Source: Arthrobacter sp. AFG20 (lineage in GTDB: Bacteria > Actinomycetota > Actinomycetes > Actinomycetales > Micrococcaceae). Taken from it: a stretch of DNA of 64,000 nt. The DNA lies in the NCBI RefSeq assembly GCF_002892795.1, contig NZ_PJMC01000004.1, positions 1-64,000 of the forward strand, read 5' to 3'. The stretch's first letter is position 1, and every line of letters begins with the position of its first letter. A program made the translations under genes and the position numbers. The notes beneath the pieces were generated by a model. It was given only the letters and a program-made list of their open reading frames with translations, ran no database searches and was not told the DNA's origin. Shown piece by piece: positions 1 to 64,000 of the stretch.

Positions 1-481
1 CGTACATGCCCGGGGACGCGTGGCCCTGGAAGAACACCTGGTCCCCGCCGCCGGGGTGGTCCTTGCCGCGGAAGAAGTGGTTGAACCCGACCTCGTACAA
101 CGTCGCGGCGCCGGCGTAGGTGGAGATGTGCCCGCCCACCCCGATCTCGGGCCGCTGCGCCCGGTGCACCATCACGGCCGCGTTCCAGCGCATGTACGCC
201 CGGTACCGGCGCTCGTACTCCTCGTTGCCCGGGAATTCCGCTTCCTGGTCCACCGGGATCGTGTTCACGTAATCCGTGGTGGTCACCATCGGAACCCCGA
301 CGCTCTGCGCGCCGGCACGCTGCAGGAGACTGCGCATGATGTATTGGGCACGCTCCGTGCCCTGTTCCCTGATCAGCGCATCCAGGGACTCAACCCACTC
401 GGCAGTCTCTTCCGGATCACGATCAGGCAGCTGGTTAGTCAACCCGCTGAGGATATGGGAGGTATCTTCTCCTGCAGCCAC
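1..481 (-). CDS. aceE: Pyruvate dehydrogenase E1 component (homodimeric type), N-terminal part
   Basis: The 5' 160 codons of a gene that continues beyond the left edge. AceE is the thiamine-diphosphate E1 subunit of the pyruvate dehydrogenase complex, which decarboxylates pyruvate and acetylates the E2 lipoyl domain. The translation begins [13 protein letters not shown] and contains the family segments [31 protein letters not shown] and [11 protein letters not shown], typical of the bacterial homodimeric E1. A TGA lies in frame just upstream, so the GTG at 481 is the first usable start; a GAGG lies 5 bases before it. The upstream region holds a 25-bp palindrome (515-539), a likely operator. 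Confidence 0.93.
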
Positions 482-514
482 GGCAGCCTCGTTTCATCTT
501 TGAGTGTTGGGCTC

Positions 515-539
515 ATGTTTTCGTATTGTGAGAAAACAT
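515..539. promoter_or_regulatory. Palindromic operator candidate upstream of aceE
   Basis: A perfect 8-bp inverted repeat, ATGTTTTC (515-522) and GAAAACAT (532-539), is separated by nine bases. It lies 34-58 bp upstream of the aceE GTG, where a repressor or activator of pyruvate dehydrogenase would bind. The regulator is not identifiable from the window; GntR-type PdhR-like proteins and RamB-like proteins regulate aceE in other bacteria. Apart from this site and the operators near 695-730, the 482-809 spacer shows no gene. Confidence 0.5.
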
Positions 540-662
540 TCTTGCTGTTCGAGATTATCTGGCCGGCTGAACCATGGTCAAACTGCGTGCACCCCCGCGG
601 CGCACTCCCGTCCGACGGCGAGCATCGGACGGATTGTGACCACGGACCCACCAGTGGCAGCC

Positions 663-690
663 TTGACCGGAAGGTGATGCAGGTCATAAC
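663..690 (+). promoter_or_regulatory. Candidate promoter of the NCS1 permease operon
   Basis: TTGACC (663-668) and CATAAC (685-690) are separated by 16 bp, a plausible sigma-70-type -35/-10 pair. The operator sites at 695-709 and 716-730 follow directly, so a bound protein would block the transcription start region. The hexamers are only moderate matches. Confidence 0.35.
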
Positions 691-694
691 CTTA

Positions 695-730
695 TTTCAC
701 TATTCAACAAGTTTATTTCGCGATGTGGAA
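695..730. promoter_or_regulatory. Tandem operator (one good, one degenerate site) before the NCS1 permease
   Basis: The strong site, 716-730, reads TTTCGCGATGTGGAA. A degenerate site, TTTCACTATTCAACA, starts exactly 21 bp upstream (695-709). The dctA promoter (5226-5240 and 5247-5261) has two sites of the same motif, also 21 bp apart. The shared form is TTTC-N4-TG-Y-GGAA, a pseudo-palindrome like those of IclR-type regulators. The strong site overlaps the upstream ATG at 723, which argues against that ATG being the start codon. Confidence 0.55.
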
Positions 731-809
731 TAACAGCAGTGATCGTTCGACCCATAGTCATCCGATCGAGGGCTCACCACCGCGGAAATCCCAGAAACTG
801 GAGATCCAG

Positions 810-2378
810 ATGCATACGACTCCACCGGTCGGCGTCGAACCGGCTCCTGCCCTGACAGCGTCGTCGGGCCAGCCCGTTCACCAGACCACTGCGACCGACG
901 CCCTGTGCGAAGCGGCTAGCGCCGCAGCCGGCCGCGACATCAGCCCCAGCCTCTACAACACTGACCTCGCACCGACCAAGCGGCAAGGGCGCCGCTGGAC
1001 GGGGTACAGCATCTTCACCCTCTGGGCGAACGACGTTCACAGCCTCGGGAACTACGCGTTCGCCGTCGGACTCTTTTCCCTTGGCCTCGGGGGCTGGCAG
1101 ATCCTGACCGCCCTGGCCATCGGGGCGGCCCTCCTCTTCGTCCTGCTCAGCTTCTCCGGTTTCATGGGCCAGAAAACGGGCGTTCCGTTTCCCGTCATGA
1201 GCCGCATCAGTTTCGGCATCCGCGGCGCCCAGCTCGCCAGCCTGCTGCGCGGGGCGGTGGCGGTGGCGTGGTTCGGCATCCAGACGTTCCTCGCCTCGGT
1301 GGTGCTCCGCGTCATGCTGGTGGCCATGGTTCCGTCCCTTCATGACCTGGACACCAACTCCATCCTCGGCCTGTCCACTCTGGGTTGGATCTCCTTCGTG
1401 GGGCTGTGGATCGTGCAGCTCGTGATCGTCAGCTTCGGCATGGAGATGATCCGCAAGTACGAGGCCTTCGCCGGTCCGGTCATCCTGCTGACGATGGTCC
1501 TGCTTGCTGTCTGGGTCTTCACCGAGGCGCACGGCTCCATCCAGTGGACCGGCATCCGGGGCCTCGAGGGCGGCGAGATGTGGCGGACCATTTTCGCCGG
1601 CGGCGCCCTCTGGGTCTCCATCTACGGAACGTTCGTCCTGAACTTCTGCGACTTCACCCGCTCCGCGGTGTCCAAGAAGTCCATCGTGCGCGGCAACTTC
1701 TGGGGTATCCCCATCAACATGCTCCTCTTCGGCGCCATCGTGGTGGTCCTCGCCGGCGGACAGTACAAGATCAACGGGACCATCATCGAAACGCCGTCGG
1801 ACATCGTCCAAAGCATCCCCAACACCCTGTTCCTGGTGCTTGCCTGCCTTGCGATCCTCATCCTGACCATCGCGGTCAACCTCATGGCCAACTTCGTCGC
1901 TCCCGTGTATGCCCTCACCAACCTTTTCCCCAAGCGGCTCAACTTCCGCCGCGCAGCGTGGGTGAGCGGCACCATCGGCCTGGTCATCCTGCCGTGGAAC
2001 CTCTACAACAACCCGCTCGTGATCGTCTACTTCCTGGGCGGGCTGGGCGCACTGCTCGGACCCCTGTTCGGCGTCGTCATGGCCGACTACTGGCTGCTCC
2101 GCCGCGGTAAGGTCAACGTCCCCGAGCTCTACACCGAAAACCCTGACGGTGCCTACTTCTACAAGCGGGGCGTCAATCCGCGGGCCATCATCGCGCTGGT
2201 GCCGGCAGCCGTCCTGGCCATCCTCGTCGCCTTCCTCCCGGCCTTTGAGGCGGCCGCCCCGTTTGCCTGGTTCTTCGGTGCCGGCGTCGCTGCTCTCAGC
2301 TACTACGTGATCGCCGACCGCAGGCAGCGCTTCGAGGACGTCGACGGCGAAGCCATCGCCGTCGCCAGCACCCACTAA
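810..2378 (+). CDS. NCS1 family nucleobase/hydantoin/allantoin-type cation symporter
   Basis: A 522-aa membrane protein of the nucleobase:cation symporter-1 family (cytosine, uracil, allantoin and hydantoin permeases; Mhp1-like). It takes up a purine, pyrimidine or hydantoin-like ring compound with Na+ or H+. The N-terminal segment LAPTKRQGRRWTGYSIFTLW and the following motif FPVMSRISFGIRG match family helices, and about 12 hydrophobic helices follow. The C-terminal MADYWLLRRGKVNVPELY is also typical. ATG 810 has GGAG six bases upstream; an in-frame ATG at 723 lies inside the operator and is rejected. It heads an operon with the racemase-like and SDR genes. Substrate specificity cannot be read from sequence. 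Confidence 0.85.
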   Translation: MHTTPPVGVEPAPALTASSGQPVHQTTATDALCEAASAAAGRDISPSLYNTDLAPTKRQGRRWTGYSIFTLWANDVHSLGNYAFAVGLFSLGLGGWQILTALAIGAALLFVLLSFSGFMGQKTGVPFPVMSRISFGIRGAQLASLLRGAVAVAWFGIQTFLASVVLRVMLVAMVPSLHDLDTNSILGLSTLGWISFVGLWIVQLVIVSFGMEMIRKYEAFAGPVILLTMVLLAVWVFTEAHGSIQWTGIRGLEGGEMWRTIFAGGALWVSIYGTFVLNFCDFTRSAVSKKSIVRGNFWGIPINMLLFGAIVVVLAGGQYKINGTIIETPSDIVQSIPNTLFLVLACLAILILTIAVNLMANFVAPVYALTNLFPKRLNFRRAAWVSGTIGLVILPWNLYNNPLVIVYFLGGLGALLGPLFGVVMADYWLLRRGKVNVPELYTENPDGAYFYKRGVNPRAIIALVPAAVLAILVAFLPAFEAAAPFAWFFGAGVAALSYYVIADRRQRFEDVDGEAIAVASTH

Positions 2379-2410
2379 CAGCCACCGACGGCCATCCCCC
2401 AGGAGGAACC

Positions 2411-3154
2411 ATGCGCATACTCGTTGCGAACGTCAACACCACCCAGTCCATGACGGACTCCATCGCCGCTCAGGCGCGCAGCATCGCGGCGCCCGGCACC
2501 GAGATCGTCGGGATCACGCCGCGCTTCGGGGCCGACTCCTGCGAAGGCAACTTTGAGAGCTACCTGGCCGCGATCGCCGTGATGGACCGGGTGGTCAACT
2601 ACCCCGAACCCTTCGACGCCGTTATCCAGGCCGGCTACGGTGAGCACGGCCGGGAGGGGCTGCAGGAGCTGCTGGACGTGCCCGTCGTCGACATCACCGA
2701 GGCGGCGGCCAGCACGGCCATGTTCCTTGGGCACAAGTACTCCGTGGTAACCACCCTGGACCGTGCCGTGCCGCTCATCGAGGACCGGCTGAAGCTGGCC
2801 GGCCTCGATGCGCGCTGTGCTTCGGTGCGGGCCAGCGGGATGGCCGTGCTTGAACTGGAGGAGGAACCGGAGCGGGCGGTTGAGGCAATCATCAGCCAGG
2901 CGCTGCTCGCGGTCCGGGAGGACAAGGCCGAGGTGATCGTGCTGGGCTGCGGCGGCATGGCGGGCCTGGACGAACAGATCCGGCAGCGGGCCGGAGTGCC
3001 CGTCGTCGACGGCGTGGCGGCCGCCGTGACCATCGCGGAGTCCCTGGTCCGGATGCAGCTCTCCACGTCCAAGGTGCGGACGTACGCCACGCCGCGGCCC
3101 AAGACCGTCATAGGCTGGCCGCTGGTGGTGAACGACGTTGCCGCCACCGCCTAG
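2411..3154 (+). CDS. Asp/Glu/hydantoin racemase-superfamily protein lacking the first catalytic Cys
   Basis: A 247-aa protein of the Asp/Glu/hydantoin racemase fold, beginning MRILVANVNTTQSM, with AGGAGG five bases before the ATG. These enzymes normally use two cysteines, one in each half. The second is present in VLGCGGMAG (about residue 180). At the first site, where hydantoin racemases have ACFGDPG, this protein has AGYGEHG (about residue 76), so glycine replaces cysteine. Arylmalonate decarboxylase has the same Gly/Cys arrangement. The gene is 32 bases behind the permease, so it probably acts on the imported compound. No hydantoinase or carbamoylase gene is nearby. Racemase, isomerase and decarboxylase activity are all possible. 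Confidence 0.75.
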   Translation: MRILVANVNTTQSMTDSIAAQARSIAAPGTEIVGITPRFGADSCEGNFESYLAAIAVMDRVVNYPEPFDAVIQAGYGEHGREGLQELLDVPVVDITEAAASTAMFLGHKYSVVTTLDRAVPLIEDRLKLAGLDARCASVRASGMAVLELEEEPERAVEAIISQALLAVREDKAEVIVLGCGGMAGLDEQIRQRAGVPVVDGVAAAVTIAESLVRMQLSTSKVRTYATPRPKTVIGWPLVVNDVAATA

Positions 3155-3199
3155 GGTTCCAGCAACCGCCCAGGTTCCAACAATTCCAGGAGAAGCAGC

Positions 3200-3961
3200 A
3201 TGACCGTTCCACCCACACTGGGACGCGTTGCCGTCGTTACCGGCGCCGGTTCGGGCATCGGGCGCGCGGTTGCCCGGCAAATGCTGGCGGACGGTTACCG
3301 GGTGGCCCTGGCGGGCCGCCGCGAGCAGCAGCTCCTGGAAACGGCGGACGGGCACGCGGACGCGCTTGCGGTGCCATGTGATGTCACCGTGCCCGACGAC
3401 GTCGAACGCCTTTTCGCTGCAGTCCTCCGGCGCTGGGGCCGGGTGGACGTCCTGTTCAACAACGCCGGCGTCTTCGGCCCGGCGGCGTCCGTGGATGAGA
3501 TCAGCCTTGCGGACTGGGAGGCCACGGTGGCCGTGAACCTGACCGGCTCGGTGCTGTGCGCCGGGGCGGCCGTCCGGGCGATGAAGGCGCAGTCGCCGCA
3601 GGGCGGGCGGATCATCAACAACGGCTCGATCTCCGCGCATTCACCACGTCCGCGCACTGTTGCCTACGCCGTCACCAAGCACGCCATGACGGGCCTGACC
3701 AAGAGCATCGAGCTGGACGGCCGGGAGTTCGGCATCACCTGTGGGCAGATCGACATCGGCAACACCGCCACGGAAATCATGGACACCATCGGGGTTGGCT
3801 CGGGCGCGCTCCAGGCCGACGGCAGCCGCAGGGTGGAACCGATGTTTCCGGTGGACGACGCGGCCCGCGCAGTGCTGATGATGGCCGGGATGCCGCCGTC
3901 GGCCAGCGTGGGCTCGGTGGTGATTACGGCCGCCGGAATGCCCTTCATCGGCCGCGGCTGA
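3200..3961 (+). CDS. SDR family NAD(P)-dependent oxidoreductase
   Basis: A 253-aa classical short-chain dehydrogenase. The Rossmann motif TGAGSGIG lies near residue 16, NNAG near residue 90, and the catalytic Ser and YxxxK appear in [20 protein letters not shown] (about residues 137-156). The ATG at 3200 has AGGAG upstream. It is the third gene of the NCS1 permease operon, 45 bases after the racemase-like gene, so it probably reduces or oxidises an intermediate of the same pathway. The substrate is unknown. The 63-bp palindromic element begins 38 bases after the stop. Confidence 0.85.
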
Positions 3962-4000
3962 CCCTTTCTCCCTTCCGAGCGACCTTCCTCCCCTCCTCCC

Positions 4001-4063
4001 GGGTTTTTGTCCACATATCGCGACTTAGACGGCCCTCAGCGGCCAATATCTGTACAAAAACTC
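4001..4063 (+). repeat. 63-bp palindromic element, copy A
   Basis: First of three 63-bp elements (4001-4063, 5142-5204, 6817-6879). The ends here read GGGTTTTTGTCCACATATCG and, in reverse complement, GAGTTTTTGTACAGATATTG, so the arms are imperfect. The asymmetric core has CGCGACTT and CAGCGGCC, which defines orientation. Copy A is inverted relative to B and C. It lies between the SDR gene and the AbiEi/DUF559 gene. Confidence 0.85.
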
Positions 4064-4112
4064 GCGGCCTCGAAGTTCGGCCTGTGGATAACGTCACGCC
4101 GGCCTCCTTGAG

Positions 4113-5141
4113 GTGCCTCAATGGAGCATGACCAGATTGTCACCGCTGCCCGAGGAAATCGGTAGCCGGCCCTTCGCCGTTTCCGATGCGGCCCGCGCCG
4201 GAGTCCCCGCCGGCAGGCTCTTTGCCCGCGACATGCACCGCCCAAGCAGGGGCATCCGCGTGCCCCGGTCCTGCGGTCCCGACCTGCCCGCGCTCGTCCG
4301 CTCGCACACCGCACTTGATGCGGACATCTTCGCCAGCCTGGTCACCGCGGCGGAAGTCCACGGCATTCCGCTGCCCCCATGGGCGGAGTTCAGGCCCGAC
4401 GACGGCGGGCCGGTGACCGCCGTCGTCGAACCGGTGCCGTGGGGCAAGAAAAGCGGACCGCATTTCCGGGAGCCCGGACGGTTCCTTCATCTCTCCAGAG
4501 AGAATGGCGGCACGCTTCCGCGCCGGCGCGGCATCGCCGGGCACCGGCTCAAGCTCCGCGAGGGCGACCTCGTGGAGATCGGCGGGCTGAGGCTGACGTC
4601 CGTGGCCCGGACCTGGGTGGACCTTGGCTCTGTCCTGCCCATCGACGACCTTGTGGTGGCGGGCGACGCCATCGTCAGCGAGCATGCCAGGCACTTCGGG
4701 CCGCCGAAGGTCGCCATGGTTCCGCTGGCAGAGCTGCGGAAGTTCGTGGAAAGTGCCAATGGCATCCACGGGGTGCGGAAGGCGCGGCTTGCGCTCGATC
4801 TGCTGAGGGTCGGCGTCGACTCGCCGCCGGAAAGCAAGCTCCGCCTGCTGCTGGACGACGCTGGCCTTCCCGAGTTCACGCCGAATTGCCGCGTGGACGA
4901 TGTGCTCAACAGGCCGGTCTGGACGGACCTGGGCTGCCCGAGGTTCCGGACGTGCATCGAGTACGAGGGGCTCCATCACCTGACCCCCGAACAGCAGGCG
5001 CTGGACTCCTACCGGGACCAGCGCGTAGCAGATGCGGGCTGGCGCCAGGTCAAGATCAACAGCATCGACATGAGCCATGGGCCGGAATGGGTGGTCTCGC
5101 GGGTGAGGCAGGCGCTACGCAAGCAGGGCTGGCAAAGGTGA
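4113..5141 (+). CDS. AbiEi-like N-terminal plus DUF559/Vsr-like endonuclease-domain protein
   Basis: A 342-aa protein of unknown role. The N-terminus (FAVSDAARAGVPAGRL, about residues 20-35) resembles the winged-helix AbiEi antitoxin domain. The C-terminus looks like a DUF559/Vsr-type PD-(D/E)xK nuclease: SPPESKLR (about residue 240), then WTDLGCPRFRTCIEYEGLHH with the Asp, Glu and His typical of the fold, then RDQRVADAGWRQVKI. No partner toxin gene is adjacent. The GTG at 4113 gives the longest form; ATG 4128 is an alternative. The stop TGA directly abuts palindrome copy B, and copy A lies 49 bases before the start, so the gene is bracketed by inverted copies. Nuclease activity is an inference. 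Confidence 0.7.
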   Translation: MPQWSMTRLSPLPEEIGSRPFAVSDAARAGVPAGRLFARDMHRPSRGIRVPRSCGPDLPALVRSHTALDADIFASLVTAAEVHGIPLPPWAEFRPDDGGPVTAVVEPVPWGKKSGPHFREPGRFLHLSRENGGTLPRRRGIAGHRLKLREGDLVEIGGLRLTSVARTWVDLGSVLPIDDLVVAGDAIVSEHARHFGPPKVAMVPLAELRKFVESANGIHGVRKARLALDLLRVGVDSPPESKLRLLLDDAGLPEFTPNCRVDDVLNRPVWTDLGCPRFRTCIEYEGLHHLTPEQQALDSYRDQRVADAGWRQVKINSIDMSHGPEWVVSRVRQALRKQGWQR

Positions 5142-5204
5142 GAGTTTTTGTCCAGATATCGGCCGCTGGTGGGGCACTAACTCCCAATAGATGGACAAAA
5201 ACTC
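5142..5204 (-). repeat. 63-bp palindromic element, copy B
   Basis: Begins immediately after the TGA of the endonuclease-like gene with GAGTTTTTGTCCAGATATCG and ends ATGGACAAAAACTC. Length is exactly 63 bp as in the other copies. In reverse complement its core has TTAG and CAGCGGCC at the same positions as copy A. Confidence 0.88.
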
Positions 5205-5225
5205 AATTGTGACTGGTGTATTTAC

Positions 5226-5261
5226 TTCCGCATTGTGAAAACTGAATTTCCTCTTGCGGAA
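5226..5261. promoter_or_regulatory. Tandem operator before dctA
   Basis: Two 15-bp sites, TTCCGCATTGTGAAA (5226-5240; TTTCACAATGCGGAA on the other strand) and TTTCCTCTTGCGGAA (5247-5261), start 21 bp apart, two helical turns. Both fit TTTC-N4-TG-Y-GGAA, the motif also found at 716-730 before the NCS1 permease. A weaker Crp-like TGTGA-N6-TTACG follows at 5265-5280. The encoded regulator is not in the window. Confidence 0.6.
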
Positions 5262-5331
5262 TAGTGTGACCGGGGTTACGTTGGAGACAGACCCCGATCC
5301 GGGGCAGTTCCCAATTGATAGGTACAGATCA

Positions 5332-6810
5332 ATGAAGATCCCAGATTCCTCGGCGCTGAAGGCGAGTTCGGTGCCGTCGAAGAAGAAGCCCCTGTATAGG
5401 TCGCTCTTCTTCCAAATTCTGATCGCCGTCGTGGCAGGTGTTCTCATAGGGCATTTCTGGCCGGACCTAGGCGCTCAACTGAGGCCGCTCGGTGACGGCT
5501 TCATCCAGCTCATCAAAATGATCATCGCGCCGCTGATCTTCCTCGTGATCGTTACGGGAATTTCGGCCGTCGGCGACGTCAAGGCGGTCGGAAGGGTAGG
5601 AGTCAAGGCTCTTCTCTACTTCACTGCGGCCACGCTTTTCGCCCTGGTCTTCGGCCTGATTGTCGGCAACATCGTCCAGCCCGGAGCGGGCCTGAATATC
5701 GATCCGAGCACACTGTCCCAGGAGGCTCTCGACGCCAAGACCGGCCACGCCGTGCCGAAGGACGCCGCGGCGTTCATCCTGGACGTCATCCCCACCAGCG
5801 TCATCGGCGCCTTCGCCAACAACAGCCTGCTGCAGGTCCTGTTCTTCTCTGTGTTCTTCGGTGCTGCGATCGTCGTCATCGGCCGCGAGCGGTGCCTGCC
5901 GGTGGTCAGCCTCATGGAGACGGTCCTGGAACTCGTTTTCAAGATCATGTCCTGGATCATGAAGGTCGCGCCGATCGGTGCCTTCGGGGCCATGGCCTTC
6001 ATCATCGGCCAGTACGGGCTGGACACCCTCGGCACCTACGCGATGCTGATTGCCGCCTGCTACGGCGCGGCTGTTATCTTCATCGGCCTCCTGTTCGTCG
6101 TGGCCTGGAGCTTCGCCCGCGTTCCGCTGTGGCAGTTCCTCAAGTACACCCGCGAGGAATTCCTGCTGGCCCTGGGCACCGCCTCCACGGAAGCCGTGAT
6201 GCCGCGCATCATGACCAAGCTGACGAATGCCGGATGCTCCCGGGCCACCACCGGCTTGGTGGTGCCCACGGGCTACTCGTTCAACCTGGACGGTGCGGCG
6301 ATTTACCTGTCCATCTCCCTGCTGTTCCTCGCCCAGGCCTTCGGCCACCACCTGGACCTCGGCCAGCAGCTGGCGGCCCTCGGTGTCCTGCTGCTTACCT
6401 CGAAGGGCATGGCCGGCGTTCCCGGCTCGTCCTTCCTGGCACTGTCCGCCACGGCAGCCGCGCTCGGAATCTTCCCGGTGGCCGGCGTCGCCCTGCTCCT
6501 CGGGGCCGACAGGCTCATGGACTCCATGCGCGTGGTGGTCAACCTGCTGGGCAACTGCGTGGCAACCTTCGTGGTCTCCAAGTGGGAGGGCCAGTTCGAC
6601 CGCAGCGTCATGGTCCGGGCGTTCCGCGGCGAGATCACTAACCACGATTCGGCCGTCATGCTCGGCGTGGAGGAGGACTTCCAGGAGCAGGAACTGGAGC
6701 GGATCAGCGGGGGCGGGGAGGCTTCGCCGAAGTTCCGCGGCGGCCCTAACCCCGGTGCGATGCCCGAGTTCCAGATGAGCAGGCCGTCGGCGGCCATCAA
6801 CCACGAATAA
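5332..6810 (+). CDS. dctA: C4-dicarboxylate:cation symporter (DAACS family)
   Basis: A 492-aa inner-membrane carrier of the dicarboxylate/amino acid:cation symporter family, importing succinate, fumarate, malate or related acids. Family signatures are visible: LIKMIIAPLIFLVIVTGI in an early helix, GTASTEAVMPRIM (re-entrant loop 1), VVPTGYSFNLDGAAIYLS, SKGMAGVPGSSFLAL (re-entrant loop 2) and DRLMDSMRVVVNLLGNCVA. ATG 5332 is chosen because the in-frame extension upstream runs through the operator at 5247-5261. The Shine-Dalgarno is weak (AGG). Palindrome copies B and C lie on either side. Shared operators suggest co-regulation with the NCS1 operon. Confidence 0.87.
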   Translation: MKIPDSSALKASSVPSKKKPLYRSLFFQILIAVVAGVLIGHFWPDLGAQLRPLGDGFIQLIKMIIAPLIFLVIVTGISAVGDVKAVGRVGVKALLYFTAATLFALVFGLIVGNIVQPGAGLNIDPSTLSQEALDAKTGHAVPKDAAAFILDVIPTSVIGAFANNSLLQVLFFSVFFGAAIVVIGRERCLPVVSLMETVLELVFKIMSWIMKVAPIGAFGAMAFIIGQYGLDTLGTYAMLIAACYGAAVIFIGLLFVVAWSFARVPLWQFLKYTREEFLLALGTASTEAVMPRIMTKLTNAGCSRATTGLVVPTGYSFNLDGAAIYLSISLLFLAQAFGHHLDLGQQLAALGVLLLTSKGMAGVPGSSFLALSATAAALGIFPVAGVALLLGADRLMDSMRVVVNLLGNCVATFVVSKWEGQFDRSVMVRAFRGEITNHDSAVMLGVEEDFQEQELERISGGGEASPKFRGGPNPGAMPEFQMSRPSAAINHE

Positions 6811-6816
6811 CGCACG

Positions 6817-6879
6817 GAGTTTTTGTCCAGATATCGTCCGCTGAAGGTCATTAAAGTCGCGATATCTGGACAAAAACTC
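6817..6879 (-). repeat. 63-bp palindromic element, copy C
   Basis: The most perfect copy. GAGTTTTTGTCCAGATATCG (6817-6836) is repeated exactly in inverted form at 6860-6879, a 20-bp perfect stem with a 23-bp loop. It starts seven bases after the dctA stop. As RNA it would fold into a long hairpin and might also end dctA transcription, although its T run lies in the ascending arm. Confidence 0.9.
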
Positions 6880-6979
6880 CAGAGGATTGAAGGCAGGATC
6901 CCGTCCCCGGCTGAGCAGTTCGGTCTTGGGCGGGGTCCTGTCCCGTTAAGCCGGGTGCTGCTGCGCTAAGTCGTGCCGG

Positions 6980-7372
6980 TCAGAGGGGGAGCAGTGCCGA
7001 CAGGTCCGCGCGTAGGCCGGAGGCAGCCACGCGACCGGCGCTGACGGCGTCCGCCCAGCTCAGCCGTCCCGTCACCATTGCTAGCCAGGTGGCGGCGTCG
7101 CACTCGATGACGTTCGGGGGAGTGCCGCGCGTGTGCCGAGGGCCCTCCACGCACTGGGTGACGCCGAACGGGGGCACCCGCACCTCCACTGAATTCCCGG
7201 GCGCGCGGGCGGTGACCTCCTCGAGCGAGTAGCGCACCGCCGTCGCAATCACCGAACGGGGCACCGCCGGCGCCGTCGGAGCAGCATCCGACGGCGGGAC
7301 GGCACCCGCTGCCCATTCGTTCAGGGCCGCTGTGCCGTCGGCCGGGTCAATTCTGCGGCGCGCAACTGCCAC
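6980..7372 (-). CDS. Sterol carrier family protein (SCP2-like)
   Basis: A 130-aa cytoplasmic protein matching the actinobacterial sterol carrier family. Recognisable segments are APGNSVEVRVPPFGVTQCVEGPRHTRGTPPNVIE and the C-terminal SAGRVAASGLRADLSALLPL, as found in SCP2-type lipid-binding domains. No catalytic residues are expected. It follows the asparaginase gene on the same strand by 29 bases and is probably cotranscribed. The physiological ligand is unknown. Confidence 0.7.
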   Translation of the reverse strand: MAVARRRIDPADGTAALNEWAAGAVPPSDAAPTAPAVPRSVIATAVRYSLEEVTARAPGNSVEVRVPPFGVTQCVEGPRHTRGTPPNVIECDAATWLAMVTGRLSWADAVSAGRVAASGLRADLSALLPL

Positions 7373-7401
7373 CGGTGCCTCCTTGAAAAGCTAAAAGTAC
7401 G

Positions 7402-8418
7402 TTAATCCAGCAGGGCCGAGACAGCATGGCCGAGGCGGATCTTGCCCACGGGGCGGCCGCCGCCGAGGACCGGCTCCACCACCTTCTCGAGCACGCTGGA
7501 CACGCCAGGGATGTCGACCGCTCCGCAGGCGGCCAGCAGCGTCAGCCCGACCAGCGAGGTGGCCCGCAGGTTGCCGTCGAGCATCTTGAGTGCCACGGAG
7601 ACCCCCTGGGACGTGGCCATGACCAGGATGCCCTCGGCGCCGATCTTGGCGATGACGTCGAGCTCCTCCATCACGATGGTGTTGGCTTCGCCCCTGCCCT
7701 GGACCGCCCACGGGTAGTCCAGCATGGAGGTGGCGATGGTGGCGGCGCGCGCGTTGGCGGATTTGTCGGACGGCGCCTTGGCGAGCAGGGAGTATGCGCG
7801 GGCCAGACCGGTCAGCGAGATGGCGGCCACCGGTGCGCCGCAGCCGTCGATGCCCAGGTGCGCGATCTGTTCACCGGAGTACTCCTCGATCACCGTGCGG
7901 ATGCGCTGCTGCAGCGGGTGGTTGGGTTCCAGGTAGCTGTGCGTGTCCCAGCCGTTTTCGGTGCAGGCCCACAGGAAAGCCGCGTGCTTCCCCGAGCAGT
8001 TGAAGGCCAGCCGGGACTTGCCCCGCTCAGACTGGGTCAGCCAGGTGCGTGCCGTCTCGTCCTGCGGCCAGGCGGCGGGGCACTGCAGCTGGTCCTCCTT
8101 GACGCCCGCGGCCTTGAGCATGCCTTCGACGACGTCCATGTGGTCGAGCGATCCGGTGTGGCTGGCGCAGGCGAGGGCCACCTGGGCGCCCCGCAGCGGA
8201 ACACCGGACTGCATGGCCGCCAGCGCCTGCAGGGGCTTGAGCGTGGACCGGGCCAGGATGGGGGTGGTGATGTCACCCAGTTGGGTGACAACGTGGCCGT
8301 CCGCGGCGAGCACCACGGCCGCCCCGATGTGGCGGGACTCCACGAATCCGCTTCGTTCAACCACGGCGAGTTCGACGGCGGAATCCACAGTGAACGTGGC
8401 GTGCGAAGTTAGGGCCAT
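7402..8418 (-). CDS. Asparaginase (thermolabile/AnsA-type family)
   Basis: A 338-aa protein of the asparaginase family represented by Rhizobium etli AnsA, which hydrolyses asparagine to aspartate and ammonia. Family motifs include RSTLKPLQALA (about residues 57-67), ACASHTGSLDH (about 83-93), FNCSGKHAAFL (about 138-148) and GIDGCGAPVAAISL (about 189-202). Length fits the family. It lies between a molybdopterin oxidoreductase (24 bases upstream) and the sterol-carrier gene on the same strand. The substrate is inferred from family membership only. Confidence 0.82.
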   Translation of the reverse strand: MALTSHATFTVDSAVELAVVERSGFVESRHIGAAVVLAADGHVVTQLGDITTPILARSTLKPLQALAAMQSGVPLRGAQVALACASHTGSLDHMDVVEGMLKAAGVKEDQLQCPAAWPQDETARTWLTQSERGKSRLAFNCSGKHAAFLWACTENGWDTHSYLEPNHPLQQRIRTVIEEYSGEQIAHLGIDGCGAPVAAISLTGLARAYSLLAKAPSDKSANARAATIATSMLDYPWAVQGRGEANTIVMEELDVIAKIGAEGILVMATSQGVSVALKMLDGNLRATSLVGLTLLAACGAVDIPGVSSVLEKVVEPVLGGGRPVGKIRLGHAVSALLD

Positions 8419-8442
8419 GGGCCCAGTCTATGGTGCCGGCCC

Positions 8443-10020
8443 CTACTCAACCGTGACCATGACCGACTGCCAGCCGGAGGCGCCGTCCGGCACGGGATCG
8501 GCGCGCTTCTCCGTCTGCACCTCGCCGGTCCCGTCCGTGGCGCGCACCTTGATGTAGTGCGCGCCGGGTGTGGCGTCCCAGGCGAAGGACCACTGCCGCC
8601 AGGTATCCACGGAAGCCTCCTCCGAGAGCACTGCCTCGGTCCAGTCACCGCCGTCGATCTGCACCTCCACCTTGGTGATGCCCCGGGTCTGCGCCCAGGC
8701 GGTGCCGCCGATGGCCACCTTCCCGGCCTTCACCACGGCGAAGGATTTGGGCACTTCCACCCGGGCCATCGTCTTGATGGGACCGCGCTCTGACCAGCCT
8801 CGCTGGGTCCAGTAGGCCTTGCTGTCGGCGAAGCGGGTCACCTCCAGGTCCACCACCCATTTCGTGGCGGACACGAACCCGTACAGTCCCGGCACCACCA
8901 TGCGCACGGGATAGCCGTGTTCCAGCGGCAGCGGCTCGCCGTTCATGCCGATCGCAAGCATGGCGTCGCGGTCGTCCTGCAGGACCTCCAGGGGCGTGGA
9001 GGCGCTGAACCCGTCGATGGAGGTGGAGAGCACCATGTCAGCGCCGGCGGTGGGCCTGGCCCTCTTGAGCACCTCGCGGATGGGCAGCCCCAGCCACTTG
9101 GCGTTACCGGCGAGGTTGCCGCCCACGGGATTGGAGACGCAGGTGAGGGTTACATGGGACTCGATCAAATCGGCGTCGAGCAGGTCCTGGAAGGTGAGCC
9201 GGACCTCCTGCTCCACCAGCCCGTGCACGCGCAGTTCCCACTCCTCCGCCTTGATCTCCGGGACGCTGAGGGCGGTGTCAATCCGGTAGAAGTCCTTGGC
9301 GGGCGTGAGCCACGGCGTCACGCCGGGCGTAGCCGACTGCACGCCGGCGGGCACCGCGGCTGCGGGCCGGGCAGCCGCCGGCAGCCGGAGGGACTCGCGC
9401 GCCTGCGCCACATTGCTGCGCGCGGCGCTGAGCAGCCGGCCCCCGGTGGCGGCGATGCCCGCGGCGGCTGCCGTGAAGCCGGTCGCCGCGAAGAAGGCCC
9501 GCCGGGAGGTGGCCGGGCCCTCCGGTGCTTTGGCCGCAACGTTGGCCGGAGCATCCGGAAATGCCTGCAGCCGCCACAGCCGTGACACCAGCAGCCGCAG
9601 CACGATCAGCCCGGCCACGGTTCCGAGGAGCGAGGGCACGGCGTCCAGCGGCCTGACGCCCGCGCGGGTCACCACGCTGGCCACGATCACCGCGCCCATG
9701 AACAGCACGCCGGCCGCGCCCAGCGCCCATCTCCGGTACGCCACCACTCCCAGCGCGCACGCCAAAACGAAGATCGTCAGACCCATCCCGGCGAAAAGCG
9801 CGGCCTTGTCATTGGTGCCGAACGTCGCAATCGCGAAGTCCTTCAGCCGTGGCGGCGTGAAGTCGATGAACGTCGAGCCCAGGGCAAACAGGGGAGTGGC
9901 ACGGGCGGTAAAGAACGCCCCCGCCAGTTCCGCAACGGAAAGTACGACGGCGGCGGCAGCCACCCCTGCCAGGGCCGCCAACGCGGTCGGTCCCCTGAAC
10001 CACCTCATGAGCTTCTTCAT
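8443..10020 (-). CDS. Membrane-anchored molybdopterin-dependent oxidoreductase (sulfite oxidase family)
   Basis: A 525-aa protein with about five N-terminal hydrophobic helices, then TSRRAFFAATG (a twin-arginine-like segment after the helices), then a sulfite-oxidase-type molybdopterin domain. The molybdenum-ligating Cys is in TLTCVSNPVGG. WLGLPIREVL, HGYPVRMVVPGLYG and the C-terminal dimerisation domain (VEVQIDGGDWTEA, WRQWSFAWDATPG) are typical. The catalytic part should face outward. ATG 10020 is chosen; an in-frame upstream ATG (10083) would add 21 residues without membrane character. The gene is divergent from purD. The electron donor is not known. Confidence 0.82.
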   Translation of the reverse strand: MKKLMRWFRGPTALAALAGVAAAAVVLSVAELAGAFFTARATPLFALGSTFIDFTPPRLKDFAIATFGTNDKAALFAGMGLTIFVLACALGVVAYRRWALGAAGVLFMGAVIVASVVTRAGVRPLDAVPSLLGTVAGLIVLRLLVSRLWRLQAFPDAPANVAAKAPEGPATSRRAFFAATGFTAAAAGIAATGGRLLSAARSNVAQARESLRLPAAARPAAAVPAGVQSATPGVTPWLTPAKDFYRIDTALSVPEIKAEEWELRVHGLVEQEVRLTFQDLLDADLIESHVTLTCVSNPVGGNLAGNAKWLGLPIREVLKRARPTAGADMVLSTSIDGFSASTPLEVLQDDRDAMLAIGMNGEPLPLEHGYPVRMVVPGLYGFVSATKWVVDLEVTRFADSKAYWTQRGWSERGPIKTMARVEVPKSFAVVKAGKVAIGGTAWAQTRGITKVEVQIDGGDWTEAVLSEEASVDTWRQWSFAWDATPGAHYIKVRATDGTGEVQTEKRADPVPDGASGWQSVMVTVE

Positions 10021-10125
10021 GCCATTGGTTCGTAGCGGCGGGCCACCCGGATTGTCCGCCGGCCATAACGGTGAACCGGTCACAGCTTAGGAGCCAGCAG
10101 GGTGCACAAAGTACCCTTGGAGACT

Positions 10126-11457
10126 GTGAAGGTACTCGTCATTGGCCCCGGTGGCCGCGAACACGCCATTGTCCGCTCCCTCCTTGCCGACCCCAACGTT
10201 TCCGAAGTCCACGCGGCTCCGGGCAACGCCGGCATCAGCAAGCTCGTCCCCACGCACGCCATCAACGGGAACGATCCGGACGCGGTGGCGGCGCTCGCCA
10301 CGCGGCTCGACGTTGACCTGGTGGTGGTTGGCCCCGAAGCTCCCCTTGCGGCCGGTGTGTCCGACGCCGTGCGCGACGCCGGCATCCCGGTGTTCGGGCC
10401 CAGCAAGGACGCCGCCCAGCTCGAGGCCTCCAAGGCATACGCGAAGCAGGTCATGGCCGAAGCGGGCGTTCCCACCGCCATGGCTCTGGTGGCTGCCAAT
10501 GCAGATGAGGCAGCCGCGGCGCTCGACACCTTCGGCGCCCCCTACGTCGTCAAGGATGACGGCCTGGCCGCAGGCAAGGGCGTGGTGGTTACCAACGACC
10601 GGGACGACGCCCTGGCCCACGCCCAGAGCTGCTTCGACGCCGGCGGAACCGTGGTCATCGAGGAGTTCCTGGACGGCCCCGAGGTCTCGGTGTTCGTCCT
10701 GTGCGACGGCCGCAACACCGTGGCGCTGTCCCCGGCGCAGGACTTCAAGCGCATCTACGACAACGACGAAGGCCCCAACACCGGCGGCATGGGTGCCTAC
10801 ACCCCGCTCGACTGGGCTCCTGACGGCCTTGTCCAGGAGGTCATCGACCGCATCGCCCAGCCCACCGTGGACGAGATGGCCCGCCGCGGCACCCCGTTCG
10901 TGGGCGTGCTGTTCGTCGGCCTGGCGCTGACCAAGCGCGGCACGCGCGTCATCGAATTCAACGTCCGCTTCGGCGACCCCGAAACCCAGGCTGTGCTCGC
11001 CCGGCTTAAGACGCCCCTCGGTTCCCTGCTCCTCTCAGCCGCGAAGGGCGAGCTGGACCAGGCAGAAGAGCTGCGCTGGTCCAAGGACACGGCAGTCGCC
11101 GTCGTGGTCGCCTCTGAAAACTACCCCGACAGCCCGCGCACGGGTGACCGCATCCGCGGCCTCAAGAAGGTGGACGAGCTGGACGGTGTCCACGTGATCC
11201 ACGCCGGAACCAAGCTCGACGGTGAGGGCAAGGTGGTCTCCGCCGGCGGCCGCGTGCTGGCCGTGGTGGCGCTCGGCTCCGACCTCGTCGAGGCCCGGGA
11301 AAGGGCGTACGACGGCGTGGAGCTGGTTCAGCTGGAAGGCGCCCAGTTCCGCACGGACATAGCCGGCAAGGCCGCACGCGGCGAAATCAAGGTGTCGTCC
11401 GCCGTCGCCGCCCCGTCGGCTGCCCAGGCCGGCTCCGCTTCGGAAGAAAAGGCGTAA
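10126..11457 (+). CDS. purD: Phosphoribosylamine-glycine ligase (GARS)
   Basis: GAR synthetase, the ATP-grasp enzyme joining phosphoribosylamine to glycine in purine synthesis. The protein begins VKVLVIGPGGREHAIVRSL and contains GPEAPLAAG, YVVKDDGLAAGKGVVV, DFKRIYDNDEGPNTGGMGAY and FNVRFGDPETQ, all standard PurD motifs. The GTG at 10126 matches where the family begins and has GGAG three bases upstream. A GTG at 10102 with a better-spaced AGGAG (eight bases) would add MHKVPLET and cannot be excluded. The C-terminal 20 residues are a low-complexity tail. purC follows after three bases. Confidence 0.93.
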   Translation: MKVLVIGPGGREHAIVRSLLADPNVSEVHAAPGNAGISKLVPTHAINGNDPDAVAALATRLDVDLVVVGPEAPLAAGVSDAVRDAGIPVFGPSKDAAQLEASKAYAKQVMAEAGVPTAMALVAANADEAAAALDTFGAPYVVKDDGLAAGKGVVVTNDRDDALAHAQSCFDAGGTVVIEEFLDGPEVSVFVLCDGRNTVALSPAQDFKRIYDNDEGPNTGGMGAYTPLDWAPDGLVQEVIDRIAQPTVDEMARRGTPFVGVLFVGLALTKRGTRVIEFNVRFGDPETQAVLARLKTPLGSLLLSAAKGELDQAEELRWSKDTAVAVVVASENYPDSPRTGDRIRGLKKVDELDGVHVIHAGTKLDGEGKVVSAGGRVLAVVALGSDLVEARERAYDGVELVQLEGAQFRTDIAGKAARGEIKVSSAVAAPSAAQAGSASEEKA

Positions 11458-11460
11458 CCG

Positions 11461-12399
11461 GTGGCTGAACAGGAAAACACCCGCGGACTGGACACCGCCC
11501 ACGCGGAGCTGCCCGGCTGGAAGCACGTCTACTCGGGCAAGGTCCGCGACCTGTACGTCCCGGCCAGCGACTCCATCAACGAGCAGTTCGGTCAGGAATG
11601 CGTGCTGGTGGTCGCCAGTGACCGCATCAGCGCGTACGACCACGTGCTCAGCAGCGAAATCCCGGACAAGGGACGCATCCTGACCCAGCTGAGCCTTTGG
11701 TGGTTCGACCAGTTGGACGTGGAACACCACGTCCTGGCGTCCACGGTGGAGGACGGCGTGCCGGCAGCGGTCGAGGGCCGCGCCATGATCTGCAAGAAGC
11801 TGGAAATGTTCCCGGTCGAATGCATCGCCCGCGGCTACCTCACCGGCTCCGGCCTCGTGGAATACCGGCAGTCCGGCACCGTCTGCGAGATCCCGCTGCC
11901 GGAAGGCCTGGTGGACGGCTCCCGCCTGGAGCACGCCATCTTCACCCCGTCGGCCAAGGCCGAGGTGGGGGAGCACGACGAAAACATCTCCTACGACGCC
12001 GTCGTGTCCATCGTGGGCGACGACATCGCCGCGCGCCTGAGCGAACTGACGCTGAGCATCTACACCAAGGCGGAGGGGATCGCCCGTGAACGGGGCATCA
12101 TCCTGGCCGACACCAAGGTGGAGTTCGGCTACGACGTCGTGAACGGGGCCATCACCCTGGGCGACGAGGTCCTGACGCCGGACTCGTCCCGGTTCTGGGA
12201 CGCCGCCACGTACGAGCCCGGCAAGGCGCAGCCCTCCTACGACAAGCAGTTCGTCCGGGACTGGCTGACATCCGCCGAATCCGGCTGGGACAAGGCCTCC
12301 GACACGCCGCCGCCGGCCCTGCCCGCGGAGATCGTGGACCGCACCAGGGCCCGCTACGTCGAGGCCTACGAGAAGCTGACCGGCCGCACGTTCAGCTAG
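11461..12399 (+). CDS. purC: Phosphoribosylaminoimidazole-succinocarboxamide synthase (SAICAR synthetase)
   Basis: A 312-aa SAICAR synthetase, which condenses CAIR with aspartate in purine synthesis. Motifs: YSGKVRDLYV (glycine-rich nucleotide loop), VVASDRISAYDHV, ARGYLTGSGLVEY, FTPSAKAEVGEHDENI and LADTKVEFGYD. The longer form of about 310 residues is normal for actinobacteria. It starts with GTG three bases after purD, so the two form an operon. A strong terminator follows at 12424-12465. Confidence 0.94.
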   Translation: MAEQENTRGLDTAHAELPGWKHVYSGKVRDLYVPASDSINEQFGQECVLVVASDRISAYDHVLSSEIPDKGRILTQLSLWWFDQLDVEHHVLASTVEDGVPAAVEGRAMICKKLEMFPVECIARGYLTGSGLVEYRQSGTVCEIPLPEGLVDGSRLEHAIFTPSAKAEVGEHDENISYDAVVSIVGDDIAARLSELTLSIYTKAEGIARERGIILADTKVEFGYDVVNGAITLGDEVLTPDSSRFWDAATYEPGKAQPSYDKQFVRDWLTSAESGWDKASDTPPPALPAEIVDRTRARYVEAYEKLTGRTFS

Positions 12400-12423
12400 G
12401 CGATCTGCGCCAACGACAAACGT

Positions 12424-12465
12424 CAGGCGCCCCCGGGACCAGTCCCGGGGGCGCCTGGCGTTTTT
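12424..12465 (+). terminator. Intrinsic terminator after purDC
   Basis: A perfect 15-bp stem (CAGGCGCCCCCGGGA, 12424-12438, with its complement at 12443-12457) around a CCAG loop is followed by GCG and TTTTT. It lies between convergent genes, purC (+) and the XRE-TPR regulator (-). Confidence 0.9.
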
Positions 12466-12477
12466 GCGCTGTGCCTG

Positions 12478-13740
12478 CTAGCTGGCTTCGGCCGCTGCCG
12501 CACGGCGCTGGGCGAGCCGGATCTCCAGCACGGCATCGAGGGCCTGCTGGACCCGGTCCTGCGCGCCGGCGGCACTGAATTCCTTCTGCGCCTCCTCCAG
12601 ATGCACAAGCGCCTCATCCCCTTCGCCCGCAGCCTTCAGCGATTTGCCGAGAAGCAGCGAGACCTCGCCGGCCGTGTGCTTGGCCAGGTCCGTCCGTTCG
12701 GCGTGGATGTCGCGGAGCTTCTGGACGGCAGCCACGATGTCGCCGGTGAGGTAGAGCCAGCGGGCGCGGATGAAGGCGACTTCCAGCTGGTCCGTCTTGT
12801 TCCCGCCGACGATGGACAGCGCGAGTTCGGCGCGTTCAATGGCGGACAAGGTCTCCGGCTCAACGATTCCGGAGGAGAGGCGGACGGCAGCTGACGCCTT
12901 GTTGAAGCGGGCCCACAGCTCGATGTCGTTGGCGGGGGAGAGCAGCTTCGCCGCCCGCTCGTGGTGCTTGATGCCCTCCGGGTAGTCGTGCCGCATGAAC
13001 GCGACATTGCCGATCACCCATGCCACCTCGCCCGCGAGCTGGGACATTGAATGCTCATCCATCTGCTCATTCATGTCCTCGCAGTACTTCCACGCCTCGT
13101 CGAGCCGGCCGCTCTCGGCCAGTGCTCCGATCAGCGCCCGGAGCGCCCCGATGATGAGTGTTGAGCCCTTGGGCAGCTGGGCGCACAGCTCCACGGCCTT
13201 CTCGGCGTGTTCGACGGCGGTGCCCAGCTGGCCCTGCCCGTGGCACAGGGCGGCGAGCATCTGGCGCGCCCGGACACCCAGACCGGCCGATTCCGTGGCC
13301 ATGGGATGCTCGGACAGGTGCTCCATGATCTTCTGGCATTCCTTGAGGTGGCCCTGCTTCATGAGGCATTCGGCCTGCATGTAGGTCATGTTCCACCAGG
13401 CGCTGGTGTTTTTGCCGTCGAGGGCGATCCGGGCGGCATTGGCGGCGTGTTCGGCCGCGAGGGCGTAGTCACGCAGATCCCAAGCCTGCCGGGCATAGAG
13501 GCCAGCCAGCACGTATTCGGCGTCGCTGACCGAAATGGGCTGGCTCCACGCTTCGAGCGCCTTGGGCGCGAGCTCCAGCCTGCGGGCGAGCTCTTCGATG
13601 ACGTCGGCTGTGGGTTCCCGCCGGCCGGTTTCCAGCAGGGAAATGTAGCTGGGGGAGTACAGGTCCCTGCCCAGTTCGGCCTGGGTCAATCCGCGTTCCA
13701 GCCGCTCAGCGCGGAGCTTTTCCCCGAATCCGTTACCCAC
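12478..13740 (-). CDS. XRE-HTH regulator with C-terminal TPR domain (RRNPP-like)
   Basis: A 420-aa cytoplasmic regulator. Residues about 5-58 form an XRE-type helix-turn-helix (FGEKLRAERLERGLTQAELG, then SYISLLETGRREPTADVIEELARRLEL). The rest, about residues 70-410, is helical with paired-helix periodicity typical of TPRs (ALAAEHAANAARIAL, LGTAVEHAEKAVELC, SGRLDEAWKYCEDM, DEALVHLEEAQKEF). HTH plus TPR is the architecture of RRNPP peptide-responsive regulators (PlcR, Rgg, PrgX). GTG 13740 has AGGAGG seven bases upstream; the frame open further upstream has no such site. It is divergent from the small secreted protein at 13874-14107, its likely ligand precursor. Peptide binding is inferred. Confidence 0.85.
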   Translation of the reverse strand: MGNGFGEKLRAERLERGLTQAELGRDLYSPSYISLLETGRREPTADVIEELARRLELAPKALEAWSQPISVSDAEYVLAGLYARQAWDLRDYALAAEHAANAARIALDGKNTSAWWNMTYMQAECLMKQGHLKECQKIMEHLSEHPMATESAGLGVRARQMLAALCHGQGQLGTAVEHAEKAVELCAQLPKGSTLIIGALRALIGALAESGRLDEAWKYCEDMNEQMDEHSMSQLAGEVAWVIGNVAFMRHDYPEGIKHHERAAKLLSPANDIELWARFNKASAAVRLSSGIVEPETLSAIERAELALSIVGGNKTDQLEVAFIRARWLYLTGDIVAAVQKLRDIHAERTDLAKHTAGEVSLLLGKSLKAAGEGDEALVHLEEAQKEFSAAGAQDRVQQALDAVLEIRLAQRRAAAAEAS

Positions 13741-13780
13741 TGGGGTTCCTCCTATTCCGGACAGCCTTTGTACAGAATGC

Positions 13781-13811
13781 TTGACACCCTCTGTGGAAAA
13801 CATTTTACAAT
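13781..13811 (+). promoter_or_regulatory. Candidate promoter of the peptide-precursor gene
   Basis: TTGACA (13781-13786) is a consensus -35. TACAAT (13806-13811), one mismatch from TATAAT, follows after 19 bp, longer than optimal, so it would suit activation. The expected RNA leader is about 55 bases. An inverted TGTCAA at 13815-13820 mirrors the -35. Confidence 0.5.
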
Positions 13812-13813
13812 GT
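13800..13813. promoter_or_regulatory. Palindrome in the regulator/peptide divergent region
   Basis: ACATT-TTAC-AATGT is a 5-bp perfect inverted repeat overlapping the proposed -10 of the peptide gene. It is 59-73 bp from the regulator start and a plausible binding site for the XRE-TPR protein, by position and symmetry only. Confidence 0.4.
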
Positions 13814-13873
13814 ATGTCAACAAGGACTGTGCTGACTTGGTAACGAATCCAACTCGTATTGAGGAACCCTCAC

Positions 13874-14107
13874 ATGTTAAAGAAGATAGCAGCCGCTGCC
13901 GTTCTGGCGGGGGCCCTCGCATTTTCTGCTGCGGCTCCCGCCGTTCTGTCTGCAGGCTCGATCGCGGACAACGCGGGCACCTCGGTTGCCATTGGCAACT
14001 GGCCGGATCCGATGCGGGTCAAGGACGTGAACACGACCACTATCGGCAATTGGCCTGATCCCATGGTGTCAGAGACCACCATTGGCAACTGGCCCGATCC
14101 TATGTAA
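13874..14107 (+). CDS. Secreted pheromone-like precursor with three IGNWPDPM repeats
   Basis: A 77-aa small protein, preceded by GAGG ten bases before ATG 13874. It starts MLKKIAAAAVLAGALAFSAA, a Sec signal peptide with a Lys-Lys n-region and Ala-rich core, with likely cleavage after about residue 20-27. The mature part has three exact copies of IGNWPDPM at residues 40-47, 57-64 and 70-77; the last copy is the C-terminus. Linkers are RVKDVNTTT and VSETT. The three DNA copies differ only at third codon positions. It is divergent from the XRE-TPR regulator. The likely role is a precursor of secreted signalling octapeptides that are re-imported and bind the regulator. A short antimicrobial or surface-acting peptide is the alternative. 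Confidence 0.8.
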   Translation: MLKKIAAAAVLAGALAFSAAAPAVLSAGSIADNAGTSVAIGNWPDPMRVKDVNTTTIGNWPDPMVSETTIGNWPDPM

Positions 14108-14122
14108 ACAGCTTCCATGGGG

Positions 14123-14166
14123 AAAACGGCTCCGGAACATGCGCACATCATGTTCCGGGGCCGTTT
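14123..14166 (+). terminator. Intrinsic terminator after the peptide gene
   Basis: AAAACGGC and TCCGGAACATG pair with CATGTTCCGG and GGCCGTTTT around the loop CGCACAT, and a T run follows. It starts 16 bases after the peptide stop codon and marks a monocistronic transcript. Confidence 0.88.
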
Positions 14167-14241
14167 TTCGTTCCCAAATGTTTTCTTGGAGTAGCCGAAG
14201 AAACAGAAAGAGGGCCTCCCTGGGGAGACCCTCTATCCTTT

Positions 14242-14318
<77 letters not shown>

Positions 14319-14402
14319 ATCCGCTGCTGTGAAAGCAACTGAACAAGAATATCCGATACTGGGCCAACATGTGAAATCGGGGTCCGGACGAGCCGCTGCG
14401 GC

Positions 14403-16280
14403 TCAGACCAGCGAGTCCTTCCAGGCGGTGTGCAGCCGGGCGAAACGGCCGTTGCCACCGATCAGTTCGTCCGGGGTTCCGTCCTCCACCACCTGTCCGT
14501 CATGGACCACGAGCACCCTGTCCGCCGTCTCCACGGTCGATAGCCGGTGCGCGATGATCAGCGCCGTGCGCGCGGTTCCGCGGGCCGTTCCGTCCGCGGC
14601 CGGCGTTCCGTGCGTTGCGTCGCCGGCCCCGTCCGTTCCGCGCAGGAGCCCGGCGAGGCCGCTCTGCACGAGCCGCTCGGAGGGGATGTCCAGCGAGGAT
14701 GTGGCCTCGTCCAGGATTAGGACCGCCGGCCGGGCAAGGAACGCGCGCGCGAAGCTGATCAGTTGGCGCTGGCCCGCGGAGACCCGGCCGCCGCGTTTGT
14801 TGACGTCGGTGTCGTATCCCTCGGGGAGCTCCATGATGAACTCGTGCGCACCCACGGCCTTCGCGGCCGCCTCGATCTCCTCACGCGGAGCCTCCGGCCG
14901 GCCCAGGGCGATGTTGTCCGCCACCGAGCCGCTGAACAGGAAGGCCTCCTGAGTCACCATCACAATGTTCCGCCGCAGGTCCGCGGTGGCCAGTTGCCGG
15001 ACGTCCACGCCGTCGAGCGTCACAGAACCGGCAGACACGTCATAGAAGCGGGCAATCAGCTTGGCCAGCGTGGACTTGCCGGCCCCGGTCTGGCCCACCA
15101 GCGCCACGGTCTGGCCCGCCGGAATGCTGAGGTTCAGCGTGGGGATGATGAGTGGTCCGGTGCCGTAGCGGAACTCAACGTTCCGGAATTCGACGGCGCC
15201 GCGGGCGTCGCGGAGTTCCACCGCGTTCCGCGGCGGGCGCACTGTGGGCACCTCCTCGAGCAGGCCCGAGACCTTCTCCAGCGCGGCCTGGGCGCTTTGG
15301 AAGGAGTTGTAGAACATGGCCATCTGGTCCACCGGCTGGAAGAAGCGCTTCGTGGAGAGCATCAGGGCCAGCAGCACGCCCACGGCCAGATCACCGCTCA
15401 GCACCCGGAAGCCACCGAGCAGCAGCACGGCGGCCACACAGACATTGCCGATCAGCACCAGGCCGGGCTGGAAGACGCCGTTCAGGTTGATGGAGCGGAC
15501 GGTCGCCTGCCGGTAGTCCTCGGCGAGTTCGCCGTAGCGGCCGGCGTTCTCGCGCTCTTTGCGGAAGGCTTTGACCGCGCGGATGCCGGTCATGGTCTCG
15601 ATGAAGTGCACGATGAGCCGGGCCGAGACCACCCGGGACTGGCGGAACGCCATCTGTGAGTGCTTCTGGTACCAGCGGGCCAGGAAGAACATCGGCACGG
15701 CCGCGGCCAGCACCACCAGTCCGCTGCGCCAGTCGAGGGCGAAGATGGTGGCGGCGGTGAACACCATGAACAGCGCGCCCGAGGTGAGCGAGCTGACTCC
15801 CGAGTCCAGGAGTTCGCGCAGCGCTTCGAGATCCGAAGTTTGCCGCGCGATAATCCGCCCCGAGGTGTACCTCTCGTGGAATTCGAGGCTGAGCCGCTGG
15901 GTGTGGCGGAACACCCACAAGCGAAGGTCCAGGAGCATGGCCTGGCTAAGTTTCGCCGTCGACGTCACGTACAGGGCCGTCAGCCCGGCGGCGGCCAGTG
16001 CTGTGGCGAGGTACGCGACGCCGGTCAGCACCAGCGGGAGGCTGTTGCCGGCGCGGAGGGAAGGCAGCGCGTGGTCGATGCCGAAGGCGATCAGCGCCGG
16101 GCCGGCCACCCGGGCCGCCTGTGACAGGACCACCGTGGCGATCGTGAGCCAGAACCGCAGCCGCACGGGCCGGATCAGCGACCCCAGCAAGGCGAGCGAC
16201 CGGCGCCGTACTGCTTTGCTGTCGCTCTTGCTCAGATTGGCGTTGTCCTCATTGGCGGTGCCGAACGCTGTGGTGCTCAC
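14403..16280 (-). CDS. ABC exporter subunit (permease-ATPase fusion), heterodimer partner 1
   Basis: A 625-aa half-transporter with six N-terminal transmembrane helices and a C-terminal nucleotide-binding domain. Walker A is [13 protein letters not shown] and Walker B is [13 protein letters not shown], with the catalytic Glu. The signature reads VSAGQRQ instead of LSGGQRQ, so this signature is degenerate. The H-loop His is in [10 protein letters not shown] Gly/Thr/Ala-rich insertion (about residues 545-570) lies between Walker B and the H-loop. Its start overlaps the upstream partner by four bases (ATGA), so the two are translationally coupled. It fits heterodimeric multidrug or lipid exporters (BmrCD, TM287/288). 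The substrate is unknown. Confidence 0.87.
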
Positions 16281-18094
16281 CGGCTGACCTCCTCGGCGTC
16301 GTCGAGGGCCGACAGCTCGGAGTCCAGGTCGCGGGGCTCCGCCTCCAGGCTCGCGATGACGTAACGGTAATGGCTGTTGCCGGCCAGCAGTTCGGTATGG
16401 GTTCCGACGGCGGCGATGCGGCCGTCCTCCAGCAGCGCGACCCGATCGGCCAGCGCCACGGTGGACGGGCGGTGGGCGACGATCAGCGTCGTGGTGCCGG
16501 CCAGCACCTCCCGCAGCCGGTTTTCCACGAGCTCCTCCGTGTTCACGTCCAGGGCGGAGAGGGGATCGTCCAGGACCAGCACAGCGGGTGCGGCTGCAAT
16601 GGCCCGGGCCAGGGCGAGACGCTGGCGCTGGCCGCCGGACAGGCTGAGGCCCTCCTCGCCGATGAGGGTGTCCAGGCCCTCAGGCAGCGAGTAGGCGAAG
16701 TGCGCCTGTGCCGTGTCCAGGGCCTCCGCGAGGATCTTTTCGCGGGTGTCGGTGTCTCCGGACTGGACGCCGAGCAGTACGTTGTCGCGCACCGAGCTGG
16801 AGAACAGGGTGGTGTCCTCGAAGGCCACAGCCACCAGGGTGCGGAGCTCCTCGACGCTGAAGTCCCGAAGGTCGACGCCGTCGAGCGTGATGGAACCCGC
16901 CGTGACGTCGTAGAGCCGGGGCACCAGCTGCAGCAGGGCACTCTTGCCGCTGCCGGTGATGCCCACAAGCGCCATGGTTTCGCCCGGGCAGATGTCCAGC
17001 CGGACGTCCGTCAGCACCGGCTTGTCCGGGGCGTCGTCGAACGCGAACGTTACGTTGTTGAAGCTCAGTGAGCCTTTGACGTCGGCGGGGCTGCGGGGTT
17101 GCGCCGCGTCCGTGATGGTGTTTTGCGAATCCATGACCTCGAAGTGCCGGTCCAGCGCGGTTTTCGCCGTTAGGGCCATGGCCAGCAGCATGCCGGAGAA
17201 CTCGACGGGTGCGGCGATGACGGCGGCGGTGGCGAAGAAGGCCACAAGGGAACCGATGCTGAGCTGGCCATTGGCTGCGAGCATGATTCCAGTGACCAGG
17301 CCCGCGCCCAGCGCCAGCTCCGGCAGGAGCGTCACCACCATGCTGAAGACGGCCTGATGCCGGGCCTTGGCAATCTCCGTCTGGCGCAGTTCCTCGGCCT
17401 GGCCGTTGAAGGTTTCCAGAGCTTCGCGGCTGCGGCCGAAGGCCTTCAGGACACGAATGCCGTGGACGGACTCTTCAACCGTGGTGGCGAGGTCGCCGGC
17501 CTGGTCCTGGCTGCGCCGGGCAACCTTGCTGAAGCGGGTCCGGAACCGGAAACCGTAGACCATCACGGGTCCTGCTGCGGCCAGGAAGATCAGGGCCAGC
17601 TGCCAGCTCATGGTGAACATGACGACGACGCCGATCACCACCGTCAGGGTGGTCACCACCAGCATGATGGCCCCGAATGCCATCCAGCGCCGGATGAAGT
17701 TGAGGTCCGTCATGGCGCGGGAAAGCAGTTGGCCGGAGCCCCAGCGGTCATGAAAGGAGACGGGGAGGTCCTGCAGGTGGCCGTAGAGCGAGACCCGCAT
17801 CCGGGTCTCCACGGTGGTGGCCGGGTTGATCACGAAGGTGCGGCGCAGGGCAACCAGCACGGCTTCGGCGACGCCCAGGGCAAGGATGAGGCCGGCCGAG
17901 CTCCACACGGCGTCCGCGGTGGCGCCGGGGCGGAGGGAATCGTTGATGAGCACGCGCAGCACCTGCGGGATGGTCAGGGCAACCACGCTGGCCAGGAGCG
18001 CCGACAGCAGGCCCATAAAGAGGCGCGGCAGGACCGGCTTCACGTGCGGATAGAGACGGCTGACGGATCGAAAAAATGAACTCTGCTTGGCCAT
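16277..18094 (-). CDS. ABC exporter subunit (permease-ATPase fusion), heterodimer partner 2
   Basis: A 605-aa half-transporter, first gene of the pair. Six transmembrane helices precede the ATPase domain. Walker A is [13 protein letters not shown], the signature [14 protein letters not shown] is canonical, and Walker B ends [11 protein letters not shown], with Asp in place of the catalytic Glu. Paired with the degenerate signature of partner 1 this gives one canonical and one non-hydrolysing ATP site, as in known heterodimers. The start ATG is at 18094; the 97-base upstream spacer has an inverted repeat, GTAGTT (18135-18140) and AACTAC (18150-18155), possibly an operator. Confidence 0.87.
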
Positions 18095-18191
18095 GCCCGC
18101 TTCTTGAACTCAACTGTGTGAAATCAACCGTGGTGTAGTTTCCCGTAGCAACTACCCTATGCCATGGGTGGCACCCTTCACAGGTTGCTCG

Positions 18192-19139
18192 TCAGGCGCG
18201 CGGCGTGAGCGTCAGCAGGACGGCCTCGGGCTTGCAGGCGATACGGACCGGCGCAAAGCGCGAGGTGCCGATTCCGCCTGAGACGTTGACCGGCGTCGTA
18301 CGCCCGTTGCTGCTCCAGCCGTTGAGGCCCTTGGCCCGCCAGGTGGGGATGTCGCAGTTCGCGACGACGGCGCCGTACCCCGGGATGCACAGCTGGCCGC
18401 CATGCGTGTGGCCGGCCAGGAGAAGGTCCGCGCCGTCCTCGGTGAAGTGGTCCAGGACCCGCTGGTAGGGGGCATGGATGACGGCGACGCGCAGGTGGTC
18501 CTTGGCGTTCTGGCCTCGGGTGCCGCGGGGCCAGCCGGCGTACCGTTCGCGGTTGAGGTGCGGATCATCCACGCCCGAGAAATCGAACCGCATGCCGTTG
18601 AGGACGATGGACTGGTGCCGGTTGGTCAGGTCGATCCAGCCGCCCATTCCGAAGCCGGACCGCAGGCGGGGCCAGTCAAGTTCCTCCCGGTCGGGTGCTG
18701 CCTTGGAGGGGCCCAGCAGGTAGCGGGCGGGGTTTTTCAGCTTCGGCGCGTAATAGTCATTGGAGCCCGGAACAAACACCCCCGGGAACTCCATGAGCGG
18801 TGCCAGCGCGTTGAGCAGCGGATCCACGGCCTTGGCGTGGCTGAGGTTGTCACCCGTGTTCACCACAAGATCGGGCCTGAGCGCCGCGAGCGACTGCAGC
18901 CACTCCGCCTTGGCCTTCTGGCCCGGCACGAAGTGGATGTCGCTCAGGTGCAGGATCCGGAATGGGGCCCTGCCCGCAGGAAGGATCGGGACGGTCTCCT
19001 GGCGGAGGACGAACTGGTTCTTTTCCCAGAGCCCGTAGGCCGTGGCGGCGAGGGCGGCCGCGGTCCCGGCGCCGGCGGTGACGGCAAAGCCGCGCCCGAT
19101 GCTACGGACGCGGCTTGCCACCTGTGAAAGGTCAGTCAC
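18192..19139 (-). CDS. Membrane-anchored metallophosphoesterase
   Basis: A 315-aa protein of the calcineurin-like phosphoesterase family with one N-terminal hydrophobic segment (about residues 18-35). Metal-binding motifs are LSDIHF (about residue 66), NTGDNLSH (about 94) and LLAGHTHGGQL (about 243). The usual GNHD/E motif is replaced by PGSNDYY (about 122), so the Asn and His positions are altered; this variant probably defines a subfamily. It follows the penicillin-binding protein gene by two bases, suggesting a shared transcript and a cell-envelope setting. The substrate is not known. Confidence 0.8.
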   Translation of the reverse strand: MTDLSQVASRVRSIGRGFAVTAGAGTAAALAATAYGLWEKNQFVLRQETVPILPAGRAPFRILHLSDIHFVPGQKAKAEWLQSLAALRPDLVVNTGDNLSHAKAVDPLLNALAPLMEFPGVFVPGSNDYYAPKLKNPARYLLGPSKAAPDREELDWPRLRSGFGMGGWIDLTNRHQSIVLNGMRFDFSGVDDPHLNRERYAGWPRGTRGQNAKDHLRVAVIHAPYQRVLDHFTEDGADLLLAGHTHGGQLCIPGYGAVVANCDIPTWRAKGLNGWSSNGRTTPVNVSGGIGTSRFAPVRIACKPEAVLLTLTPRA

Positions 19140-19141
19140 GG

Positions 19142-21490
19142 TCAGCCGTTCCCCTTGTTGCTGTTGCCGTTTCCATTGCTTTTGTTGTCGTTGTTGTTGC
19201 CCGTGCTCCCGGTGTTACCACCGCTGTTGCCAGTGTCCGTGTTTCCGCCGGTGTTTCCGCCCTGGGGCGGGATGTTCGGAATGTTCGGGACCGTGGGCAC
19301 GAACTGCGGGGTGCCGTAGAGCAGGTTCGACGGCGGTTCCGGGAAGGGGTCGGTGCCGTAGCCGGGCGCGATCTGGGACATGAAGTTGGAGAACATTGGC
19401 CCGGCGATCATGTAACCGTCGATGCCGGTGTAGAACTTGCCGTTGACCGTCACGTTCTGGCCGGCTCGTTGCTGGGATCCGAGCGGATCGCCGAACCAGG
19501 CCGCCGTCGCGAGGCCCATGGTGTGGCCGACGACCCAGGTGGAGCCGTTGTTGTTGGACGTACCGGTCTTGGCAGCGATCGGGAAGTTGGTCTCGGTGGA
19601 GATCCTGGGCTGGATGAGTGAACCGGATCCCTCGTTGAGTACCTTCTGCAGCGCGTAGTTCACGCCACGCGCCACCTCGGGCTTGAGGGCGTCCCGGCAG
19701 GCAGGGGTCTGCGCCGGCAGCTGGGCGCCGGTCTGGTCGGTCACCGACGTGATGGCGATCGGGGCGCAGTACTTGCCGTCATTCGCGAACGTGGCAAAGG
19801 CCGTGGCCATGGTCAGCGGGGCCGTCTGCCGGGAGCCCAGCAGGTTGCCGATGGTGGTCATGGTGATCTTCGGGTTCGGATCCACCACCGCGTTGGTTTC
19901 CTTGTCGCGGGTCGGCAGGCCTTCGTGCAGTCCGACAGCGTCCACAACCTTCTGGATGCCGCACAGGTCAACCTGCGAGGCCGAGGCGAACGTTGCGGTG
20001 TTGATGGAGTTCTTCAGGCCGTCCAGCACGGTCATGGGCCGGTAGTAGCCATCTTCGGCGTTCTGCAGGTCCTCGGTGCCGTTGGTGCTGTCATACCAGC
20101 CCACGGTGGGGGTTTCGCAGGTGTTCGTCCACGGGAAATCCTGCGGGTAGCGGCGCTGGGAGGCATTGACGATGGTGTTCATCGACTTGCCCTCGTTCAG
20201 CCACTCGGCAAACGTGAACGGCTTCATCGTGGAGCCGGGCTGCGCGCCGCCGAGGCCGTTGAGGTCGTTGCCCTGCTCGTCGTACTGGTCAACGCTGAAG
20301 TTGATCTGGGAATCGAATTTGCCCTTGCCTCCAAACCAGGAAGTGTTCTGGGCCATGTTGGTGATCTTGCCGGTGCCCGGTTCAACGGAAACCATCGCGG
20401 CACCCCACTTGTCCGGGTTCGATCCGGCAGCGGCGTTCACCTGGTCCTGCGCGGCCTTCTGCGCCTTCGGGTCCAGGGTGGTCTTGATGGTCAGGCCGCC
20501 GCGGAACACCTTCTTCTCGCGTTCGGTGGCGTCCGCCCCGTAGGCCGGGTTGTTGAGCAGGAGGTGCAGGACGTAGTCGCAGAAGTACGGGGCGGTGGGC
20601 GAGTAGGCGCAGCCCTGCCGTGCCGGGGTCACCTTCGGCGCCACAGGGGTGGCAACGGCGGCGGTGTACTGGGCCTTGGTGATCTTGCGGTGCGTGAGCA
20701 TTGCACTCAGCACCAGGTCCCTGCGCTTCTTGGCGTTATCCGGATTGGTGATCGGATCAAAGGCCGAAGGGCTGTTGACCAAGCCGGCAAGCAGTGCGGC
20801 CTGGGGGAGCGTGAGGTTCTTCGCGGTGGTGCTGAAGAAGAACTTGGAGGCGGCCTCGATACCGTACGCGTCACGGTTGAAGAAGACGATGTTCAGGTAG
20901 CCCTCAAGGATCTGCTCCTTGCTGAATTTCTTCTCCAAAGCAATCGCGAGCTTCATTTCGCGGAGCTTGTCGCCCACGCCCTTGTTAACGCCGTTGAGCT
21001 TAATCGCGTCGGAGTTGCCTTCGGCTTCAAGGTTGGCGTTGAGGACGTTGTTGACGTACTGCTGCGTGATGGTGGAGGCACCCTGTTTGTTGCCCCGCGC
21101 CGTGCTGACCAGGGCGCGGAGGATGCCTGTGGTGTCCACGCCGCCGTGCTCGTAGAACCGGCTGTCCTCAATGGCGATCACCGCGTCCTTCATGTACGGG
21201 GAGATCTGGTCCAGCGGAACGCGGGTGCGGTTTTCCGCGTACAGGTTGGCGATCAGGCTCCCGTCGGCGGCCAGGACCTTGGTGGACTGGCTGGGCGGGT
21301 CCACCTGGAGTTCAGCGGGCAGGGTGTCAAAGAATTCGATCGAGCCGCTGGCTGTGCTGCCCGAGACGGCGGCTGCGGGAACCAGCAGGCCGGCCACGAG
21401 GACACCACAAATAGCGCTCACGCCAAGGAAACCAAAAATCTTTCCGAGGGTGGTGGCCGTGTCGAATATGGGGTTCTTACGAGTCGCCAT
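19142..21490 (-). CDS. Bifunctional penicillin-binding protein, class A (transglycosylase/transpeptidase)
   Basis: A 782-aa peptidoglycan synthase. After an N-terminal membrane anchor (about residues 20-42) comes a GT51 glycosyltransferase domain with AIEDSRFYEHGGVD (catalytic Glu) and GASTITQQYVNN. The transpeptidase domain has GSTMKPF (SxxK, active-site Ser), SINT (SxN) and AAKTGTSNNN (KTG). The C-terminal about 60 residues are a Pro- then Gly/Asn/Ser-rich tail (NTGGNTDTGNSGG), a common actinobacterial PBP1 feature. It acts outside the membrane in cell-wall growth. The metallophosphoesterase gene follows immediately. The promoter should lie in the short divergent spacer facing the DUF4177 gene. 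Confidence 0.92.
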   Translation of the reverse strand: MATRKNPIFDTATTLGKIFGFLGVSAICGVLVAGLLVPAAAVSGSTASGSIEFFDTLPAELQVDPPSQSTKVLAADGSLIANLYAENRTRVPLDQISPYMKDAVIAIEDSRFYEHGGVDTTGILRALVSTARGNKQGASTITQQYVNNVLNANLEAEGNSDAIKLNGVNKGVGDKLREMKLAIALEKKFSKEQILEGYLNIVFFNRDAYGIEAASKFFFSTTAKNLTLPQAALLAGLVNSPSAFDPITNPDNAKKRRDLVLSAMLTHRKITKAQYTAAVATPVAPKVTPARQGCAYSPTAPYFCDYVLHLLLNNPAYGADATEREKKVFRGGLTIKTTLDPKAQKAAQDQVNAAAGSNPDKWGAAMVSVEPGTGKITNMAQNTSWFGGKGKFDSQINFSVDQYDEQGNDLNGLGGAQPGSTMKPFTFAEWLNEGKSMNTIVNASQRRYPQDFPWTNTCETPTVGWYDSTNGTEDLQNAEDGYYRPMTVLDGLKNSINTATFASASQVDLCGIQKVVDAVGLHEGLPTRDKETNAVVDPNPKITMTTIGNLLGSRQTAPLTMATAFATFANDGKYCAPIAITSVTDQTGAQLPAQTPACRDALKPEVARGVNYALQKVLNEGSGSLIQPRISTETNFPIAAKTGTSNNNGSTWVVGHTMGLATAAWFGDPLGSQQRAGQNVTVNGKFYTGIDGYMIAGPMFSNFMSQIAPGYGTDPFPEPPSNLLYGTPQFVPTVPNIPNIPPQGGNTGGNTDTGNSGGNTGSTGNNNDNKSNGNGNSNKGNG

Positions 21491-21527
21491 GTTCTCCAGT
21501 TTACCGGCAACGATTAGGCTTTATTTC

Positions 21528-21683
21528 ATGACCAAATGGGAGTACGCCACGATTCCGCTCATCATCCACGCCACGAAGCAGATTCTGGACCAGTGGGGAG
21601 ACGACGGCTGGGAGCTTGTCCAGGTAGTCCCGGGACCCGACGGCAACGGCCTTGTCGCCTACCTTAAGAGGGAGAAGCAGTAG
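21528..21683 (+). CDS. DUF4177 domain-containing small protein
   Basis: A 51-aa protein, MTKWEYATIPLIIHATKQIL, then DDGWELVQVVPGPDG, matching the DUF4177 pattern (W-E-Y at the start and GWELV in the middle). No ribosome-binding site is visible and TAGGCT lies nine bases before the ATG, so a leaderless mRNA is possible. RidA follows after one base, so the two are cotranscribed. Function unknown. Confidence 0.8.
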   Translation: MTKWEYATIPLIIHATKQILDQWGDDGWELVQVVPGPDGNGLVAYLKREKQ

Positions 21684-21684
21684 C

Positions 21685-22218
21685 ATGACCACCCCCCAGG
21701 AAACCGCTTCCAGCGCTGATCTGACGCCGTCGTCCGCCGTCGAACAGCGTCTTTCCGAGCTCGGACTGACCCTCCCGGAAGTTGCCGCCCCCGTCGCCGC
21801 CTACGTGCCGGCGGTCGTCTCCGGCAACCACGTCTACACCTCCGGACAGCTGCCGTTTATTAACGGCAAACTCGAAGCTACGGGCAAGGTGTCCGCCGGC
21901 ACCGAGGGCGCCTCGGACGAACCGACTGTGTCCCCGGAAGACGCCAAGGCATACGCCGCCGTCTGTGCCGTGAACGCCCTGGCCGCCGTGAAGAGCGTCA
22001 TCGGCGACCTCGACCGCATCACGCGCATCGTCAAGGTAGTGGGCTTCGTCTCCTCCGACCCGTCCTTCACCGGCCAGCCCGGTGTCATCAACGGCGCCTC
22101 CGAGCTCCTGGGCCGGGTCTTCGGTGACGCGGGCCAGCACGCCCGTTCCGCCGTCGGCGTTTCAGTCCTGCCGCTCGACTCTCCCGTGGAAGTCGAACTG
22201 ATCGCCGAATTCAGCTAG
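21685..22218 (+). CDS. RidA/YjgF/YER057c/UK114 family protein
   Basis: A 177-aa protein with the RidA fold: VVSGNHVYTSGQLPFINGKL (residues about 44-63), AVNALAAVKSVIGDLDRITRIVKVVGFV and a C-terminal VSVLPLDSPVEVELIAEF. RidA proteins hydrolyse reactive enamine/imine intermediates. The Arg usually seen in the active site near the C-terminal strand of canonical RidA (xRxxV) appears here as HARSAVGV. Length exceeds the 130-residue core because of an N-terminal extension. ATG 21685 has GGGAG upstream. Confidence 0.82.
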   Translation: MTTPQETASSADLTPSSAVEQRLSELGLTLPEVAAPVAAYVPAVVSGNHVYTSGQLPFINGKLEATGKVSAGTEGASDEPTVSPEDAKAYAAVCAVNALAAVKSVIGDLDRITRIVKVVGFVSSDPSFTGQPGVINGASELLGRVFGDAGQHARSAVGVSVLPLDSPVEVELIAEFS

Positions 22219-22233
22219 GAGCAGTAGGTTCCT

Positions 22234-23145
22234 TTGCCCCAACTAGCACGCCGGCTCTTTGTTCTTCCCCCCGACCTTGAAGGGGCGGCACAAAGCTGGC
22301 TCGAACACGGCGAACGGACTCCGCGCAAACCGCGTTTCGCGTCCTCCGTGGTACTCCTCCGGGATTCGCCCACCGGCCTGGAAACCTGGCTCGGGTACCG
22401 TCCCGGCTCGTCGCCACTGGGCGTCCTCGCCTTCCCGGGCGGCTCCTTGGACGCTTCCGACGACGACGCCGTGGGCTGGCTGGGGCCCTCGCCCCAGCAT
22501 TGGGCTGAGCAAATGGGAACGGACGACGTCGGCCTGGCCCGCCGCCACGTGGTGGGTGCAGTCCGTGAGCTGTTCGAGGAGACCGGCGTGCTGCTGGCAG
22601 GCCCGGACCTGTCCTCCACCGTGGAGGCAACGTCCACGGTGGACTGGATGAAGGCCCGCGAAGCGGTTGCGTCGCAGGAGAAGTCGTTCACCGCGGAGCT
22701 GGCCAAGCGCGGCCTGTCCCTGCGCACCGACCTGCTCAAGCCGCTCGTGAACTGGCTGAGCCCGGACTTCGCGCACCGGCGCTTCAACACCCGGTATTTC
22801 GCCGCCACCGTCCCCATGAACCAGCAGCCCTCCATCCTGGAGAGCAAAGGCGTCTGGGGCCGGTGGGTGTGCGCCACCAAGGCGATCGCCGAGCGTGACA
22901 CGACCGTACTGGGTGACGAGGTGGGCCAGGAGAACACCGTCGGCCTTACCCTCGGCCAGCTCATGGTCCCCGGCTCCGAAATCATGCTGGAGAAGATGGC
23001 CAAAGCCAACGGCTGCATCGCGTACCTCAGCTACAAGCGCACCCCGCACGTGTACCAGCCCAAGCTGGTCGACGAAAACGGGACACTCATGCTCGAAGTA
23101 GAGGCAGCCAAAACCGTCGCGGGCGAGCCCCAGCGCGAGCGCTAA
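22234..23145 (+). CDS. NUDIX hydrolase
   Basis: A 303-aa protein with a split NUDIX box: FPGGSLDASDDD near residue 70, a loop, then AVRELFEETGVLLAG near residue 115 containing the REXXEEXGX core that binds Mg2+. Such proteins cleave nucleoside-diphosphate-X compounds. The start is TTG 22234, 15 bases after the ridA stop, with AGGAGCAGTAGG spanning the ridA stop upstream. It is probably the third gene of the DUF4177-ridA operon. The exact substrate is unknown; long N- and C-terminal parts surround the NUDIX core. Confidence 0.82.
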   Translation: MPQLARRLFVLPPDLEGAAQSWLEHGERTPRKPRFASSVVLLRDSPTGLETWLGYRPGSSPLGVLAFPGGSLDASDDDAVGWLGPSPQHWAEQMGTDDVGLARRHVVGAVRELFEETGVLLAGPDLSSTVEATSTVDWMKAREAVASQEKSFTAELAKRGLSLRTDLLKPLVNWLSPDFAHRRFNTRYFAATVPMNQQPSILESKGVWGRWVCATKAIAERDTTVLGDEVGQENTVGLTLGQLMVPGSEIMLEKMAKANGCIAYLSYKRTPHVYQPKLVDENGTLMLEVEAAKTVAGEPQRER

Positions 23146-23197
23146 GCCGCTTCCCTTCCGGTTCCGTCCGCCGGGCGGCGGCCGTTAGCGAACCAAC

Positions 23198-23325
23198 GCA
23201 TCCTCAGATCTTGTCGCCTTTCTCCCGACGCTTCCTCTGGTCCTGCCGGATTCTCCCCAACGCGTCCTCAGATCTTGCCGCCTTTCTCCCGACGCTCCCT
23301 CAGGTCCCGTCGCCTTTCTCCTGAC
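23198..23325 (+). repeat. Four tandem 32-bp repeats
   Basis: Four contiguous units of exactly 32 bp begin at 23198, 23230, 23262 and 23294. Each starts GC, contains CCTC(A/T)G(A/G)TC, and ends (C/T)TCTCC(C/T)-(G/A)AC. Units 1 and 3 differ at two positions, while unit 2 is most diverged. They lie between the NUDIX gene and the Crp-like gene, which are convergent. No spacers occur between units, so this is not a CRISPR array. Confidence 0.85.
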
Positions 23326-23343
23326 GGTGAGTGAGTTAAAACC

Positions 23344-23376
23344 AAAAGCCGCCCCGAACGAGCAGGGGCGGCTTTT
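23344..23376. terminator. Bidirectional terminator between NUDIX and crp-like genes
   Basis: AAAAGCCGCCCC (23344-23355) pairs perfectly with GGGGCGGCTTTT (23365-23376) around nine bases. The A tract and T tract on either side suit termination of both convergent genes. Confidence 0.88.
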
Positions 23377-23390
23377 GCTGCTAGTGAGAC

Positions 23391-24068
23391 TTAGCGGGAG
23401 CGCTGGCGGAGGCGCTGCATGTCCAAAATCACGACGGCGCGGGCTTCGAGTCGCAGCCAACCGCGCTGGACAAACTCGGCCAGTGCCTTGTTGACGGTTT
23501 CGCGGGACGCGCCGACGAGCTGGGCCAGCTCTTCCTGGGTGAGCTCGTGTGCCACGAGAACGCCGTCGGTTGCGGGGCGGCCGAAGCGGTCGGCGAGGTC
23601 CAGGAGGGCCTTGGCCACGCGGCCGGGCACGTCGGAGAAGACCAGGTCGGAGAGAGAGTCGTTGGTGCGGCGGAGGCGGCGGGCCAGCGCCTGCAGCAGC
23701 TGGGCCGAGACCTCGGGACGGGTCCGCAGCAGGGAGTTCAGGCTCTCGTTCTTGAGGCCGGCCAGGCGGGTCTCCGAGACGGCGGTGGCCGTGGCGGTGC
23801 GCGGACTCGGGTCGAACAGGGCCATCTCGCCGAAGAGCTCACCCGGGCCGAGGATGGCCAGCAGGGATTCGCGGCCGTCGGGGGAGGTGCGGCCGAGCTT
23901 CACCTTGCCGGAGACGATGAAGTAGAGCTGGTCACCCTGGTCGCCCTCGCGGAAGACGGATGCGCCGCGGGACAGGTCGACTTCGGTCAGTTCGTCCGTC
24001 AGCAGGCGGAACGCGTCGTCGTCCAGCGTGGCGAAAAGGGGTGCGCGTCGCAATACCTCGATGTCCAT
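23391..24068 (-). CDS. Crp/Fnr family transcriptional regulator (GlxR-like)
   Basis: A 225-aa cyclic-nucleotide-responsive regulator. The N-terminal cyclic-nucleotide-binding domain has FREGDQGDQLYFIVSGKVKLGR and GPGELFGEMALFDPSPRTATATA, with the Glu, Arg and Thr/Ser pattern of cAMP-binding Crp proteins. The C-terminal winged helix is ELTQEELAQLVGASRETVNKAL. Size and sequence match GlxR/Crp of actinobacteria, global carbon regulators recognising TGTGA-N6-TCACA. ATG 24068 has AGGAG six bases upstream. A weak site, TGTGA-N6-TGGCA (24134-24149), lies in its own promoter region. Perfect or near-perfect sites occur at 32906 and 39451. Confidence 0.9.
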   Translation of the reverse strand: MDIEVLRRAPLFATLDDDAFRLLTDELTEVDLSRGASVFREGDQGDQLYFIVSGKVKLGRTSPDGRESLLAILGPGELFGEMALFDPSPRTATATAVSETRLAGLKNESLNSLLRTRPEVSAQLLQALARRLRRTNDSLSDLVFSDVPGRVAKALLDLADRFGRPATDGVLVAHELTQEELAQLVGASRETVNKALAEFVQRGWLRLEARAVVILDMQRLRQRSR

Positions 24069-24260
24069 GAATTCTCCTGTGTAAAAGTGTCGTCTGGGGC
24101 GCTTGTGCCATTGTTTCAGAATTTTCAACGTTCTGTGACGTACTTGGCAGCTGAAACGCCCTAAAAGACGCCGCGAGACCAGCGCAGGCGCCGTGCATCC
24201 ACGGCAATTTGTCAGACTTCGCCAGTAGAATCGGGGCTTAGCTGCTTGTGAGGAGACCCG

Positions 24261-25448
24261 GTGTTTGGCCTGACCGTTCTGGACCTTGCGTTGATACTCA
24301 CGCTTTTGTCCTATCTGATCTACGGCCTGCGCAACGGCTTCCTGGTGACCGTCGGTGGCCTGGCCGGCTTCACGGCGGGCGCCGTGGCCGCATTCCTCTC
24401 CGTTCCGCTGGTCAGTGACTTCGTTGAGGACAGTGGGTGGCGCCTGACCGCCATCATCGGCACAGCCGTCCTTCTGGTGGTCCTCGGCAACGCGCTCGGA
24501 ACCATGATCGGGCGCAGTATCCGCAGCGCCGTTCGCATGCGGCCGCTGCGGGCTATGGACAGACTCATTGGCGGGGCCGTCAATCTGGTCGTGTCCGCGT
24601 TGGTCATGTCCATGCTGGCATTCAGTATCAGCGCACTTGGTGTGCCCTTCGTTTCGCAGCAGCTGGCCGAGTCCAAGGTGATCCGTTTCATAGACGGACT
24701 GACGCCCAACCCGGTCAAATCCGCGATGGCGCAGCTGCGCTCCGCGGTTATGGGCGACGGCATCCCCACGCTCATTGAGGGCATTGGCCAGGACCAGCAG
24801 CAGGTTCCCGTTCCGGACGCCAGCACGGACACACCGGCCCTGAACAGGGCAGCCGGTTCGGTCCTGAAGATCGCGGGGACCGCGTTCCAGTGCGGGCAGA
24901 ACCAGACCGGAACAGGCTTCGTGGTGTCATCCGGACGCGTGGTGACCAACGCGCACGTCGTTGCGGGGGTGTCGCAGCCTGTTGTGGAGGTCCCCGGAGG
25001 CGGTGCCATGCCCGGCAGGGTGGTGTACTTCGACAGCAAGCGCGACCTCGCAGTCCTGGCCGTGGACGGACTGCCCACTGAGGCGCTGCCGCTGAGCTCT
25101 GACCTGCCCGCGGGAACCGCCGCCGCATTTGCCGGCTATCCGCACGGCGGCCCCTACCAGTCCAAGCCGGCCACTGTGCAGGGCATTTCCACAGTGCTGG
25201 TGCCGGACATCTATGGCAACAACCCGGTTCCGGACGAGGTGTACAAGCTTGCCGGCGACGTCCAGCCCGGCAACTCCGGCGGGCCGCTGCTCACCACCAA
25301 TGGAGAGGTGGCAGGCGTCATCTTCGCAAAGACAACATCCAACGCCGCCCTGGGGTTCGCGATTCCGATGATCGACCTCCGGCCCGTGGCCGCAGAGGCG
25401 CCGAGCCTGTCCAGCCCCGTGTCGTCGGGACAGTGCATCCAGCAGTAG
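24261..25448 (+). CDS. MarP-like membrane serine protease (CvpA domain plus trypsin-like domain)
   Basis: A 395-aa protein with four N-terminal transmembrane helices of CvpA type (VLDLALILTLLSYLIYGLRNG onward, residues 6-125) and a periplasmic-side chymotrypsin-like protease domain. The catalytic triad is readable: His in VTNAHVVAG, Asp in KRDLAVLAV and Ser in PGNSGGPLL. The architecture equals Mycobacterium tuberculosis MarP (Rv3671c), required for acid and oxidative stress resistance. GTG 24261 has GAGGAG upstream. It is divergent from the Crp-like gene. Confidence 0.87.
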   Translation: MFGLTVLDLALILTLLSYLIYGLRNGFLVTVGGLAGFTAGAVAAFLSVPLVSDFVEDSGWRLTAIIGTAVLLVVLGNALGTMIGRSIRSAVRMRPLRAMDRLIGGAVNLVVSALVMSMLAFSISALGVPFVSQQLAESKVIRFIDGLTPNPVKSAMAQLRSAVMGDGIPTLIEGIGQDQQQVPVPDASTDTPALNRAAGSVLKIAGTAFQCGQNQTGTGFVVSSGRVVTNAHVVAGVSQPVVEVPGGGAMPGRVVYFDSKRDLAVLAVDGLPTEALPLSSDLPAGTAAAFAGYPHGGPYQSKPATVQGISTVLVPDIYGNNPVPDEVYKLAGDVQPGNSGGPLLTTNGEVAGVIFAKTTSNAALGFAIPMIDLRPVAAEAPSLSSPVSSGQCIQQ

Positions 25449-25504
25449 CGGCATCCAGCGGTAGCGGCGACTGGCAATGGGCATCCAGCGAAAGGATCAG
25501 CCGG

Positions 25505-26593
25505 TTACAGCCAGTCCAGGCTCTGGCCGTGCGGGCCGGTTATGGCCACCGGCTGGCCGTTGTGCAGCAGCAGGAAGTTGCCGCGGAGCCGAGCGGGATC
25601 CATCTCCGGGACAACCACCGAGCCGTCCTCCTGGATGATCACGGTCTCGCCCTCGTTGGACAGCCAGTGGCAACCCCGGTCCCGCGCCAGGCTCTGCATG
25701 CTGGCCCGGAACCTGGAGCGCCCCCCAGCGCTGACGTAACCCATGACGGCACTGTGAAACACCACCAACGCGGCGTCGGGAGGGGCCTGGCCGGCCAGTG
25801 ACAGCAGCTGTTCGTTGAGGTCGCCGGCTACGAGTAAAGGCGGATCGTGGCGCGCAACGGCAATGGCCCGGCGCAGCCGGTCCCGGCGGAACTCCTGCTC
25901 CGGCCAGATCAGCGCTTCAAGCCACGCGACGTCGTCGGGATTCCGTACGTCCAAGGGATTAAGGTCGATCCCGGCCCGCCACACCACAGAAGGCAAGCTG
26001 TCCGGCAGGGGAACCGGGCCCGCTGTCCTGCAGCGCAGGACGGGGGGCTCCGGTCGATGGCCGGAACCGGCTGGCGGTAGGCCGGAACCGGCTGGCGGTA
26101 GGCCGGAACGGGCTGACGGCAGGCCGGAAGTGCCGGGACCCAGCCGGGTGACGGTCGCGCCGTCGTCGAACTCGTAGCTGTAGCGGTCCGGGAACAGGGC
26201 AAGGCCGGCGGAAGCGCCCACCTCGATCAGCGCAAGCGGCCGGCCCTCGGCGGCCGCGATGGCCGCGAGCGACGGAAGCAGGGTTGCGCAGCGGCCCACC
26301 TCGTTTGTCTGGGTGGCGCGGGACATGACGGTGCGCGAGATCTCGGCCCAGTGCTCGTCCAGGAAGGCCCGGAACTCCGGGTACGGGGAGACCCCGGCGC
26401 CGAGGAAACGGGCGGCGGCCAGCATCAGCAGGGGCTGGCGCTTGTTGTATGGCCAGCGGTCGATCCGGGCGATCAGCCCGGGATCCTCGGCGATGTGCAG
26501 CGACCAGTCGGCGTAGCAGGGCGAGGAACCGGGGGCATCAACCGTGCCGAAATGCCGGTACCACTCTGCGGTGCCGAGGGCCGCCGCCGGCAT
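25505..26593 (-). CDS. DUF2332 domain-containing protein
   Basis: A 362-aa protein of the DUF2332 family, common in actinobacteria. Conserved parts include SPCYADWSLHIAED, FLDEHWAEISRTVMSRATQTNEVGRCATLLP, LIEVGASAGLALFPDRYSY and HSAVMGYV. The GASAGL segment resembles a Rossmann-like methyltransferase loop, but activity is not known. An in-frame tandem repeat of LPPAGSG (DNA 26060-26122) sits in the middle. It follows aroQ after two bases and is probably cotranscribed with it. Confidence 0.8.
   Translation of the reverse strand: MPAAALGTAEWYRHFGTVDAPGSSPCYADWSLHIAEDPGLIARIDRWPYNKRQPLLMLAAARFLGAGVSPYPEFRAFLDEHWAEISRTVMSRATQTNEVGRCATLLPSLAAIAAAEGRPLALIEVGASAGLALFPDRYSYEFDDGATVTRLGPGTSGLPSARSGLPPAGSGLPPAGSGHRPEPPVLRCRTAGPVPLPDSLPSVVWRAGIDLNPLDVRNPDDVAWLEALIWPEQEFRRDRLRRAIAVARHDPPLLVAGDLNEQLLSLAGQAPPDAALVVFHSAVMGYVSAGGRSRFRASMQSLARDRGCHWLSNEGETVIIQEDGSVVVPEMDPARLRGNFLLLHNGQPVAITGPHGQSLDWL
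26060..26122 (-). repeat. Three 21-bp in-frame tandem repeats within the DUF2332 gene
   Basis: Units begin at 26060, 26081 and 26102. The first two are identical and the third has four substitutions. Each encodes seven residues (LPPAGSG or LPSARSG), so copy number could vary without breaking the frame. Confidence 0.85.
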
Positions 26594-26595
26594 GG

Positions 26596-27072
26596 TCAGG
26601 CCTTGCCGGCATTCAGGTCGGCGAGGTACTCCACGGCGAACCGGTAGCCCAGAACCCCGGCACCGGCGATCACGGCCTTGCTGATGTCGGAGAGGTAAGA
26701 GTGGTGGCGGAATTCCTCGCGGGCGTGCACGTTGGTGATGTGGACTTCCACTGCGGGGACCTGGACCGCGGAGATGGCGTCCCGGATGGCCACCGAGGTG
26801 TGGGTGTAGGCCCCGGCGTTCAGCACGATGCCGATGGCCTTGCCGCGGGCGGCGTGGATGGCGTCCACCAGCGCACCCTCATGGTTGGACTGGAAGCACT
26901 CGACGTCGAGCCCGTGCGCGGCGGCGGTGTCCTTGGCGAGCTGCTCGACGTCGGCCAGCGTGGCTGTGCCGTACTTTTCCGGCTCGCGGGTGCCGAGGAG
27001 GTTCAGGTTGGGGCCGTTGAGGACGAGGATGGTGCCGCGGCCGGCTTCGGTGGCGGAGGGGGCTTCAGTCAT
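26596..27072 (-). CDS. aroQ: Type II 3-dehydroquinate dehydratase
   Basis: A 158-aa shikimate-pathway enzyme converting 3-dehydroquinate to 3-dehydroshikimate. Signatures: [20 protein letters not shown] (with the catalytic Tyr), [33 protein letters not shown] and [19 protein letters not shown]. About 12 extra N-terminal residues precede the core. Type II enzymes form dodecamers. The DUF2332 gene follows on the same strand. Confidence 0.95.
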
Positions 27073-27140
27073 GCCTGCAAATCTATCGCGTCGGGTTGCC
27101 GGGCTCCGAGGGCGAGGCTTTCGTTACGGAATACTGAGGC

Positions 27141-27178
27141 GTCCCGCACCGCCGGCTGGAGGGCCGGCGGTGCGGGAC
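27141..27178 (-). terminator. Strong hairpin downstream of the alpha-galactosidase operon
   Basis: GTCCCGCACCGCCGGC (27141-27156) pairs perfectly with 27163-27178 around six bases. No T run follows on either strand, so it may be a transcript-stabilising or Rho-assisted end rather than a classical intrinsic terminator. Confidence 0.5.
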
Positions 27179-27253
27179 GGGGATGGGCGGGACGGAGAAC
27201 GACGGCGGGAGGCAGCGCCCGCGGGCCGCGCAGCTCAGAGAGAGCAGCTCCGC

Positions 27254-29461
27254 TCAGATGGCCGTGACCTTCAGGACCAGCGCGTGCTCCGGGTTGAGGC
27301 TGGGCATCGGGAGCCCCACCTCGGCCAGGAAGCGGCCGCTGGCCTCCGCGCCGGAAGCCAGCCATGCCGGCGGCTGGACCTGGGTGAAGGTGTGGCCGTA
27401 ATCGGCGTCCACCGGGGCCGGGAAGATGGCCTCCACCCGGTAGCGGCAATCCGCCTCGAGCCCGGGCAGGGCGACCCGTCCCAGCTGCTCGGCGAACGAC
27501 GTGCGCGTGCTCACCAGGGCGAACAGGGCCGCCGTCGTTCCCGCAGCAACGGAACCTGAGCCGGAACCGGAACGAGCAGCGGAAACGGCCACCACGCCGT
27601 GGAGCATGAGCGAGTCGTCGGGCACGTCGGCCCGGACCATCCGGCCGCTGTGGATGAGCCCGCGGTGCTCCTTGTACAGCTCGATGAAGCGCTTGAGCTC
27701 CTGACGCTGCTCGCCCTGGACCTCCCGGACATCCCATTCCATCCCGAAGTGACCGAACAGGGCGGTGATGGCACGGAAGGACAGGTCGTGGGTGCGGGCG
27801 GTGGTGTGCGAGGTGGTGGGGCCGATATGGCCGCCCACCAGTTCGGGCGGAACCACGACGCCGGTCCACCGCTGGATGGTCTGCCGCTCCAGGGCGTCGT
27901 TGCAGTCCGAACCCCAGATGCGGTCCGTGCGGTCGAGGATGCCGAGGTCCACACGCGCCCCGCCCGAGGAGCAGCTTTCAATTTCGACGCCGGGATGGGC
28001 CTTCCGGAGCTCATCGAACAGGCGGTAGGCGGCGAGGGTCTGCTCGTGCACGGAGGAGCGTCCGGCGTGCCCGTGTTCGGTGAGGTCCCGGTTCTGGTCC
28101 CACTTCAGGTAGCTGATGTTGTTTTCGCGCAGGAGGGCGTCTATCCGGTCAAAGATGTACTCCCATGCCTCCGGGTTCACCAGGTCGATGACGTGCTGGT
28201 TCCGCCAGGCCAGCGGCAGGCGTCCGCCGTCCTTGTGCGAGGCGGCGGCCGGTCCCACGATCCAGTCCGGGTGCGCGCGGGCCACGTCCGAGTTGAGGTT
28301 GATCATCTCGGGTTCCACCCACAGGCCGAACTCCATGCCCCGGGACGTAACGGCGTCGATGAGCGGCGTCAGGCCGTCCGGCCAGAGCGTCTCGTCCACG
28401 AACCAGTCGCCCAGGCCGGCCGTGTCGTCGCGGCGGCCGCGGAACCAGCCGTCGTCGAGGACGAATCGCTCCACGCCGAGGTCGGCGGCCGAGTCCGCGA
28501 GTTCGATCAGGGTGTCCAGGTTGTGGTCGAAGTAGACGGCCTCCCAGGTGTTGAGCACCACGGGGCGCGGCTTTCCGCCGCCCGCGGCCGGGAGCACGTG
28601 GTGCGGGCGCGAGCGGAACCAGCTGTAAAACGCCTCGCTGATGCCGTCCAGTCCGCGGTCGGAGTAGGCGGCGAAGAGCTTGGGCGTGGTGTAGCTGGCG
28701 CCGGGCCCGAGAACCACCTCGGCGGGGCCCAGCAGTTCCGAGCCGCCGATCATGGTGCGCCCGTCCGCGAGGGTGTCCGCGAACTGTTCGTGGTTGCCGC
28801 TCCAGGCCAGGTGGGTGGCCCAGACCCGGCCGTGCCGGTTGCCGAAGCCGGCGGTGCCGGCCGCGAACAGCAGCGAGGAGTCGTGTCCGGTGCGGCCGTG
28901 CCGGCCGGTCCGCACCCAGGTGCCCTGCTGGATGGGGCGGCGCTGCGGGTGCCGCTCCCGGCACCAGCGCCCGGTCAGGTCGAGGAGTTCGACGGCGTCC
29001 GGAGCCACCGGGAGAACGGCGGCCAGTTCGTCGAGCTGGAACGGCGTGGTTCCGGTGTTCGAGACGGTGTGCTGCAGTTCCAGCAGGCCGCCGTCGTGCA
29101 GGGTGAGCGTGGATTCCACGGTGATGCCGGCGTCGGCGTCCTGCTGGACGATGGCGGCGGAGCGGCCGTTGACTGTGGCGCGCACGGCGCGCAGTCGAAC
29201 GGAGAAGTCGAGTCCGGAGGCGTCGTCGGCAATCCGGTGCCCGCGCAGGCCCGGCCGCCCGCGCCAGCTGGAGGACGCCTGGGGGAGCAGTCCCGCCGAG
29301 ACGGTGGCGTCGACAGCTGAGTTGGGGATCGCCTCCGTGAGGATGGACAGGTCCGGGAGTTCGCTGCCAAGATCGGCACCCCAGTGGATGACCTCGGCCT
29401 CCCCGCTGTCGAAGCTGATCGCCAGGCTGGTGCCGGCGGAACGGAGGTGCAGGGGATCCAT
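27254..29461 (-). CDS. Alpha-galactosidase (GH36)
   Basis: A 735-aa glycoside hydrolase of family 36, removing terminal alpha-galactose from melibiose, raffinose or related sugars. The N-terminal beta-sandwich is followed by a TIM barrel with VLNTWEAVYFDHN, FVLDDGWFRGRRDD, LWVEPEMIN, YLKWDQNRDL (nucleophile Asp), ESCSSGGARVD and WGSDCNDALERQ (acid/base Asp). There is no signal peptide, so it acts in the cytoplasm on sugars imported by the upstream ABC system. It is the last gene of the operon 32889-27254, 133 bases behind the binding-protein gene. Confidence 0.92.
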   Translation of the reverse strand: MDPLHLRSAGTSLAISFDSGEAEVIHWGADLGSELPDLSILTEAIPNSAVDATVSAGLLPQASSSWRGRPGLRGHRIADDASGLDFSVRLRAVRATVNGRSAAIVQQDADAGITVESTLTLHDGGLLELQHTVSNTGTTPFQLDELAAVLPVAPDAVELLDLTGRWCRERHPQRRPIQQGTWVRTGRHGRTGHDSSLLFAAGTAGFGNRHGRVWATHLAWSGNHEQFADTLADGRTMIGGSELLGPAEVVLGPGASYTTPKLFAAYSDRGLDGISEAFYSWFRSRPHHVLPAAGGGKPRPVVLNTWEAVYFDHNLDTLIELADSAADLGVERFVLDDGWFRGRRDDTAGLGDWFVDETLWPDGLTPLIDAVTSRGMEFGLWVEPEMINLNSDVARAHPDWIVGPAAASHKDGGRLPLAWRNQHVIDLVNPEAWEYIFDRIDALLRENNISYLKWDQNRDLTEHGHAGRSSVHEQTLAAYRLFDELRKAHPGVEIESCSSGGARVDLGILDRTDRIWGSDCNDALERQTIQRWTGVVVPPELVGGHIGPTTSHTTARTHDLSFRAITALFGHFGMEWDVREVQGEQRQELKRFIELYKEHRGLIHSGRMVRADVPDDSLMLHGVVAVSAARSGSGSGSVAAGTTAALFALVSTRTSFAEQLGRVALPGLEADCRYRVEAIFPAPVDADYGHTFTQVQPPAWLASGAEASGRFLAEVGLPMPSLNPEHALVLKVTAI

Positions 29462-29594
29462 AGGTGAGTCTCTTTCGTGATGAGCAGATAGGTATGTGGG
29501 GTGCTGCGGGGCCGGCGCGGTACGTGCGGTTTCCGGCCCCGCAGGTGTGGTGCTGTGTGGATGCCTGGACTTTGATTTTCGCCCAGTTGCCGCC

Positions 29595-30935
29595 CTACTT
29601 GAAGAGGGCGTTGACCTGGTTGTTGGCTTCGGTCAGCGAACTGGCGGGCTGCTTGCCGGATACCACGGCGTCCATCGCGGGTTCCATGATGCCCTTGACC
29701 TTGGCGGTGTTGTCAGTGATGGGGTACAGGAACGTGGTCTTGTTCTTCACCTGCTCGGTGAAGGCTGTGACGTCAACGCCCTTGGCCTTGAACGCTGCAG
29801 AGGCCTTGTCGGAGGAGGCCTTGAGGGCCGGGAAGACTACAGCCTTGGACGCAACGACGTCCTGGCACGGTGCCGAGGCGAGGTATTCCACCCACTTGAT
29901 GGCTGCATCCTTCTTCTTGGTTCCTGCCCAGATCGAGTCGGCCAGGCCGTTGAACATCGACGCGCGCTTGCCCTCCGGTCCCGTCGGAGTCGGGGCGATG
30001 CCCACCTCGATGCCCTTGTAGCCCGTGTACTGGCCGATCATCCATGAGCCGTGGGCATTGATGGCTGACTTGCCGGCAGCGAAGGTATCGGCCATGGCTG
30101 CGCCGACGGTGGACTCGAGCTTGGGCATGTAGCCCTTCTTGACCAGGCCGGCGAACCAGTCGATGGAGGACTGGAACTTGGGGTCGTCGTAGTTGTAGTG
30201 CGTGCCCCACGGGTTCTTGTCCGTGTGGGACCAGCCTGTGGTGTTGGCGAAGTAGCTCCACTCCGTCTGGCCTGAGGAGTCGCCGCCGCCGTTGAGTCCG
30301 AGGCCGTAGACGGCAACGTTGTTCTTGTCGAAACCTGCTTCGTCCCCCCGCTTGCCGCTCTTGTCCACGGTCAGGTGGGCGATGACTTTCTCGTACGTTC
30401 CGCCGTCCTGCGGGTTCCAGGTCAGGTTCTTCATCTGGTCCTCGGAGATGCCGGCCTTGGTGAGCATGGCCTTGTTGTAGAAGAGCCCGATGGTGTCCCA
30501 GTCCTTCGGCAGGCCGTAGCGCTTGCCGTCCTGGCCCACCCACAGGTCCGCGAGGCCCTCGTTGTAGGCGGCCAGGTCAACGTTGTCCTTCTTGACGGCG
30601 TCATCGATGGGCAGCAGCTGCTTGTTCTCCGCGAGTTCGCCGTAGCGCCCGAGGTGGTTGGTGAAGACGTCGGGGGCCGTGCCGCCGACAAATCCGTTGG
30701 TGAGGGTGCTCCAGTAGTCGTCCCACCCGCGCTGGGTAATCTTGACCTTGATGTCGGGGTTGGCCTTGGTGAAGTCGTCGGCGCACTGCTGGTACGCGGG
30801 AAGCTGGTTGGCGTCCCAGAGCCAGTAGCTGACCTCGCCCTTGGCCGATTCTGCAGAGGATCCTGAGCCGCCGCAGGCGGAGAGGGAGAGGGCCATGGCT
30901 GCGGCGACGGCGACGGTGCCGAGGGATTTCTTCAT
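29595..30935 (-). CDS. Extracellular sugar-binding lipoprotein of an ABC importer (alpha-galactoside operon)
   Basis: A 446-aa solute-binding protein of the carbohydrate family 1 (MalE/RafE-like). The N-terminus MKKSLGTVAVAAAMALSLSAC is a signal peptide with lipobox LSAC, so Cys21 should be lipidated and anchored. FVGGTAPDVFTNHLGRYGEL and YGLPKDWDTIGLFYNKAML match sugar-binding folds. The gene lies between the two permease genes and the alpha-galactosidase, so alpha-galactosides are the likely ligand. The operon has no ATPase gene. Confidence 0.88.
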   Translation of the reverse strand: MKKSLGTVAVAAAMALSLSACGGSGSSAESAKGEVSYWLWDANQLPAYQQCADDFTKANPDIKVKITQRGWDDYWSTLTNGFVGGTAPDVFTNHLGRYGELAENKQLLPIDDAVKKDNVDLAAYNEGLADLWVGQDGKRYGLPKDWDTIGLFYNKAMLTKAGISEDQMKNLTWNPQDGGTYEKVIAHLTVDKSGKRGDEAGFDKNNVAVYGLGLNGGGDSSGQTEWSYFANTTGWSHTDKNPWGTHYNYDDPKFQSSIDWFAGLVKKGYMPKLESTVGAAMADTFAAGKSAINAHGSWMIGQYTGYKGIEVGIAPTPTGPEGKRASMFNGLADSIWAGTKKKDAAIKWVEYLASAPCQDVVASKAVVFPALKASSDKASAAFKAKGVDVTAFTEQVKNKTTFLYPITDNTAKVKGIMEPAMDAVVSGKQPASSLTEANNQVNALFK

Positions 30936-30983
30936 TGTTTTCTTTCCGTTCGGGATGGGAGTGAAGGGAGGCGGAGAGGGGGC

Positions 30984-31925
30984 TTACTTGATTCCGGAGA
31001 ATCCGATGGAGTTGACGATCTTTTTGCCGAAGGCGGCGAAGAGGACCAGGACAGGCAGTGCCGAGACCAGGGTGGCGGCCATGAGGCCGGACCAGTCCGG
31101 TGCCCCCTGCGGGGACTGCGACTTGAAGACGCCCAGGCCCACCTGAAGGACGCGTACCTCGTCCTGGGATCCGACCAGCAGGGGCCAGAAGTACTCGTTC
31201 CACTGGCCGATAAACGTCAGCAGGGCAAGGGTGGCGATGGGTGCTGCTGCGTTGGGGAGAACGATCTGGAAGAAGATGCGCAGGTGCTTGGCGCCGTCGA
31301 GCATGGCTGCCTCCTCGACTTCACGGGACATGTTCAGGAAGAACTGCCGGAGGAAGAAGATGGCGAAGGGAGTCATAAAGACGTACGGCAGGACCATCCC
31401 GAGCATCGTGTTGAGCAGGTCCAGGTTCTTGATCAGGAGGAAGTTGGGCAGGGCGGTGAAGATCGGCGGGACCAGCATGGTGCCCAGGAACAGGCTGAAT
31501 ACAGCGTTCCGGCCCTTCCAGCGAAGCCGGGCAAAGGCGTAGGCAGCCATCGCGCTGAAGAACACGGCCCCGGCGGTGGTGATGGAGGAAAAGACGATCG
31601 AGTTGCGCAGGTACAGCCAGAAGTCGATCGCGGCACCGGAACCGCCCTCCGCGACGGCGTCGGCGGGGCTCTGCAGCCCGAAGACGCGCATGAACGCGCC
31701 AACGGTGAAGTCTGCCGGAAGCAGGCTTGCCGATTGCGTGGCCAGCGCTCCGTTGGTGGACAGCGCGGTGCGGAACACCCAGAGGAACGGGAGCACAGAG
31801 ACGGCGACGGCGAGGGCCAGCAGGACCCAGGCGCCCGCGCGGCGGGCGTTGAATGGGCGACGGCGGGGGGTTGCCGGGCGGCGTGCGGCGGCCGGCTGCG
31901 GTGCGCGGCTGGTGGTGGTGGTCAT
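30984..31925 (-). CDS. Carbohydrate ABC transporter permease (MalG type)
   Basis: A 313-aa inner-membrane permease with about six helices and the EAA loop EEAAMLDGAKHLRIFFQIVLP, which contacts the ATPase. Residues 1-30 are a cytoplasmic Arg/Pro/Ala-rich stretch. It starts 10 bases after the MalF-type permease stop and precedes the binding-protein gene by 48 bases. The set forms an importer probably for alpha-galactosides. Confidence 0.9.
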   Translation of the reverse strand: MTTTTSRAPQPAAARRPATPRRRPFNARRAGAWVLLALAVAVSVLPFLWVFRTALSTNGALATQSASLLPADFTVGAFMRVFGLQSPADAVAEGGSGAAIDFWLYLRNSIVFSSITTAGAVFFSAMAAYAFARLRWKGRNAVFSLFLGTMLVPPIFTALPNFLLIKNLDLLNTMLGMVLPYVFMTPFAIFFLRQFFLNMSREVEEAAMLDGAKHLRIFFQIVLPNAAAPIATLALLTFIGQWNEYFWPLLVGSQDEVRVLQVGLGVFKSQSPQGAPDWSGLMAATLVSALPVLVLFAAFGKKIVNSIGFSGIK

Positions 31926-31935
31926 GCGGGACTCC

Positions 31936-32889
31936 TTAGTCCAGGTCCGACTCGTTGCCCTTGAGGAACTTCATTTGGATGAAGGCAACGAGGGCGAGGA
32001 TGAGGAAGAGGATGACGGCGATGGCGGATCCGTAGCCGAAGTCCGACTCGGTGAAGGCGCGCTGGTAGATGTAGTACTGGATGACGCGGGTGGCGTTGAC
32101 CGGTCCGCCCTGCGTGGTCACGGCCACGGTGTCGAAGACCTGGAAGGAACCGATGACGGTGACGACGAGCACCAGGACCAGGACCGGGCGAAGCAGCGGC
32201 ATGGTGATCTTGCGGAAGGTCTGGAACGGTGACGCGCCGTCCAGTTTGGCCACCTCGTAGAGGTGCTGCGGGATGGCCTGGAGGCCGGCGAAGATCAGCA
32301 GGGCGGTGTAGCCCATGTGCCGCCACGTGTTGATCAGTGCCTGGGTGGGAATGGCCCACTCCTCACTGCCGAAGAATGCGACGCGGGGGAGGCCGGCCCA
32401 TTCGATGAACTGGTTCACGATGCCGATCTGGTAGTCCAGCATCCAGAACCAGAGCAGGGCCGCGATGACGTTGGACATCAGGTAGGGCAGGAGCAGGGCG
32501 CCGCGGACCAGGGTGGACTTGGCCACCCTGTCCATCAGGAGGGCCAGGCCGAGGGCCAGTGCCGTCTGGAGGACGATGTTCATGAGGACGTACTGCCCTG
32601 TGACGGCCAGGGAATTCCAGAACAGCGGATCTTTGGCGATCGCCGCGTAGTTGTCCAGGCCCACCCACTCCGGGTCGCCGAGGATGTTGTACTCCGTGAA
32701 GCTCAGGTAGATCCCCCGGATGGTGGGTACCACGTAGAAGAGGACGAAGCCGATCATTGCCGGGGCGATGAAGAAGAGGGCGATCTTGAGGTCGCCGTAC
32801 CGCCGGAGGCTGCCTCGGCGGATCCTGCCGGACCGCACCGCACGCTGATCGCTCCTGGCTGCAGGGTTCTTAGTAAGGGTGGTCATCAT
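31936..32889 (-). CDS. Carbohydrate ABC transporter permease (MalF/UgpA type)
   Basis: A 317-aa permease, first gene of the alpha-galactoside operon. About six transmembrane helices and the EAA loop YEVAKLDGASPFQTFRKITMPLL are visible. ATG 32889 is chosen because AGGAAGG lies four bases upstream; an ATG at 32922 in the same frame has no such site. The upstream region carries a Crp-like site (32906-32921) and a LacI-type operator (32933-32948). Confidence 0.9.
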   Translation of the reverse strand: MMTTLTKNPAARSDQRAVRSGRIRRGSLRRYGDLKIALFFIAPAMIGFVLFYVVPTIRGIYLSFTEYNILGDPEWVGLDNYAAIAKDPLFWNSLAVTGQYVLMNIVLQTALALGLALLMDRVAKSTLVRGALLLPYLMSNVIAALLWFWMLDYQIGIVNQFIEWAGLPRVAFFGSEEWAIPTQALINTWRHMGYTALLIFAGLQAIPQHLYEVAKLDGASPFQTFRKITMPLLRPVLVLVLVVTVIGSFQVFDTVAVTTQGGPVNATRVIQYYIYQRAFTESDFGYGSAIAVILFLILALVAFIQMKFLKGNESDLD

Positions 32890-32905
32890 CGACCCTTCCT
32901 GGGTG

Positions 32906-32921
32906 TGTGATGGAACTAACA
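32906..32921. promoter_or_regulatory. Crp/GlxR-like site before the alpha-galactoside operon
   Basis: TGTGATGGAACTAACA matches TGTGA-N6-TCACA at nine of ten conserved positions. It lies 17-32 bp before the permease ATG. A matching regulator gene is at 23391-24068. Confidence 0.5.
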
Positions 32922-32932
32922 ATCGGGCATCA

Positions 32933-33025
32933 ATCTACACGAGTAGATATCGGAGCGCAACGTTTAAGTTTGCTGGATTGCAGGTTCGAATTTCTCCAAC
33001 GCTGCATGCGTTGACTCGAGTAGAT
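32933..33025. promoter_or_regulatory. Two LacI-type operators in the divergent alpha-galactoside promoter region
   Basis: Site 1 (32933-32948) is ATCTAC-ACGA-GTAGAT, a perfect 6-bp inverted repeat. Site 2 (33010-33025) is GTTGACTCGAGTAGAT, sharing CGAGTAGAT and containing the palindrome ACTCGAGT. The sites start 77 bp apart, suitable for looping. The LacI-type regulator at 34320-35348 is the likely ligand-responsive repressor. Confidence 0.6.
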
Positions 33026-33100
33026 CCGGATGTAAGACTGTGGCGCAAACGTGTGCGCACCGGAACGTCGGTGCCGCCTAGGCCTAGGAAGGCAGGAACA

Positions 33101-34318
33101 ATGACGTTTTCAATTGGTGTAGTCGGGGTGGGACAGTTCGGCGGCCAGTTCGCCCATCTTTTCAACCTCCACCCCGGGGTCAGCGAGGTCTTCGTCGTTG
33201 ACGAGCGGGCGGACCGGGCGGCCGAGGCAGTCGCGCAACATGGCCTTGCCGGGTCCATTGGCACCTTCGATGAGCTGCTGGCGTCCAACGTCGACGCCGT
33301 CGCCATCTTCACGCAGAGGTGGACCCACGGACCACTTGTGGAGCGGGCCCTCCTGGCCGGAAAGCACGTCTACTCGGCCGTGCCCATGGCCGTCACCGAG
33401 GCCGAGATCGCGAAGATCATCGACGCCGTCCGTGAGACCGGCAACGTCTACATGATGGGTGAGACCAGCTACTACAACCCGGCCACCGTGTATGCGCGCC
33501 AGCAGCACGCGGCCGGCCGGTTCGGACGGGTGTTCTATTCCGAAGGCGACTACGTCCACGACATGGATCTGGGCTTCTACGACGCCTACCAGTACAGCGG
33601 CGGGGAGCGCTGGAAGGAAACCGCCAGCTACCCGCCCATGCTGTACCCGACCCACGCGATTGGCGGCGTCCTCGGTGCCCTGCCGGCACACGCAGTGAGC
33701 GTCAGCTGCGTCGGCGTGAAGGACGACCGCGGGGACGGGGTGTTCGACAAGGACATCAGCATGTTCGGGAATGACTTCTCCAACGCCACGGCCCTCTTCG
33801 AGCTGAACGACGGCGGTGCCATGCGGACCAACGAGATGCGCCGGGTGGGCTACCCCTCGCACATCCGTGAGTCCCGGTTCCGGTTCTTCGGCACCGAGGC
33901 CAGCTTTGAGCAGCTGGCCAAGGTGACGGTGTGGCAGGACAAGACCAACGTCCACGACATCTCAGAGCAGATGGAGTCACGGCCCAGCGTGCCCCTGGAC
34001 GACCCGTCGCTGGCCAATGTGGCGCCGGAACTGCGGGACGCCTTTGTGTCCGGGCTGGCGCCGGTGCATGACAGCGACAGGCTGCCGGAGGAGTTCCGCG
34101 GTGCCCCCAACGGCCACGAAGGCAGCCACCAGTTTCTCGTGGACGACTTTGTCACGGCCGTGAACACCGGCTCGCTGCCGCCGGTCAACGCATGGACGGC
34201 CGCAAGGTTCACCCTGCCCGGCATCGTGGCCCATGAATCCGCCCGGCGGGGCGGCGAACGCCTCCCCATCCGCGACTTCGGCGATGCTCCGGCCACGCTC
34301 CAGGCGTGCTGTAGCTAG
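33101..34318 (+). CDS. Gfo/Idh/MocA family oxidoreductase
   Basis: A 405-aa NAD(P)-dependent sugar or cyclitol dehydrogenase-type protein. The nucleotide-binding loop is VVGVGQFGGQFAHLF at residues 7-21. The family EKP-like motif appears as VYSAVPMAVTEAE (about residues 89-101), with Pro but without the usual Lys, so catalytic function is uncertain. ATG 33101 has AGGAA three bases upstream; the frame runs open further upstream through the operators and is rejected there. It is divergent from the alpha-galactoside transporter and is followed by the LacI gene within two bases. Confidence 0.78.
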   Translation: MTFSIGVVGVGQFGGQFAHLFNLHPGVSEVFVVDERADRAAEAVAQHGLAGSIGTFDELLASNVDAVAIFTQRWTHGPLVERALLAGKHVYSAVPMAVTEAEIAKIIDAVRETGNVYMMGETSYYNPATVYARQQHAAGRFGRVFYSEGDYVHDMDLGFYDAYQYSGGERWKETASYPPMLYPTHAIGGVLGALPAHAVSVSCVGVKDDRGDGVFDKDISMFGNDFSNATALFELNDGGAMRTNEMRRVGYPSHIRESRFRFFGTEASFEQLAKVTVWQDKTNVHDISEQMESRPSVPLDDPSLANVAPELRDAFVSGLAPVHDSDRLPEEFRGAPNGHEGSHQFLVDDFVTAVNTGSLPPVNAWTAARFTLPGIVAHESARRGGERLPIRDFGDAPATLQACCS

Positions 34319-34319
34319 C

Positions 34320-35348
34320 ATGGACACTATGACCATTCCGGCAGTGCCCGCCCCGCGGACCCAGGTGACCCGCAAGGATGTTGCCCGGTACGCCGGGGTG
34401 AGCACCGCCGTCGTCAGCTACGTGGTGAACGGCGGGCCGAAGAAGGTGGCACCTGCCACCGAGGCGAAGGTCCAGGAAGCCATCCGGCAGCTGGGCTACC
34501 GCCCCAACGCGGCTGCGCGGGCCCTGAAACTGGGCTCCAGCGAAACGATCGGTTTGGTCATTCCGGACAACAGCAACCCGTTCTTCTCGATGCTGGCCCA
34601 CGCCGTGGAGGACGCGGCGGGGGCGCTCGGGTACGCCCTGGTGCTGACGAATTCGGATGGCAACCTGGCCAAGGAGCGCCGGAACATCCGGAATCTCGCA
34701 GCCCGGCAGGTGGACGGCGTGGTGCTGGCCAGTGTCCTGTTCGAACCTGAGCTGGCCGACCTGGAAGCCGCGGAGATCCCGTCCGTGCTCCTGAGCCACA
34801 GCGGGAGCTCGGCTGGCGTCACCACGGTGGGCGTCGACCTGGCCAAGGGTGCCCGCACTGCCGTCGAGCACTTGATCGGGCATGGCCACACCAACATCGG
34901 CCTGGCCATGGGCACCACCACCGGAAACGAAGCGGACGCCCGCGAAGAGGGCTGGGTGCGGGCACTCAGGGACGCCGGGCTGCCGGAAGGCCCCATTGCC
35001 CGCAGCGCCTTTACCCGGGTGGGCGGCTACGCGGCTGGGCGGCGGCTCCTGGCGTCGGGGCACCGGCCCACTGCCATCTTCGCCAGCTCCGACATGCAGG
35101 CCATTGGCATCCTCCGCGCGCTCCACGAGGCGGGCCTCTCCGTCCCAGGGGACATAGCGCTGGTCTCGTTCGACGGTTCGGAGGACGCCGAATACTCCTG
35201 GCCGACGCTGACCACGGTGGAGCAGCCCGTGCGCGACATGGCGGAGGCAGCGGTCCGGGCACTGGTCGGGGCAGACCGCGGCGAGCCCGCACAGCACCGC
35301 GTCTTTCCTACGAAGCTCCTGGTTCGGCAGTCCTGCGGCTGCCCGTAA
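34320..35348 (+). CDS. LacI family transcriptional regulator
   Basis: A 342-aa regulator. The N-terminal HTH is VTRKDVARYAGVSTAVVSYVVNGG with the hinge helix in YRPNAAARALKLGSSETIGLVIP. The sugar-binding core has DGVVLASVLFEP, GHTNIGLAMG, ASSDMQAIGILRAL and DIALVSFDGSEDAEY. ATG 34320 directly follows the MocA stop; ATG 34329 is an alternative. It probably controls the divergent alpha-galactoside promoters through the palindromes at 32933 and 33010. Confidence 0.88.
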   Translation: MDTMTIPAVPAPRTQVTRKDVARYAGVSTAVVSYVVNGGPKKVAPATEAKVQEAIRQLGYRPNAAARALKLGSSETIGLVIPDNSNPFFSMLAHAVEDAAGALGYALVLTNSDGNLAKERRNIRNLAARQVDGVVLASVLFEPELADLEAAEIPSVLLSHSGSSAGVTTVGVDLAKGARTAVEHLIGHGHTNIGLAMGTTTGNEADAREEGWVRALRDAGLPEGPIARSAFTRVGGYAAGRRLLASGHRPTAIFASSDMQAIGILRALHEAGLSVPGDIALVSFDGSEDAEYSWPTLTTVEQPVRDMAEAAVRALVGADRGEPAQHRVFPTKLLVRQSCGCP

Positions 35349-35395
35349 AGCTGTCCGGAACTACGGGGGCCCTGCTGGCTTAGAGCAGCCGGCGC

Positions 35396-36178
35396 CTAAA
35401 CCAGCCTCAGCCGGCCCACCCGGTCGCGGAGGATCCGCTGCGCGTCGGGGGACAGGCCGGAATCGCAGATCACCTCGTCGGCTTCCTCGAGCTTGGCGAT
35501 GGTGCTGATTCCCTGGGTGCCCCATTTGGTGTGGTCCGCCAGGACCACCACCTTGCGGGAGGCGGCGATGAATGCGCGGTTGGTTTCCGCCTCCAGCAGG
35601 TTCGGCGTGGTGTAGCCGGCCTCCGCGTCCATGCCGTGAACCCCGAGGAACAGCAGGTCCAGATGGAGCTGGCGGAGCGCCGCCGTCGCGATGGGACCCA
35701 CCAGGGCGTCCGACGGCGTGCGCTCGCCGCCGATGAGGATCACCGTGGAGGCATGGCGCCCGGACCCCGAGGCGGAGGCATGGTGGAAGAGGTCGGCGAT
35801 CTTCACGGAGTTGGTCACCGCGGTGATCCGTGGGCCGTTGGCAAGTTCCTTGGCCAAGGCCCAGGTGGTGGTGCCCGCGCTCAGCGCCACCGCCATTCCC
35901 TCATGGACGAGGGCGGCGGCCTCCAGGGCGATGGCGCGTTTCTGGGCGGTCAACTGGGTGGACTTCAGTTCGAACCCCGGCTCATGCGTGCTGGCATCAC
36001 CGGGCAGCTTGGCACCCCCGTGGATCCGTTCCACCTGGCCGCTCTCCTCCAGCATCTCGATGTCGCGGCGCACCGTCATCAGGGACACGCCCAGCTGCTG
36101 CGCGAGGTCCGACACGCGGACCACCCGCTCGCGCCGGACGGCGTCCACTATGGACTGGTGGCGGGCCGCGGGAAGCAT
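35396..36178 (-). CDS. DeoR/GlpR family transcriptional regulator
   Basis: A 260-aa DeoR-type repressor. The HTH RHQSIVDAVRRERVVRVSDLAQQLGVSLMTVRRDIEMLEESGQVERIHGG is at residues 7-55 (motif LMTVRRDI). The C-terminal sugar-phosphate-sensing domain has LSAGTTTWALA, AVTNSVKIA, LFLGVHGMDAEAGYT and VVLADHTKWG. It is the last gene of the second sugar ABC operon and probably senses a phosphorylated product of the imported sugar. Confidence 0.88.
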   Translation of the reverse strand: MLPAARHQSIVDAVRRERVVRVSDLAQQLGVSLMTVRRDIEMLEESGQVERIHGGAKLPGDASTHEPGFELKSTQLTAQKRAIALEAAALVHEGMAVALSAGTTTWALAKELANGPRITAVTNSVKIADLFHHASASGSGRHASTVILIGGERTPSDALVGPIATAALRQLHLDLLFLGVHGMDAEAGYTTPNLLEAETNRAFIAASRKVVVLADHTKWGTQGISTIAKLEEADEVICDSGLSPDAQRILRDRVGRLRLV

Positions 36179-36221
36179 CGGGATCCTTTCAGTGGATGAA
36201 ACCTACACTGCCCATCATCGC

Positions 36222-37133
36222 CTAGCCCTTGCTGGAACCAAGAGTCAGGCCCGCAACAAACTGCCGCTGCAGGAGCAGGTAAACGATCAGGGTGGGAATT
36301 ACCGTAATGACGGCGCCGGCCGCCAGCAGGTTGTAGTTGTTCAGGAACTCGCCCTGGAGGTTATTGATCGCGGTGGTGACGGGCAGCCGGTCGCCGCTCT
36401 GGATGAACAGCAGAGGCCAGAAGAAATCGTTGTAGATGAAGATGACTTCCAAGGTTGCAAGGGCGGCGAAGGCCGGGCGGCACAGCGGCATGATGATTTC
36501 CCGGTACTGGCGCCAGATCCCGGCACCGTCCACGAGTGCGGCCTCGGTCAGGTCCGCGGAGAGCGCCTTCATGTAGTTGGAAAGCACGAAGGTGCAGAAC
36601 CCCATCTGGAACGCCATGTTCACCGCGATGACGATGATGTACGTGTTCAGCATGTTGCCGGAGTCGCTGAAGGAGTAGGGCACCTGGAGGTGCTTGGCCA
36701 TCTCGAACAGCGGCGCCGCCAGTACCTGGGGCGGCAGCAGGTTCCCCGCCGTGAACATGATGAGCAGCGTGATGTTGAACTTCCAGCTGACCCGGCTGAC
36801 GGCGAACGCCATCATGGAAGCGAAAAAGAGCACCAGCAGTACCGCGGGGACGCAGATGATCACCGAGTTCCAGAGGTATTTGGCGAAGCCGCCCTGGGAC
36901 CAGGCCTGGATGAAGTTGTCCAAGTTGAAGTCACCGGCCAGGCTGAAGTAGCCGTGCTCGTTGGTGGAGGCGATCGGCCGCAGGGCCGTGAACACGGCCC
37001 AGATCAGGGGGATTAGCCACATGACTGCCATGGCCGTCAGGAAGATATGCGTGCCGTAGTGCCGCTTCGGCCTGCTGCCGGAGCGGGTTGCCGGCCGGCT
37101 CGTGGCCGTGCTGGGGGAGGCCGCAGCGCTCAT
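36222..37133 (-). CDS. Carbohydrate ABC transporter permease (MalG type), second importer
   Basis: A 303-aa inner-membrane permease with about six helices and the EAA loop TEAALVDGAGIWRQYREIIMPLC. The ATG at 37133 overlaps the preceding permease stop (ATGA), showing translational coupling. Of the longer open frame, only this start matches the family length and gives an N-terminus of normal composition. The DeoR gene follows 43 bases later. Confidence 0.9.
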   Translation of the reverse strand: MSAAASPSTATSRPATRSGSRPKRHYGTHIFLTAMAVMWLIPLIWAVFTALRPIASTNEHGYFSLAGDFNLDNFIQAWSQGGFAKYLWNSVIICVPAVLLVLFFASMMAFAVSRVSWKFNITLLIMFTAGNLLPPQVLAAPLFEMAKHLQVPYSFSDSGNMLNTYIIVIAVNMAFQMGFCTFVLSNYMKALSADLTEAALVDGAGIWRQYREIIMPLCRPAFAALATLEVIFIYNDFFWPLLFIQSGDRLPVTTAINNLQGEFLNNYNLLAAGAVITVIPTLIVYLLLQRQFVAGLTLGSSKG

Positions 37134-38101
37134 GACCTGTTCTCCTTGCCGAAGGTGCGGCTGAGGTAGAACACAATGGGCACGAGCGAGATGACCAGCA
37201 GGACCACGGCAAGGGCGGAGCCGACGCCGATCACCTGGCCTTCGCCCACGAGGTTCTGGATCACCAGGGCGCTGAGGAGCTCCAGGCCGTTGGTTCCGCG
37301 GTTGATGACGTAGACGACGTCGAACGCCCGCAGCGACTCGATGATGGTGATGACGACGATGACAATGTTGATGGGCCGCATGGCCGGGAACACCACGCGG
37401 AAAAAGGTCTGGACCGCGTTGGCCCCGTCGATGGCGGCGGCTTCCTTCAGGCTTGGGTCCACGCCCTTGAGGCCCGCCAGGTACAGCAGCATGACGTAGC
37501 CCGCGTGGCGCCACGTGGCGGCGATCATGGCTGCCCAGATGTTTACCGAGGAATCCCCGAACCAGTCAACGGCCTGCGGCGTTCCCGAGGTTCCGAGCAG
37601 GAAGTTCAGCAGGCCGTTGTCACGCTGGTAGAACAGCTGCCAGATGATGCCGATCAGTGCCAGCGACAGCATTACCGGTGTGAAGAAAATGCTCTGGTAA
37701 ATCCGGCTGCCGCGGATCTGCTGGTCCAGCAGCACTGCCAGCAGCAGGCCCAGCGGGGTGGCCACCAGGGCCAGGAACGCCAACCACAGCATGTTGTGCT
37801 GGATGGCGGGCCAGAACGGCGGGTAGTCCTGCGAGATGTACTGATAATTGTCGGCGCCTGCCGGCCTGATGTCGGTCAGTGCCAGCCCGTTCCAGCGCGT
37901 GAAGCTCAACCCGACGGACATCACCGTGGGCAGCCAGATAAAAACCAACTGGATCAGGGTGGGAAGGCCCACCATGAGGGACAGAACCACCTTGTCCCGT
38001 CTGGAGAGCCGGCGGACCTTTCCGCTGCGGACCCGTTTCGCCGGCGCCCCGGACGGAGCCCGGGACTCCGGCGGGACCAGGTCTCTTGCTGTAGCGCTCA
38101 T
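37130..38101 (-). CDS. Carbohydrate ABC transporter permease (MalF/UgpA type), second importer
   Basis: A 323-aa permease with a basic N-terminal tail (KRVRSGKVRRLSRRDK) and six or so helices. The EAA loop is KEAAAIDGANAVQTFFRVVFPAM. ATG 38101 is preferred to an in-frame ATG 54 bases upstream because it follows the binding-protein gene by 16 bases at the normal family length. No ATPase is encoded. Confidence 0.9.
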   Translation of the reverse strand: MSATARDLVPPESRAPSGAPAKRVRSGKVRRLSRRDKVVLSLMVGLPTLIQLVFIWLPTVMSVGLSFTRWNGLALTDIRPAGADNYQYISQDYPPFWPAIQHNMLWLAFLALVATPLGLLLAVLLDQQIRGSRIYQSIFFTPVMLSLALIGIIWQLFYQRDNGLLNFLLGTSGTPQAVDWFGDSSVNIWAAMIAATWRHAGYVMLLYLAGLKGVDPSLKEAAAIDGANAVQTFFRVVFPAMRPINIVIVVITIIESLRAFDVVYVINRGTNGLELLSALVIQNLVGEGQVIGVGSALAVVLLVISLVPIVFYLSRTFGKENRS

Positions 38102-38117
38102 GGGAGTCCCCGGACTG

Positions 38118-39428
38118 CTACTGGGCCGCGTACAGTGTCTTGGCCTGCGCCTCAAGATTCTTGACGTCCATCTTGCCGTCCTTGAGGAAGGTCTGCAGGG
38201 CCGGGATCATGACGTTGTTGGCCATGGCGGGCAGGGCGTCACGGTCGAAGAACTGGCTGATCGACTTCGCCTGCGCGATGGTGTCCGCGCATTTCTTGTT
38301 CAGCGGCGTGAACTTGGAAGTGTCCGCGCCCTTGGCCGTGACGATGTTGGAGGCGTCCACCGAGGCATAGGCGTCCTGGCCCTCGGGGGTGCCGATGAAT
38401 TCCATGAACTGGTGCGCGGCCGCGTTCCCGCCGCCTTTGGTGGACAGCAGCAGCCCGTCGATGGGTGCCTCCACCGCATCCCGCCCCTCGGTAGCGATCT
38501 CCGGGAACGCGAAGAAATCGATGTCCTTCAAGACCGCCGGATCGGTGAACTGCTGCGTGACGAACGAGCCGAGCAGGTACATGCCTGTCTTTTTGGCAGC
38601 CAGCGCCCTTGCCGCGTCCTGCCAGGTCTGGCCTAGTGCCGCAGGATCCTGGAAGGGCAGCAGGGCGGACCAGGTGTCGAAGACGTCTGTCACCTTCTTC
38701 TGGTCCCAGGACTCCTTGTGGGCACATAGATCCACGTGGAATTGGTAGCCGTTGAGGCGCATGTTGATGTAGTCGAACGTGCCCATGGCGGGCCAGCCGT
38801 CCTTGTCCGCAAAACCGATCGGGATGATGCCGTCGGCCTTCATCCTGGCCGCCAGGACCTTAAGGGCGTCGAAGGTTTCCGGCACCTCGTAACCCTTATC
38901 GGCCCACACGCTCTTCCGGTAGAAGAAACCCCACGGATAGTTGTAATTGGGGACGAAGTACATCTTCCCGTCCGGGCCGGTGGACGCCTTCTTCAGGGCG
39001 TCCGAGAAGTTGCTCCCGATCTTGGCCCAGACGTCATCAACGGGTGCCAGAAGCCCCTTGCTGGCATAGAACTGCATCCTGTAGCCGGCGAACCAGGTAA
39101 AGGCGTCGTCCGGCGAGCCCTGCAGGTAGGAGTTGATCTTGTTCTGGAAATCGTTGTGCGGCACCACGTTGGTGCGGACCGTCTTGCCCGTCTTCTGGGT
39201 GAAGGCATCGGTGACTGCCTGGTACGCCTTCTTGGGAACTTCGTCGGAGGAACCTGAACCGAACGACAGGCCGGAGGATTCCGAGCCTCCGGCGGACGGT
39301 CCGCTGCCTCCGGTGCACGCCGTCAACAGGGGCACGCCCGCCAGGCCGGCGGCACTCACGCCAATAGTTTTGAGGAATGTCCGCCGGACCGGCCCGGCGC
39401 TGGTGGACGCTTCCGGATGCGCTGCCAT
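38118..39428 (-). CDS. Extracellular sugar-binding lipoprotein, second ABC importer
   Basis: A 436-aa solute-binding protein. The N-terminus holds RRTFLKTIGVSAAGLAGVPLLTAC, a twin-arginine-type segment followed by a lipobox LTAC, so it may be a Tat-exported lipoprotein. MYFVPNYNYPWGFFYRKSVWADKG and VEAPIDGLLLSTKGGGN match carbohydrate-binding proteins. ATG 39428 has GGGAGAG upstream. The ligand is unknown; the DeoR partner suggests a phosphorylated metabolite as inducer. Confidence 0.87.
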   Translation of the reverse strand: MAAHPEASTSAGPVRRTFLKTIGVSAAGLAGVPLLTACTGGSGPSAGGSESSGLSFGSGSSDEVPKKAYQAVTDAFTQKTGKTVRTNVVPHNDFQNKINSYLQGSPDDAFTWFAGYRMQFYASKGLLAPVDDVWAKIGSNFSDALKKASTGPDGKMYFVPNYNYPWGFFYRKSVWADKGYEVPETFDALKVLAARMKADGIIPIGFADKDGWPAMGTFDYINMRLNGYQFHVDLCAHKESWDQKKVTDVFDTWSALLPFQDPAALGQTWQDAARALAAKKTGMYLLGSFVTQQFTDPAVLKDIDFFAFPEIATEGRDAVEAPIDGLLLSTKGGGNAAAHQFMEFIGTPEGQDAYASVDASNIVTAKGADTSKFTPLNKKCADTIAQAKSISQFFDRDALPAMANNVMIPALQTFLKDGKMDVKNLEAQAKTLYAAQ

Positions 39429-39450
39429 GATCTCTCCCGGGATGGAGTCT

Positions 39451-39466
39451 TGTGACATCTGTCACA
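39451..39466. promoter_or_regulatory. Perfect Crp/GlxR-type site upstream of the second sugar importer
   Basis: TGTGACATCTGTCACA equals TGTGA-N6-TCACA and forms a 7-bp inverted repeat with two central bases. On the minus strand it lies just downstream of a possible -10 (TATAGT, 39476-39481) with TTTCCT 17 bp before that. The downstream position suggests repression if these boxes are right. Confidence 0.65.
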
Positions 39467-39555
39467 TATCACTGACTATAACCTCGCAAAAGGGAACAGG
39501 AAAGATCGATAAATAACACCTTGGGGTTCGGTCCGTGGGACCCCGGCAGGACAGC

Positions 39556-39604
39556 AAAAAGCAGGGCCCGCCCGGCGCTGAACCGCGCTCCGGACAGGCC
39601 CTGC
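39556..39604 (-). terminator. Terminator of acs
   Basis: On the minus strand GCAGGGCC (39597-39604) pairs with GGCCCTGC (39561-39568), and TTTTTGC follows the descending arm. The loop of 28 bases may form inner pairs. It lies ten bases after the acs stop. Confidence 0.7.
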
Positions 39605-39613
39605 CTGGCTCCG

Positions 39614-41611
39614 CTACTTCTTCAGGGATGCGGCGATCTGCTGCATGACGGTGTTGTCGGCGAGGGTGGTGGCGTCTCCGACGTCGCGTCCTTCGGCGAC
39701 GTCCTTGAGGAGGCGGCGCATGATCTTGCCGGAGCGGGTCTTGGGCAGTTCGGGCACCACCAGGATGGTCTTGGGCTTGGCGATCGGGCCGATTTCCTTG
39801 CCCACATGGTTGCGGAGGTCCTGGACGATCTCGTCCCCGGAGTCCACGGCATCGCCGCGGAGGATAACGAATGCGACGACGGCCTGGCCGGTGGTTTCGT
39901 CGGTGGCGCCCACGACGGCGGCCTCGGCCACGGCCGGGTGGCTCACCAGGGCGGACTCGATTTCCGTCGTGGAGAGCCGGTGTCCGGAGACGTTCATGAC
40001 GTCGTCCACCCGGCCCAAAAGCCAGACGTCGCCGTCCTCGTCCTTCTTGGCGCCGTCGCCGGCGAAGTACATGGTTTCGAAGCGGGACCAGTAGGTGTCT
40101 TTGAACCGTTCCGGGTCTCCCCAGATGCCGCGCAGCATCGCCGGCCACGGTTCGCGGATCACCAGGAAGCCGCCGTGCCCGTCCGGCACCGAGGCGCCGT
40201 TCTCGTCCACGACGTCCACGGCGATGCCGGGCAGCGGCACCTGCGCGGAGCCGGGCTTGGTGGCGGTCACGCCGGGCAGCGGGGCGATCATCTGGGCGCC
40301 GGTTTCGGTCTGCCACCACGTGTCCACGATCGGGGCTTTGTTGCCGCCGATGACGTCGCGGTACCACATCCAGGCCTCGGGGTTGATGGGTTCGCCCACG
40401 GAGCCCAGGACCCGGATGGAGGAGAGGTCGTACTTGTCCGGGATGTCCCGGCCCCACTTCATGAACGTGCGGATCGCGGTGGGGGCGGTGTAGAGGATGG
40501 AGACCTTGTACTTTTCCACGATCTCCCACCAGCGGCCCTGGTGCGGGGAGTCCGGGGTGCCTTCGTACATGACCTGGGTGGCGCCGTTGATGAGCGGGGC
40601 GTAGGCGACGTACGAGTGCCCGGTGACCCAGCCGACGTCGGCCGTGCACCAGTACACGTCCGTTTCGGGGTGCAGGTCAAAGACCGCCTTGTGCGTGTAG
40701 GCGGTCTGGGTGAGGAACCCGCCAGTGGTGTGCAGGATGCCCTTGGGCTTTCCGGTGGTGCCCGAGGTGTAGAGGATGAACAGCGGGTGTTCGGAGTCGT
40801 GCCCGACGGCGGTGTGCTCGGCGGATGCTGTCCCGACGGTGTCCGCCCACCAGTGGTCCCGGCCCTCGCGCCAGTCCACGTCCTGGCCGTTGCGTTTGAC
40901 CACCACGACGTTCTGCACGGTGTGGCCCTCCTGCTCGAGGGCGGCGTCGACTGCGGTTTTCAGCGCGCTGGGCTTGCCCCTCCGGTAGGTGCCGTCCGCG
41001 GTGACCACAAGCTTGGCTTCGGCGTCCTCGATCCGGGACCTGAGCGCGTCGGCGGAGAACCCGCCGAACACCACCGAGTGCACCGCGCCGATCCGGGCGC
41101 AGGCCAGCAGCGTGATGACCGCTTCGGGGATCATCGGCAGGTAGACGGCCACCCGGTCGCCCTTGGCCACGCCCAGGGACTCGAAGGCGTTGGCGGCCTT
41201 CTTCACCTCGTCGGTGAGTTCCGCGTAGGTGTAGGAGCGGGAATCGCCCGGCTCGCCCTCGAAGTAGATGGCTACCCGGTCGCCCAGGCCGTTCTCCACG
41301 TGCCGGTCCAGCGCGTTGTAGGCCGCGTTGACCTCACCGCCCACGAACCACTTCGCAAACGGCGGGTTGGACCAGTCAAGGGCCTCGGTGAAGTCCTTGT
41401 TCCAGGTCAGCAGTTCGCGGGCCTGCTTGGCCCAGAACGCGGGCCGGTCGGCTGCTGCCTCTGCGTAGACGTCGGCGCCCACGACGGCGTTGGCGGCGAA
41501 CTCCTCGGAAGGGGCAAACTTGCGGTTCTCATGCAGCAGGTTTTCAAGGGCATCGCCCTGCTGGCTGGGGGTGGCAGAGGTGGCCGTCGAGCCGGGGGTG
41601 TCCTGGGACAT
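39614..41611 (-). CDS. acs: Acetyl-CoA synthetase (AMP-forming acetate-CoA ligase)
   Basis: A 665-aa adenylate-forming enzyme making acetyl-CoA from acetate, ATP and CoA. Motifs: [31 protein letters not shown] (P-loop), [12 protein letters not shown] and the C-terminal [15 protein letters not shown] and [14 protein letters not shown], whose Lys is the usual acetylation-controlled catalytic residue. ATG 41611 has GAGG six bases upstream, better than the ATG 15 bases earlier. It is transcribed alone and ends in a terminator. Its promoter lies in the 403-base spacer facing the membrane-protein gene. Confidence 0.95.
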
Positions 41612-42014
41612 GGTGAACCTCATCATTCATCGATCTTTCCTGCGCGGTGCGCCGGTCCAGGCCATTGCCCCGCCGCTGCACGGCGTCGGGCAACGGCCCG
41701 TCACGGATAAACCGCAAAGAGCTGTTCCGAGACCAGACTAGCGCGTCAGGCATCCGCGCGTGGGCGGCGTCACATGAGGAGCCGTGAGCGGTGCCCATTT
41801 AGCGGTGAATGGTTCTTTGGGAGACCTGTGCCGCTTCTGTGAGCGCGTCGCACCGCGGCCAGTCAGCTAGTGAAGCACCCTCCACTTGGCTAGGCTGAGA
41901 TGGACTCGTGACAGGGGCCGGAGGCAGCCAGACCGCTTGTGGTCAGGCTCCGGCCGTAGGGCGGAACCACGCAGCGGACACCCGTCCGGGCGCCGCCACG
42001 CTAAGGAGAACAGA
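41612..42014. other. 403-bp divergent spacer with a structured leader
   Basis: No gene is seen here. The right half can fold as a nested stem: GGCCGGAG (41916-41923) with CTCCGGCC (41948-41955), and inside it GACC with GGTC. This would lie in the RNA leader about 60 bases before ATG 42015. No known riboswitch class is recognised. A promoter for acs must be in the left part but no convincing boxes were found. Confidence 0.45.
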
Positions 42015-43535
42015 ATGAATCAGCAAAGCCAGCCCCAGCAGGGCTCGGCCCAGCCGGGCCAAGGCCAGGTACCGCTTGGGGCGGGACCGTCCGGGCGGCC
42101 GGAAGCGCACACTGCGGCCCCGAATTTCATGAAGCAGCAGGGTGTGCGGAATGAGGCCGTTGCCGGACCTTTCACCGTCCGGGACCTGACCGTCTTCGCG
42201 GCCACCCTAGTCCTCTTTATCGCATCACTGATTCCCATGTTCGCTGTGCGCTACAACCTGTGGAACCTCGGAAGCCTGTTCTTCCTGGGGCTCGGCGTGG
42301 TGCTGCCGCTCATTGTTGCGGCGTTGTTTGTGGCCCGCCGGCTTGCCCCCGAAACTAAGGTCCGCATCGGATCCCTCTCGGTGGACCAGTTCGGTTCTGT
42401 GGTGGCCTCGTTTGCGGTGGCCTTCTTCTTCCTGTCCGTTGCCGGCGCCTACGCGCCCAGCCTGCTCGTGGGCCTGATCGGCTCCCTCGTGCTGCTGGGC
42501 GCCACAGTGCTGGCCCGGTTCATCCCGTTCTTCGCCGGCGACTTCCTGGGCCGCCCCGACGTCCCGGCCCACATCATGGCGCGTGACTCGGCCGTTCCCG
42601 TGCGCAAGCCTAAAGCGCCGAAGGAACCGAAGGCTGCCTCTTCTACGCCGGCCGCTGCCACGCCCGGTGCTGCTTCTTCCACTAAGGGCGCTGTTTCGGC
42701 GGGTGCGGTGGCTGGCAGCGCAGTGGCCGGCGGTGCTGCGCCTAAGGGTCCTGAATCCCGCGGTCCTGTATCCCACGGTGCGACGGCGGTCGGCCAGCCG
42801 GGGCACGGTGCAGCCCAGGCCGCAACCGCTGCTGCCGGTGCCGGAACCGCTGGTGCCGGAGCCGCCGGCGCAGCGCCGGCCACGGGGATGTGGCCCGCCG
42901 CTAACGTGGCGAGCAGTGCCGCAGCGTCGCCGGAAACGGGACAGGCCGCCGTCGTGCCCTCCGCGCAGACCGCTGACGCCGCCGTTCAGGCGGGCACAGT
43001 ACCGTCCGCCAAAGCTGACGCGGCCGCCGCGCAGCGGGCCGCCGCGGAGGCCGAGCAGACCCAACTGGACGGAGCCACGGCCGCCCCGGCGGCTGCCGAA
43101 GGAGCTCCGGCAGTGGAAGCGGCGGCCACGGAGGCGCCCGCAGCGGAAGCCCCGGTCACGGAGGGCAAGTCCGACGCTGCCGTGCGTGAAGCTGCGGAAG
43201 AGGCCGCGCGGGCTGCCTCGGCCACGCCTGCCACCGCCGTCCACCCGAGGGTGGACGTGCAGCAGCAGGTGCGGTCGCAGGAACCGATCGGTGCCACCGT
43301 CGACCCGGCAAGCCGGCCGGAGGAGTCCGAACATGAGCAGGTCCACGAGGCCTTCTGGTTCGCCGTGGCCCAGCACCGCACTGCCGTTGATGAGCGCACC
43401 GGCGCGCCGCTGTTCGGTATCGAACCCGGAGGCTGGGTTCTGGCACTGGAGGACCGCGGGGACGAATTCCTGGTCCAGCACACGGACGGCCGGGTGGGCG
43501 TCCTGCGCGATCTCAGCAACATCGAGCGCGGCTAG
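42015..43535 (+). CDS. Alanine-rich membrane protein of unknown function
   Basis: A 506-aa protein with AAGGAGA seven bases before ATG 42015. A hydrophilic Gln/Gly/Pro-rich start (about 40 residues) is followed by four transmembrane helices (about residues 60-175). A long Ala/Pro/Gly/Glu-rich low-complexity linker follows (about 195-425). The last 75 residues look folded: EQVHEAFWFAVAQHRTAVDE, PLFGIEPGGWVLALEDRG, FLVQHTDGRVGVLRDLSNIE. No recognised domain. nth follows after 9 bases, but the long linker prevents any functional guess. Confidence 0.72.
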   Translation: MNQQSQPQQGSAQPGQGQVPLGAGPSGRPEAHTAAPNFMKQQGVRNEAVAGPFTVRDLTVFAATLVLFIASLIPMFAVRYNLWNLGSLFFLGLGVVLPLIVAALFVARRLAPETKVRIGSLSVDQFGSVVASFAVAFFFLSVAGAYAPSLLVGLIGSLVLLGATVLARFIPFFAGDFLGRPDVPAHIMARDSAVPVRKPKAPKEPKAASSTPAAATPGAASSTKGAVSAGAVAGSAVAGGAAPKGPESRGPVSHGATAVGQPGHGAAQAATAAAGAGTAGAGAAGAAPATGMWPAANVASSAAASPETGQAAVVPSAQTADAAVQAGTVPSAKADAAAAQRAAAEAEQTQLDGATAAPAAAEGAPAVEAAATEAPAAEAPVTEGKSDAAVREAAEEAARAASATPATAVHPRVDVQQQVRSQEPIGATVDPASRPEESEHEQVHEAFWFAVAQHRTAVDERTGAPLFGIEPGGWVLALEDRGDEFLVQHTDGRVGVLRDLSNIERG

Positions 43536-43544
43536 CCGGCCGCC

Positions 43545-44501
43545 GTGGCCGATTCCGCTTCGCGCCGGCGCGGCACGCCGGACATGCCGGCGGCACCTGC
43601 TTCCGGTGAGGCTCCGGCGGACATGCCTGCCGGGGAGGTTCCCGCTGACATGCCCGGGGGCCCTCCCTCGGATACCCTCCCCGCCGAAAGCGGGCCTGCG
43701 GCCAGCCCGCCGGCCCGCTCCGGCGAGTCGCCCCTGGCCCTGAAGCGCCGGGCGCGCAGGATCAACCGGGCCCTCGCCGAGCAGTACCCGTACGCTCACG
43801 CCGAGCTCGACTTCCGGAACCCCTTCGAGCTCCTCGTGGCCACGGTGCTCTCCGCGCAGACCACGGACGTGACGGTCAACCTGATCACGCCGAGGCTCTT
43901 CTCCCGCTTTCCCGACGCCCGCGCCATGGCGGAAGCGGACACCGCGGAGCTGGAAGCGATCATCAAGCCGACGGGTTTTTTCCGCGCCAAGACGCGGAAC
44001 CTCCTCGCGCTGGCCAACCGGGTGGTGGACGAGTACGACGGCGTGGTGCCCGGGCGGCTGGAAGACCTGGTGACGCTGCCGGGCGTCGGACGGAAAACTG
44101 CGAACGTGGTGCTGGGCAATGCGTTCGGCATTCCCGGAATCACGGTGGACACCCACTTCGGCCGCCTGGCCCGGCGCTTCGGCTGGACCGACTCGGACGA
44201 CCCGGTCCGGATAGAGTCCGACGTGGCGGAACTGTTTGAGCCCAGGGACTGGACCATGCTGTCCCACCGGGTGGTCTTTCATGGCCGGAGGGTGTGCCAT
44301 GCCCGCAAGCCGGCCTGTGGGGCGTGCGCCGTGGCCAACTGGTGCCCCAGCTTTGGTTCGGGCGAGACGAACCCCGCCAAGGCTGCGAAACTGCTCAAGT
44401 ACGAACTGGCGCCCGGAAGCGAGGAGCTTTTGGCCAGGCTGCGGGCCGAGACCCACCGCGCCGCCGAGATCCGGATGGAATCGCAGCGGAGGACTTCATG
44501 A
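43545..44501 (+). CDS. nth: Endonuclease III
   Basis: A 318-aa base-excision repair DNA glycosylase/AP lyase. The catalytic domain has [11 protein letters not shown], the helix-hairpin-helix [13 protein letters not shown] with the catalytic Lys, and [12 protein letters not shown] with the catalytic Asp. The [4Fe-4S] cysteines are spaced CX6CX2CX5C in the segment beginning CHARKPAC. About 60 N-terminal residues are Pro/Ala/Met-rich and not part of the fold, so the real start may be internal; GTG 43545 is the longest choice. The NUDIX gene overlaps its stop. Confidence 0.92.
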
Positions 44502-45175
44502 CGGCACGCCAGGACCTGGTGGACCTCGTTGAATCAATCAGGGCGGGCACGGGTCCTGCCCGGAATCCCTATTGGCGCAAGCTGACCGTTGACGAGTCCG
44601 TTGCCCGCAAGGCGGCCGTCCTGATCCTTTTCGGCGCCCTGGACGATGTGCCTGCAGCCTCCGGCAAGCCGCTCGTTGCTGCCGACTTGGACGTCCTGCT
44701 CCTGGAACGCGCCCACACCCTCGATGACCATCCAGGCCAGGTGGCCTTTCCCGGCGGCGGCATCCACCTGGGGGAGACTCCTGTGGAGGCCGCGCTTCGG
44801 GAAGCGGAGGAGGAAACCGGCGTGGATCCGTCAGGCGTCGAAGTGCTGGGTGCCCTGCCGGAACTGGCCCTCCCGCGCGGAAACTTTCTGGTGACCCCGG
44901 TCCTGGCCTGGTGGGCCTCGCCGTCGCCGGTCCGGGTGGTGGACTACGGAGAGTCCGCCCAGGTCTTCCGGGTGCCGGTCCGCGACCTGCTGGACCCCGA
45001 GAACCGCACCATGGCTGCCGTGACCCGCATGAACCAGACCTTCCAGAGCCCGGCCTTCAATGTGAACAGCCTGGTGGTCTGGGGTTTCACGGGCATGATC
45101 CTGAACGAACTGTTCGACCAGCTCGGCTGGGCTGTCCCCTGGGACAGGACCAGGCTTCACCCGCTGGACCTGTAG
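44498..45175 (+). CDS. NUDIX hydrolase, CoA-pyrophosphatase type
   Basis: A 225-aa protein whose ATG overlaps the nth stop (ATGA). The NUDIX box [24 protein letters not shown] follows GX5EX7REUXEEXGU exactly, and [21 protein letters not shown] upstream matches the CoA pyrophosphatase (NudL/PCD1) motif. It would hydrolyse CoA or acyl-CoA to phosphopantetheine and adenosine diphosphate species. It is coupled to nth, as often in actinobacteria. The substrate is inferred from the motif. Confidence 0.87.
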
Positions 45176-45220
45176 GCGGTACTGCTGGCTGGCAGTACCG
45201 CGGCCGGTGTTTCGGCCGGC
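45176..45220. terminator. Convergent terminator after nth-NUDIX
   Basis: GCGGTACTGC (45176-45185) pairs with GCAGTACCGC (45192-45201), a 10-bp stem with a six-base loop, starting two bases after... the NUDIX stop codon region. A second short stem (CCGG-TGTTT-CGGC) follows. No long T run is present, so termination is probable but not certain. Confidence 0.55.
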
Positions 45221-45233
45221 TATCCTGCCAGTG

Positions 45234-45425
45234 TCAGTGCTGCGATTTCCGCAGATCCACCACCAGGCCGGTGGCGGCGTTTTCGCGCAATGCGTTGATG
45301 CCGGCAACTACTCCCGAGACGCTCTTGAACCGCGGCGACTCTGCCACGATGTTTCCGTCCCCATCCATGAGACGGAATTTGTAAGACTGATCGCTGTCCT
45401 GGTGAACTTCAAACTTGCCCGCCAT
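45234..45425 (-). CDS. DUF1508 (YegP-type) small protein
   Basis: A 63-aa protein, MAGKFEVHQDSDQSYKFRLM, then GNIVAESPRFKSVSGVVAGINALREN. It matches one DUF1508/YegP repeat (F-E-x-x-x-D, YxFRLxxxNGxIVAxS). These small proteins occur widely; function unknown. It is monocistronic. Confidence 0.85.
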   Translation of the reverse strand: MAGKFEVHQDSDQSYKFRLMDGDGNIVAESPRFKSVSGVVAGINALRENAATGLVVDLRKSQH

Positions 45426-45764
45426 TGGCGTGGAAACCCCCTGCTGATGCTTCGTTGCACGTGCCGGGCCAACTTATTGCCACTGCCCGGCCACCATAGA
45501 CCTTAGTGGTCCACACCACACGAAGCGAACTACTGGCCGGTACATTACTCAGTACAAGCGCATGTTCCCTCTGTGGCGGATGTGACTTTTGCTTCTGGTG
45601 GGAAGGGACTACTCTCCTGCCGCCACACGGCCGTACGCGCCAGGCGGTGCCGTCCTGGGGCACTTTGGCGGTCCCGCCGTCGTGAATTACGACGGCGGCC
45701 GGCGCGTCGGGTGCCAAGTGCCCCATCCCGGGTTGGCCGCTTCTCCGGGCCTGGGTGTCTGCGG
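45426..45764. other. 339-bp spacer with a large nested hairpin
   Basis: No gene is supported. The region 45657-45724 folds as an outer stem (GGGGCACTTTGGC, 45657-45669, with GCCAAGTGCCCC, 45713-45724) around a perfect inner stem (CCGCCGTCGT, 45674-45683, with ACGACGGCGG, 45689-45698) and loop GAATT. The promoter of the DUF1508 gene must lie in the left part. Function of the hairpin is unknown. Confidence 0.6.
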
Positions 45765-47588
45765 CTACTTCGCGTTGTCGTAGGAGTCGACGACGGCCAC
45801 GCTCACCGGGAACTCGACCGGAATGGGGCCGAAGAGCAGCTCCTTGGCGGCGTTGGCTGCTTCTTCGATGGCCCGGATGCAGGCGTCCACGGCGGCGTCC
45901 GGGGCGTGGACCATGACCTCGTCGTGCAGGAAAAACACGAGTTCCCCGGTTGCTGAACCGTCGGCACGCATGGTGCGTAGCCGCCGTCGTAATTCAGCCA
46001 GCCAGCAGGCGGCCCAGTCGGCAGCCGAACCTTGCACGACGAAGTTGCGCGTGAAACGTCCGCGGGAACGCGCGATGGAGTCCGCGCGGCGCTGCTCCTC
46101 CGCCGAGGTGGACCGCTGGCTGAGGAACCACCGTTCCGACGGCGGCGGGCTGCTGCGACCCAGACGCGAGGTGACTGTCCTGCCGGCTTCGCCGTCCCGG
46201 GCCGCCCGCTCGACGAAGCCCACCGCACGCGGATAGGTCTTGGCCAGCTGCGGCATCAGGCGGCCTGCCTCGCCGGAGGTGGCCCCGTACATCGCACCCA
46301 GCAGGGCCATCTTCGTCTTGGCCCGATCGCCGCCGAAGCCCTTGGCAGCGATGCCCGCGTAGAGATCCTGGTCCCGGGCGGCCTCGGCCATGGTGGAATC
46401 CTGCGCGAGGGCGGCGAGAACACGGGGCTCCAGCTGGGATGCGTCGGCCACGATGAGCTTGTGCCCCGGGTCTGCGTGCACGGCGCCCCGGACCTGGCGC
46501 GGGATCTGCAGTGCCCCGCCCCCGCGTGACGCCCAGCGGCCCGACACCACTCCGCCCACCACGTATTCGGGCCGGAACCGGCCGTGCCGCACCCAGGCGT
46601 CCAGCCAAGCCCAGCCGTTGGCGGTGTGCAGCCGTGACAGTTTCTTGTAGGCCAGCAGGGGCGTGATGGCCGGATGGCTGGATCCCTTCAGCTCCCATTG
46701 CCGGGTTGATTTCACCTCGATGCCGTTGCGGTGCAGGGCGCGCATCAGCTCCTGCGGCGAATCCGGATTCAGTGACGGCGCGTTCAGCAGGCCCCGGAGT
46801 TCGGTGTTCAGGGCCTCGAGTTTGGCGGGGCGGTGGCCAAGCGGCGGCCGCGGGCCCAGGTGCTCGGCCAGGATGTGCTCGTGCAGCTCCTCCCGCCAGG
46901 GCACGCCGGCATGCTGCATCTCGGCCGCGACCAGGGCGCTGGCCGATTCGGCGGCGAGGAGGAGCTGGAGCCGCTGCTTCCGGTTGCCGTCACCCGCGGC
47001 GTCTGCTCCTGCGGCGGCCGGTCCTGCGGCCGGTCCTGCGGCTGCTGCGAGGGCCTCCTGCTGGACCGCATATTCCGCGCGCAGCTCGGCCAGGGTCTGC
47101 CGCGGTTGGGTTGCCGTGTCCGGGGCGTCGAAGAGGGCGCCCTGGTCCGCGGGCGGAGGGGGCGGCTGGAGCATCCGGGGCGGCTGCAGCTCGTCGTCCT
47201 GGGTGAGTTTCTCGGCGTTTTTGGCGTACGTCGTGTGGGCCGTGAACTCGGAATGGGCCAGGATGGCGCCGCACAGCGAGAGGTCGTAGCAGCGTTCCAC
47301 GTCCACGCCCGCCGCCAGCAGCGCCGGGTACCAGTCCTGGGTGCGGTGCCAGATCCAGCGCGGGCGCCGCTTCTCGAGCTCGCGTACGACGGCGGCGAGC
47401 CCGTTGCCGTTGCCTGGTGCGGTTGGGGGTGCGGTCTGGGACGCCGCGGGTGGGCGGGCTTCCTGGTGGGCTCCCGTCGGGGTCAGCCGGACGATCCGTG
47501 GTTGCGGATTGGCGGGGTGGGGGAGACCCGCCGCCGTGAGTTCCTGGATGGCTGCGCCGTCGGGGTGGGCGGCGAGCAACAGATACAT
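45765..47588 (-). CDS. Family A DNA polymerase (bifunctional 3'-5' exonuclease/polymerase type)
   Basis: A 607-aa PolI-related protein. The polymerase motifs are IVADASQLEPRVLAAL (motif A, Asp and Glu kept, Tyr of DYSQ replaced by Ala), DRAKTKMALLGAMYG (motif B: Arg, Lys and Tyr kept, but Leu at the usual Phe/Tyr position) and FFLHDEVMV (motif C). In the N-terminal exonuclease-like region no DxE motif is visible. There is no 5'-3' nuclease domain, so it is not the housekeeping PolA. ATG 47588 is the start; an in-frame upstream extension would be low-complexity. Confidence 0.82.
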   Translation of the reverse strand: MYLLLAAHPDGAAIQELTAAGLPHPANPQPRIVRLTPTGAHQEARPPAASQTAPPTAPGNGNGLAAVVRELEKRRPRWIWHRTQDWYPALLAAGVDVERCYDLSLCGAILAHSEFTAHTTYAKNAEKLTQDDELQPPRMLQPPPPPADQGALFDAPDTATQPRQTLAELRAEYAVQQEALAAAAGPAAGPAAAGADAAGDGNRKQRLQLLLAAESASALVAAEMQHAGVPWREELHEHILAEHLGPRPPLGHRPAKLEALNTELRGLLNAPSLNPDSPQELMRALHRNGIEVKSTRQWELKGSSHPAITPLLAYKKLSRLHTANGWAWLDAWVRHGRFRPEYVVGGVVSGRWASRGGGALQIPRQVRGAVHADPGHKLIVADASQLEPRVLAALAQDSTMAEAARDQDLYAGIAAKGFGGDRAKTKMALLGAMYGATSGEAGRLMPQLAKTYPRAVGFVERAARDGEAGRTVTSRLGRSSPPPSERWFLSQRSTSAEEQRRADSIARSRGRFTRNFVVQGSAADWAACWLAELRRRLRTMRADGSATGELVFFLHDEVMVHAPDAAVDACIRAIEEAANAAKELLFGPIPVEFPVSVAVVDSYDNAK

Positions 47589-47835
47589 ATGTCCAATTCT
47601 GCCTTGCTGCCACGCTGCCTTGCTGCCTTGCTGCCACTCTGTCTGGCGTCGTGGCCAGCCTCCCGTGCCCCACCGGATTGTCCGCAAGGTCCCGCCGCTC
47701 CTGTCCTTTGCCGTAAGTCCTCTGCCTCTTGTCCCCCACGGGAGGTGGGCTTTCCTCACTTGAGGCGGCGGCCGGTTTTCCACATACACTCATTCGTCTC
47801 TGACGGGCGGCCGGTCCTTTGGGCACAGTTGCTGC
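47589..47835. other. Divergent spacer with a GCTGCC tandem tract
   Basis: A 247-base region between the polymerase and Tad genes. At 47600-47640 it has repeated TTGCTGCC/CGCTGCC units. No promoter or operator was convincingly identified. Confidence 0.35.
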
Positions 47836-49146
47836 ATGAGCACGCACCACGCCCGGAACCGGCGACTCCCATCAGACCCGGACACTGTGCTGCCGGGCAC
47901 TGTGCCGCCGGAAGCCAAGCCGCCCGGTACTGCGGCGCCTGGTGCCGGCGGTCCTTGGGCAGATCCGGTGGGCGGTTTCCCGGATGGACCCTCACCGGCG
48001 CCTCGGAGCAGCCGGCGGCCGGCGGCCCAGCCCAGGCCGGCGCTGGTGGGGCCACTGACCGGTTCTGAACCCGGAACCTGGCTCCCCGGTGACGGCGGTG
48101 ACGTCCTGCTCGTCACGGGCTTTGAGTTCCTGCGGGGGGAAGTGGAGCGGATTGTCGCGGCCGCCGGCGGACGGCTCCGGGTGGTCGACGACGTGGCGGA
48201 GGCCGCGCCATTCTGGGATTCCGCCGCCGACGTCCTGGTCGGCAGCGATGTCCGTGAACTGCCGCCCCGGCGCCGTGCCCCGGCCGTTCTCGTCGGGCTG
48301 AGCGGGGAAGGCGATACCCTCTGGCACCTGGGCGCTGCCTTGGGGGCACAACGGGTAGCCGTTCTTCCCGACGCCGCCGCGTGGCTGGCCGAGTACCTCA
48401 GCCGGTCACGTTCACCGGAGGCCGGAGGCCTGGTGCTCGGCATCACCGGGGGCTGCGGAGGGGCAGGTGCCACCACCGCGGCGGCGTGGCTCGCGCAGGC
48501 CGCAGCTGAACTCGGTGCCCGGGTCTTGCTCGTCGACGCCGATCCTTGGGGCGGCGGACTGGAACTGGCCCTGGCCGCGGAGGAATCTCCAGGTCTCCGC
48601 TGGCCGGACCTGGCCGACGCCAGTGGCAGCATTGACCCGCAGCAGCTCGCGGACGCCTTACCCGTCGCTGGCGGGTTCTCATTTCTGTCCTGGCCCGGAA
48701 GCAGGGAACGGCCGCCGCTCGTGGACCCGGTTACGGTTGGAAACGTCCTCGACGCCGCACGGCGGGGCTACGAGGTGGTGATTGTCGATATCGGCCGCAA
48801 CGCCGAGCCGCTGCGCACGTTCGCCTGGGACTGCGACCGCCTCCTCGTCGTCGTACCGGCACAGCTGAAGGCTGCAGTCGCCGCCGCCCGGCTGCTGCAG
48901 GAGCTTCCGCCGGTGGAGTCGGCCCTGGTCATCAGGGGAAAGGCCGGGGTTGCTCTGGATGCCGCGCTGGTCGCCGAATCCGTGGGGCTCCCCCTGCACG
49001 GAGTGATGCCCGAAGTTCGGGGGACGGCCTCGGCCACCGAGCTGGGCCGCCTGCTCGACCAGGGCAGGCGGAAGAATGTCCGGCGTTTCGCCTCGTCGGT
49101 GCTGGGCCTCCTCGCCGGCGACCTGCAGGCCGGGGAGCTCCGGTGA
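47836..49146 (+). CDS. Septum-site-determining/CpaE (TadZ)-like protein
   Basis: A 436-aa ParA/MinD-type protein of the Tad system (Ssd/CpaE-like). An N-terminal disordered Pro-rich stretch of about 75 residues precedes a receiver-like region and the ATPase-like part. The P-loop is degenerate, ITGGCGGAGATTAAAW, lacking the usual signature lysine. LLVDADPWGGGLELAL and VVIVDIGRN are Walker B-like. Family members position the Tad machinery at cell poles or septa. It heads the operon; tadA overlaps its stop by four bases. Confidence 0.8.
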   Translation: MSTHHARNRRLPSDPDTVLPGTVPPEAKPPGTAAPGAGGPWADPVGGFPDGPSPAPRSSRRPAAQPRPALVGPLTGSEPGTWLPGDGGDVLLVTGFEFLRGEVERIVAAAGGRLRVVDDVAEAAPFWDSAADVLVGSDVRELPPRRRAPAVLVGLSGEGDTLWHLGAALGAQRVAVLPDAAAWLAEYLSRSRSPEAGGLVLGITGGCGGAGATTAAAWLAQAAAELGARVLLVDADPWGGGLELALAAEESPGLRWPDLADASGSIDPQQLADALPVAGGFSFLSWPGSRERPPLVDPVTVGNVLDAARRGYEVVIVDIGRNAEPLRTFAWDCDRLLVVVPAQLKAAVAAARLLQELPPVESALVIRGKAGVALDAALVAESVGLPLHGVMPEVRGTASATELGRLLDQGRRKNVRRFASSVLGLLAGDLQAGELR

Positions 49147-50666
49147 GTGCTCATCTGGGAGTGCCCGGGCCCGGCGCCGATACCGGCGGCCGCGCCGCCC
49201 CAGGGTTTCCGGGTGTACCTGCCTCCCGCGCCGCGCTCGCGGAGACTGCCGGCCGCCGTCGTGCCGCCCGGGTCCTGGACGCCGGGCTTCTCGAAACCGT
49301 CCGCGAGTCGGTCATGGCCGACGCCGGGCCGGTGACCCCGTCGCGGGTGGCGGCCGCGGTGCAGGCCACCGGGAAGCTGCTCGGCACAGCCGGTTCCCTC
49401 GCCGCCGCTGAACGCATCAGCGCTGAGCTCAATGGCCTCGGGCCGCTGCAGCACCTGGTCAGGGACCCGTCTGTCACCGACATCTTCGTGAACGCCCCGG
49501 ACTCCGTCTGGCTGGACAGGGGCCGCGGCATCGAACGGACATCCGTGACCTTCGCGGGGGAAGCCCAGCTCAGGGCCCTTGCCGCCAGGCTGGTGGCATC
49601 GGGCGGCAGGCGGCTGGACGACGGATCGCCATGCGTGGATGTGCGGCTCGAGGGCGGCTACCGGGTCCATGCCGTCCTGCCGCCCATCTCGGCGGCTGGC
49701 ACACTGCTCAGCATCAGGATCCGGCGGGAACAGGTCTTCACCATGGACGAGCTCCGGGACGGGGGCATGTTTGGGCCGCTGGTTCAATGCGTTCTGGAAC
49801 GCATGGTGGAGCAGCGGCTGAGCTTCCTGGTCAGTGGAGCCACCGGCTCCGGAAAAACGACCCTCCTGTCCACGCTGCTGGGGCTCTGCCATCCGGGGGA
49901 GCGGCTGGTCCTGATTGAGGATGCCTCAGAGCTGAACCCGGTGCACCCGCACGTGGTCTCGCTGGAGTCGCGGCACGGCAACCTCGAGGGAGGCGGCGCC
50001 GTGGACCTCGGCGAACTCGTTCGCCAGGCCCTGAGGATGCGTCCGGACCGCCTGATTGTGGGAGAGTGCCGGGGTGCCGAGGTGCGTGAGCTCCTGACGG
50101 CCATGAACACGGGCCACACCGGAGGCGGCGGCACCATCCACGCCAACGCCGCCGGCGCGGTTCCGGCCCGGCTCACCGCTCTCGGAGCCCTGGCTGGGCT
50201 TGGGCAGGATGCGGTCCGGCTGCAGGTGGCCAGTGCCCTTGACGTGGTGGTGCATGTGGCCAGGTCGCGTCATGGACGTTACGTCGCGTGCATCGGCGTC
50301 CTGGCTGAGCGGGCAGGTGGCCTCGACGTCGCCGTGGCCTTGGACCATTCGGCCGCCGGCCCGGTTCCCGGGCCGGCGTGGGAAATCCTAGCCAAGCGCC
50401 TGGCCCTTGATCCGGGCTTAGCCCTGAATCCGCGCCTTGCCCTGGATGCAGGCACTGTCCCCGCAGCAAGCGGTGCCTCCGACGCTGGCCACGTACGCGG
50501 CTCCATCCCTGCCAGCGACTCCGACCCCGCCCCCAATGCCCGCTTGGCAGGGCCCGCGGCTTTCGGTCCGGCGCAGTCGCCGCCGCGTGCGGAAGCAGTC
50601 TCATCGGGTCAGGACCGTCCGGGAATCACGGGTGAAAAACGCGGAGCCCGCAGGGCAGCAGCATGA
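49143..50666 (+). CDS. TadA/CpaF-type pilus or secretion ATPase
   Basis: A 507-aa hexameric ATPase of the type II/IV secretion superfamily. Walker A SGATGSGKTTLLSTLLGLC is at about residue 232, with DASELNPVHPHVVSLESRH and RPDRLIVGECRGAEVRELLTAMNTGHTGGGGTIHAN following (Walker B and His box). The N-terminal part (LIVLPGGxLD-like DIFVNAP, residues about 110-120) is typical. The last about 80 residues are low-complexity. GTG 49143 overlaps the Ssd stop. It powers assembly of Flp-type pili. Confidence 0.9.
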   Translation: MSAHLGVPGPGADTGGRAAPGFPGVPASRAALAETAGRRRAARVLDAGLLETVRESVMADAGPVTPSRVAAAVQATGKLLGTAGSLAAAERISAELNGLGPLQHLVRDPSVTDIFVNAPDSVWLDRGRGIERTSVTFAGEAQLRALAARLVASGGRRLDDGSPCVDVRLEGGYRVHAVLPPISAAGTLLSIRIRREQVFTMDELRDGGMFGPLVQCVLERMVEQRLSFLVSGATGSGKTTLLSTLLGLCHPGERLVLIEDASELNPVHPHVVSLESRHGNLEGGGAVDLGELVRQALRMRPDRLIVGECRGAEVRELLTAMNTGHTGGGGTIHANAAGAVPARLTALGALAGLGQDAVRLQVASALDVVVHVARSRHGRYVACIGVLAERAGGLDVAVALDHSAAGPVPGPAWEILAKRLALDPGLALNPRLALDAGTVPAASGASDAGHVRGSIPASDSDPAPNARLAGPAAFGPAQSPPRAEAVSSGQDRPGITGEKRGARRAAA

Positions 50667-51466
50667 CCGCGGTCTTTGTTGGCGTACTGGCCCTTGCGGC
50701 GTGGCTGCTCCTGAGCGCGTCGCGTGGGCCACTTCGGCGGGCACGCAGCACCTTCGGCCCGCGTGGCGCAACCGGCGGCCGTGTCCGCCGCAGCGGCGGA
50801 CCTGGCACGACGGGCCGGGGCGGGTTGGGCCTCGCCCGGGGCCGCCGCAAGGAGACCGCCGTGTCCCTAACGGTAGTGGCTCAGCAGCTGGCTGCCCTGC
50901 TGAAGGGTGGTCGGTCTCCTTCGCGCCTGTGGGATGAACTGTGGCAGCTCTACGTGGAGCAGGGGTCCGCGGATGACGACGCCCGCCAACCACGGCTCAG
51001 CGCCGGATCGGCAGCAGTACTGTCAGCCGCCCGGGGAGCGGCCCTGCGGGGAGCACCGGTGGCGGACGCAATACGATCAGCAGGTCTGCCCTCGCGTCCT
51101 GGAGTCGGTGGCCGAGAGCCGCGGATCTGGGCTGAGCTGGCAGCCTGCTTCGACATAGCAGCCGCCAGCGGCTGCCCGCTGGCTGACGTCCTGACGCGCT
51201 TCGCGGCTCAGCTGGAGGTTGAGGACGACGCTGAAGCAGCCCGGCAGACGGCGCTTGCCGGACCGAAGGCGACGGTGGCACTGCTGACCTGGCTCCCCCT
51301 GCTGGGACTGGGACTGGGTGTCTGCCTAGGCGTGGACCCGCTGGCGATGTTGCTGGGCACGCCGTTCGGGCTGGCTGCGCTGGTCGCGGGCATCGGACTG
51401 ACCGTTGCTGGCCGCATTTGGTCCGCGCGGCTCGTCCGGGCAGCGGCCGGCGAGGCTGCGCCATGA
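50663..51466 (+). CDS. TadB-type membrane platform protein (T2SS F family)
   Basis: A 267-aa integral membrane protein of the GspF/TadB family. After an N-terminal helix and a basic Gly/Arg region comes SLTVVAQQLAALLKGG, a cytoplasmic domain with FAAQLEVEDDAEAARQTALAGPKATVALLTWLP, then two C-terminal helices. It overlaps tadA by four bases. It is the inner-membrane platform of the pilus machine with TadC. Confidence 0.85.
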   Translation: MTAVFVGVLALAAWLLLSASRGPLRRARSTFGPRGATGGRVRRSGGPGTTGRGGLGLARGRRKETAVSLTVVAQQLAALLKGGRSPSRLWDELWQLYVEQGSADDDARQPRLSAGSAAVLSAARGAALRGAPVADAIRSAGLPSRPGVGGREPRIWAELAACFDIAAASGCPLADVLTRFAAQLEVEDDAEAARQTALAGPKATVALLTWLPLLGLGLGVCLGVDPLAMLLGTPFGLAALVAGIGLTVAGRIWSARLVRAAAGEAAP

Positions 51467-51509
51467 AGACCAGCCACCCGGGCCGCCGCTGCATGACCGG
51501 ACCGGGCCA

Positions 51510-52124
51510 ATGAGCGGATCGGTTCTGGCGGCTGCCCTTATCTCCCTGGCACTCGCTGCCGCCGCAGGCCTGGCTTTCAGTCGAACCGCTCACGGGAGAT
51601 CAGGCCTCCTCCGCCAGCGCGGCGGGGCGGCGGGCAACGGCATTGCGGATAAGGACGAGGACTCTCAGCATCGGGCAGCGCAGTCCCCAGGATTGCGCGA
51701 TGTCGCCATGATGCTCGAACTGATTGCCGCCATGCTCCATGCAGGTGCGGGTATCGGACGAGCCCTGGAACTGGTGGCCGCCGCGGCCGCACCCGAGTAC
51801 GGCCGCGCCCTGCGGCCGGTCGTGGGAGCCATGGCCATTGGCGCCGACTGGGAGACGGCCTGGCGGAGTTCAGACGTGCGCTCGCCGGAGATACTCGCAC
51901 TGCGGGATGCCTTGGGCTTCGCCGCGCTGACTGGTGCGCCGTCATCGTCCATCCTTTATGCCCAGGCCGCCAGAATGAGGCGGGAACGCTTCCGGGCCGC
52001 GGAGAAGCGCGCGGCCTCCCTTGGAGTCAAGCTGGTGGTTCCGCTGGGGCTATGTTCACTGCCGGCCTTCATATGCCTCGGAGTCGTTCCAGTGCTGCTC
52101 GCCCTGGTCCCTTCGGGCAGCTGA
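51510..52124 (+). CDS. TadC-type membrane platform protein (T2SS F family)
   Basis: A 204-aa membrane protein, ATG 51510. An N-terminal helix is followed by DVAMMLELIAAMLHAGAGIGRAL, a GspF-like motif, then AARMRRERFRAAEKRAASLGVKLVVPLGLCSLPAFI with a terminal hydrophobic segment. It is 43 bases after tadB, the largest gap in this part of the operon. A possible terminator follows. Confidence 0.85.
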   Translation: MSGSVLAAALISLALAAAAGLAFSRTAHGRSGLLRQRGGAAGNGIADKDEDSQHRAAQSPGLRDVAMMLELIAAMLHAGAGIGRALELVAAAAAPEYGRALRPVVGAMAIGADWETAWRSSDVRSPEILALRDALGFAALTGAPSSSILYAQAARMRRERFRAAEKRAASLGVKLVVPLGLCSLPAFICLGVVPVLLALVPSGS

Positions 52125-52466
52125 GTCCCCTCAGGCAGCTGAGTCTTTTCGCGCAGCGAAGCACGGTTGGTGCGTGAGGCCGCGCCGCAATCTCTTGCGC
52201 TTTTTTCCCCGTCAAGCTGACGCCACAAACCGTTTTGCACTGCCACGTATGTAGCGCTGCCATGCATTACCGCTCCCTCGTATTTCGACGTTGCCGCCCG
52301 GGCAGACTGCCCGTGCGGCCGCCGCGGATACACAGGTACTCTCCCTCCACATGCGGCCGATCTGCCCGCTTTTCCACTTAGGGAAGGTCAAGTCTTACCG
52401 GTCCGGGCGGCGGACGGGAGAGTCGAATGCACCGGCAACTCGCCGGGACTCCAGAAAGGAAAATTC
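52125..52466 (+). other. 342-bp spacer between tadC and the pilin gene, with two hairpins
   Basis: A short stem CGCAA-TCTC-TTGCG followed by C and TTTTTT (52186-52206) looks like a terminator after tadC. Further on, CGGGCA-GAC-TGCCCG extends to a 12-bp stem with one mismatch (52293-52319). A promoter for the pilin genes is expected between these and 52467, but no clear boxes were found. The layout suggests pilin expression separate from the assembly genes. Confidence 0.5.
52186..52206 (+). terminator. Weak intrinsic terminator after tadC
   Basis: A 5-bp stem with a four-base loop followed by C and six T residues. The stem is short, but the T run is the clearest in this region and separates the assembly genes from the pilin genes. 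Confidence 0.45.
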
Positions 52467-52754
52467 ATGTCCCTCAACCACCACACCTCGGGTGAAGCTG
52501 CCCGGCCCTTGCACCAGGAATCCGAAGATGCCGATGTGCTGGAGATCTACCCGGGAGCCAGCATGGCACCACGGGTGAAGCCAGGGCCACGCAGGCGTCT
52601 CATGGGCTCGGAAGCCGGCATGGCGACTGCCGAATATGCCATCGCCACGCTGGCGGCGGTAGGCTTCGCCGGGATCCTGGTGTTCATCCTGCGAAGCGAC
52701 GAAGTCCGTGGCTTCCTGCTCAACCTGATCCGTACGGCGCTGGCCCTGCCGTGA
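52467..52754 (+). CDS. DUF4244 protein, Flp-type pilin candidate
   Basis: A 95-aa protein of the DUF4244 family. The C-terminal half is EAGMATAEYAIATLAAVGFAGILVFIL, a class IV prepilin-like sequence with processing after Gly51 (MGSEAG/MATAE), placing Glu at position 5 of the mature pilin. The N-terminal about 50 residues are a hydrophilic leader. Start ATG 52467 has AGAAAGGAAAA upstream. The following TadE-like gene overlaps its stop (GTGA). It is probably the major pilin subunit of the Tad system. Confidence 0.83.
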   Translation: MSLNHHTSGEAARPLHQESEDADVLEIYPGASMAPRVKPGPRRRLMGSEAGMATAEYAIATLAAVGFAGILVFILRSDEVRGFLLNLIRTALALP

Positions 52755-53293
52755 CACCCGCTCCGCAGACCCCGGAGACGGCCGGACTTGTGTCCTGCCG
52801 GCAGCACAGGAACGCAACAGAAGATGAGGCCGGCAGCCGCGGACAGGGGAAGGCCAGCGCCGCCCAGAGCGACGACGGGAACAGCCGCGGTGCGGTGACC
52901 GCTGAGTTTGCGGTCGCTCTTCCGGCGGTCCTGCTGCTTCTGGCGATGCTGCTGGCGGGGTCTGCGGCGGGGATCACCCAGCTGAGGCTGGAGGATGCGG
53001 CGCGGGCTGGCGCCAGGGCCCTCGCCAGGGGCGAGGACCCCGCCGCCGTCGACGGTATTGTGCGGAAGCTGGCAGGTCCTTCGGCGTCGTCGGCAGTGAT
53101 GCCCGGCGGCGAATGGATGAGCGTCACAGTGTCCGACCGGGCGGCGGGACCCGTGGGACGCATGGTGCCTTGGACTCTGACCGCCAGGGCCGAGGCGCGC
53201 AGCGAAACGGCAGCATCGGCCCCGCCTCCGGGGACGGTGCGGGCGGCACCGGCCGGGCTTGGTCACGGCGTTCCTGCCGGGCGGCCCCTGTGA
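52751..53293 (+). CDS. TadE-like pseudopilin
   Basis: A 180-aa protein with RGAVTAEFAVALPAVLLLLAMLLAG near residue 47, a prepilin-like TadE motif (Glu five residues after the basic/Gly boundary). The remainder is a short extracytoplasmic domain. GTG start overlaps the pilin stop, and the next TadE-like gene overlaps its own stop. It is a minor component of the Tad pilus. Confidence 0.82.
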   Translation: MTPAPQTPETAGLVSCRQHRNATEDEAGSRGQGKASAAQSDDGNSRGAVTAEFAVALPAVLLLLAMLLAGSAAGITQLRLEDAARAGARALARGEDPAAVDGIVRKLAGPSASSAVMPGGEWMSVTVSDRAAGPVGRMVPWTLTARAEARSETAASAPPPGTVRAAPAGLGHGVPAGRPL

Positions 53294-53706
53294 ACCGGCG
53301 GCACAAACAGCCCCTTGAGCAGCACCAACGGCCCCTTGGGCGGCTCAGGAATCGGGTGCTGGGAGTCGGCTCCGAACGCGGATCAGGCACTGTGCTGGCG
53401 GCGGGGCTCGGCATGGTGGTTGTCATGGTCATGTCCCTGCTCCTGCTGCTGGCGCAGGCGTCGGCAGCAGCGTCCAGGGCCGCCGCCGCGGCCGACCTCG
53501 CCGCGTTGGCCGCGGCTGACGCGCTCCGCGGTGTTTCAGCGGGGGAGCCCTGCCTCGTGGCTGCCGCGGTGGCTGCCCGCCACAAAGCAACGCTCACCAG
53601 CTGCACCGCGGGAGGCGACCAGTCCGTCGAAGTCAGCACAGAGCTGCCTGCCGGGCCCCTCCTGGGCGTCGCCACCGGCCGTGCCAGGGCGGGACCGCCG
53701 CCCTGA
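53290..53706 (+). CDS. TadE-like protein of the helicase/secretion neighbourhood (Rv3654c type)
   Basis: A 138-aa protein with GSERGSGTVLAAGLGMVVVMVMSLLLLLAQA, a prepilin-like N-terminal helix, then AAAADLAALAAADALRG. This matches the family named helicase/secretion neighbourhood TadE-like protein. GTG 53290 overlaps the preceding stop (GTGA). It ends 38 bases before the convergent helicase gene. Confidence 0.8.
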   Translation: MNRRHKQPLEQHQRPLGRLRNRVLGVGSERGSGTVLAAGLGMVVVMVMSLLLLLAQASAAASRAAAAADLAALAAADALRGVSAGEPCLVAAAVAARHKATLTSCTAGGDQSVEVSTELPAGPLLGVATGRARAGPPP

Positions 53707-53744
53707 CAGAGGCGCTGTTCGCCACCCGGACCGTGTTCGTTTCC

Positions 53745-56141
53745 CTAGACCGCGTTCGGCGCCGCCGCGTCCGCCCTGGATTCCTGTGGCGCTGCCGCGT
53801 CCCGCGCGTCCTTCAGCAGGACATCAATCAGCGTGACGGCTGCGTCCTTGTCCAACGGGTTGTTTTTGTTGCCGCATTTCGGCGACTGGACACAGGAGGG
53901 GCATCCGGATTCGCACTCGCAGGCCTCGATCGCGTCCCGCGTGGCCGACAGCCACACCTTGGCTTTCTCGAAGCCCCGCTCGGCAAAGCCAGCGCCGCCT
54001 GGGTGCCCGTCGTACACGAAAATGGTCGGCACACCGGTGTCGGCATGGATTGCCGTCGAAACCCCGCCGATGTCCCAGCGGTCGCTCGAGGCAACCAGCG
54101 GCAGCAGTCCGATGGCGGCGTGCTCGGCCGCGTGAAGGGCTCCCGGGAACTGCGCTTCGATGAGTCCGGCGCCTGTGAGCGACCGGTTCTCCACCACAAA
54201 CCACACGGCCTTCGTAAACAGGTCCCTGGCTCCCAGTTCGAGGGGTTCCTCGCCCAGGACTTCGTTGGATATCAGGGCCTTCCGCTGAAAGGAGACCACT
54301 TGCGTTGTGACCTTGACGTCCCCGAAGTGCACCGCAACATCACCCCACTGTTCCGTCCGCTGGGTCTCGAGCACCTCGATCTGCGTGATGTCCCGGGCAG
54401 TCGTGTAGTAGTCGGGGTTGGCCCGGCGTACCACCACGCAGTGATCGTCCTCGTTCAGGTCCTCCACCACGTAGCTGGCGCCCTGGTGGACGTACACGGC
54501 CCCCGTGTGGGCCTGGTAGTGCGTCTGCGGCGAATCCATGGTTCCCAGCAGCGAACCCGTGTCGGCATCCACGATGCTCACCGGCCCGCCGCCGTCGGCC
54601 CGCAGGTTCACCATGGCGGCCGCGCTTTGCGGGTGGGTCCAGAACCAGCCGGCCGGGCGCCGCCGCAGGTACCCCTGTGCCACCAGCTGCCCGAGGAGTT
54701 TCTCGGCTGTGGCTCCGAACAACGGCAGCTCGGCCACGCCGAGCGGGAGCTCAGCCGCCGCGGCACAGAGGTGCGGCCCCAGTACATAGGGGTTGGACGG
54801 ATCAAACACAGTCGCCTCAACGGACACATCGAAGATGGCTTCCGGATGATTGACCAGGTAAGTGTCCAGCGGATCATCGCTGGCCACGAAGGTGGCAATG
54901 GCGTCCTGTCCGGCGCGGCCCGCCCGGCCGATCTGCTGGAAAAGGGAGGCCCTGGTGCCGGGCCAGCCCGCCACCAGCACGGCGTCGAGCCCTGAGATGT
55001 CGATGCCCAGTTCGAGGGCCGAAGTACTCGAAATGCCCAGCAACTGCCCGGTCCGCAACGCCCTTTCCAAGGCTCGGCGTTCCTCCGGGAGGTATCCGGA
55101 GCGGTAGGCCGCCACCCGTTGCGGCAGGCTTGGGTCGACTTCGTCCAGGAGCCGCTTGGTGATGGAAGAGATGGTTTCGGCGCCGCGCCTGGACTTGATG
55201 AAGGCGATGGTCCGGACCCGAGACGAGACAAGGTTCGCGAGAAGGTCGGCGGTCTCGGCCACTGCGGTCCGGCGTTCCTTGGCCCCGTTTTCGCCGCGCA
55301 CTTCGCTGAGCGCGGGTTCCCAGAACGCCACTGTCGTGGACCCGTGCGGCGATGAGTCTTCCGAGACTGCCTGGACGGGGGCGCCAATGAGCCGGCCAAA
55401 GGACTTTTCCGGTTCGGAAGCGGTGGCGGACGCCGCGATGAACACCGGTCCGGCGGAGCTGCCATCGGCCGCGTAGTAAGCGCAGATGCGCCGCAGCCGG
55501 CGCATCAGGTTGGCCACGTGGGAGCCGAAGACACCACGGTAGCTGTGCGCCTCGTCCACGATCACGTAGCGCAGGCGGCGGAAGAACCCCGCCCACCAGG
55601 CATGGTTCGGCAGGATGCCGAAGTGCAACATGTCGGGGTTAGCCAGAATGAAGTTCGCGTGGTCGCGGATCCAGCGGCGGGAGGCCTGGTCGGTGTCGCC
55701 GTCGTAGGTTTCAGCCCGGACGGTAGGCAGGTTCAGGGACCGGATCGCCGCGAGCTGGTCAGCAGCCAGGGCCTTGGTGGGGGAGAGGTAGAGCGTCACC
55801 GCGCCGTCGTCGTGGATTTTTCCGGGGTCCGACAGGACGCGTAGCTCGGACCGGTGAATCGCATCCAGCGCCGGCAGTTGGTAGGCCAGGGATTTCCCGG
55901 ACGCCGTCCCGGTTGCAATCACGACGTGTCCGCCGCCGTGGGCAATGTCCGCCGCCCGGATCTGATGCCGGTAGGGCTGATGGATGCCGAGTTTGCCGTA
56001 GGCCGCGACAAGGTCCGGGTGTGCCCAGGCCGGCCACGGTTCGTGCACGGCGTTGCGGGCCGGAATGGTCCGCACATGCCGAAGCTGCTCCGGGTCCGGG
56101 CCACGGCCCAGCAACGGAATCAGCGAGTCATGGGGGTTCAC
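53745..56141 (-). CDS. DEAD/DEAH-box helicase with C-terminal zinc-binding domain (MrfA-like)
   Basis: A 798-aa superfamily 2 helicase of the kind found next to Tad genes in actinobacteria. Motifs: IATGTASGKSLAYQLPALDA (I), LSPTKALAADQL (Ia), VIVDEAHSYRG (II, DEAH), ASATASEPEKSF (III), GIDISGLDAVLVAGWPGTRASLFQQIGRAGR (V-VI). The C-terminal DUF1998/MZB part ends with ACECESGCPSCVQSPKCGN, a four-Cys zinc site as in Bacillus MrfA, a DNA repair helicase. It is convergent with the Tad operon, so the neighbourhood linkage is by position only. Confidence 0.9.
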   Translation of the reverse strand: MNPHDSLIPLLGRGPDPEQLRHVRTIPARNAVHEPWPAWAHPDLVAAYGKLGIHQPYRHQIRAADIAHGGGHVVIATGTASGKSLAYQLPALDAIHRSELRVLSDPGKIHDDGAVTLYLSPTKALAADQLAAIRSLNLPTVRAETYDGDTDQASRRWIRDHANFILANPDMLHFGILPNHAWWAGFFRRLRYVIVDEAHSYRGVFGSHVANLMRRLRRICAYYAADGSSAGPVFIAASATASEPEKSFGRLIGAPVQAVSEDSSPHGSTTVAFWEPALSEVRGENGAKERRTAVAETADLLANLVSSRVRTIAFIKSRRGAETISSITKRLLDEVDPSLPQRVAAYRSGYLPEERRALERALRTGQLLGISSTSALELGIDISGLDAVLVAGWPGTRASLFQQIGRAGRAGQDAIATFVASDDPLDTYLVNHPEAIFDVSVEATVFDPSNPYVLGPHLCAAAAELPLGVAELPLFGATAEKLLGQLVAQGYLRRRPAGWFWTHPQSAAAMVNLRADGGGPVSIVDADTGSLLGTMDSPQTHYQAHTGAVYVHQGASYVVEDLNEDDHCVVVRRANPDYYTTARDITQIEVLETQRTEQWGDVAVHFGDVKVTTQVVSFQRKALISNEVLGEEPLELGARDLFTKAVWFVVENRSLTGAGLIEAQFPGALHAAEHAAIGLLPLVASSDRWDIGGVSTAIHADTGVPTIFVYDGHPGGAGFAERGFEKAKVWLSATRDAIEACECESGCPSCVQSPKCGNKNNPLDKDAAVTLIDVLLKDARDAAAPQESRADAAAPNAV

Positions 56142-56246
56142 CCCAACATTGTTTCATCCGGGCAAAAATCGCCGGCACGGAACGGCGAACGGCGCAGACG
56201 AGCCGCCCGCTACGGAACCCGGTATGGAGGACGATGCGGCGGAGGG

Positions 56247-56972
56247 TCAGACCACGGAGAGGTCGGAGCCCTCATCGGAAGCGGAGAGCATCAGGACGTG
56301 GCACACCGAGGACCAGCCCAGATGTGAATACAGCTTCTGCCCGTCCAGGGATGCCAGCAGGAGACCGTCCTCCACATCGTGCGAAAACGCCTGCGCTGCC
56401 AGCGCCTTCATGATGAAGCTGCCCAGGCCCCGGCGCTGGAAGGAGGGTTCGGTGACGATCTTGTCGAACACCGCGGTGCCGTTGATGACCACCACGCGGC
56501 CGCTCACGGCCAGCGTGTCGCCGGATCGTACTTCGGCAAAGTGGACACCGTCAGACTCCCACGTTTTCAGGGACAGATCGTCGTCCGAAAGCCACGGGTC
56601 CTCTGAGTCCTGGGTTTCCATGTCCACCACCATCATGGTCTGGGACGCTGATGTGGCGTTGAGTTTGTGTTGTTCAGCCAGGAGTTTGTAGCGTCCCACA
56701 TCATTGGTCAGGATGGTCAGGACCCGCTTGGGGGCCTCGGCAGTCTTTGCCGCCAGGTCCGCGAACTCGGCGTCCGTAGGATCAGAGGCGAAGTATTCCC
56801 AGTCCCCGGTCGTGTCCGCGCGCAGGGCGGCGGGGAACCGTCCCTCGGTACGCGTCTCATAGCCCCGGCAACCAGCCCAACCGGCTACCCAGACTTCAAG
56901 CAGATGAGTGATGTCTCCAACCATGGCTTCTGGCGTCATGTGATGAGAGTATTCCAGCGCTGTCATAAGCAA
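56247..56972 (-). CDS. GNAT family N-acetyltransferase
   Basis: A 241-aa protein. The acetyl-CoA-binding motif is [23 protein letters not shown] (about residues 170-192, with R/Q-x-x-G-x-G/A as RRGLG). A C-terminal YSHLGWSSV is typical of GNATs. The N-terminal half ([26 protein letters not shown]) is not recognised. ATG 56972 is the longest start; ATG 56966 is possible. Substrate unknown. Confidence 0.78.
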
Positions 56973-57063
56973 CAGGGCTTGGGCGCTTGCTTATGCAATT
57001 GTGATAGGAGGCTCTTCCCGGGTCCGAATCCGTCCCCGGCGGCCACCAAGTACCCTTAAATAC

Positions 57064-57957
57064 GTGGCTTTGAACCGAATCGTACTCTTTTACGGCTTTA
57101 CTCCCATTGCGGACCCGGACGCTGTTCGGCTCTGGCAGCGTGCCCTGTGCGAAAAGCTGGGCCTGACCGGACGGATCATCATCTCCAAGGACGGCATCAA
57201 CGCCACCGTCGGCGGGGAGATCGGGGCCGTCAAGCAGTACGTGAAAACCACCCGTGAATACCGGGGCTTCCACGGTATCGACGTCAAGTGGTCCGACGGC
57301 GGTGCGGAGGACTTCCCCCGCCTGAGCGTCAAGGTCCGCGACGAGATCGTCTCGTTCGGTGCGCCCGGCGAACTGAAGGTGGACGAAAACGGCGTCCGGG
57401 GAGGCGGGACCCATCTGCAGCCCGAGGAACTCCACGAACTCGTCGACGCGAGGAAGGCCAGCGGCCAGGACGTCGTGTTCTTTGACGGCCGCAACGCCTT
57501 TGAAGCACAGATCGGCAAGTTCAAGGACGCCGTCGTCCCTGACGTCGCCACCACCCACGACTTCATCACCGAGCTCGACTCCGGCAAGTACGACCATCTC
57601 AAGGACCAGCCCGTCGTCACGTACTGCACGGGAGGCATCCGCTGCGAGGTGCTGTCCAGCCTCATGGTGAACCGCGGCTTCAAAGAGGTGTACCAGTTGG
57701 ACGGCGGCATCGTGCGCTACGGTGAAAAGTTCAAGGACCAGGGCCTCTGGGAAGGCTCCCTGTACGTCTTCGACAAGCGCATGCACCTCGAATTCAGCGA
57801 GGATGCCAAGACCATCGGCGAGTGCGTCCGGTGCCAGGCGCCCACGAGCAAGTTCGAGAACTGCTCGAACCCGAGCTGCCGCACGCTCACCCTGTACTGC
57901 GCCACGTGTGCGGCCGACCCGGAGACGCTGCGCTGCCCGGACGGCTGCGCCGCCTGA
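57064..57957 (+). CDS. trhO: tRNA uridine(34) hydroxylase (rhodanese-related, TrhO/YceA)
   Basis: A 297-aa protein of the UPF0176/TrhO family, which forms 5-hydroxyuridine at the tRNA wobble position. The rhodanese-like domain active site is [18 protein letters not shown] with Cys. An N-terminal [21 protein letters not shown] and [11 protein letters not shown] match the family. The C-terminus has Cys pairs ([23 protein letters not shown]) fitting a zinc site. GTG 57064. Confidence 0.9.
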
Positions 57958-57986
57958 ACTGCAGGGACCTCGGTAAAGCCGGTGCG

Positions 57987-58553
57987 TCAGATCCGGCTGA
58001 TCCGGTAGGCGAAATTGGCGTCCGAGCGCGCCTCTACCGTCACCCGAAGCACGGAGTCCTTGGACAGGTGCACCACATTTACGCGGGAGGTGCCGCAACG
58101 GAGGCTCAGGTCAACCAGGGCGAACTCGGCGTCGCGGACTGTGAATGAGACCCGGCGCTCGCTCCGGCAGGCGAGAGTGAGGGAGTACGTGCCGCTCGGC
58201 AGCTGGCTGGTGGACTCCGTCTTGCTGTGTCCCCTTTCAACGCTGCCGTAGTTCGTATTGAAAACCTGTCCCTCGGCGTCAGGCATGACTTCCTTCGCCC
58301 ATTCGGTGAGCTCCTCGCCCGACACCGGCACGTTCTCCAGGGGATCACGCGGCAACACGGGATCCGTCACCACGGGGCCGGCATCATCCGGAAGTTCGCC
58401 CCGGCCGTCGTCGTAGCTGTATTCACAGCCGCCCAGGACGGCTGCCACCAGCACAAAGAAAAGCACGACGGCGGCTGCCGGCGCCCGCAGCCAAAGCGTG
58501 CGTCGCGACCGCCCCAGGAAACGATGCGCGGAGGCCATCCGCACCGTGGGCAT
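57987..58553 (-). CDS. Putative lipoprotein, related to the one at 58671-59114
   Basis: A 188-aa secreted protein. An Arg-rich N-terminus and hydrophobic segment end in lipobox VLGGC (Cys about residue 43). The C-terminal about 70 residues contain PSGTYSLTLACRSERRVSFTVRD, then LSLRCGTSRVNVVHLSKDSVLRVTVEARS. The same order (GxYxLTxxC ... C ... xVxxxxxxxxVxxxS) appears in the neighbouring lipoprotein. No known domain; an extracellular beta-sandwich is possible. Confidence 0.68.
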   Translation of the reverse strand: MPTVRMASAHRFLGRSRRTLWLRAPAAAVVLFFVLVAAVLGGCEYSYDDGRGELPDDAGPVVTDPVLPRDPLENVPVSGEELTEWAKEVMPDAEGQVFNTNYGSVERGHSKTESTSQLPSGTYSLTLACRSERRVSFTVRDAEFALVDLSLRCGTSRVNVVHLSKDSVLRVTVEARSDANFAYRISRI

Positions 58554-58670
58554 ACCCCGACTTTAGGCCTGCAGGAGGCGCCGGTACAGATGGCAATCCC
58601 GGGAAAAATTCTCCCTGGCTGTCCCGGAGCTGCGGGATCCATGCGGCCCCGCCGCCAATGGGGTCCCGGA

Positions 58671-59114
58671 TTAGCGCGCCGGAACCAGGTGGTAGGCGTA
58701 CAGGAGCGGCGCGTCCACGCTGGAGGTGCTGATCTCCATTCGCCCGGCCTTCGGTACCGTGATCGATGCGGTTTCGAGGCTGCCGTTGCAGGCCGCTCCG
58801 GCTTCCGCCAGTTCCCTGCCGGCGAGCGTAACCGCGAAGAACGCCTTCCCGCCGCCGTCGCAGGTAATGGTCAGCGTGTAGTCGCCCGCCGGAACGCTGG
58901 CCGCCGTCTGGATGATCCGGTCCCGGTTGAGGATCTTGCCGGCGTCCTCCAGCACTGCCTGGCCGTCGGAGGGCAGCGCGGTGGCCCGCCACTGCGGAAC
59001 ATCGGCATTTTCGATCGACACCACAGGGGAGCAGGCAGCAACTGCCAGAACCATGACGGCGGACGCGGCCGCCCTGCTCAGGGCACGGGAAATCAGAGGA
59101 GAACGGTCAGGCAT
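58671..59114 (-). CDS. Putative lipoprotein, paralogue of 57987-58553
   Basis: A 147-aa secreted protein. ATG 59114 gives MPDRSPLISRALSRAAASAV, a signal peptide with lipobox AVAAC (Cys28). The mature part has PAGDYTLTITCDGGGKAFFAV, AGAACNGSLETASITVPKAG, RMEISTSSV and a C-terminal YAYHLVPAR, resembling the lipoprotein 117 bases downstream. It follows the membrane-protein gene by ten bases. Confidence 0.68.
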   Translation of the reverse strand: MPDRSPLISRALSRAAASAVMVLAVAACSPVVSIENADVPQWRATALPSDGQAVLEDAGKILNRDRIIQTAASVPAGDYTLTITCDGGGKAFFAVTLAGRELAEAGAACNGSLETASITVPKAGRMEISTSSVDAPLLYAYHLVPAR

Positions 59115-59124
59115 GACTTCAAAC

Positions 59125-59718
59125 TTACCCGTTTGAGGTGCTGCTGGTTTCCGATCCCCTCCTCCCGCTCCGCCGCGAGGCCACAAAAGAGACAAGTCTG
59201 TCTGCCTCAGCCAGCACTTTGGCCACGCCTGCGGAGGTCACCAGCACCTGCTTGCCCCGGGACTCCAAGCTCACGGGGATGACCGTGGTCCGCGCCGCGG
59301 TGCCGGGCGGTACCGCAGTTTCGTGGTGTGGGGGCTGCGGTTCCGGCCGCTGCCGTTCCGTGGGTTGGGTTTTCGCAGCCTCGCGCCTGGCACTCTCCTC
59401 GGACAGGGTCAGGGCATCGATCTTGGCGCCACCGATCTTGTCCAGCATCTCGTAGTCCTCGTCAGTGCACAGGTCACTGGCCGCAAGGTGCTTCAGTGCG
59501 ACCAGGCCCACGATTGCTCTGCTGAAATCGCGGTCCATGGCAAGGTCGATGGCCCACTGGGTCCGCTTCCACCACTGGTCTCGCCGGTCCGCCCCGCGGC
59601 GCTGCGCGAGTGTGCGCCAGGCGATCCAGCCGGCAATGACGGCGGCCAGCAGCGGGGCGAACGCCGCCGCGTACCGCAGCCAATCGGGATCGGCCGCCAC
59701 GGCCTGGGTTGCGAGCAT
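59125..59718 (-). CDS. Small membrane protein of unknown function
   Basis: A 197-aa protein with one N-terminal transmembrane helix (YAAAFAPLLAAVIAGWIAWRTLA, about residues 16-38), a basic RRGADRRDQWWKRTQWAIDLAMDRD, a Pro/Glu-rich middle and a C-terminal VPVSLESRGKQVLV-like patch. No domain recognised. It is the first gene of a probable three-gene unit with the two lipoproteins. Confidence 0.65.
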   Translation of the reverse strand: MLATQAVAADPDWLRYAAAFAPLLAAVIAGWIAWRTLAQRRGADRRDQWWKRTQWAIDLAMDRDFSRAIVGLVALKHLAASDLCTDEDYEMLDKIGGAKIDALTLSEESARREAAKTQPTERQRPEPQPPHHETAVPPGTAARTTVIPVSLESRGKQVLVTSAGVAKVLAEADRLVSFVASRRSGRRGSETSSTSNG

Positions 59719-59794
59719 GGCCCAACTGTAGCTTCAGGCGCCGACAATAATCAGGCGCGGACGGTAGTGATGACAGTGGAAATAGACTTGGCCG

Positions 59795-61414
59795 GTGACC
59801 GAACCAATGCACTTCACCGCCGGCAACACTCCCGACGCACCGCGCAGCGACCTGCCCGACCTCCTGCAGGCGCTGGCCTCAGACCTCCGCGGGGTGGGCT
59901 ACACCCTCGAGGGTGTAGCGGACCTGCTGGGGGACTCCGCGTACGCGGCCCTGAACCGGGATCAGCTCATCCCGGCGCTGATCGCGACTGAAGCAGCAGC
60001 CGCCGGCGGGCCGCGCACCGCAGCGCTGGCCGCCGTCGTGCGTTTCTGGCTTTTGGCCGTTCCGCAGGAAGTGGAGGTGCTCGACGGCGCGCTGCCCAGG
60101 ACCCGCGCCGAAGGCCTGGCGGCGCTTGGACTGGCGAAAATCACGGGGAGCGAGGTGGCCGCCGACGCTGACCTGCGCCCCTACGGCTGGGAGTCGGTCG
60201 GGAATGGCGGCGTCGAAATCTGGGTGGCCAGCGACCTCGCCGCGCACCAGCGGCCCGGCGTCCTCCGGCACGACCACGTCCTGGGCATCGGGCAGGCATC
60301 CACCACCCTTGTCCAGACCACCATCCGCCGCCCTGCCGAAAGAGCACTGGACCTGGGCACCGGCTGTGGCATCCAGACCTTCCATCTCCTGCAGCACAGC
60401 GGCCACGTCACCGCCACTGACATCTCGGAGCGTGCCCTCGCATTCACGCGTTTCAACCTCCTGCTCAACGCCGAAGCCCTGGCCATTGATCCGGCGCGGC
60501 CGGAAGATCGGGTGAGCCTGCGGCTCGGTTCGCTCCTCGAGCCTGTTGCCGGCGAGGTTTTTGACCTCGTCGTGTCCAATCCGCCCTTCGTCATCACACC
60601 GCGCACCGCGGGGGAGGCCGCGGCCGACCAGTTCACCTACCGCGACGGCGGCCTGCCGGGGGACGACATCGTCGCGTCGCTCATCCGCTCCCTGCCCGAG
60701 GTGCTAGCCCCGGGCGGAACGGCCCAGCTTTTGGGCAACTGGGAGATACCGGAGGGTGCGGCGTGGGATGAGCGGCCGCAAAGCTGGGCCGGTCGGGACA
60801 CGGACGCGTGGTTCATCCAGCGCGAACAGGTGGGGCCGGAGCAGTACGCCGAGACCTGGCTGCAGGACGCCTCGGAAAGCCGGGACCGCCGGCACTACCA
60901 GGAGGCCTATGCCGCGTACCTGGCGGACTTCGCGTCGCGGAATGTCGGCGGGATCGGCTTCGGCATGGTCTTCCTGCGCCGGCCGGCAGGTGAGCGGCGG
61001 ATCCGCCGGTTCGAGGAGATCACCTATCCGATTGAACAGCCTGTCGGGCCCCATCTGGGGGCGGCGGTGGAGCGGGCCGACTGGCTGGCGGCCCACGACG
61101 TGACGGCGGCGCACCTTCTGGTGGCCGAGGACGTCACCGAGGAGCGCCACCAGCGCCCCGGGGCCGAACACCCCGGCGTCATCCTGCTGCGCCAGGGAGC
61201 TGGCCTCCGCCGCACCAACCTGCTGAGCACCGAACTGGCGGGCTTTGTCTCCGCGTGCGACGGCGACCTGACGGCCGGGCAGATTATCGGCGCCCTTGAG
61301 GCGCTGCTGGGCGGGATGGAGGGGTTCGACGGCGATGCCTTCCGCAGCGGCCTGCTGACCGACGTGGCCAATCTGGTCCGGGACGGATTCCTGCTGCCTG
61401 TTTCTCCGGACTGA
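59795..61414 (+). CDS. Class I SAM-dependent methyltransferase (N5-glutamine/adenine-type NPPF)
   Basis: A 539-aa protein. An N-terminal domain of about 180 residues (DLLQALASDLRGVGYTLEGVADLLG, LWLL-type helices) precedes the methyltransferase fold: ALDLGTGCGIQTFHLLQHSG (motif I), VTATDISERALAFTRFN, and LVVSNPPFVITP (motif IV, NPPF), as in N5-glutamine or N6-adenine methyltransferases. A C-terminal 120-residue region follows. GTG 59795. The substrate cannot be read from sequence. Confidence 0.8.
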   Translation: MTEPMHFTAGNTPDAPRSDLPDLLQALASDLRGVGYTLEGVADLLGDSAYAALNRDQLIPALIATEAAAAGGPRTAALAAVVRFWLLAVPQEVEVLDGALPRTRAEGLAALGLAKITGSEVAADADLRPYGWESVGNGGVEIWVASDLAAHQRPGVLRHDHVLGIGQASTTLVQTTIRRPAERALDLGTGCGIQTFHLLQHSGHVTATDISERALAFTRFNLLLNAEALAIDPARPEDRVSLRLGSLLEPVAGEVFDLVVSNPPFVITPRTAGEAAADQFTYRDGGLPGDDIVASLIRSLPEVLAPGGTAQLLGNWEIPEGAAWDERPQSWAGRDTDAWFIQREQVGPEQYAETWLQDASESRDRRHYQEAYAAYLADFASRNVGGIGFGMVFLRRPAGERRIRRFEEITYPIEQPVGPHLGAAVERADWLAAHDVTAAHLLVAEDVTEERHQRPGAEHPGVILLRQGAGLRRTNLLSTELAGFVSACDGDLTAGQIIGALEALLGGMEGFDGDAFRSGLLTDVANLVRDGFLLPVSPD

Positions 61415-61451
61415 AGGGAGCGCGCAGGCGCTCTCAGTTAAGCAGGCGCAT

Positions 61452-61766
61452 TCAGTTAATCAGTGCGCGGCCCATCCCCGGCGCAGGGACGTCGATGGTG
61501 AAGCCGCACATGCAGCGGTAGGTCACGGCGTCGGCGGCCCCCACGGCCTTCATGGAGCGGATCAGGCGCTGGCCGTCCACCCGAATGGCCATCTCCAAAG
61601 AGAATTCCTGATCCAGACGCTTCATGGACCGGCGGCAGTGCCGCGGGGTGCCCGTTGCCGCCAGCAGGGAGCTGTCGGTGGCCGTGCCCGCGTCCAGGCT
61701 TGAGCCTGTCCGTTCTCCGGCGGACGGGGCTGCCGGCATCAAAGTGTCTTCGTCGAGGGTAATCAT
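61452..61766 (-). CDS. Small Cys-containing protein of unknown function
   Basis: A 104-aa protein starting MITLDEDTLMPAAPSAG, with AAAGG six bases before ATG 61766. The C-terminal region SMKAVGAADAVTYRCMCGFTIDVPAPGMG contains a Cys-x-Cys that could bind metal, but no family was recognised. It is divergent from the ArsR-type gene. Confidence 0.55.
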   Translation of the reverse strand: MITLDEDTLMPAAPSAGERTGSSLDAGTATDSSLLAATGTPRHCRRSMKRLDQEFSLEMAIRVDGQRLIRSMKAVGAADAVTYRCMCGFTIDVPAPGMGRALIN

Positions 61767-61848
61767 GGTCATCCTTTGGGCTTCTCACGGGGCTGCCAAC
61801 ACTGGCGGCCCCGCCGCGAACTGCTTGCGGGAGGTCTGTTTACGCCTG

Positions 61849-61865
61849 TAAGCAAAGCATGCTTA
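61849..61865. promoter_or_regulatory. Palindrome between small protein and ArsR-type gene
   Basis: TAAGCA (61849-61854) and TGCTTA (61860-61865) form an inverted repeat around five bases and overlap the 8-bp palindrome AGCATGCT (61857-61864). It could be an operator of the neighbouring ArsR-type regulator. Confidence 0.4.
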
Positions 61866-61951
61866 GTATTTCCGGGGCAAGCCGACCGGGCCGGGGCCGC
61901 GGATATCAAGCATTTCTTTCACAGCTCCCTGGTGCTGCGTAAACTGATGAA

Positions 61952-62620
61952 GTGAGTACTGACACGCCGTCCCCGGGACCGGCGCCGGAAGCCGCGCCGC
62001 GTCGCAGGAGCCGGCCGGAAAAGAAGGTGGAAATCACTGACCCCAAGGCGATCCGGGCCCTGGCCCATGCCGCCCGCCTGGAGGTTATCTCCGAGCTGTA
62101 CTCCACGCAGTCCAGCCGTACGGCCACGGAACTTGCCCAGCAGACCGGGCTCACCCCCAGTGCGATGAGCTACCACCTGCGGGCACTGCAGAAGTGGGGC
62201 ATCGTGGTCCCCGCCGAGGCATCGGCCGACGCCCGTGAACGCCGGTGGAAGGCGGCGGGCACGGACTTTGCGATCAACTCCGGCGGGGCGGTGGCCGGTC
62301 CGGACTTCGCGGTGATCGACCTCGAACTGGACGCATTCCGGCGCCGCGCCAGCTCCTATGCCCGGGCCCGCGACGAACAGCGCAAGCGCGGTGAGTCCGC
62401 CGAGCCGGCGTCGGCTGTGCTGCTCGCCAACAACCTTCTTTATCTGACCGCCGAGCAGCGCAGTGAACTGACGGAAAGGGTCTTTGAGCTGCTCCGGGAC
62501 TACGAGCTGGAGGATCCCAACTGCATTCCACCGGGCGCCGAGCGGATCGCCACACTGTGGTCAATGATTCCGGACGACCGCACCCTGCCAGGGGCCTCCG
62601 GCGGCCGCGGCAGCACCTGA
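61952..62620 (+). CDS. ArsR-type winged-helix transcriptional regulator
   Basis: A 222-aa regulator. A 25-residue Pro/Arg-rich start precedes ITDPKAIRALAHAARLEVISEL and the winged helix TATELAQQTGLTPSAMSYHLRALQKWGIV (residues about 30-80). No metal-binding ELCVCDL motif is seen, so it is not an arsenic sensor. The C-terminal half is helical. GTG 61952. Confidence 0.8.
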   Translation: MSTDTPSPGPAPEAAPRRRSRPEKKVEITDPKAIRALAHAARLEVISELYSTQSSRTATELAQQTGLTPSAMSYHLRALQKWGIVVPAEASADARERRWKAAGTDFAINSGGAVAGPDFAVIDLELDAFRRRASSYARARDEQRKRGESAEPASAVLLANNLLYLTAEQRSELTERVFELLRDYELEDPNCIPPGAERIATLWSMIPDDRTLPGASGGRGST

Positions 62621-62794
62621 CAGGCGCGGCGGACGGGCGCGTGCCGGCCTGCAGGGACCGGCCCGGGCGGTGGGCAGCCACGGCCGTGACGGCGGCCACC
62701 GTTTTCCACATGACAGCGCAGAATTCTGCAAAATATGGTGAACTAGGCCAGTATGGGCTGATCTGCCCGAGCAACCTTTTTCTGTAGGAGCACT

Positions 62795-64000
62795 GTGCCA
62801 AGCAAGGCCAAAACCGGCAAGAAACTCGTGATCGTGGAGTCTCCGGCCAAGAGCAAGACCATCGCCAAGTACCTGGGCGAGGGCTTCATCGTTGAGGCCT
62901 CCATCGGTCACATCCGCGACCTGCCGCAGCCGTCCGAGCTCCCCGCGGACCTGAAGAAAACCTCCCTGGGCAAGTTCGCCGTCGACGTCGAAAACGACTT
63001 CAAGCCCTATTACGTGGTGTCCCCGGACAAGAAGAAAAAGGTGGCCGAACTCAAGGCCCAGCTCAAAGACGCCGACGCGCTCTATCTCGCAACCGATGGG
63101 GACCGCGAGGGCGAAGCCATCGCGTGGCACCTCCTGGAGGTCCTGAAGCCCAAGGTCCCCGTGTACCGGATGACCTTCGGCGAAATTACCAAGGAAGCCA
63201 TCCACCGCGCCATGGACAACCTCCGCGACGTCGATGCCGCCCTGGTTGACGCGCAGGAAACCCGCCGCATTTTGGACCGTCTCTACGGCTACGAGATCTC
63301 CCCGGTGCTGTGGCGCAAGGTAGCGCGCGGGCTGTCCGCCGGCCGCGTGCAGTCCGTGGTCACGCGCATGGTGGTGGACCGCGAACGCGAGCGTATGGCG
63401 TTCAGGTCCGCCTCCTACTGGGACCTGACCGGGCAGTTCGGTGCCGACGCCGGCTCCTTCAAAGCCAAACTCGCCGCCGTTGACGGCGCCAAGGTGGCCA
63501 CCGGCCGGGACTTTAACGACGACGGCGAACTCACCTCGCGCAATGTTGCGCACCTCAACGAGGAACTCGCCACCTCGCTGGCCGCCGCCCTGCAGGACGC
63601 CGACTTCCGCGTCCGCTCGGTGGACACCAAGCCGTACACCCGCCGCCCCGCCGCGCCCTTCACCACCTCCACGCTGCAGCAGGAGGCCGGCCGCAAGCTG
63701 CGGTTCTCGTCCAAGAGCACCATGCAGATCGCCCAGCGGCTGTATGAGAACGGCTACATCACCTATATGCGTACGGACTCCTCGGCTCTGAGCGACGAGG
63801 CCGTCACGGCCGCGCGCCGCCAGGCTGCCGAGCTGTACGGTCCCGAATACGTTCCGCAGTCGCCCCGCGTCTACACCAGTAAGGCCGCCAACGCGCAGGA
63901 GGCCCACGAGGCCATCCGTCCCGCCGGTGACTCGTTCCGCACTCCGGCCCAGGTGGCCAAGCAGCTTAGCGGCGACGAATTCCGCCTGTATGAGCTGATC
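62795..64000 (+). CDS. topA: DNA topoisomerase I, N-terminal part
   Basis: The first 402 codons of the type IA topoisomerase that relaxes negative supercoils; the gene runs past the right edge. GTG 62795 has TAGGAG five bases upstream. TOPRIM motifs KLVIVESPAKSKTIAKYLG and YLATDGDREGEAIAWHLL are followed by RRILDRLYGYEISPVLWRKV, SAGRVQSVV and the active-site Tyr in NGYITYMRTDSS. The 174-base spacer before it holds no gene. Confidence 0.95.
   Translation, partial: MPSKAKTGKKLVIVESPAKSKTIAKYLGEGFIVEASIGHIRDLPQPSELPADLKKTSLGKFAVDVENDFKPYYVVSPDKKKKVAELKAQLKDADALYLATDGDREGEAIAWHLLEVLKPKVPVYRMTFGEITKEAIHRAMDNLRDVDAALVDAQETRRILDRLYGYEISPVLWRKVARGLSAGRVQSVVTRMVVDRERERMAFRSASYWDLTGQFGADAGSFKAKLAAVDGAKVATGRDFNDDGELTSRNVAHLNEELATSLAAALQDADFRVRSVDTKPYTRRPAAPFTTSTLQQEAGRKLRFSSKSTMQIAQRLYENGYITYMRTDSSALSDEAVTAARRQAAELYGPEYVPQSPRVYTSKAANAQEAHEAIRPAGDSFRTPAQVAKQLSGDEFRLYELI

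What the first reader, a model, noticed from the sequence alone, without database searches (positions are those of the whole stretch)
12478..14107. Actinobacterial RRNPP-like peptide quorum-sensing pair with triplicated pheromone
An HTH-TPR regulator (420 aa) is divergent, with 133 bp between starts, from a 77-aa Sec-exported precursor carrying three copies of IGNWPDPM, the last forming its C-terminus. HTH plus TPR beside a short secreted precursor is the hallmark of RRNPP systems (Rap-Phr, Rgg-SHP, PlcR-PapR, PrgX), best known in Firmicutes. Three identical octapeptides in one precursor would give gene-dosage-like amplification. Export, cleavage, re-import and binding are inferred. The divergent region holds a TTGACA/TACAAT promoter with a long 19-bp spacer and a palindrome at the -10, consistent with autoinduction.
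Basis: partly seen in the sequence, partly recalled or inferred. Interest (0 to 1): 0.93.

Follow-up and report, generated by a model that had tools for sequence, protein, structure and literature searches.

The report
Tandem-peptide quorum sensing in Arthrobacter
Arthrobacter soil bacteria carry, back to back, a gene for a small, likely secreted protein with repeated copies of one eight-letter peptide (three here) and a gene for a regulator predicted to bind that peptide, which together look like a cell-to-cell signal of a kind known so far from another bacterial phylum, and several virus contigs carry tiny genes that spell the same peptide.

Summary
In detail: a 420-aa HTH-TPR regulator (12478-13740, minus) is divergent from a 77-aa Sec-type precursor (13874-14107, plus) with three IGNWPDPM copies. 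The pair is conserved: the 80 named loci examined (closest of 301; Arthrobacter, Pseudarthrobacter, Paenarthrobacter) all have it, and about half of 60 more distant regulators sit beside a changed peptide (VGIWPNS, VGDWPH, PGIWPDS). The strongest evidence is a receptor-peptide code: among 100 distinct receptors, peptide residue 1 (I, V or T) predicts receptor sites 127/132/167 without exception (MLH 65/65, IWQ 32/32, MLQ 3/3), with several independent switches. So receptor and peptide very likely touch. Export, cleavage, import and transcriptional output remain inferred. It works like RRNPP (PlcR-PapR, Rap-Phr); descent from that family is only partly testable. Beyond the finding: a second, TPR-only receptor with its own peptide (SVGWWPH in this genome) sits between histidine-kinase and GGDEF-EAL genes; leaderless ORFs carry the same peptides; and phage contigs carry 10-12-aa ORFs (MRIGNWPDPM-stop), mostly close behind Shine-Dalgarno-like sites: apparent phage-made copies of the host pheromone. 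My paper searches found no such system in Actinobacteria.

The parts
12478..13740 (-). HTH-TPR regulator (proposed pheromone receptor), 420 aa, GTG start
   Evidence: AlphaFold model mean pLDDT 90.0
13549..13728 (-). N-terminal helix-turn-helix (residues 5-64)
   Evidence: Pfam HTH_31 1.6e-11
12484..13530 (-). TPR domain, eight predicted helix pairs plus a last helix (residues 71-419)
   Evidence: Pfam TPR matches, predicted helices
13360..13362 (-). specificity site 127 (Met here; Ile in V-type systems)
   Evidence: perfect covariation with peptide residue 1
13345..13347 (-). specificity site 132 (Leu here; Trp in V-type systems)
13240..13242 (-). specificity site 167 (His here; Gln in V- and T-type systems)
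13780..13825 (+). nearly invariant promoter/operator block (role inferred); TTGACA 13781-13786, TACAAT 13806-13811, arms TTGACA/TGTCAA 13781-13786 and 13815-13820, ACATTTTACAATGT 13800-13813
   Evidence: 81 aligned intergenic regions; inverted repeat; 20-nt core once in the own genome at up to 3 mismatches
13874..14107 (+). 77-aa pheromone precursor
13874..13954 (+). Sec-type signal sequence, MLKKIAAAAVLAGALAFSAAAPAVLSA (end of it inferred)
   Evidence: sequence; hydropathy rule on relatives; no SignalP run
13991..14014 (+). IGNWPDPM copy 1
14042..14065 (+). IGNWPDPM copy 2
14081..14104 (+). IGNWPDPM copy 3, followed directly by the stop codon
14123..14168 (+). long hairpin (arms 14123-14140 and 14150-14167) with a T run: likely terminator of the precursor gene
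   Evidence: read directly in the sequence; the scan lists other sites, not this one

Best explanation
The two divergent genes encode an HTH-TPR regulator and a 77-aa protein with three IGNWPDPM copies, and together they likely form a peptide quorum-sensing pair in which the precursor would be exported by Sec, cut into IGNWPDPM-like pheromones, taken back into the cell and bound in the regulator's TPR groove. Binding would change how the HTH domain acts on the shared, nearly invariant promoter block, probably raising precursor expression (autoinduction). Shown here: the gene pair and its conservation, homogenised copies, strict conservation of the octapeptide against drifting codons, and covariation of the peptide's first residue with three receptor sites. 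Inferred: export, maturation, import, binding geometry, sign of regulation, and the regulon.
For: Pair conserved: the 80 named loci kept (best of 301) all have a divergent precursor 116-144 nt from the regulator start by the script's choice of start; the last copy ends the protein in 76 of 80. Strict conservation: in 213 units G2, W4, P5, D6, P7 are invariant while third codon positions vary. Homogenised copies: residue 1 identical within a precursor in 106 of 107, shuffle mean 44.5, maximum 55. Receptor code: I with MLH 65/65, V with IWQ 32/32, T with MLQ 3/3 at 127/132/167; exactly these 3 of 142 tested columns follow the peptide in 5 of 5 supported independent pairs (next best 165, 4.5 of 5); in columns 1-110, which lie nearer the precursor, the best reaches 2.4. 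Predicted fold: HTH plus eight TPR helix pairs, 127 and 167 near the ends of first helices of repeats 2 and 3. Diverged pairs keep a W-P core. Seven SBP_bac_5 (OppA-type) proteins exist in the genome.
Against: No binding, secretion or expression data. Of 60 further regulator stretches chosen from the list, 31 have no recognised W-P precursor beside them, 16 of these from one sister genus. The sign test on 5 supported pairs cannot fall below p 0.0625, and a tree on the full receptor counts only 5 changes of residue 1 (11 without columns 110-205), so switches are few. In L152 a block of receptor residues around 127-169 changed together, so gene conversion may have moved sites jointly. Residue 8 (M to A) shows no equally clean receptor partner. 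The operator core has no second site in the genome at up to 3 mismatches, so no regulon is seen. TPR folds are generic: APPBP2, MalT and APC/C chains match the model better than Rap, NprR or AimR.
Confidence: 0.82

Rival explanations
1. The precursor is a secreted antimicrobial or wall-active repeat protein, and the neighbouring HTH-TPR protein merely regulates it without binding the peptide.
For: It is a small repeated protein with a Sec-type leader next to a regulator; secreted repeats with a conserved aromatic core exist among surface and antimicrobial proteins (general knowledge).
Against: Peptide residue 1 predicts three TPR sites without exception in 100 receptors; TPR-only relatives without an HTH have their own W-P precursors; leaderless copies occur in chromosomes and phage contigs, hard to explain for a secreted antimicrobial. 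I recognised no modification-enzyme ORF in the list, but did not scan those ORFs.
Confidence: 0.08
2. The peptide acts outside the cell through a membrane sensor, for example the GAF histidine kinase beside the TPR-only copy, and the covariation with the HTH-TPR protein is indirect.
For: A GAF-HisKA-HATPase kinase gene adjoins the peptide gene of the TPR-only locus in the two genomes scanned.
Against: I recognised no kinase ORF beside the window pair (not scanned); the covarying sites lie in the predicted TPR domain; leaderless phage and chromosomal copies suggest action inside the cell.
Confidence: 0.06
3. The perfect receptor-peptide association is a by-product of linked transfer of the whole divergent locus, not of contact.
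For: The genes are adjacent and one case (L152) shows a block change.
Against: Receptor columns 1-110, nearer the precursor, do not follow the peptide (best 2.4 of 5 against 5 of 5), whereas simple linkage would make them follow it best.
Confidence: 0.07

Closest known systems
PlcR-PapR (Bacillus cereus group)
   Same: HTH plus TPR regulator with an adjacent small exported precursor (PapR details recalled); PlcR is the only RRNPP protein that my 67-row receptor profile finds under E 0.01 (2qfc, E 1.9e-4 over profile 3-185), and Foldseek ranks it 7th (3u3w, E 2.4e-06)
   Different: Different phylum; W-P-centred peptide; several tandem copies per precursor; longer receptor (PlcR chain 293 residues, here 420)
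Rap-Phr, including phage Rap-Phr with tandem pheromones (PMC11343458; outline and Introduction read)
   Different: No Rap three-helix bundle was looked for in the TPR-only copies; the neighbours here are GAF kinase and GGDEF-EAL genes; unrelated peptide
NprR-NprX and AimR-AimP (arbitrium)
   Different: Bacillota and their phages; here the phage contigs carry the peptide, and no receptor was found in the 9 records searched (possibly fragments, no positive control)
Rgg-SHP / ComR-ComS
   Same: Very short precursors without classical Sec leader; compare the 19- and 21-aa ORFs ending VGDWPD beside HTH-TPR genes in one sister genus (L119, L237)
   Different: The window precursor has a Sec-type leader and tandem copies

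Membership tests
RRNPP(A) quorum-sensing systems | Receptor of 250-500 aa with 5-9 TPRs (criteria as in PMC10075063 and PMC9765709 passages) | tested here: met
   420 aa, Pfam TPR, eight predicted helix pairs
RRNPP(A) quorum-sensing systems | N-terminal HTH (all subfamilies but Rap) | tested here: met
   HTH_31 1.6e-11
RRNPP(A) quorum-sensing systems | Propeptide gene directly adjacent, 10-120 aa | tested here: met
   77 aa, divergent, 133 nt; 80 of 80 loci examined
RRNPP(A) quorum-sensing systems | Propeptide with Sec export signal, often a KK pair and hydrophobic stretch | tested here: met
   MLKK plus hydrophobic stretch in sequence; hydropathy rule only, no SignalP
RRNPP(A) quorum-sensing systems | Mature pheromone of 5-10 aa, usually at the C-terminus | tested here: inconclusive
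   Conserved octapeptide ends the protein in 76 of 80; cleavage not tested
RRNPP(A) quorum-sensing systems | Re-import by an oligopeptide permease | not testable with these tools
   Seven SBP_bac_5 proteins present, which is common
RRNPP(A) quorum-sensing systems | Pheromone binds the concave TPR groove with specificity | tested here: inconclusive
   Perfect covariation at 127/132/167; no structure of a complex could be run
RRNPP(A) quorum-sensing systems | Common descent with RRNPP receptors | tested here: inconclusive
   PlcR E 1.9e-4, partial; PlcR, Rap, NprR, AimR among fold matches but other TPR proteins rank higher
RRNPP(A) quorum-sensing systems | Peptide changes receptor activity | not testable with these tools
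   needs experiment

The most novel reading that the evidence does not exclude
A family-wide actinobacterial pheromone language built on G-x-W-P octapeptides, read by HTH-TPR and by TPR-only receptors through a three-residue specificity code, which phages of these hosts exploit by encoding the finished host pheromone as a leaderless 10-12-aa gene (MRIGNWPDPM), so that an infected cell is told intracellularly that the quorum is reached.
Probability: 0.55. Interest if true: 0.94.

Novelty: new variant of a known kind. Interest (0 to 1): 0.87.

Why it matters
The RRNPP reports of which I read passages or sections describe cytoplasmic peptide quorum sensing in Bacillota and their mobile elements (PMC10075063, PMC9765709, PMC11343458), and PMC10075063 says that Actinomycetota signals are typically small molecules made by enzymes. 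A conserved peptide system in Arthrobacter and relatives would give that phylum a testable, genetically encoded language with a readable receptor code. The natural I/V/T switches make receptor-ligand co-evolution directly testable by exchanging three residues. If the phage mini-genes work as proposed, they would be a very compact form of signal hijacking: the finished host pheromone made inside the infected cell, without receptor, export or processing.

Tried and rejected
Promoter scan found no sigma-70 site because it allows spacers of 16-18 nt. Operator-core search in the own genome gave only the window site, so no regulon could be proposed. Tandem W-P pattern in 248 genomes of the order: outside the family the matches look like the reversed-pattern control and were not counted; the profile search (119 genomes of the order) then found three matches in two genomes of another family, one with a VGGSWPT x3 precursor beside it, the other two with none recognised. 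A receptor partner of peptide residue 8 (M/A) was looked for; no column was as clean. Phage collection: no relative of the regulator and no match to the 33-nt mini-ORF. Plasmids: in the ten rows listed of 19 only 25-29% identical proteins, mostly annotated HTH proteins of Streptomyces. Viral background patterns: IGWWP[DN]-stop 7 hits, none a start-peptide-stop ORF; VGNWPDA 14 hits and Mx[IV]GNWP[DN] 14 hits beyond the known contigs are other proteins or frames, with three to note: L294 (MPITVGNWPDAAD) and L298 (MQIGNWPNQF) are short frames without a Shine-Dalgarno-like site, taken as chance, and L304 (MAGRDPETMTVGNWPDPGSR) has an AGGAG site and may be a further phage copy. L275 fits the stop pattern out of frame and was dropped; L270 is a longer ORF, taken as chance; in L269 the peptide is five residues from the stop. 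A prophage relative in another genome of the genus (G640) has the neighbour gene at 73% identity but no mini-ORF. Fold lists: RRNPP proteins are present but not ahead of other TPR proteins. No complex prediction was possible, as the tool folds one protein. Left undecided: regulators without neighbour precursor (31 of 60), possible eavesdroppers. PADLOC, PHROGs and NCBIfam gave only HTH-type or weak matches for the regulator and none for the precursor.

Full report
What is there. The window encodes a 420-aa HTH-TPR protein on the minus strand (12478-13740, Pfam) and, 133 nt away and divergent, a 77-aa protein that begins MLKK plus a hydrophobic stretch and carries IGNWPDPM at 13991-14014, 14042-14065 and 14081-14104, the last directly before the stop. 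The neighbours are purD/purC-like genes upstream and two ABC-transporter-like ORFs downstream (my reading of the sequences, not scanned) and a tRNA-Pro.

It is more than chance. The motif pattern occurs three times in the window against 0.19 expected at up to three mismatches. The three copies differ from each other only at synonymous positions. Across 80 named loci, 213 units keep G2, W4, P5, D6 and P7 without exception while third codon positions vary.

The pair is conserved. A scan of named genomes with a 15-row receptor alignment found 301 relatives and kept the best 80, from Arthrobacter, Pseudarthrobacter and Paenarthrobacter. All 80 have a divergent precursor with the motif, 116-144 nt from the regulator start by the script's choice of start codon, with 1 (5 loci), 2 (37), 3 (21) or 4 (17) copies of the exact GNWPD unit; the last copy ends the protein in 76 of 80 (L151 carries three GIWPDPM variants, the last C-terminal, and is counted there with one copy and as not C-terminal). 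In a sample of 295 genomes of the family, 61 carry the motif pattern and 136 a regulator at E <= 1e-30; all 24 genomes of the genus in that sample carry both. The window and 29 further close regulator loci all have the precursor (30 of 30). Protein databases hold 319 relatives of the precursor at E <= 0.01; the names shown for the best 120 are hypothetical or low-complexity protein, once 'predicted phage tail protein'.

The peptide changes with the receptor. I read 60 more stretches around regulators, chosen from the list, 36-77% identical to the window protein. By my reading (list), 29 of 60 have a neighbouring small ORF with a W-P peptide, two of them without Sec leader (L107, L119), and 31 do not. 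Variants beside HTH-TPR genes: VGIWPNS x2, VGNWPDAV x5 and x4, VGNWPDAS, PGNWPDSV, PGIWPDS, TGNWPNVV, VWIWPDS x2, VGDWPH with up to 8 copies, VGEWPH x2, VGNWPDRF. Beside TPR-only genes: MGNWPH, DDWPH, IGWWPD, IGWWPN, SVGWWPH, GTGIWPY, VGSWPY, AGWWPN x2, VGNWPDGS, and in loci VGYWPF, VNNWPG and VNWWPN. So the fully shared letters are W-P, usually within G-x-W-P. In one genus the neighbour is a tiny leaderless ORF (MKTIERLAAASTAVGDWPD in L119). One receptor in another family of the order has MIAKATRAIAVLTLAAFALVPTVGGSWPTSQDPTVGGSWPTSQDPTVGGSWPTVLDAS beside it; the other two matches outside the family have none that I recognised.

The receptor code. From 112 pairs of the GNWPDP/GIWPDP group (80 named, 32 unnamed) 100 distinct receptors remained. 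Residue 1 of the peptide is I, V or T. Receptor residues 127/132/167 are Met-Leu-His in 65 of 65 I systems, Ile-Trp-Gln in 32 of 32 V systems and Met-Leu-Gln in 3 of 3 T systems. On a tree built without columns 110-205 residue 1 changes 11 times, on a tree from all columns 5 times. In the 5 independent pairs on well-supported branches these three columns, and no other of 142 tested, go with the peptide every time; the next best are 165 (4.5) and 139 (3.9); the sign test for 5 pairs cannot go below p 0.0625. In columns 1-110, which lie nearer the precursor, the best reaches 2.4, so simple linkage does not explain the association. One switch (L152) changed a block of receptor residues around 127-169, so gene conversion may contribute. 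The T clade has further private residues (129, 164, 168, 183, 192, 202). No site as clean was found for peptide residue 8. Within precursors the copies agree at residue 1 in 106 of 107 cases against a shuffle maximum of 55: all copies seem held to the same receptor.

The promoter. A block CTTGACA...CTGTGGAAAACATTTTACAATGTATGTCAACAAGG (13780-13825) is nearly invariant over most of its length in 81 aligned intergenic regions, much of the spacer included, which is more than a plain promoter needs; TTGACA and TGTCAA form an inverted repeat. An operator overlapping the precursor promoter is the natural reading (inference). The 20-nt core occurs once in the genome at up to 3 mismatches, so the regulon is unknown.

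A second system in the same genome. A paralogue (42% identity, no HTH) is divergent from a secreted-type ORF ending SVGWWPH. In this genome and in G244 the locus lies between a GAF-HisKA-HATPase gene and a GGDEF-EAL gene, with a DUF7793 ORF in G244. A Rap-like receptor acting on kinase or c-di-GMP proteins is a fair guess, untested.

Leaderless copies. The own genome has two more IGNWPDPM ORFs without signal sequence: four copies in a 69-aa ORF on C23 and one C-terminal copy on C10. Others occur in related genomes. In G123 such an ORF carries IGWWPN and IGNWPDPM, in G244 IGNWPDPM, IGWWPDLM and IGNWPDPM; the peptide of the TPR-only receptor is IGWWPN in G123 and IGWWPD in G244, so each ORF matches its own genome. 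Residue 1 of leaderless and secreted copies agrees in 10 of the 11 genomes in which I read both (my count; the match list was cut, so others may exist); G186 disagrees.

Phage contigs. The 21-nt peptide pattern hits 10 contigs of the IMG/VR collection. In 8 of 10 the peptide is followed directly by a stop in frame. Seven are mini-ORFs: MRIGNWPDPM (L265/L266 and L268/L272), M(SM)RIGNWPDPM (L271), M(M)STIGNWPDPM (L267/L273); an AGGAG- or AAGGAG-like site precedes each, rather far (about 12 nt) in L267/L273. In L268 the ATG overlaps the end of the DNA-polymerase-exonuclease gene (ATGA), and in L267 the stop overlaps the next start (TAATG), as in real phage operons. L274 has a hydrophobic leader and VGNWPDPM. 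L265/L266, L268/L272 and L267/L273 look like pairs of near-identical contigs, so about five lineages. In the contigs whose neighbours I scanned, a terminase large subunit lies downstream (L266, L271, L273) and a metallophosphoesterase (L271) or DNA-polymerase-exonuclease subunit (L268) upstream; the L268 record has a tyrosine integrase, in the other seven records searched none was found. No receptor was found in 9 records (fragments, no positive control). Background patterns gave no such start-peptide-stop ORF with a Shine-Dalgarno-like site except possibly L304. Host range is inferred: a relative of the L271 neighbour gene (73%) sits in 1 of 150 genomes of the genus, without a mini-ORF. The mini-ORF was not found in the named phage collection.

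How it most likely works. Secretion by Sec, trimming to the octapeptide, uptake by an oligopeptide permease (seven SBP_bac_5 proteins exist) and binding in the TPR groove, changing HTH action on the shared promoter. The leaderless and phage copies would skip export and import and act in the cell that makes them. Only the sequence facts are shown; the rest is inference by analogy with PlcR-PapR and Rap-Phr.

What is known. Of the papers: PMC10075063 (passages) searched Firmicutes and viruses only and says Actinomycetota signals are typically small molecules; PMC9765709 (passages) describes multi-copy precursors and receptors without precursors; PMC11343458 (outline and Introduction) reports processing of tandem pheromones; in PMC12700828 a term search for Actinomycet, Actinobact, Arthrobacter and Streptomyces gave no hit; PMC4748050 (passages) lists LuxR-type, REC and AAA proteins for Arthrobacter. 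A search for GNWPDP and relatives gave one unrelated paper. Listings of searches showed no actinobacterial RRNPP report among the rows shown; one search was too loose to inform. The library lacks most subscription papers and all bioRxiv preprints, so prior description cannot be excluded.

Noticed in passing
viral contig loci L265, L266, L267, L268, L271, L272, L273, L274: Phage contigs carry [IV]GNWPDPM directly before a stop; seven are 10-12-aa leaderless ORFs (such as MRIGNWPDPM) behind Shine-Dalgarno-like sites, apparent copies of the host pheromone. L304 may be a further one (MAGRDPETMTVGNWPDPGSR).
   Followed up: partly
own genome G000:C45:161328-162326 and L012 2664-2867: TPR-only paralogue of the receptor, divergent from a secreted-type ORF ending SVGWWPH, between a GAF histidine kinase gene and a GGDEF-EAL gene.
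   Followed up: partly
G000:C23:3398-3517 (L009 3383-3592) and G000:C10:59256-59276 (L010): Two leaderless IGNWPDPM ORFs (four copies in 69 aa; one C-terminal copy) with no HTH-TPR gene recognised nearby.
   Followed up: partly
L248 (G123) and L251 (G244): Leaderless ORFs that carry both signals of their genome: IGWWPN plus IGNWPDPM in G123; IGWWPD plus IGNWPDPM in G244.
   Followed up: partly
L119, L237: HTH-TPR genes of one sister genus are divergent from tiny ORFs without Sec leader ending VGDWPD (MKTIERLAAASTAVGDWPD; MSLFKTPFHPAPKPCVGDWPD), reminiscent of SHP-type precursors.
   Followed up: no
L239 and L262 (G369, another family of the order): HTH-TPR gene beside a secreted-type ORF with VGGSWPTSQDP repeats: the pair extends beyond the family with a changed peptide.
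   Followed up: partly
L082-L085, L090, L093, L095, L098-L106, L120: Orphan HTH-TPR relatives (16 of them from one genus) without a recognised precursor beside them; possible eavesdroppers or lost pairs.
   Followed up: partly
L152 (Pseudarthrobacter chlorophenolicus): Receptor residues around 127-169 differ as a block from sister receptors, together with a V to I peptide switch; looks like gene conversion of the specificity segment.
   Followed up: no
window 14123-14168: Long near-perfect hairpin with T run after the precursor, able to end transcription from both sides; the pattern scan did not list it.
   Followed up: no
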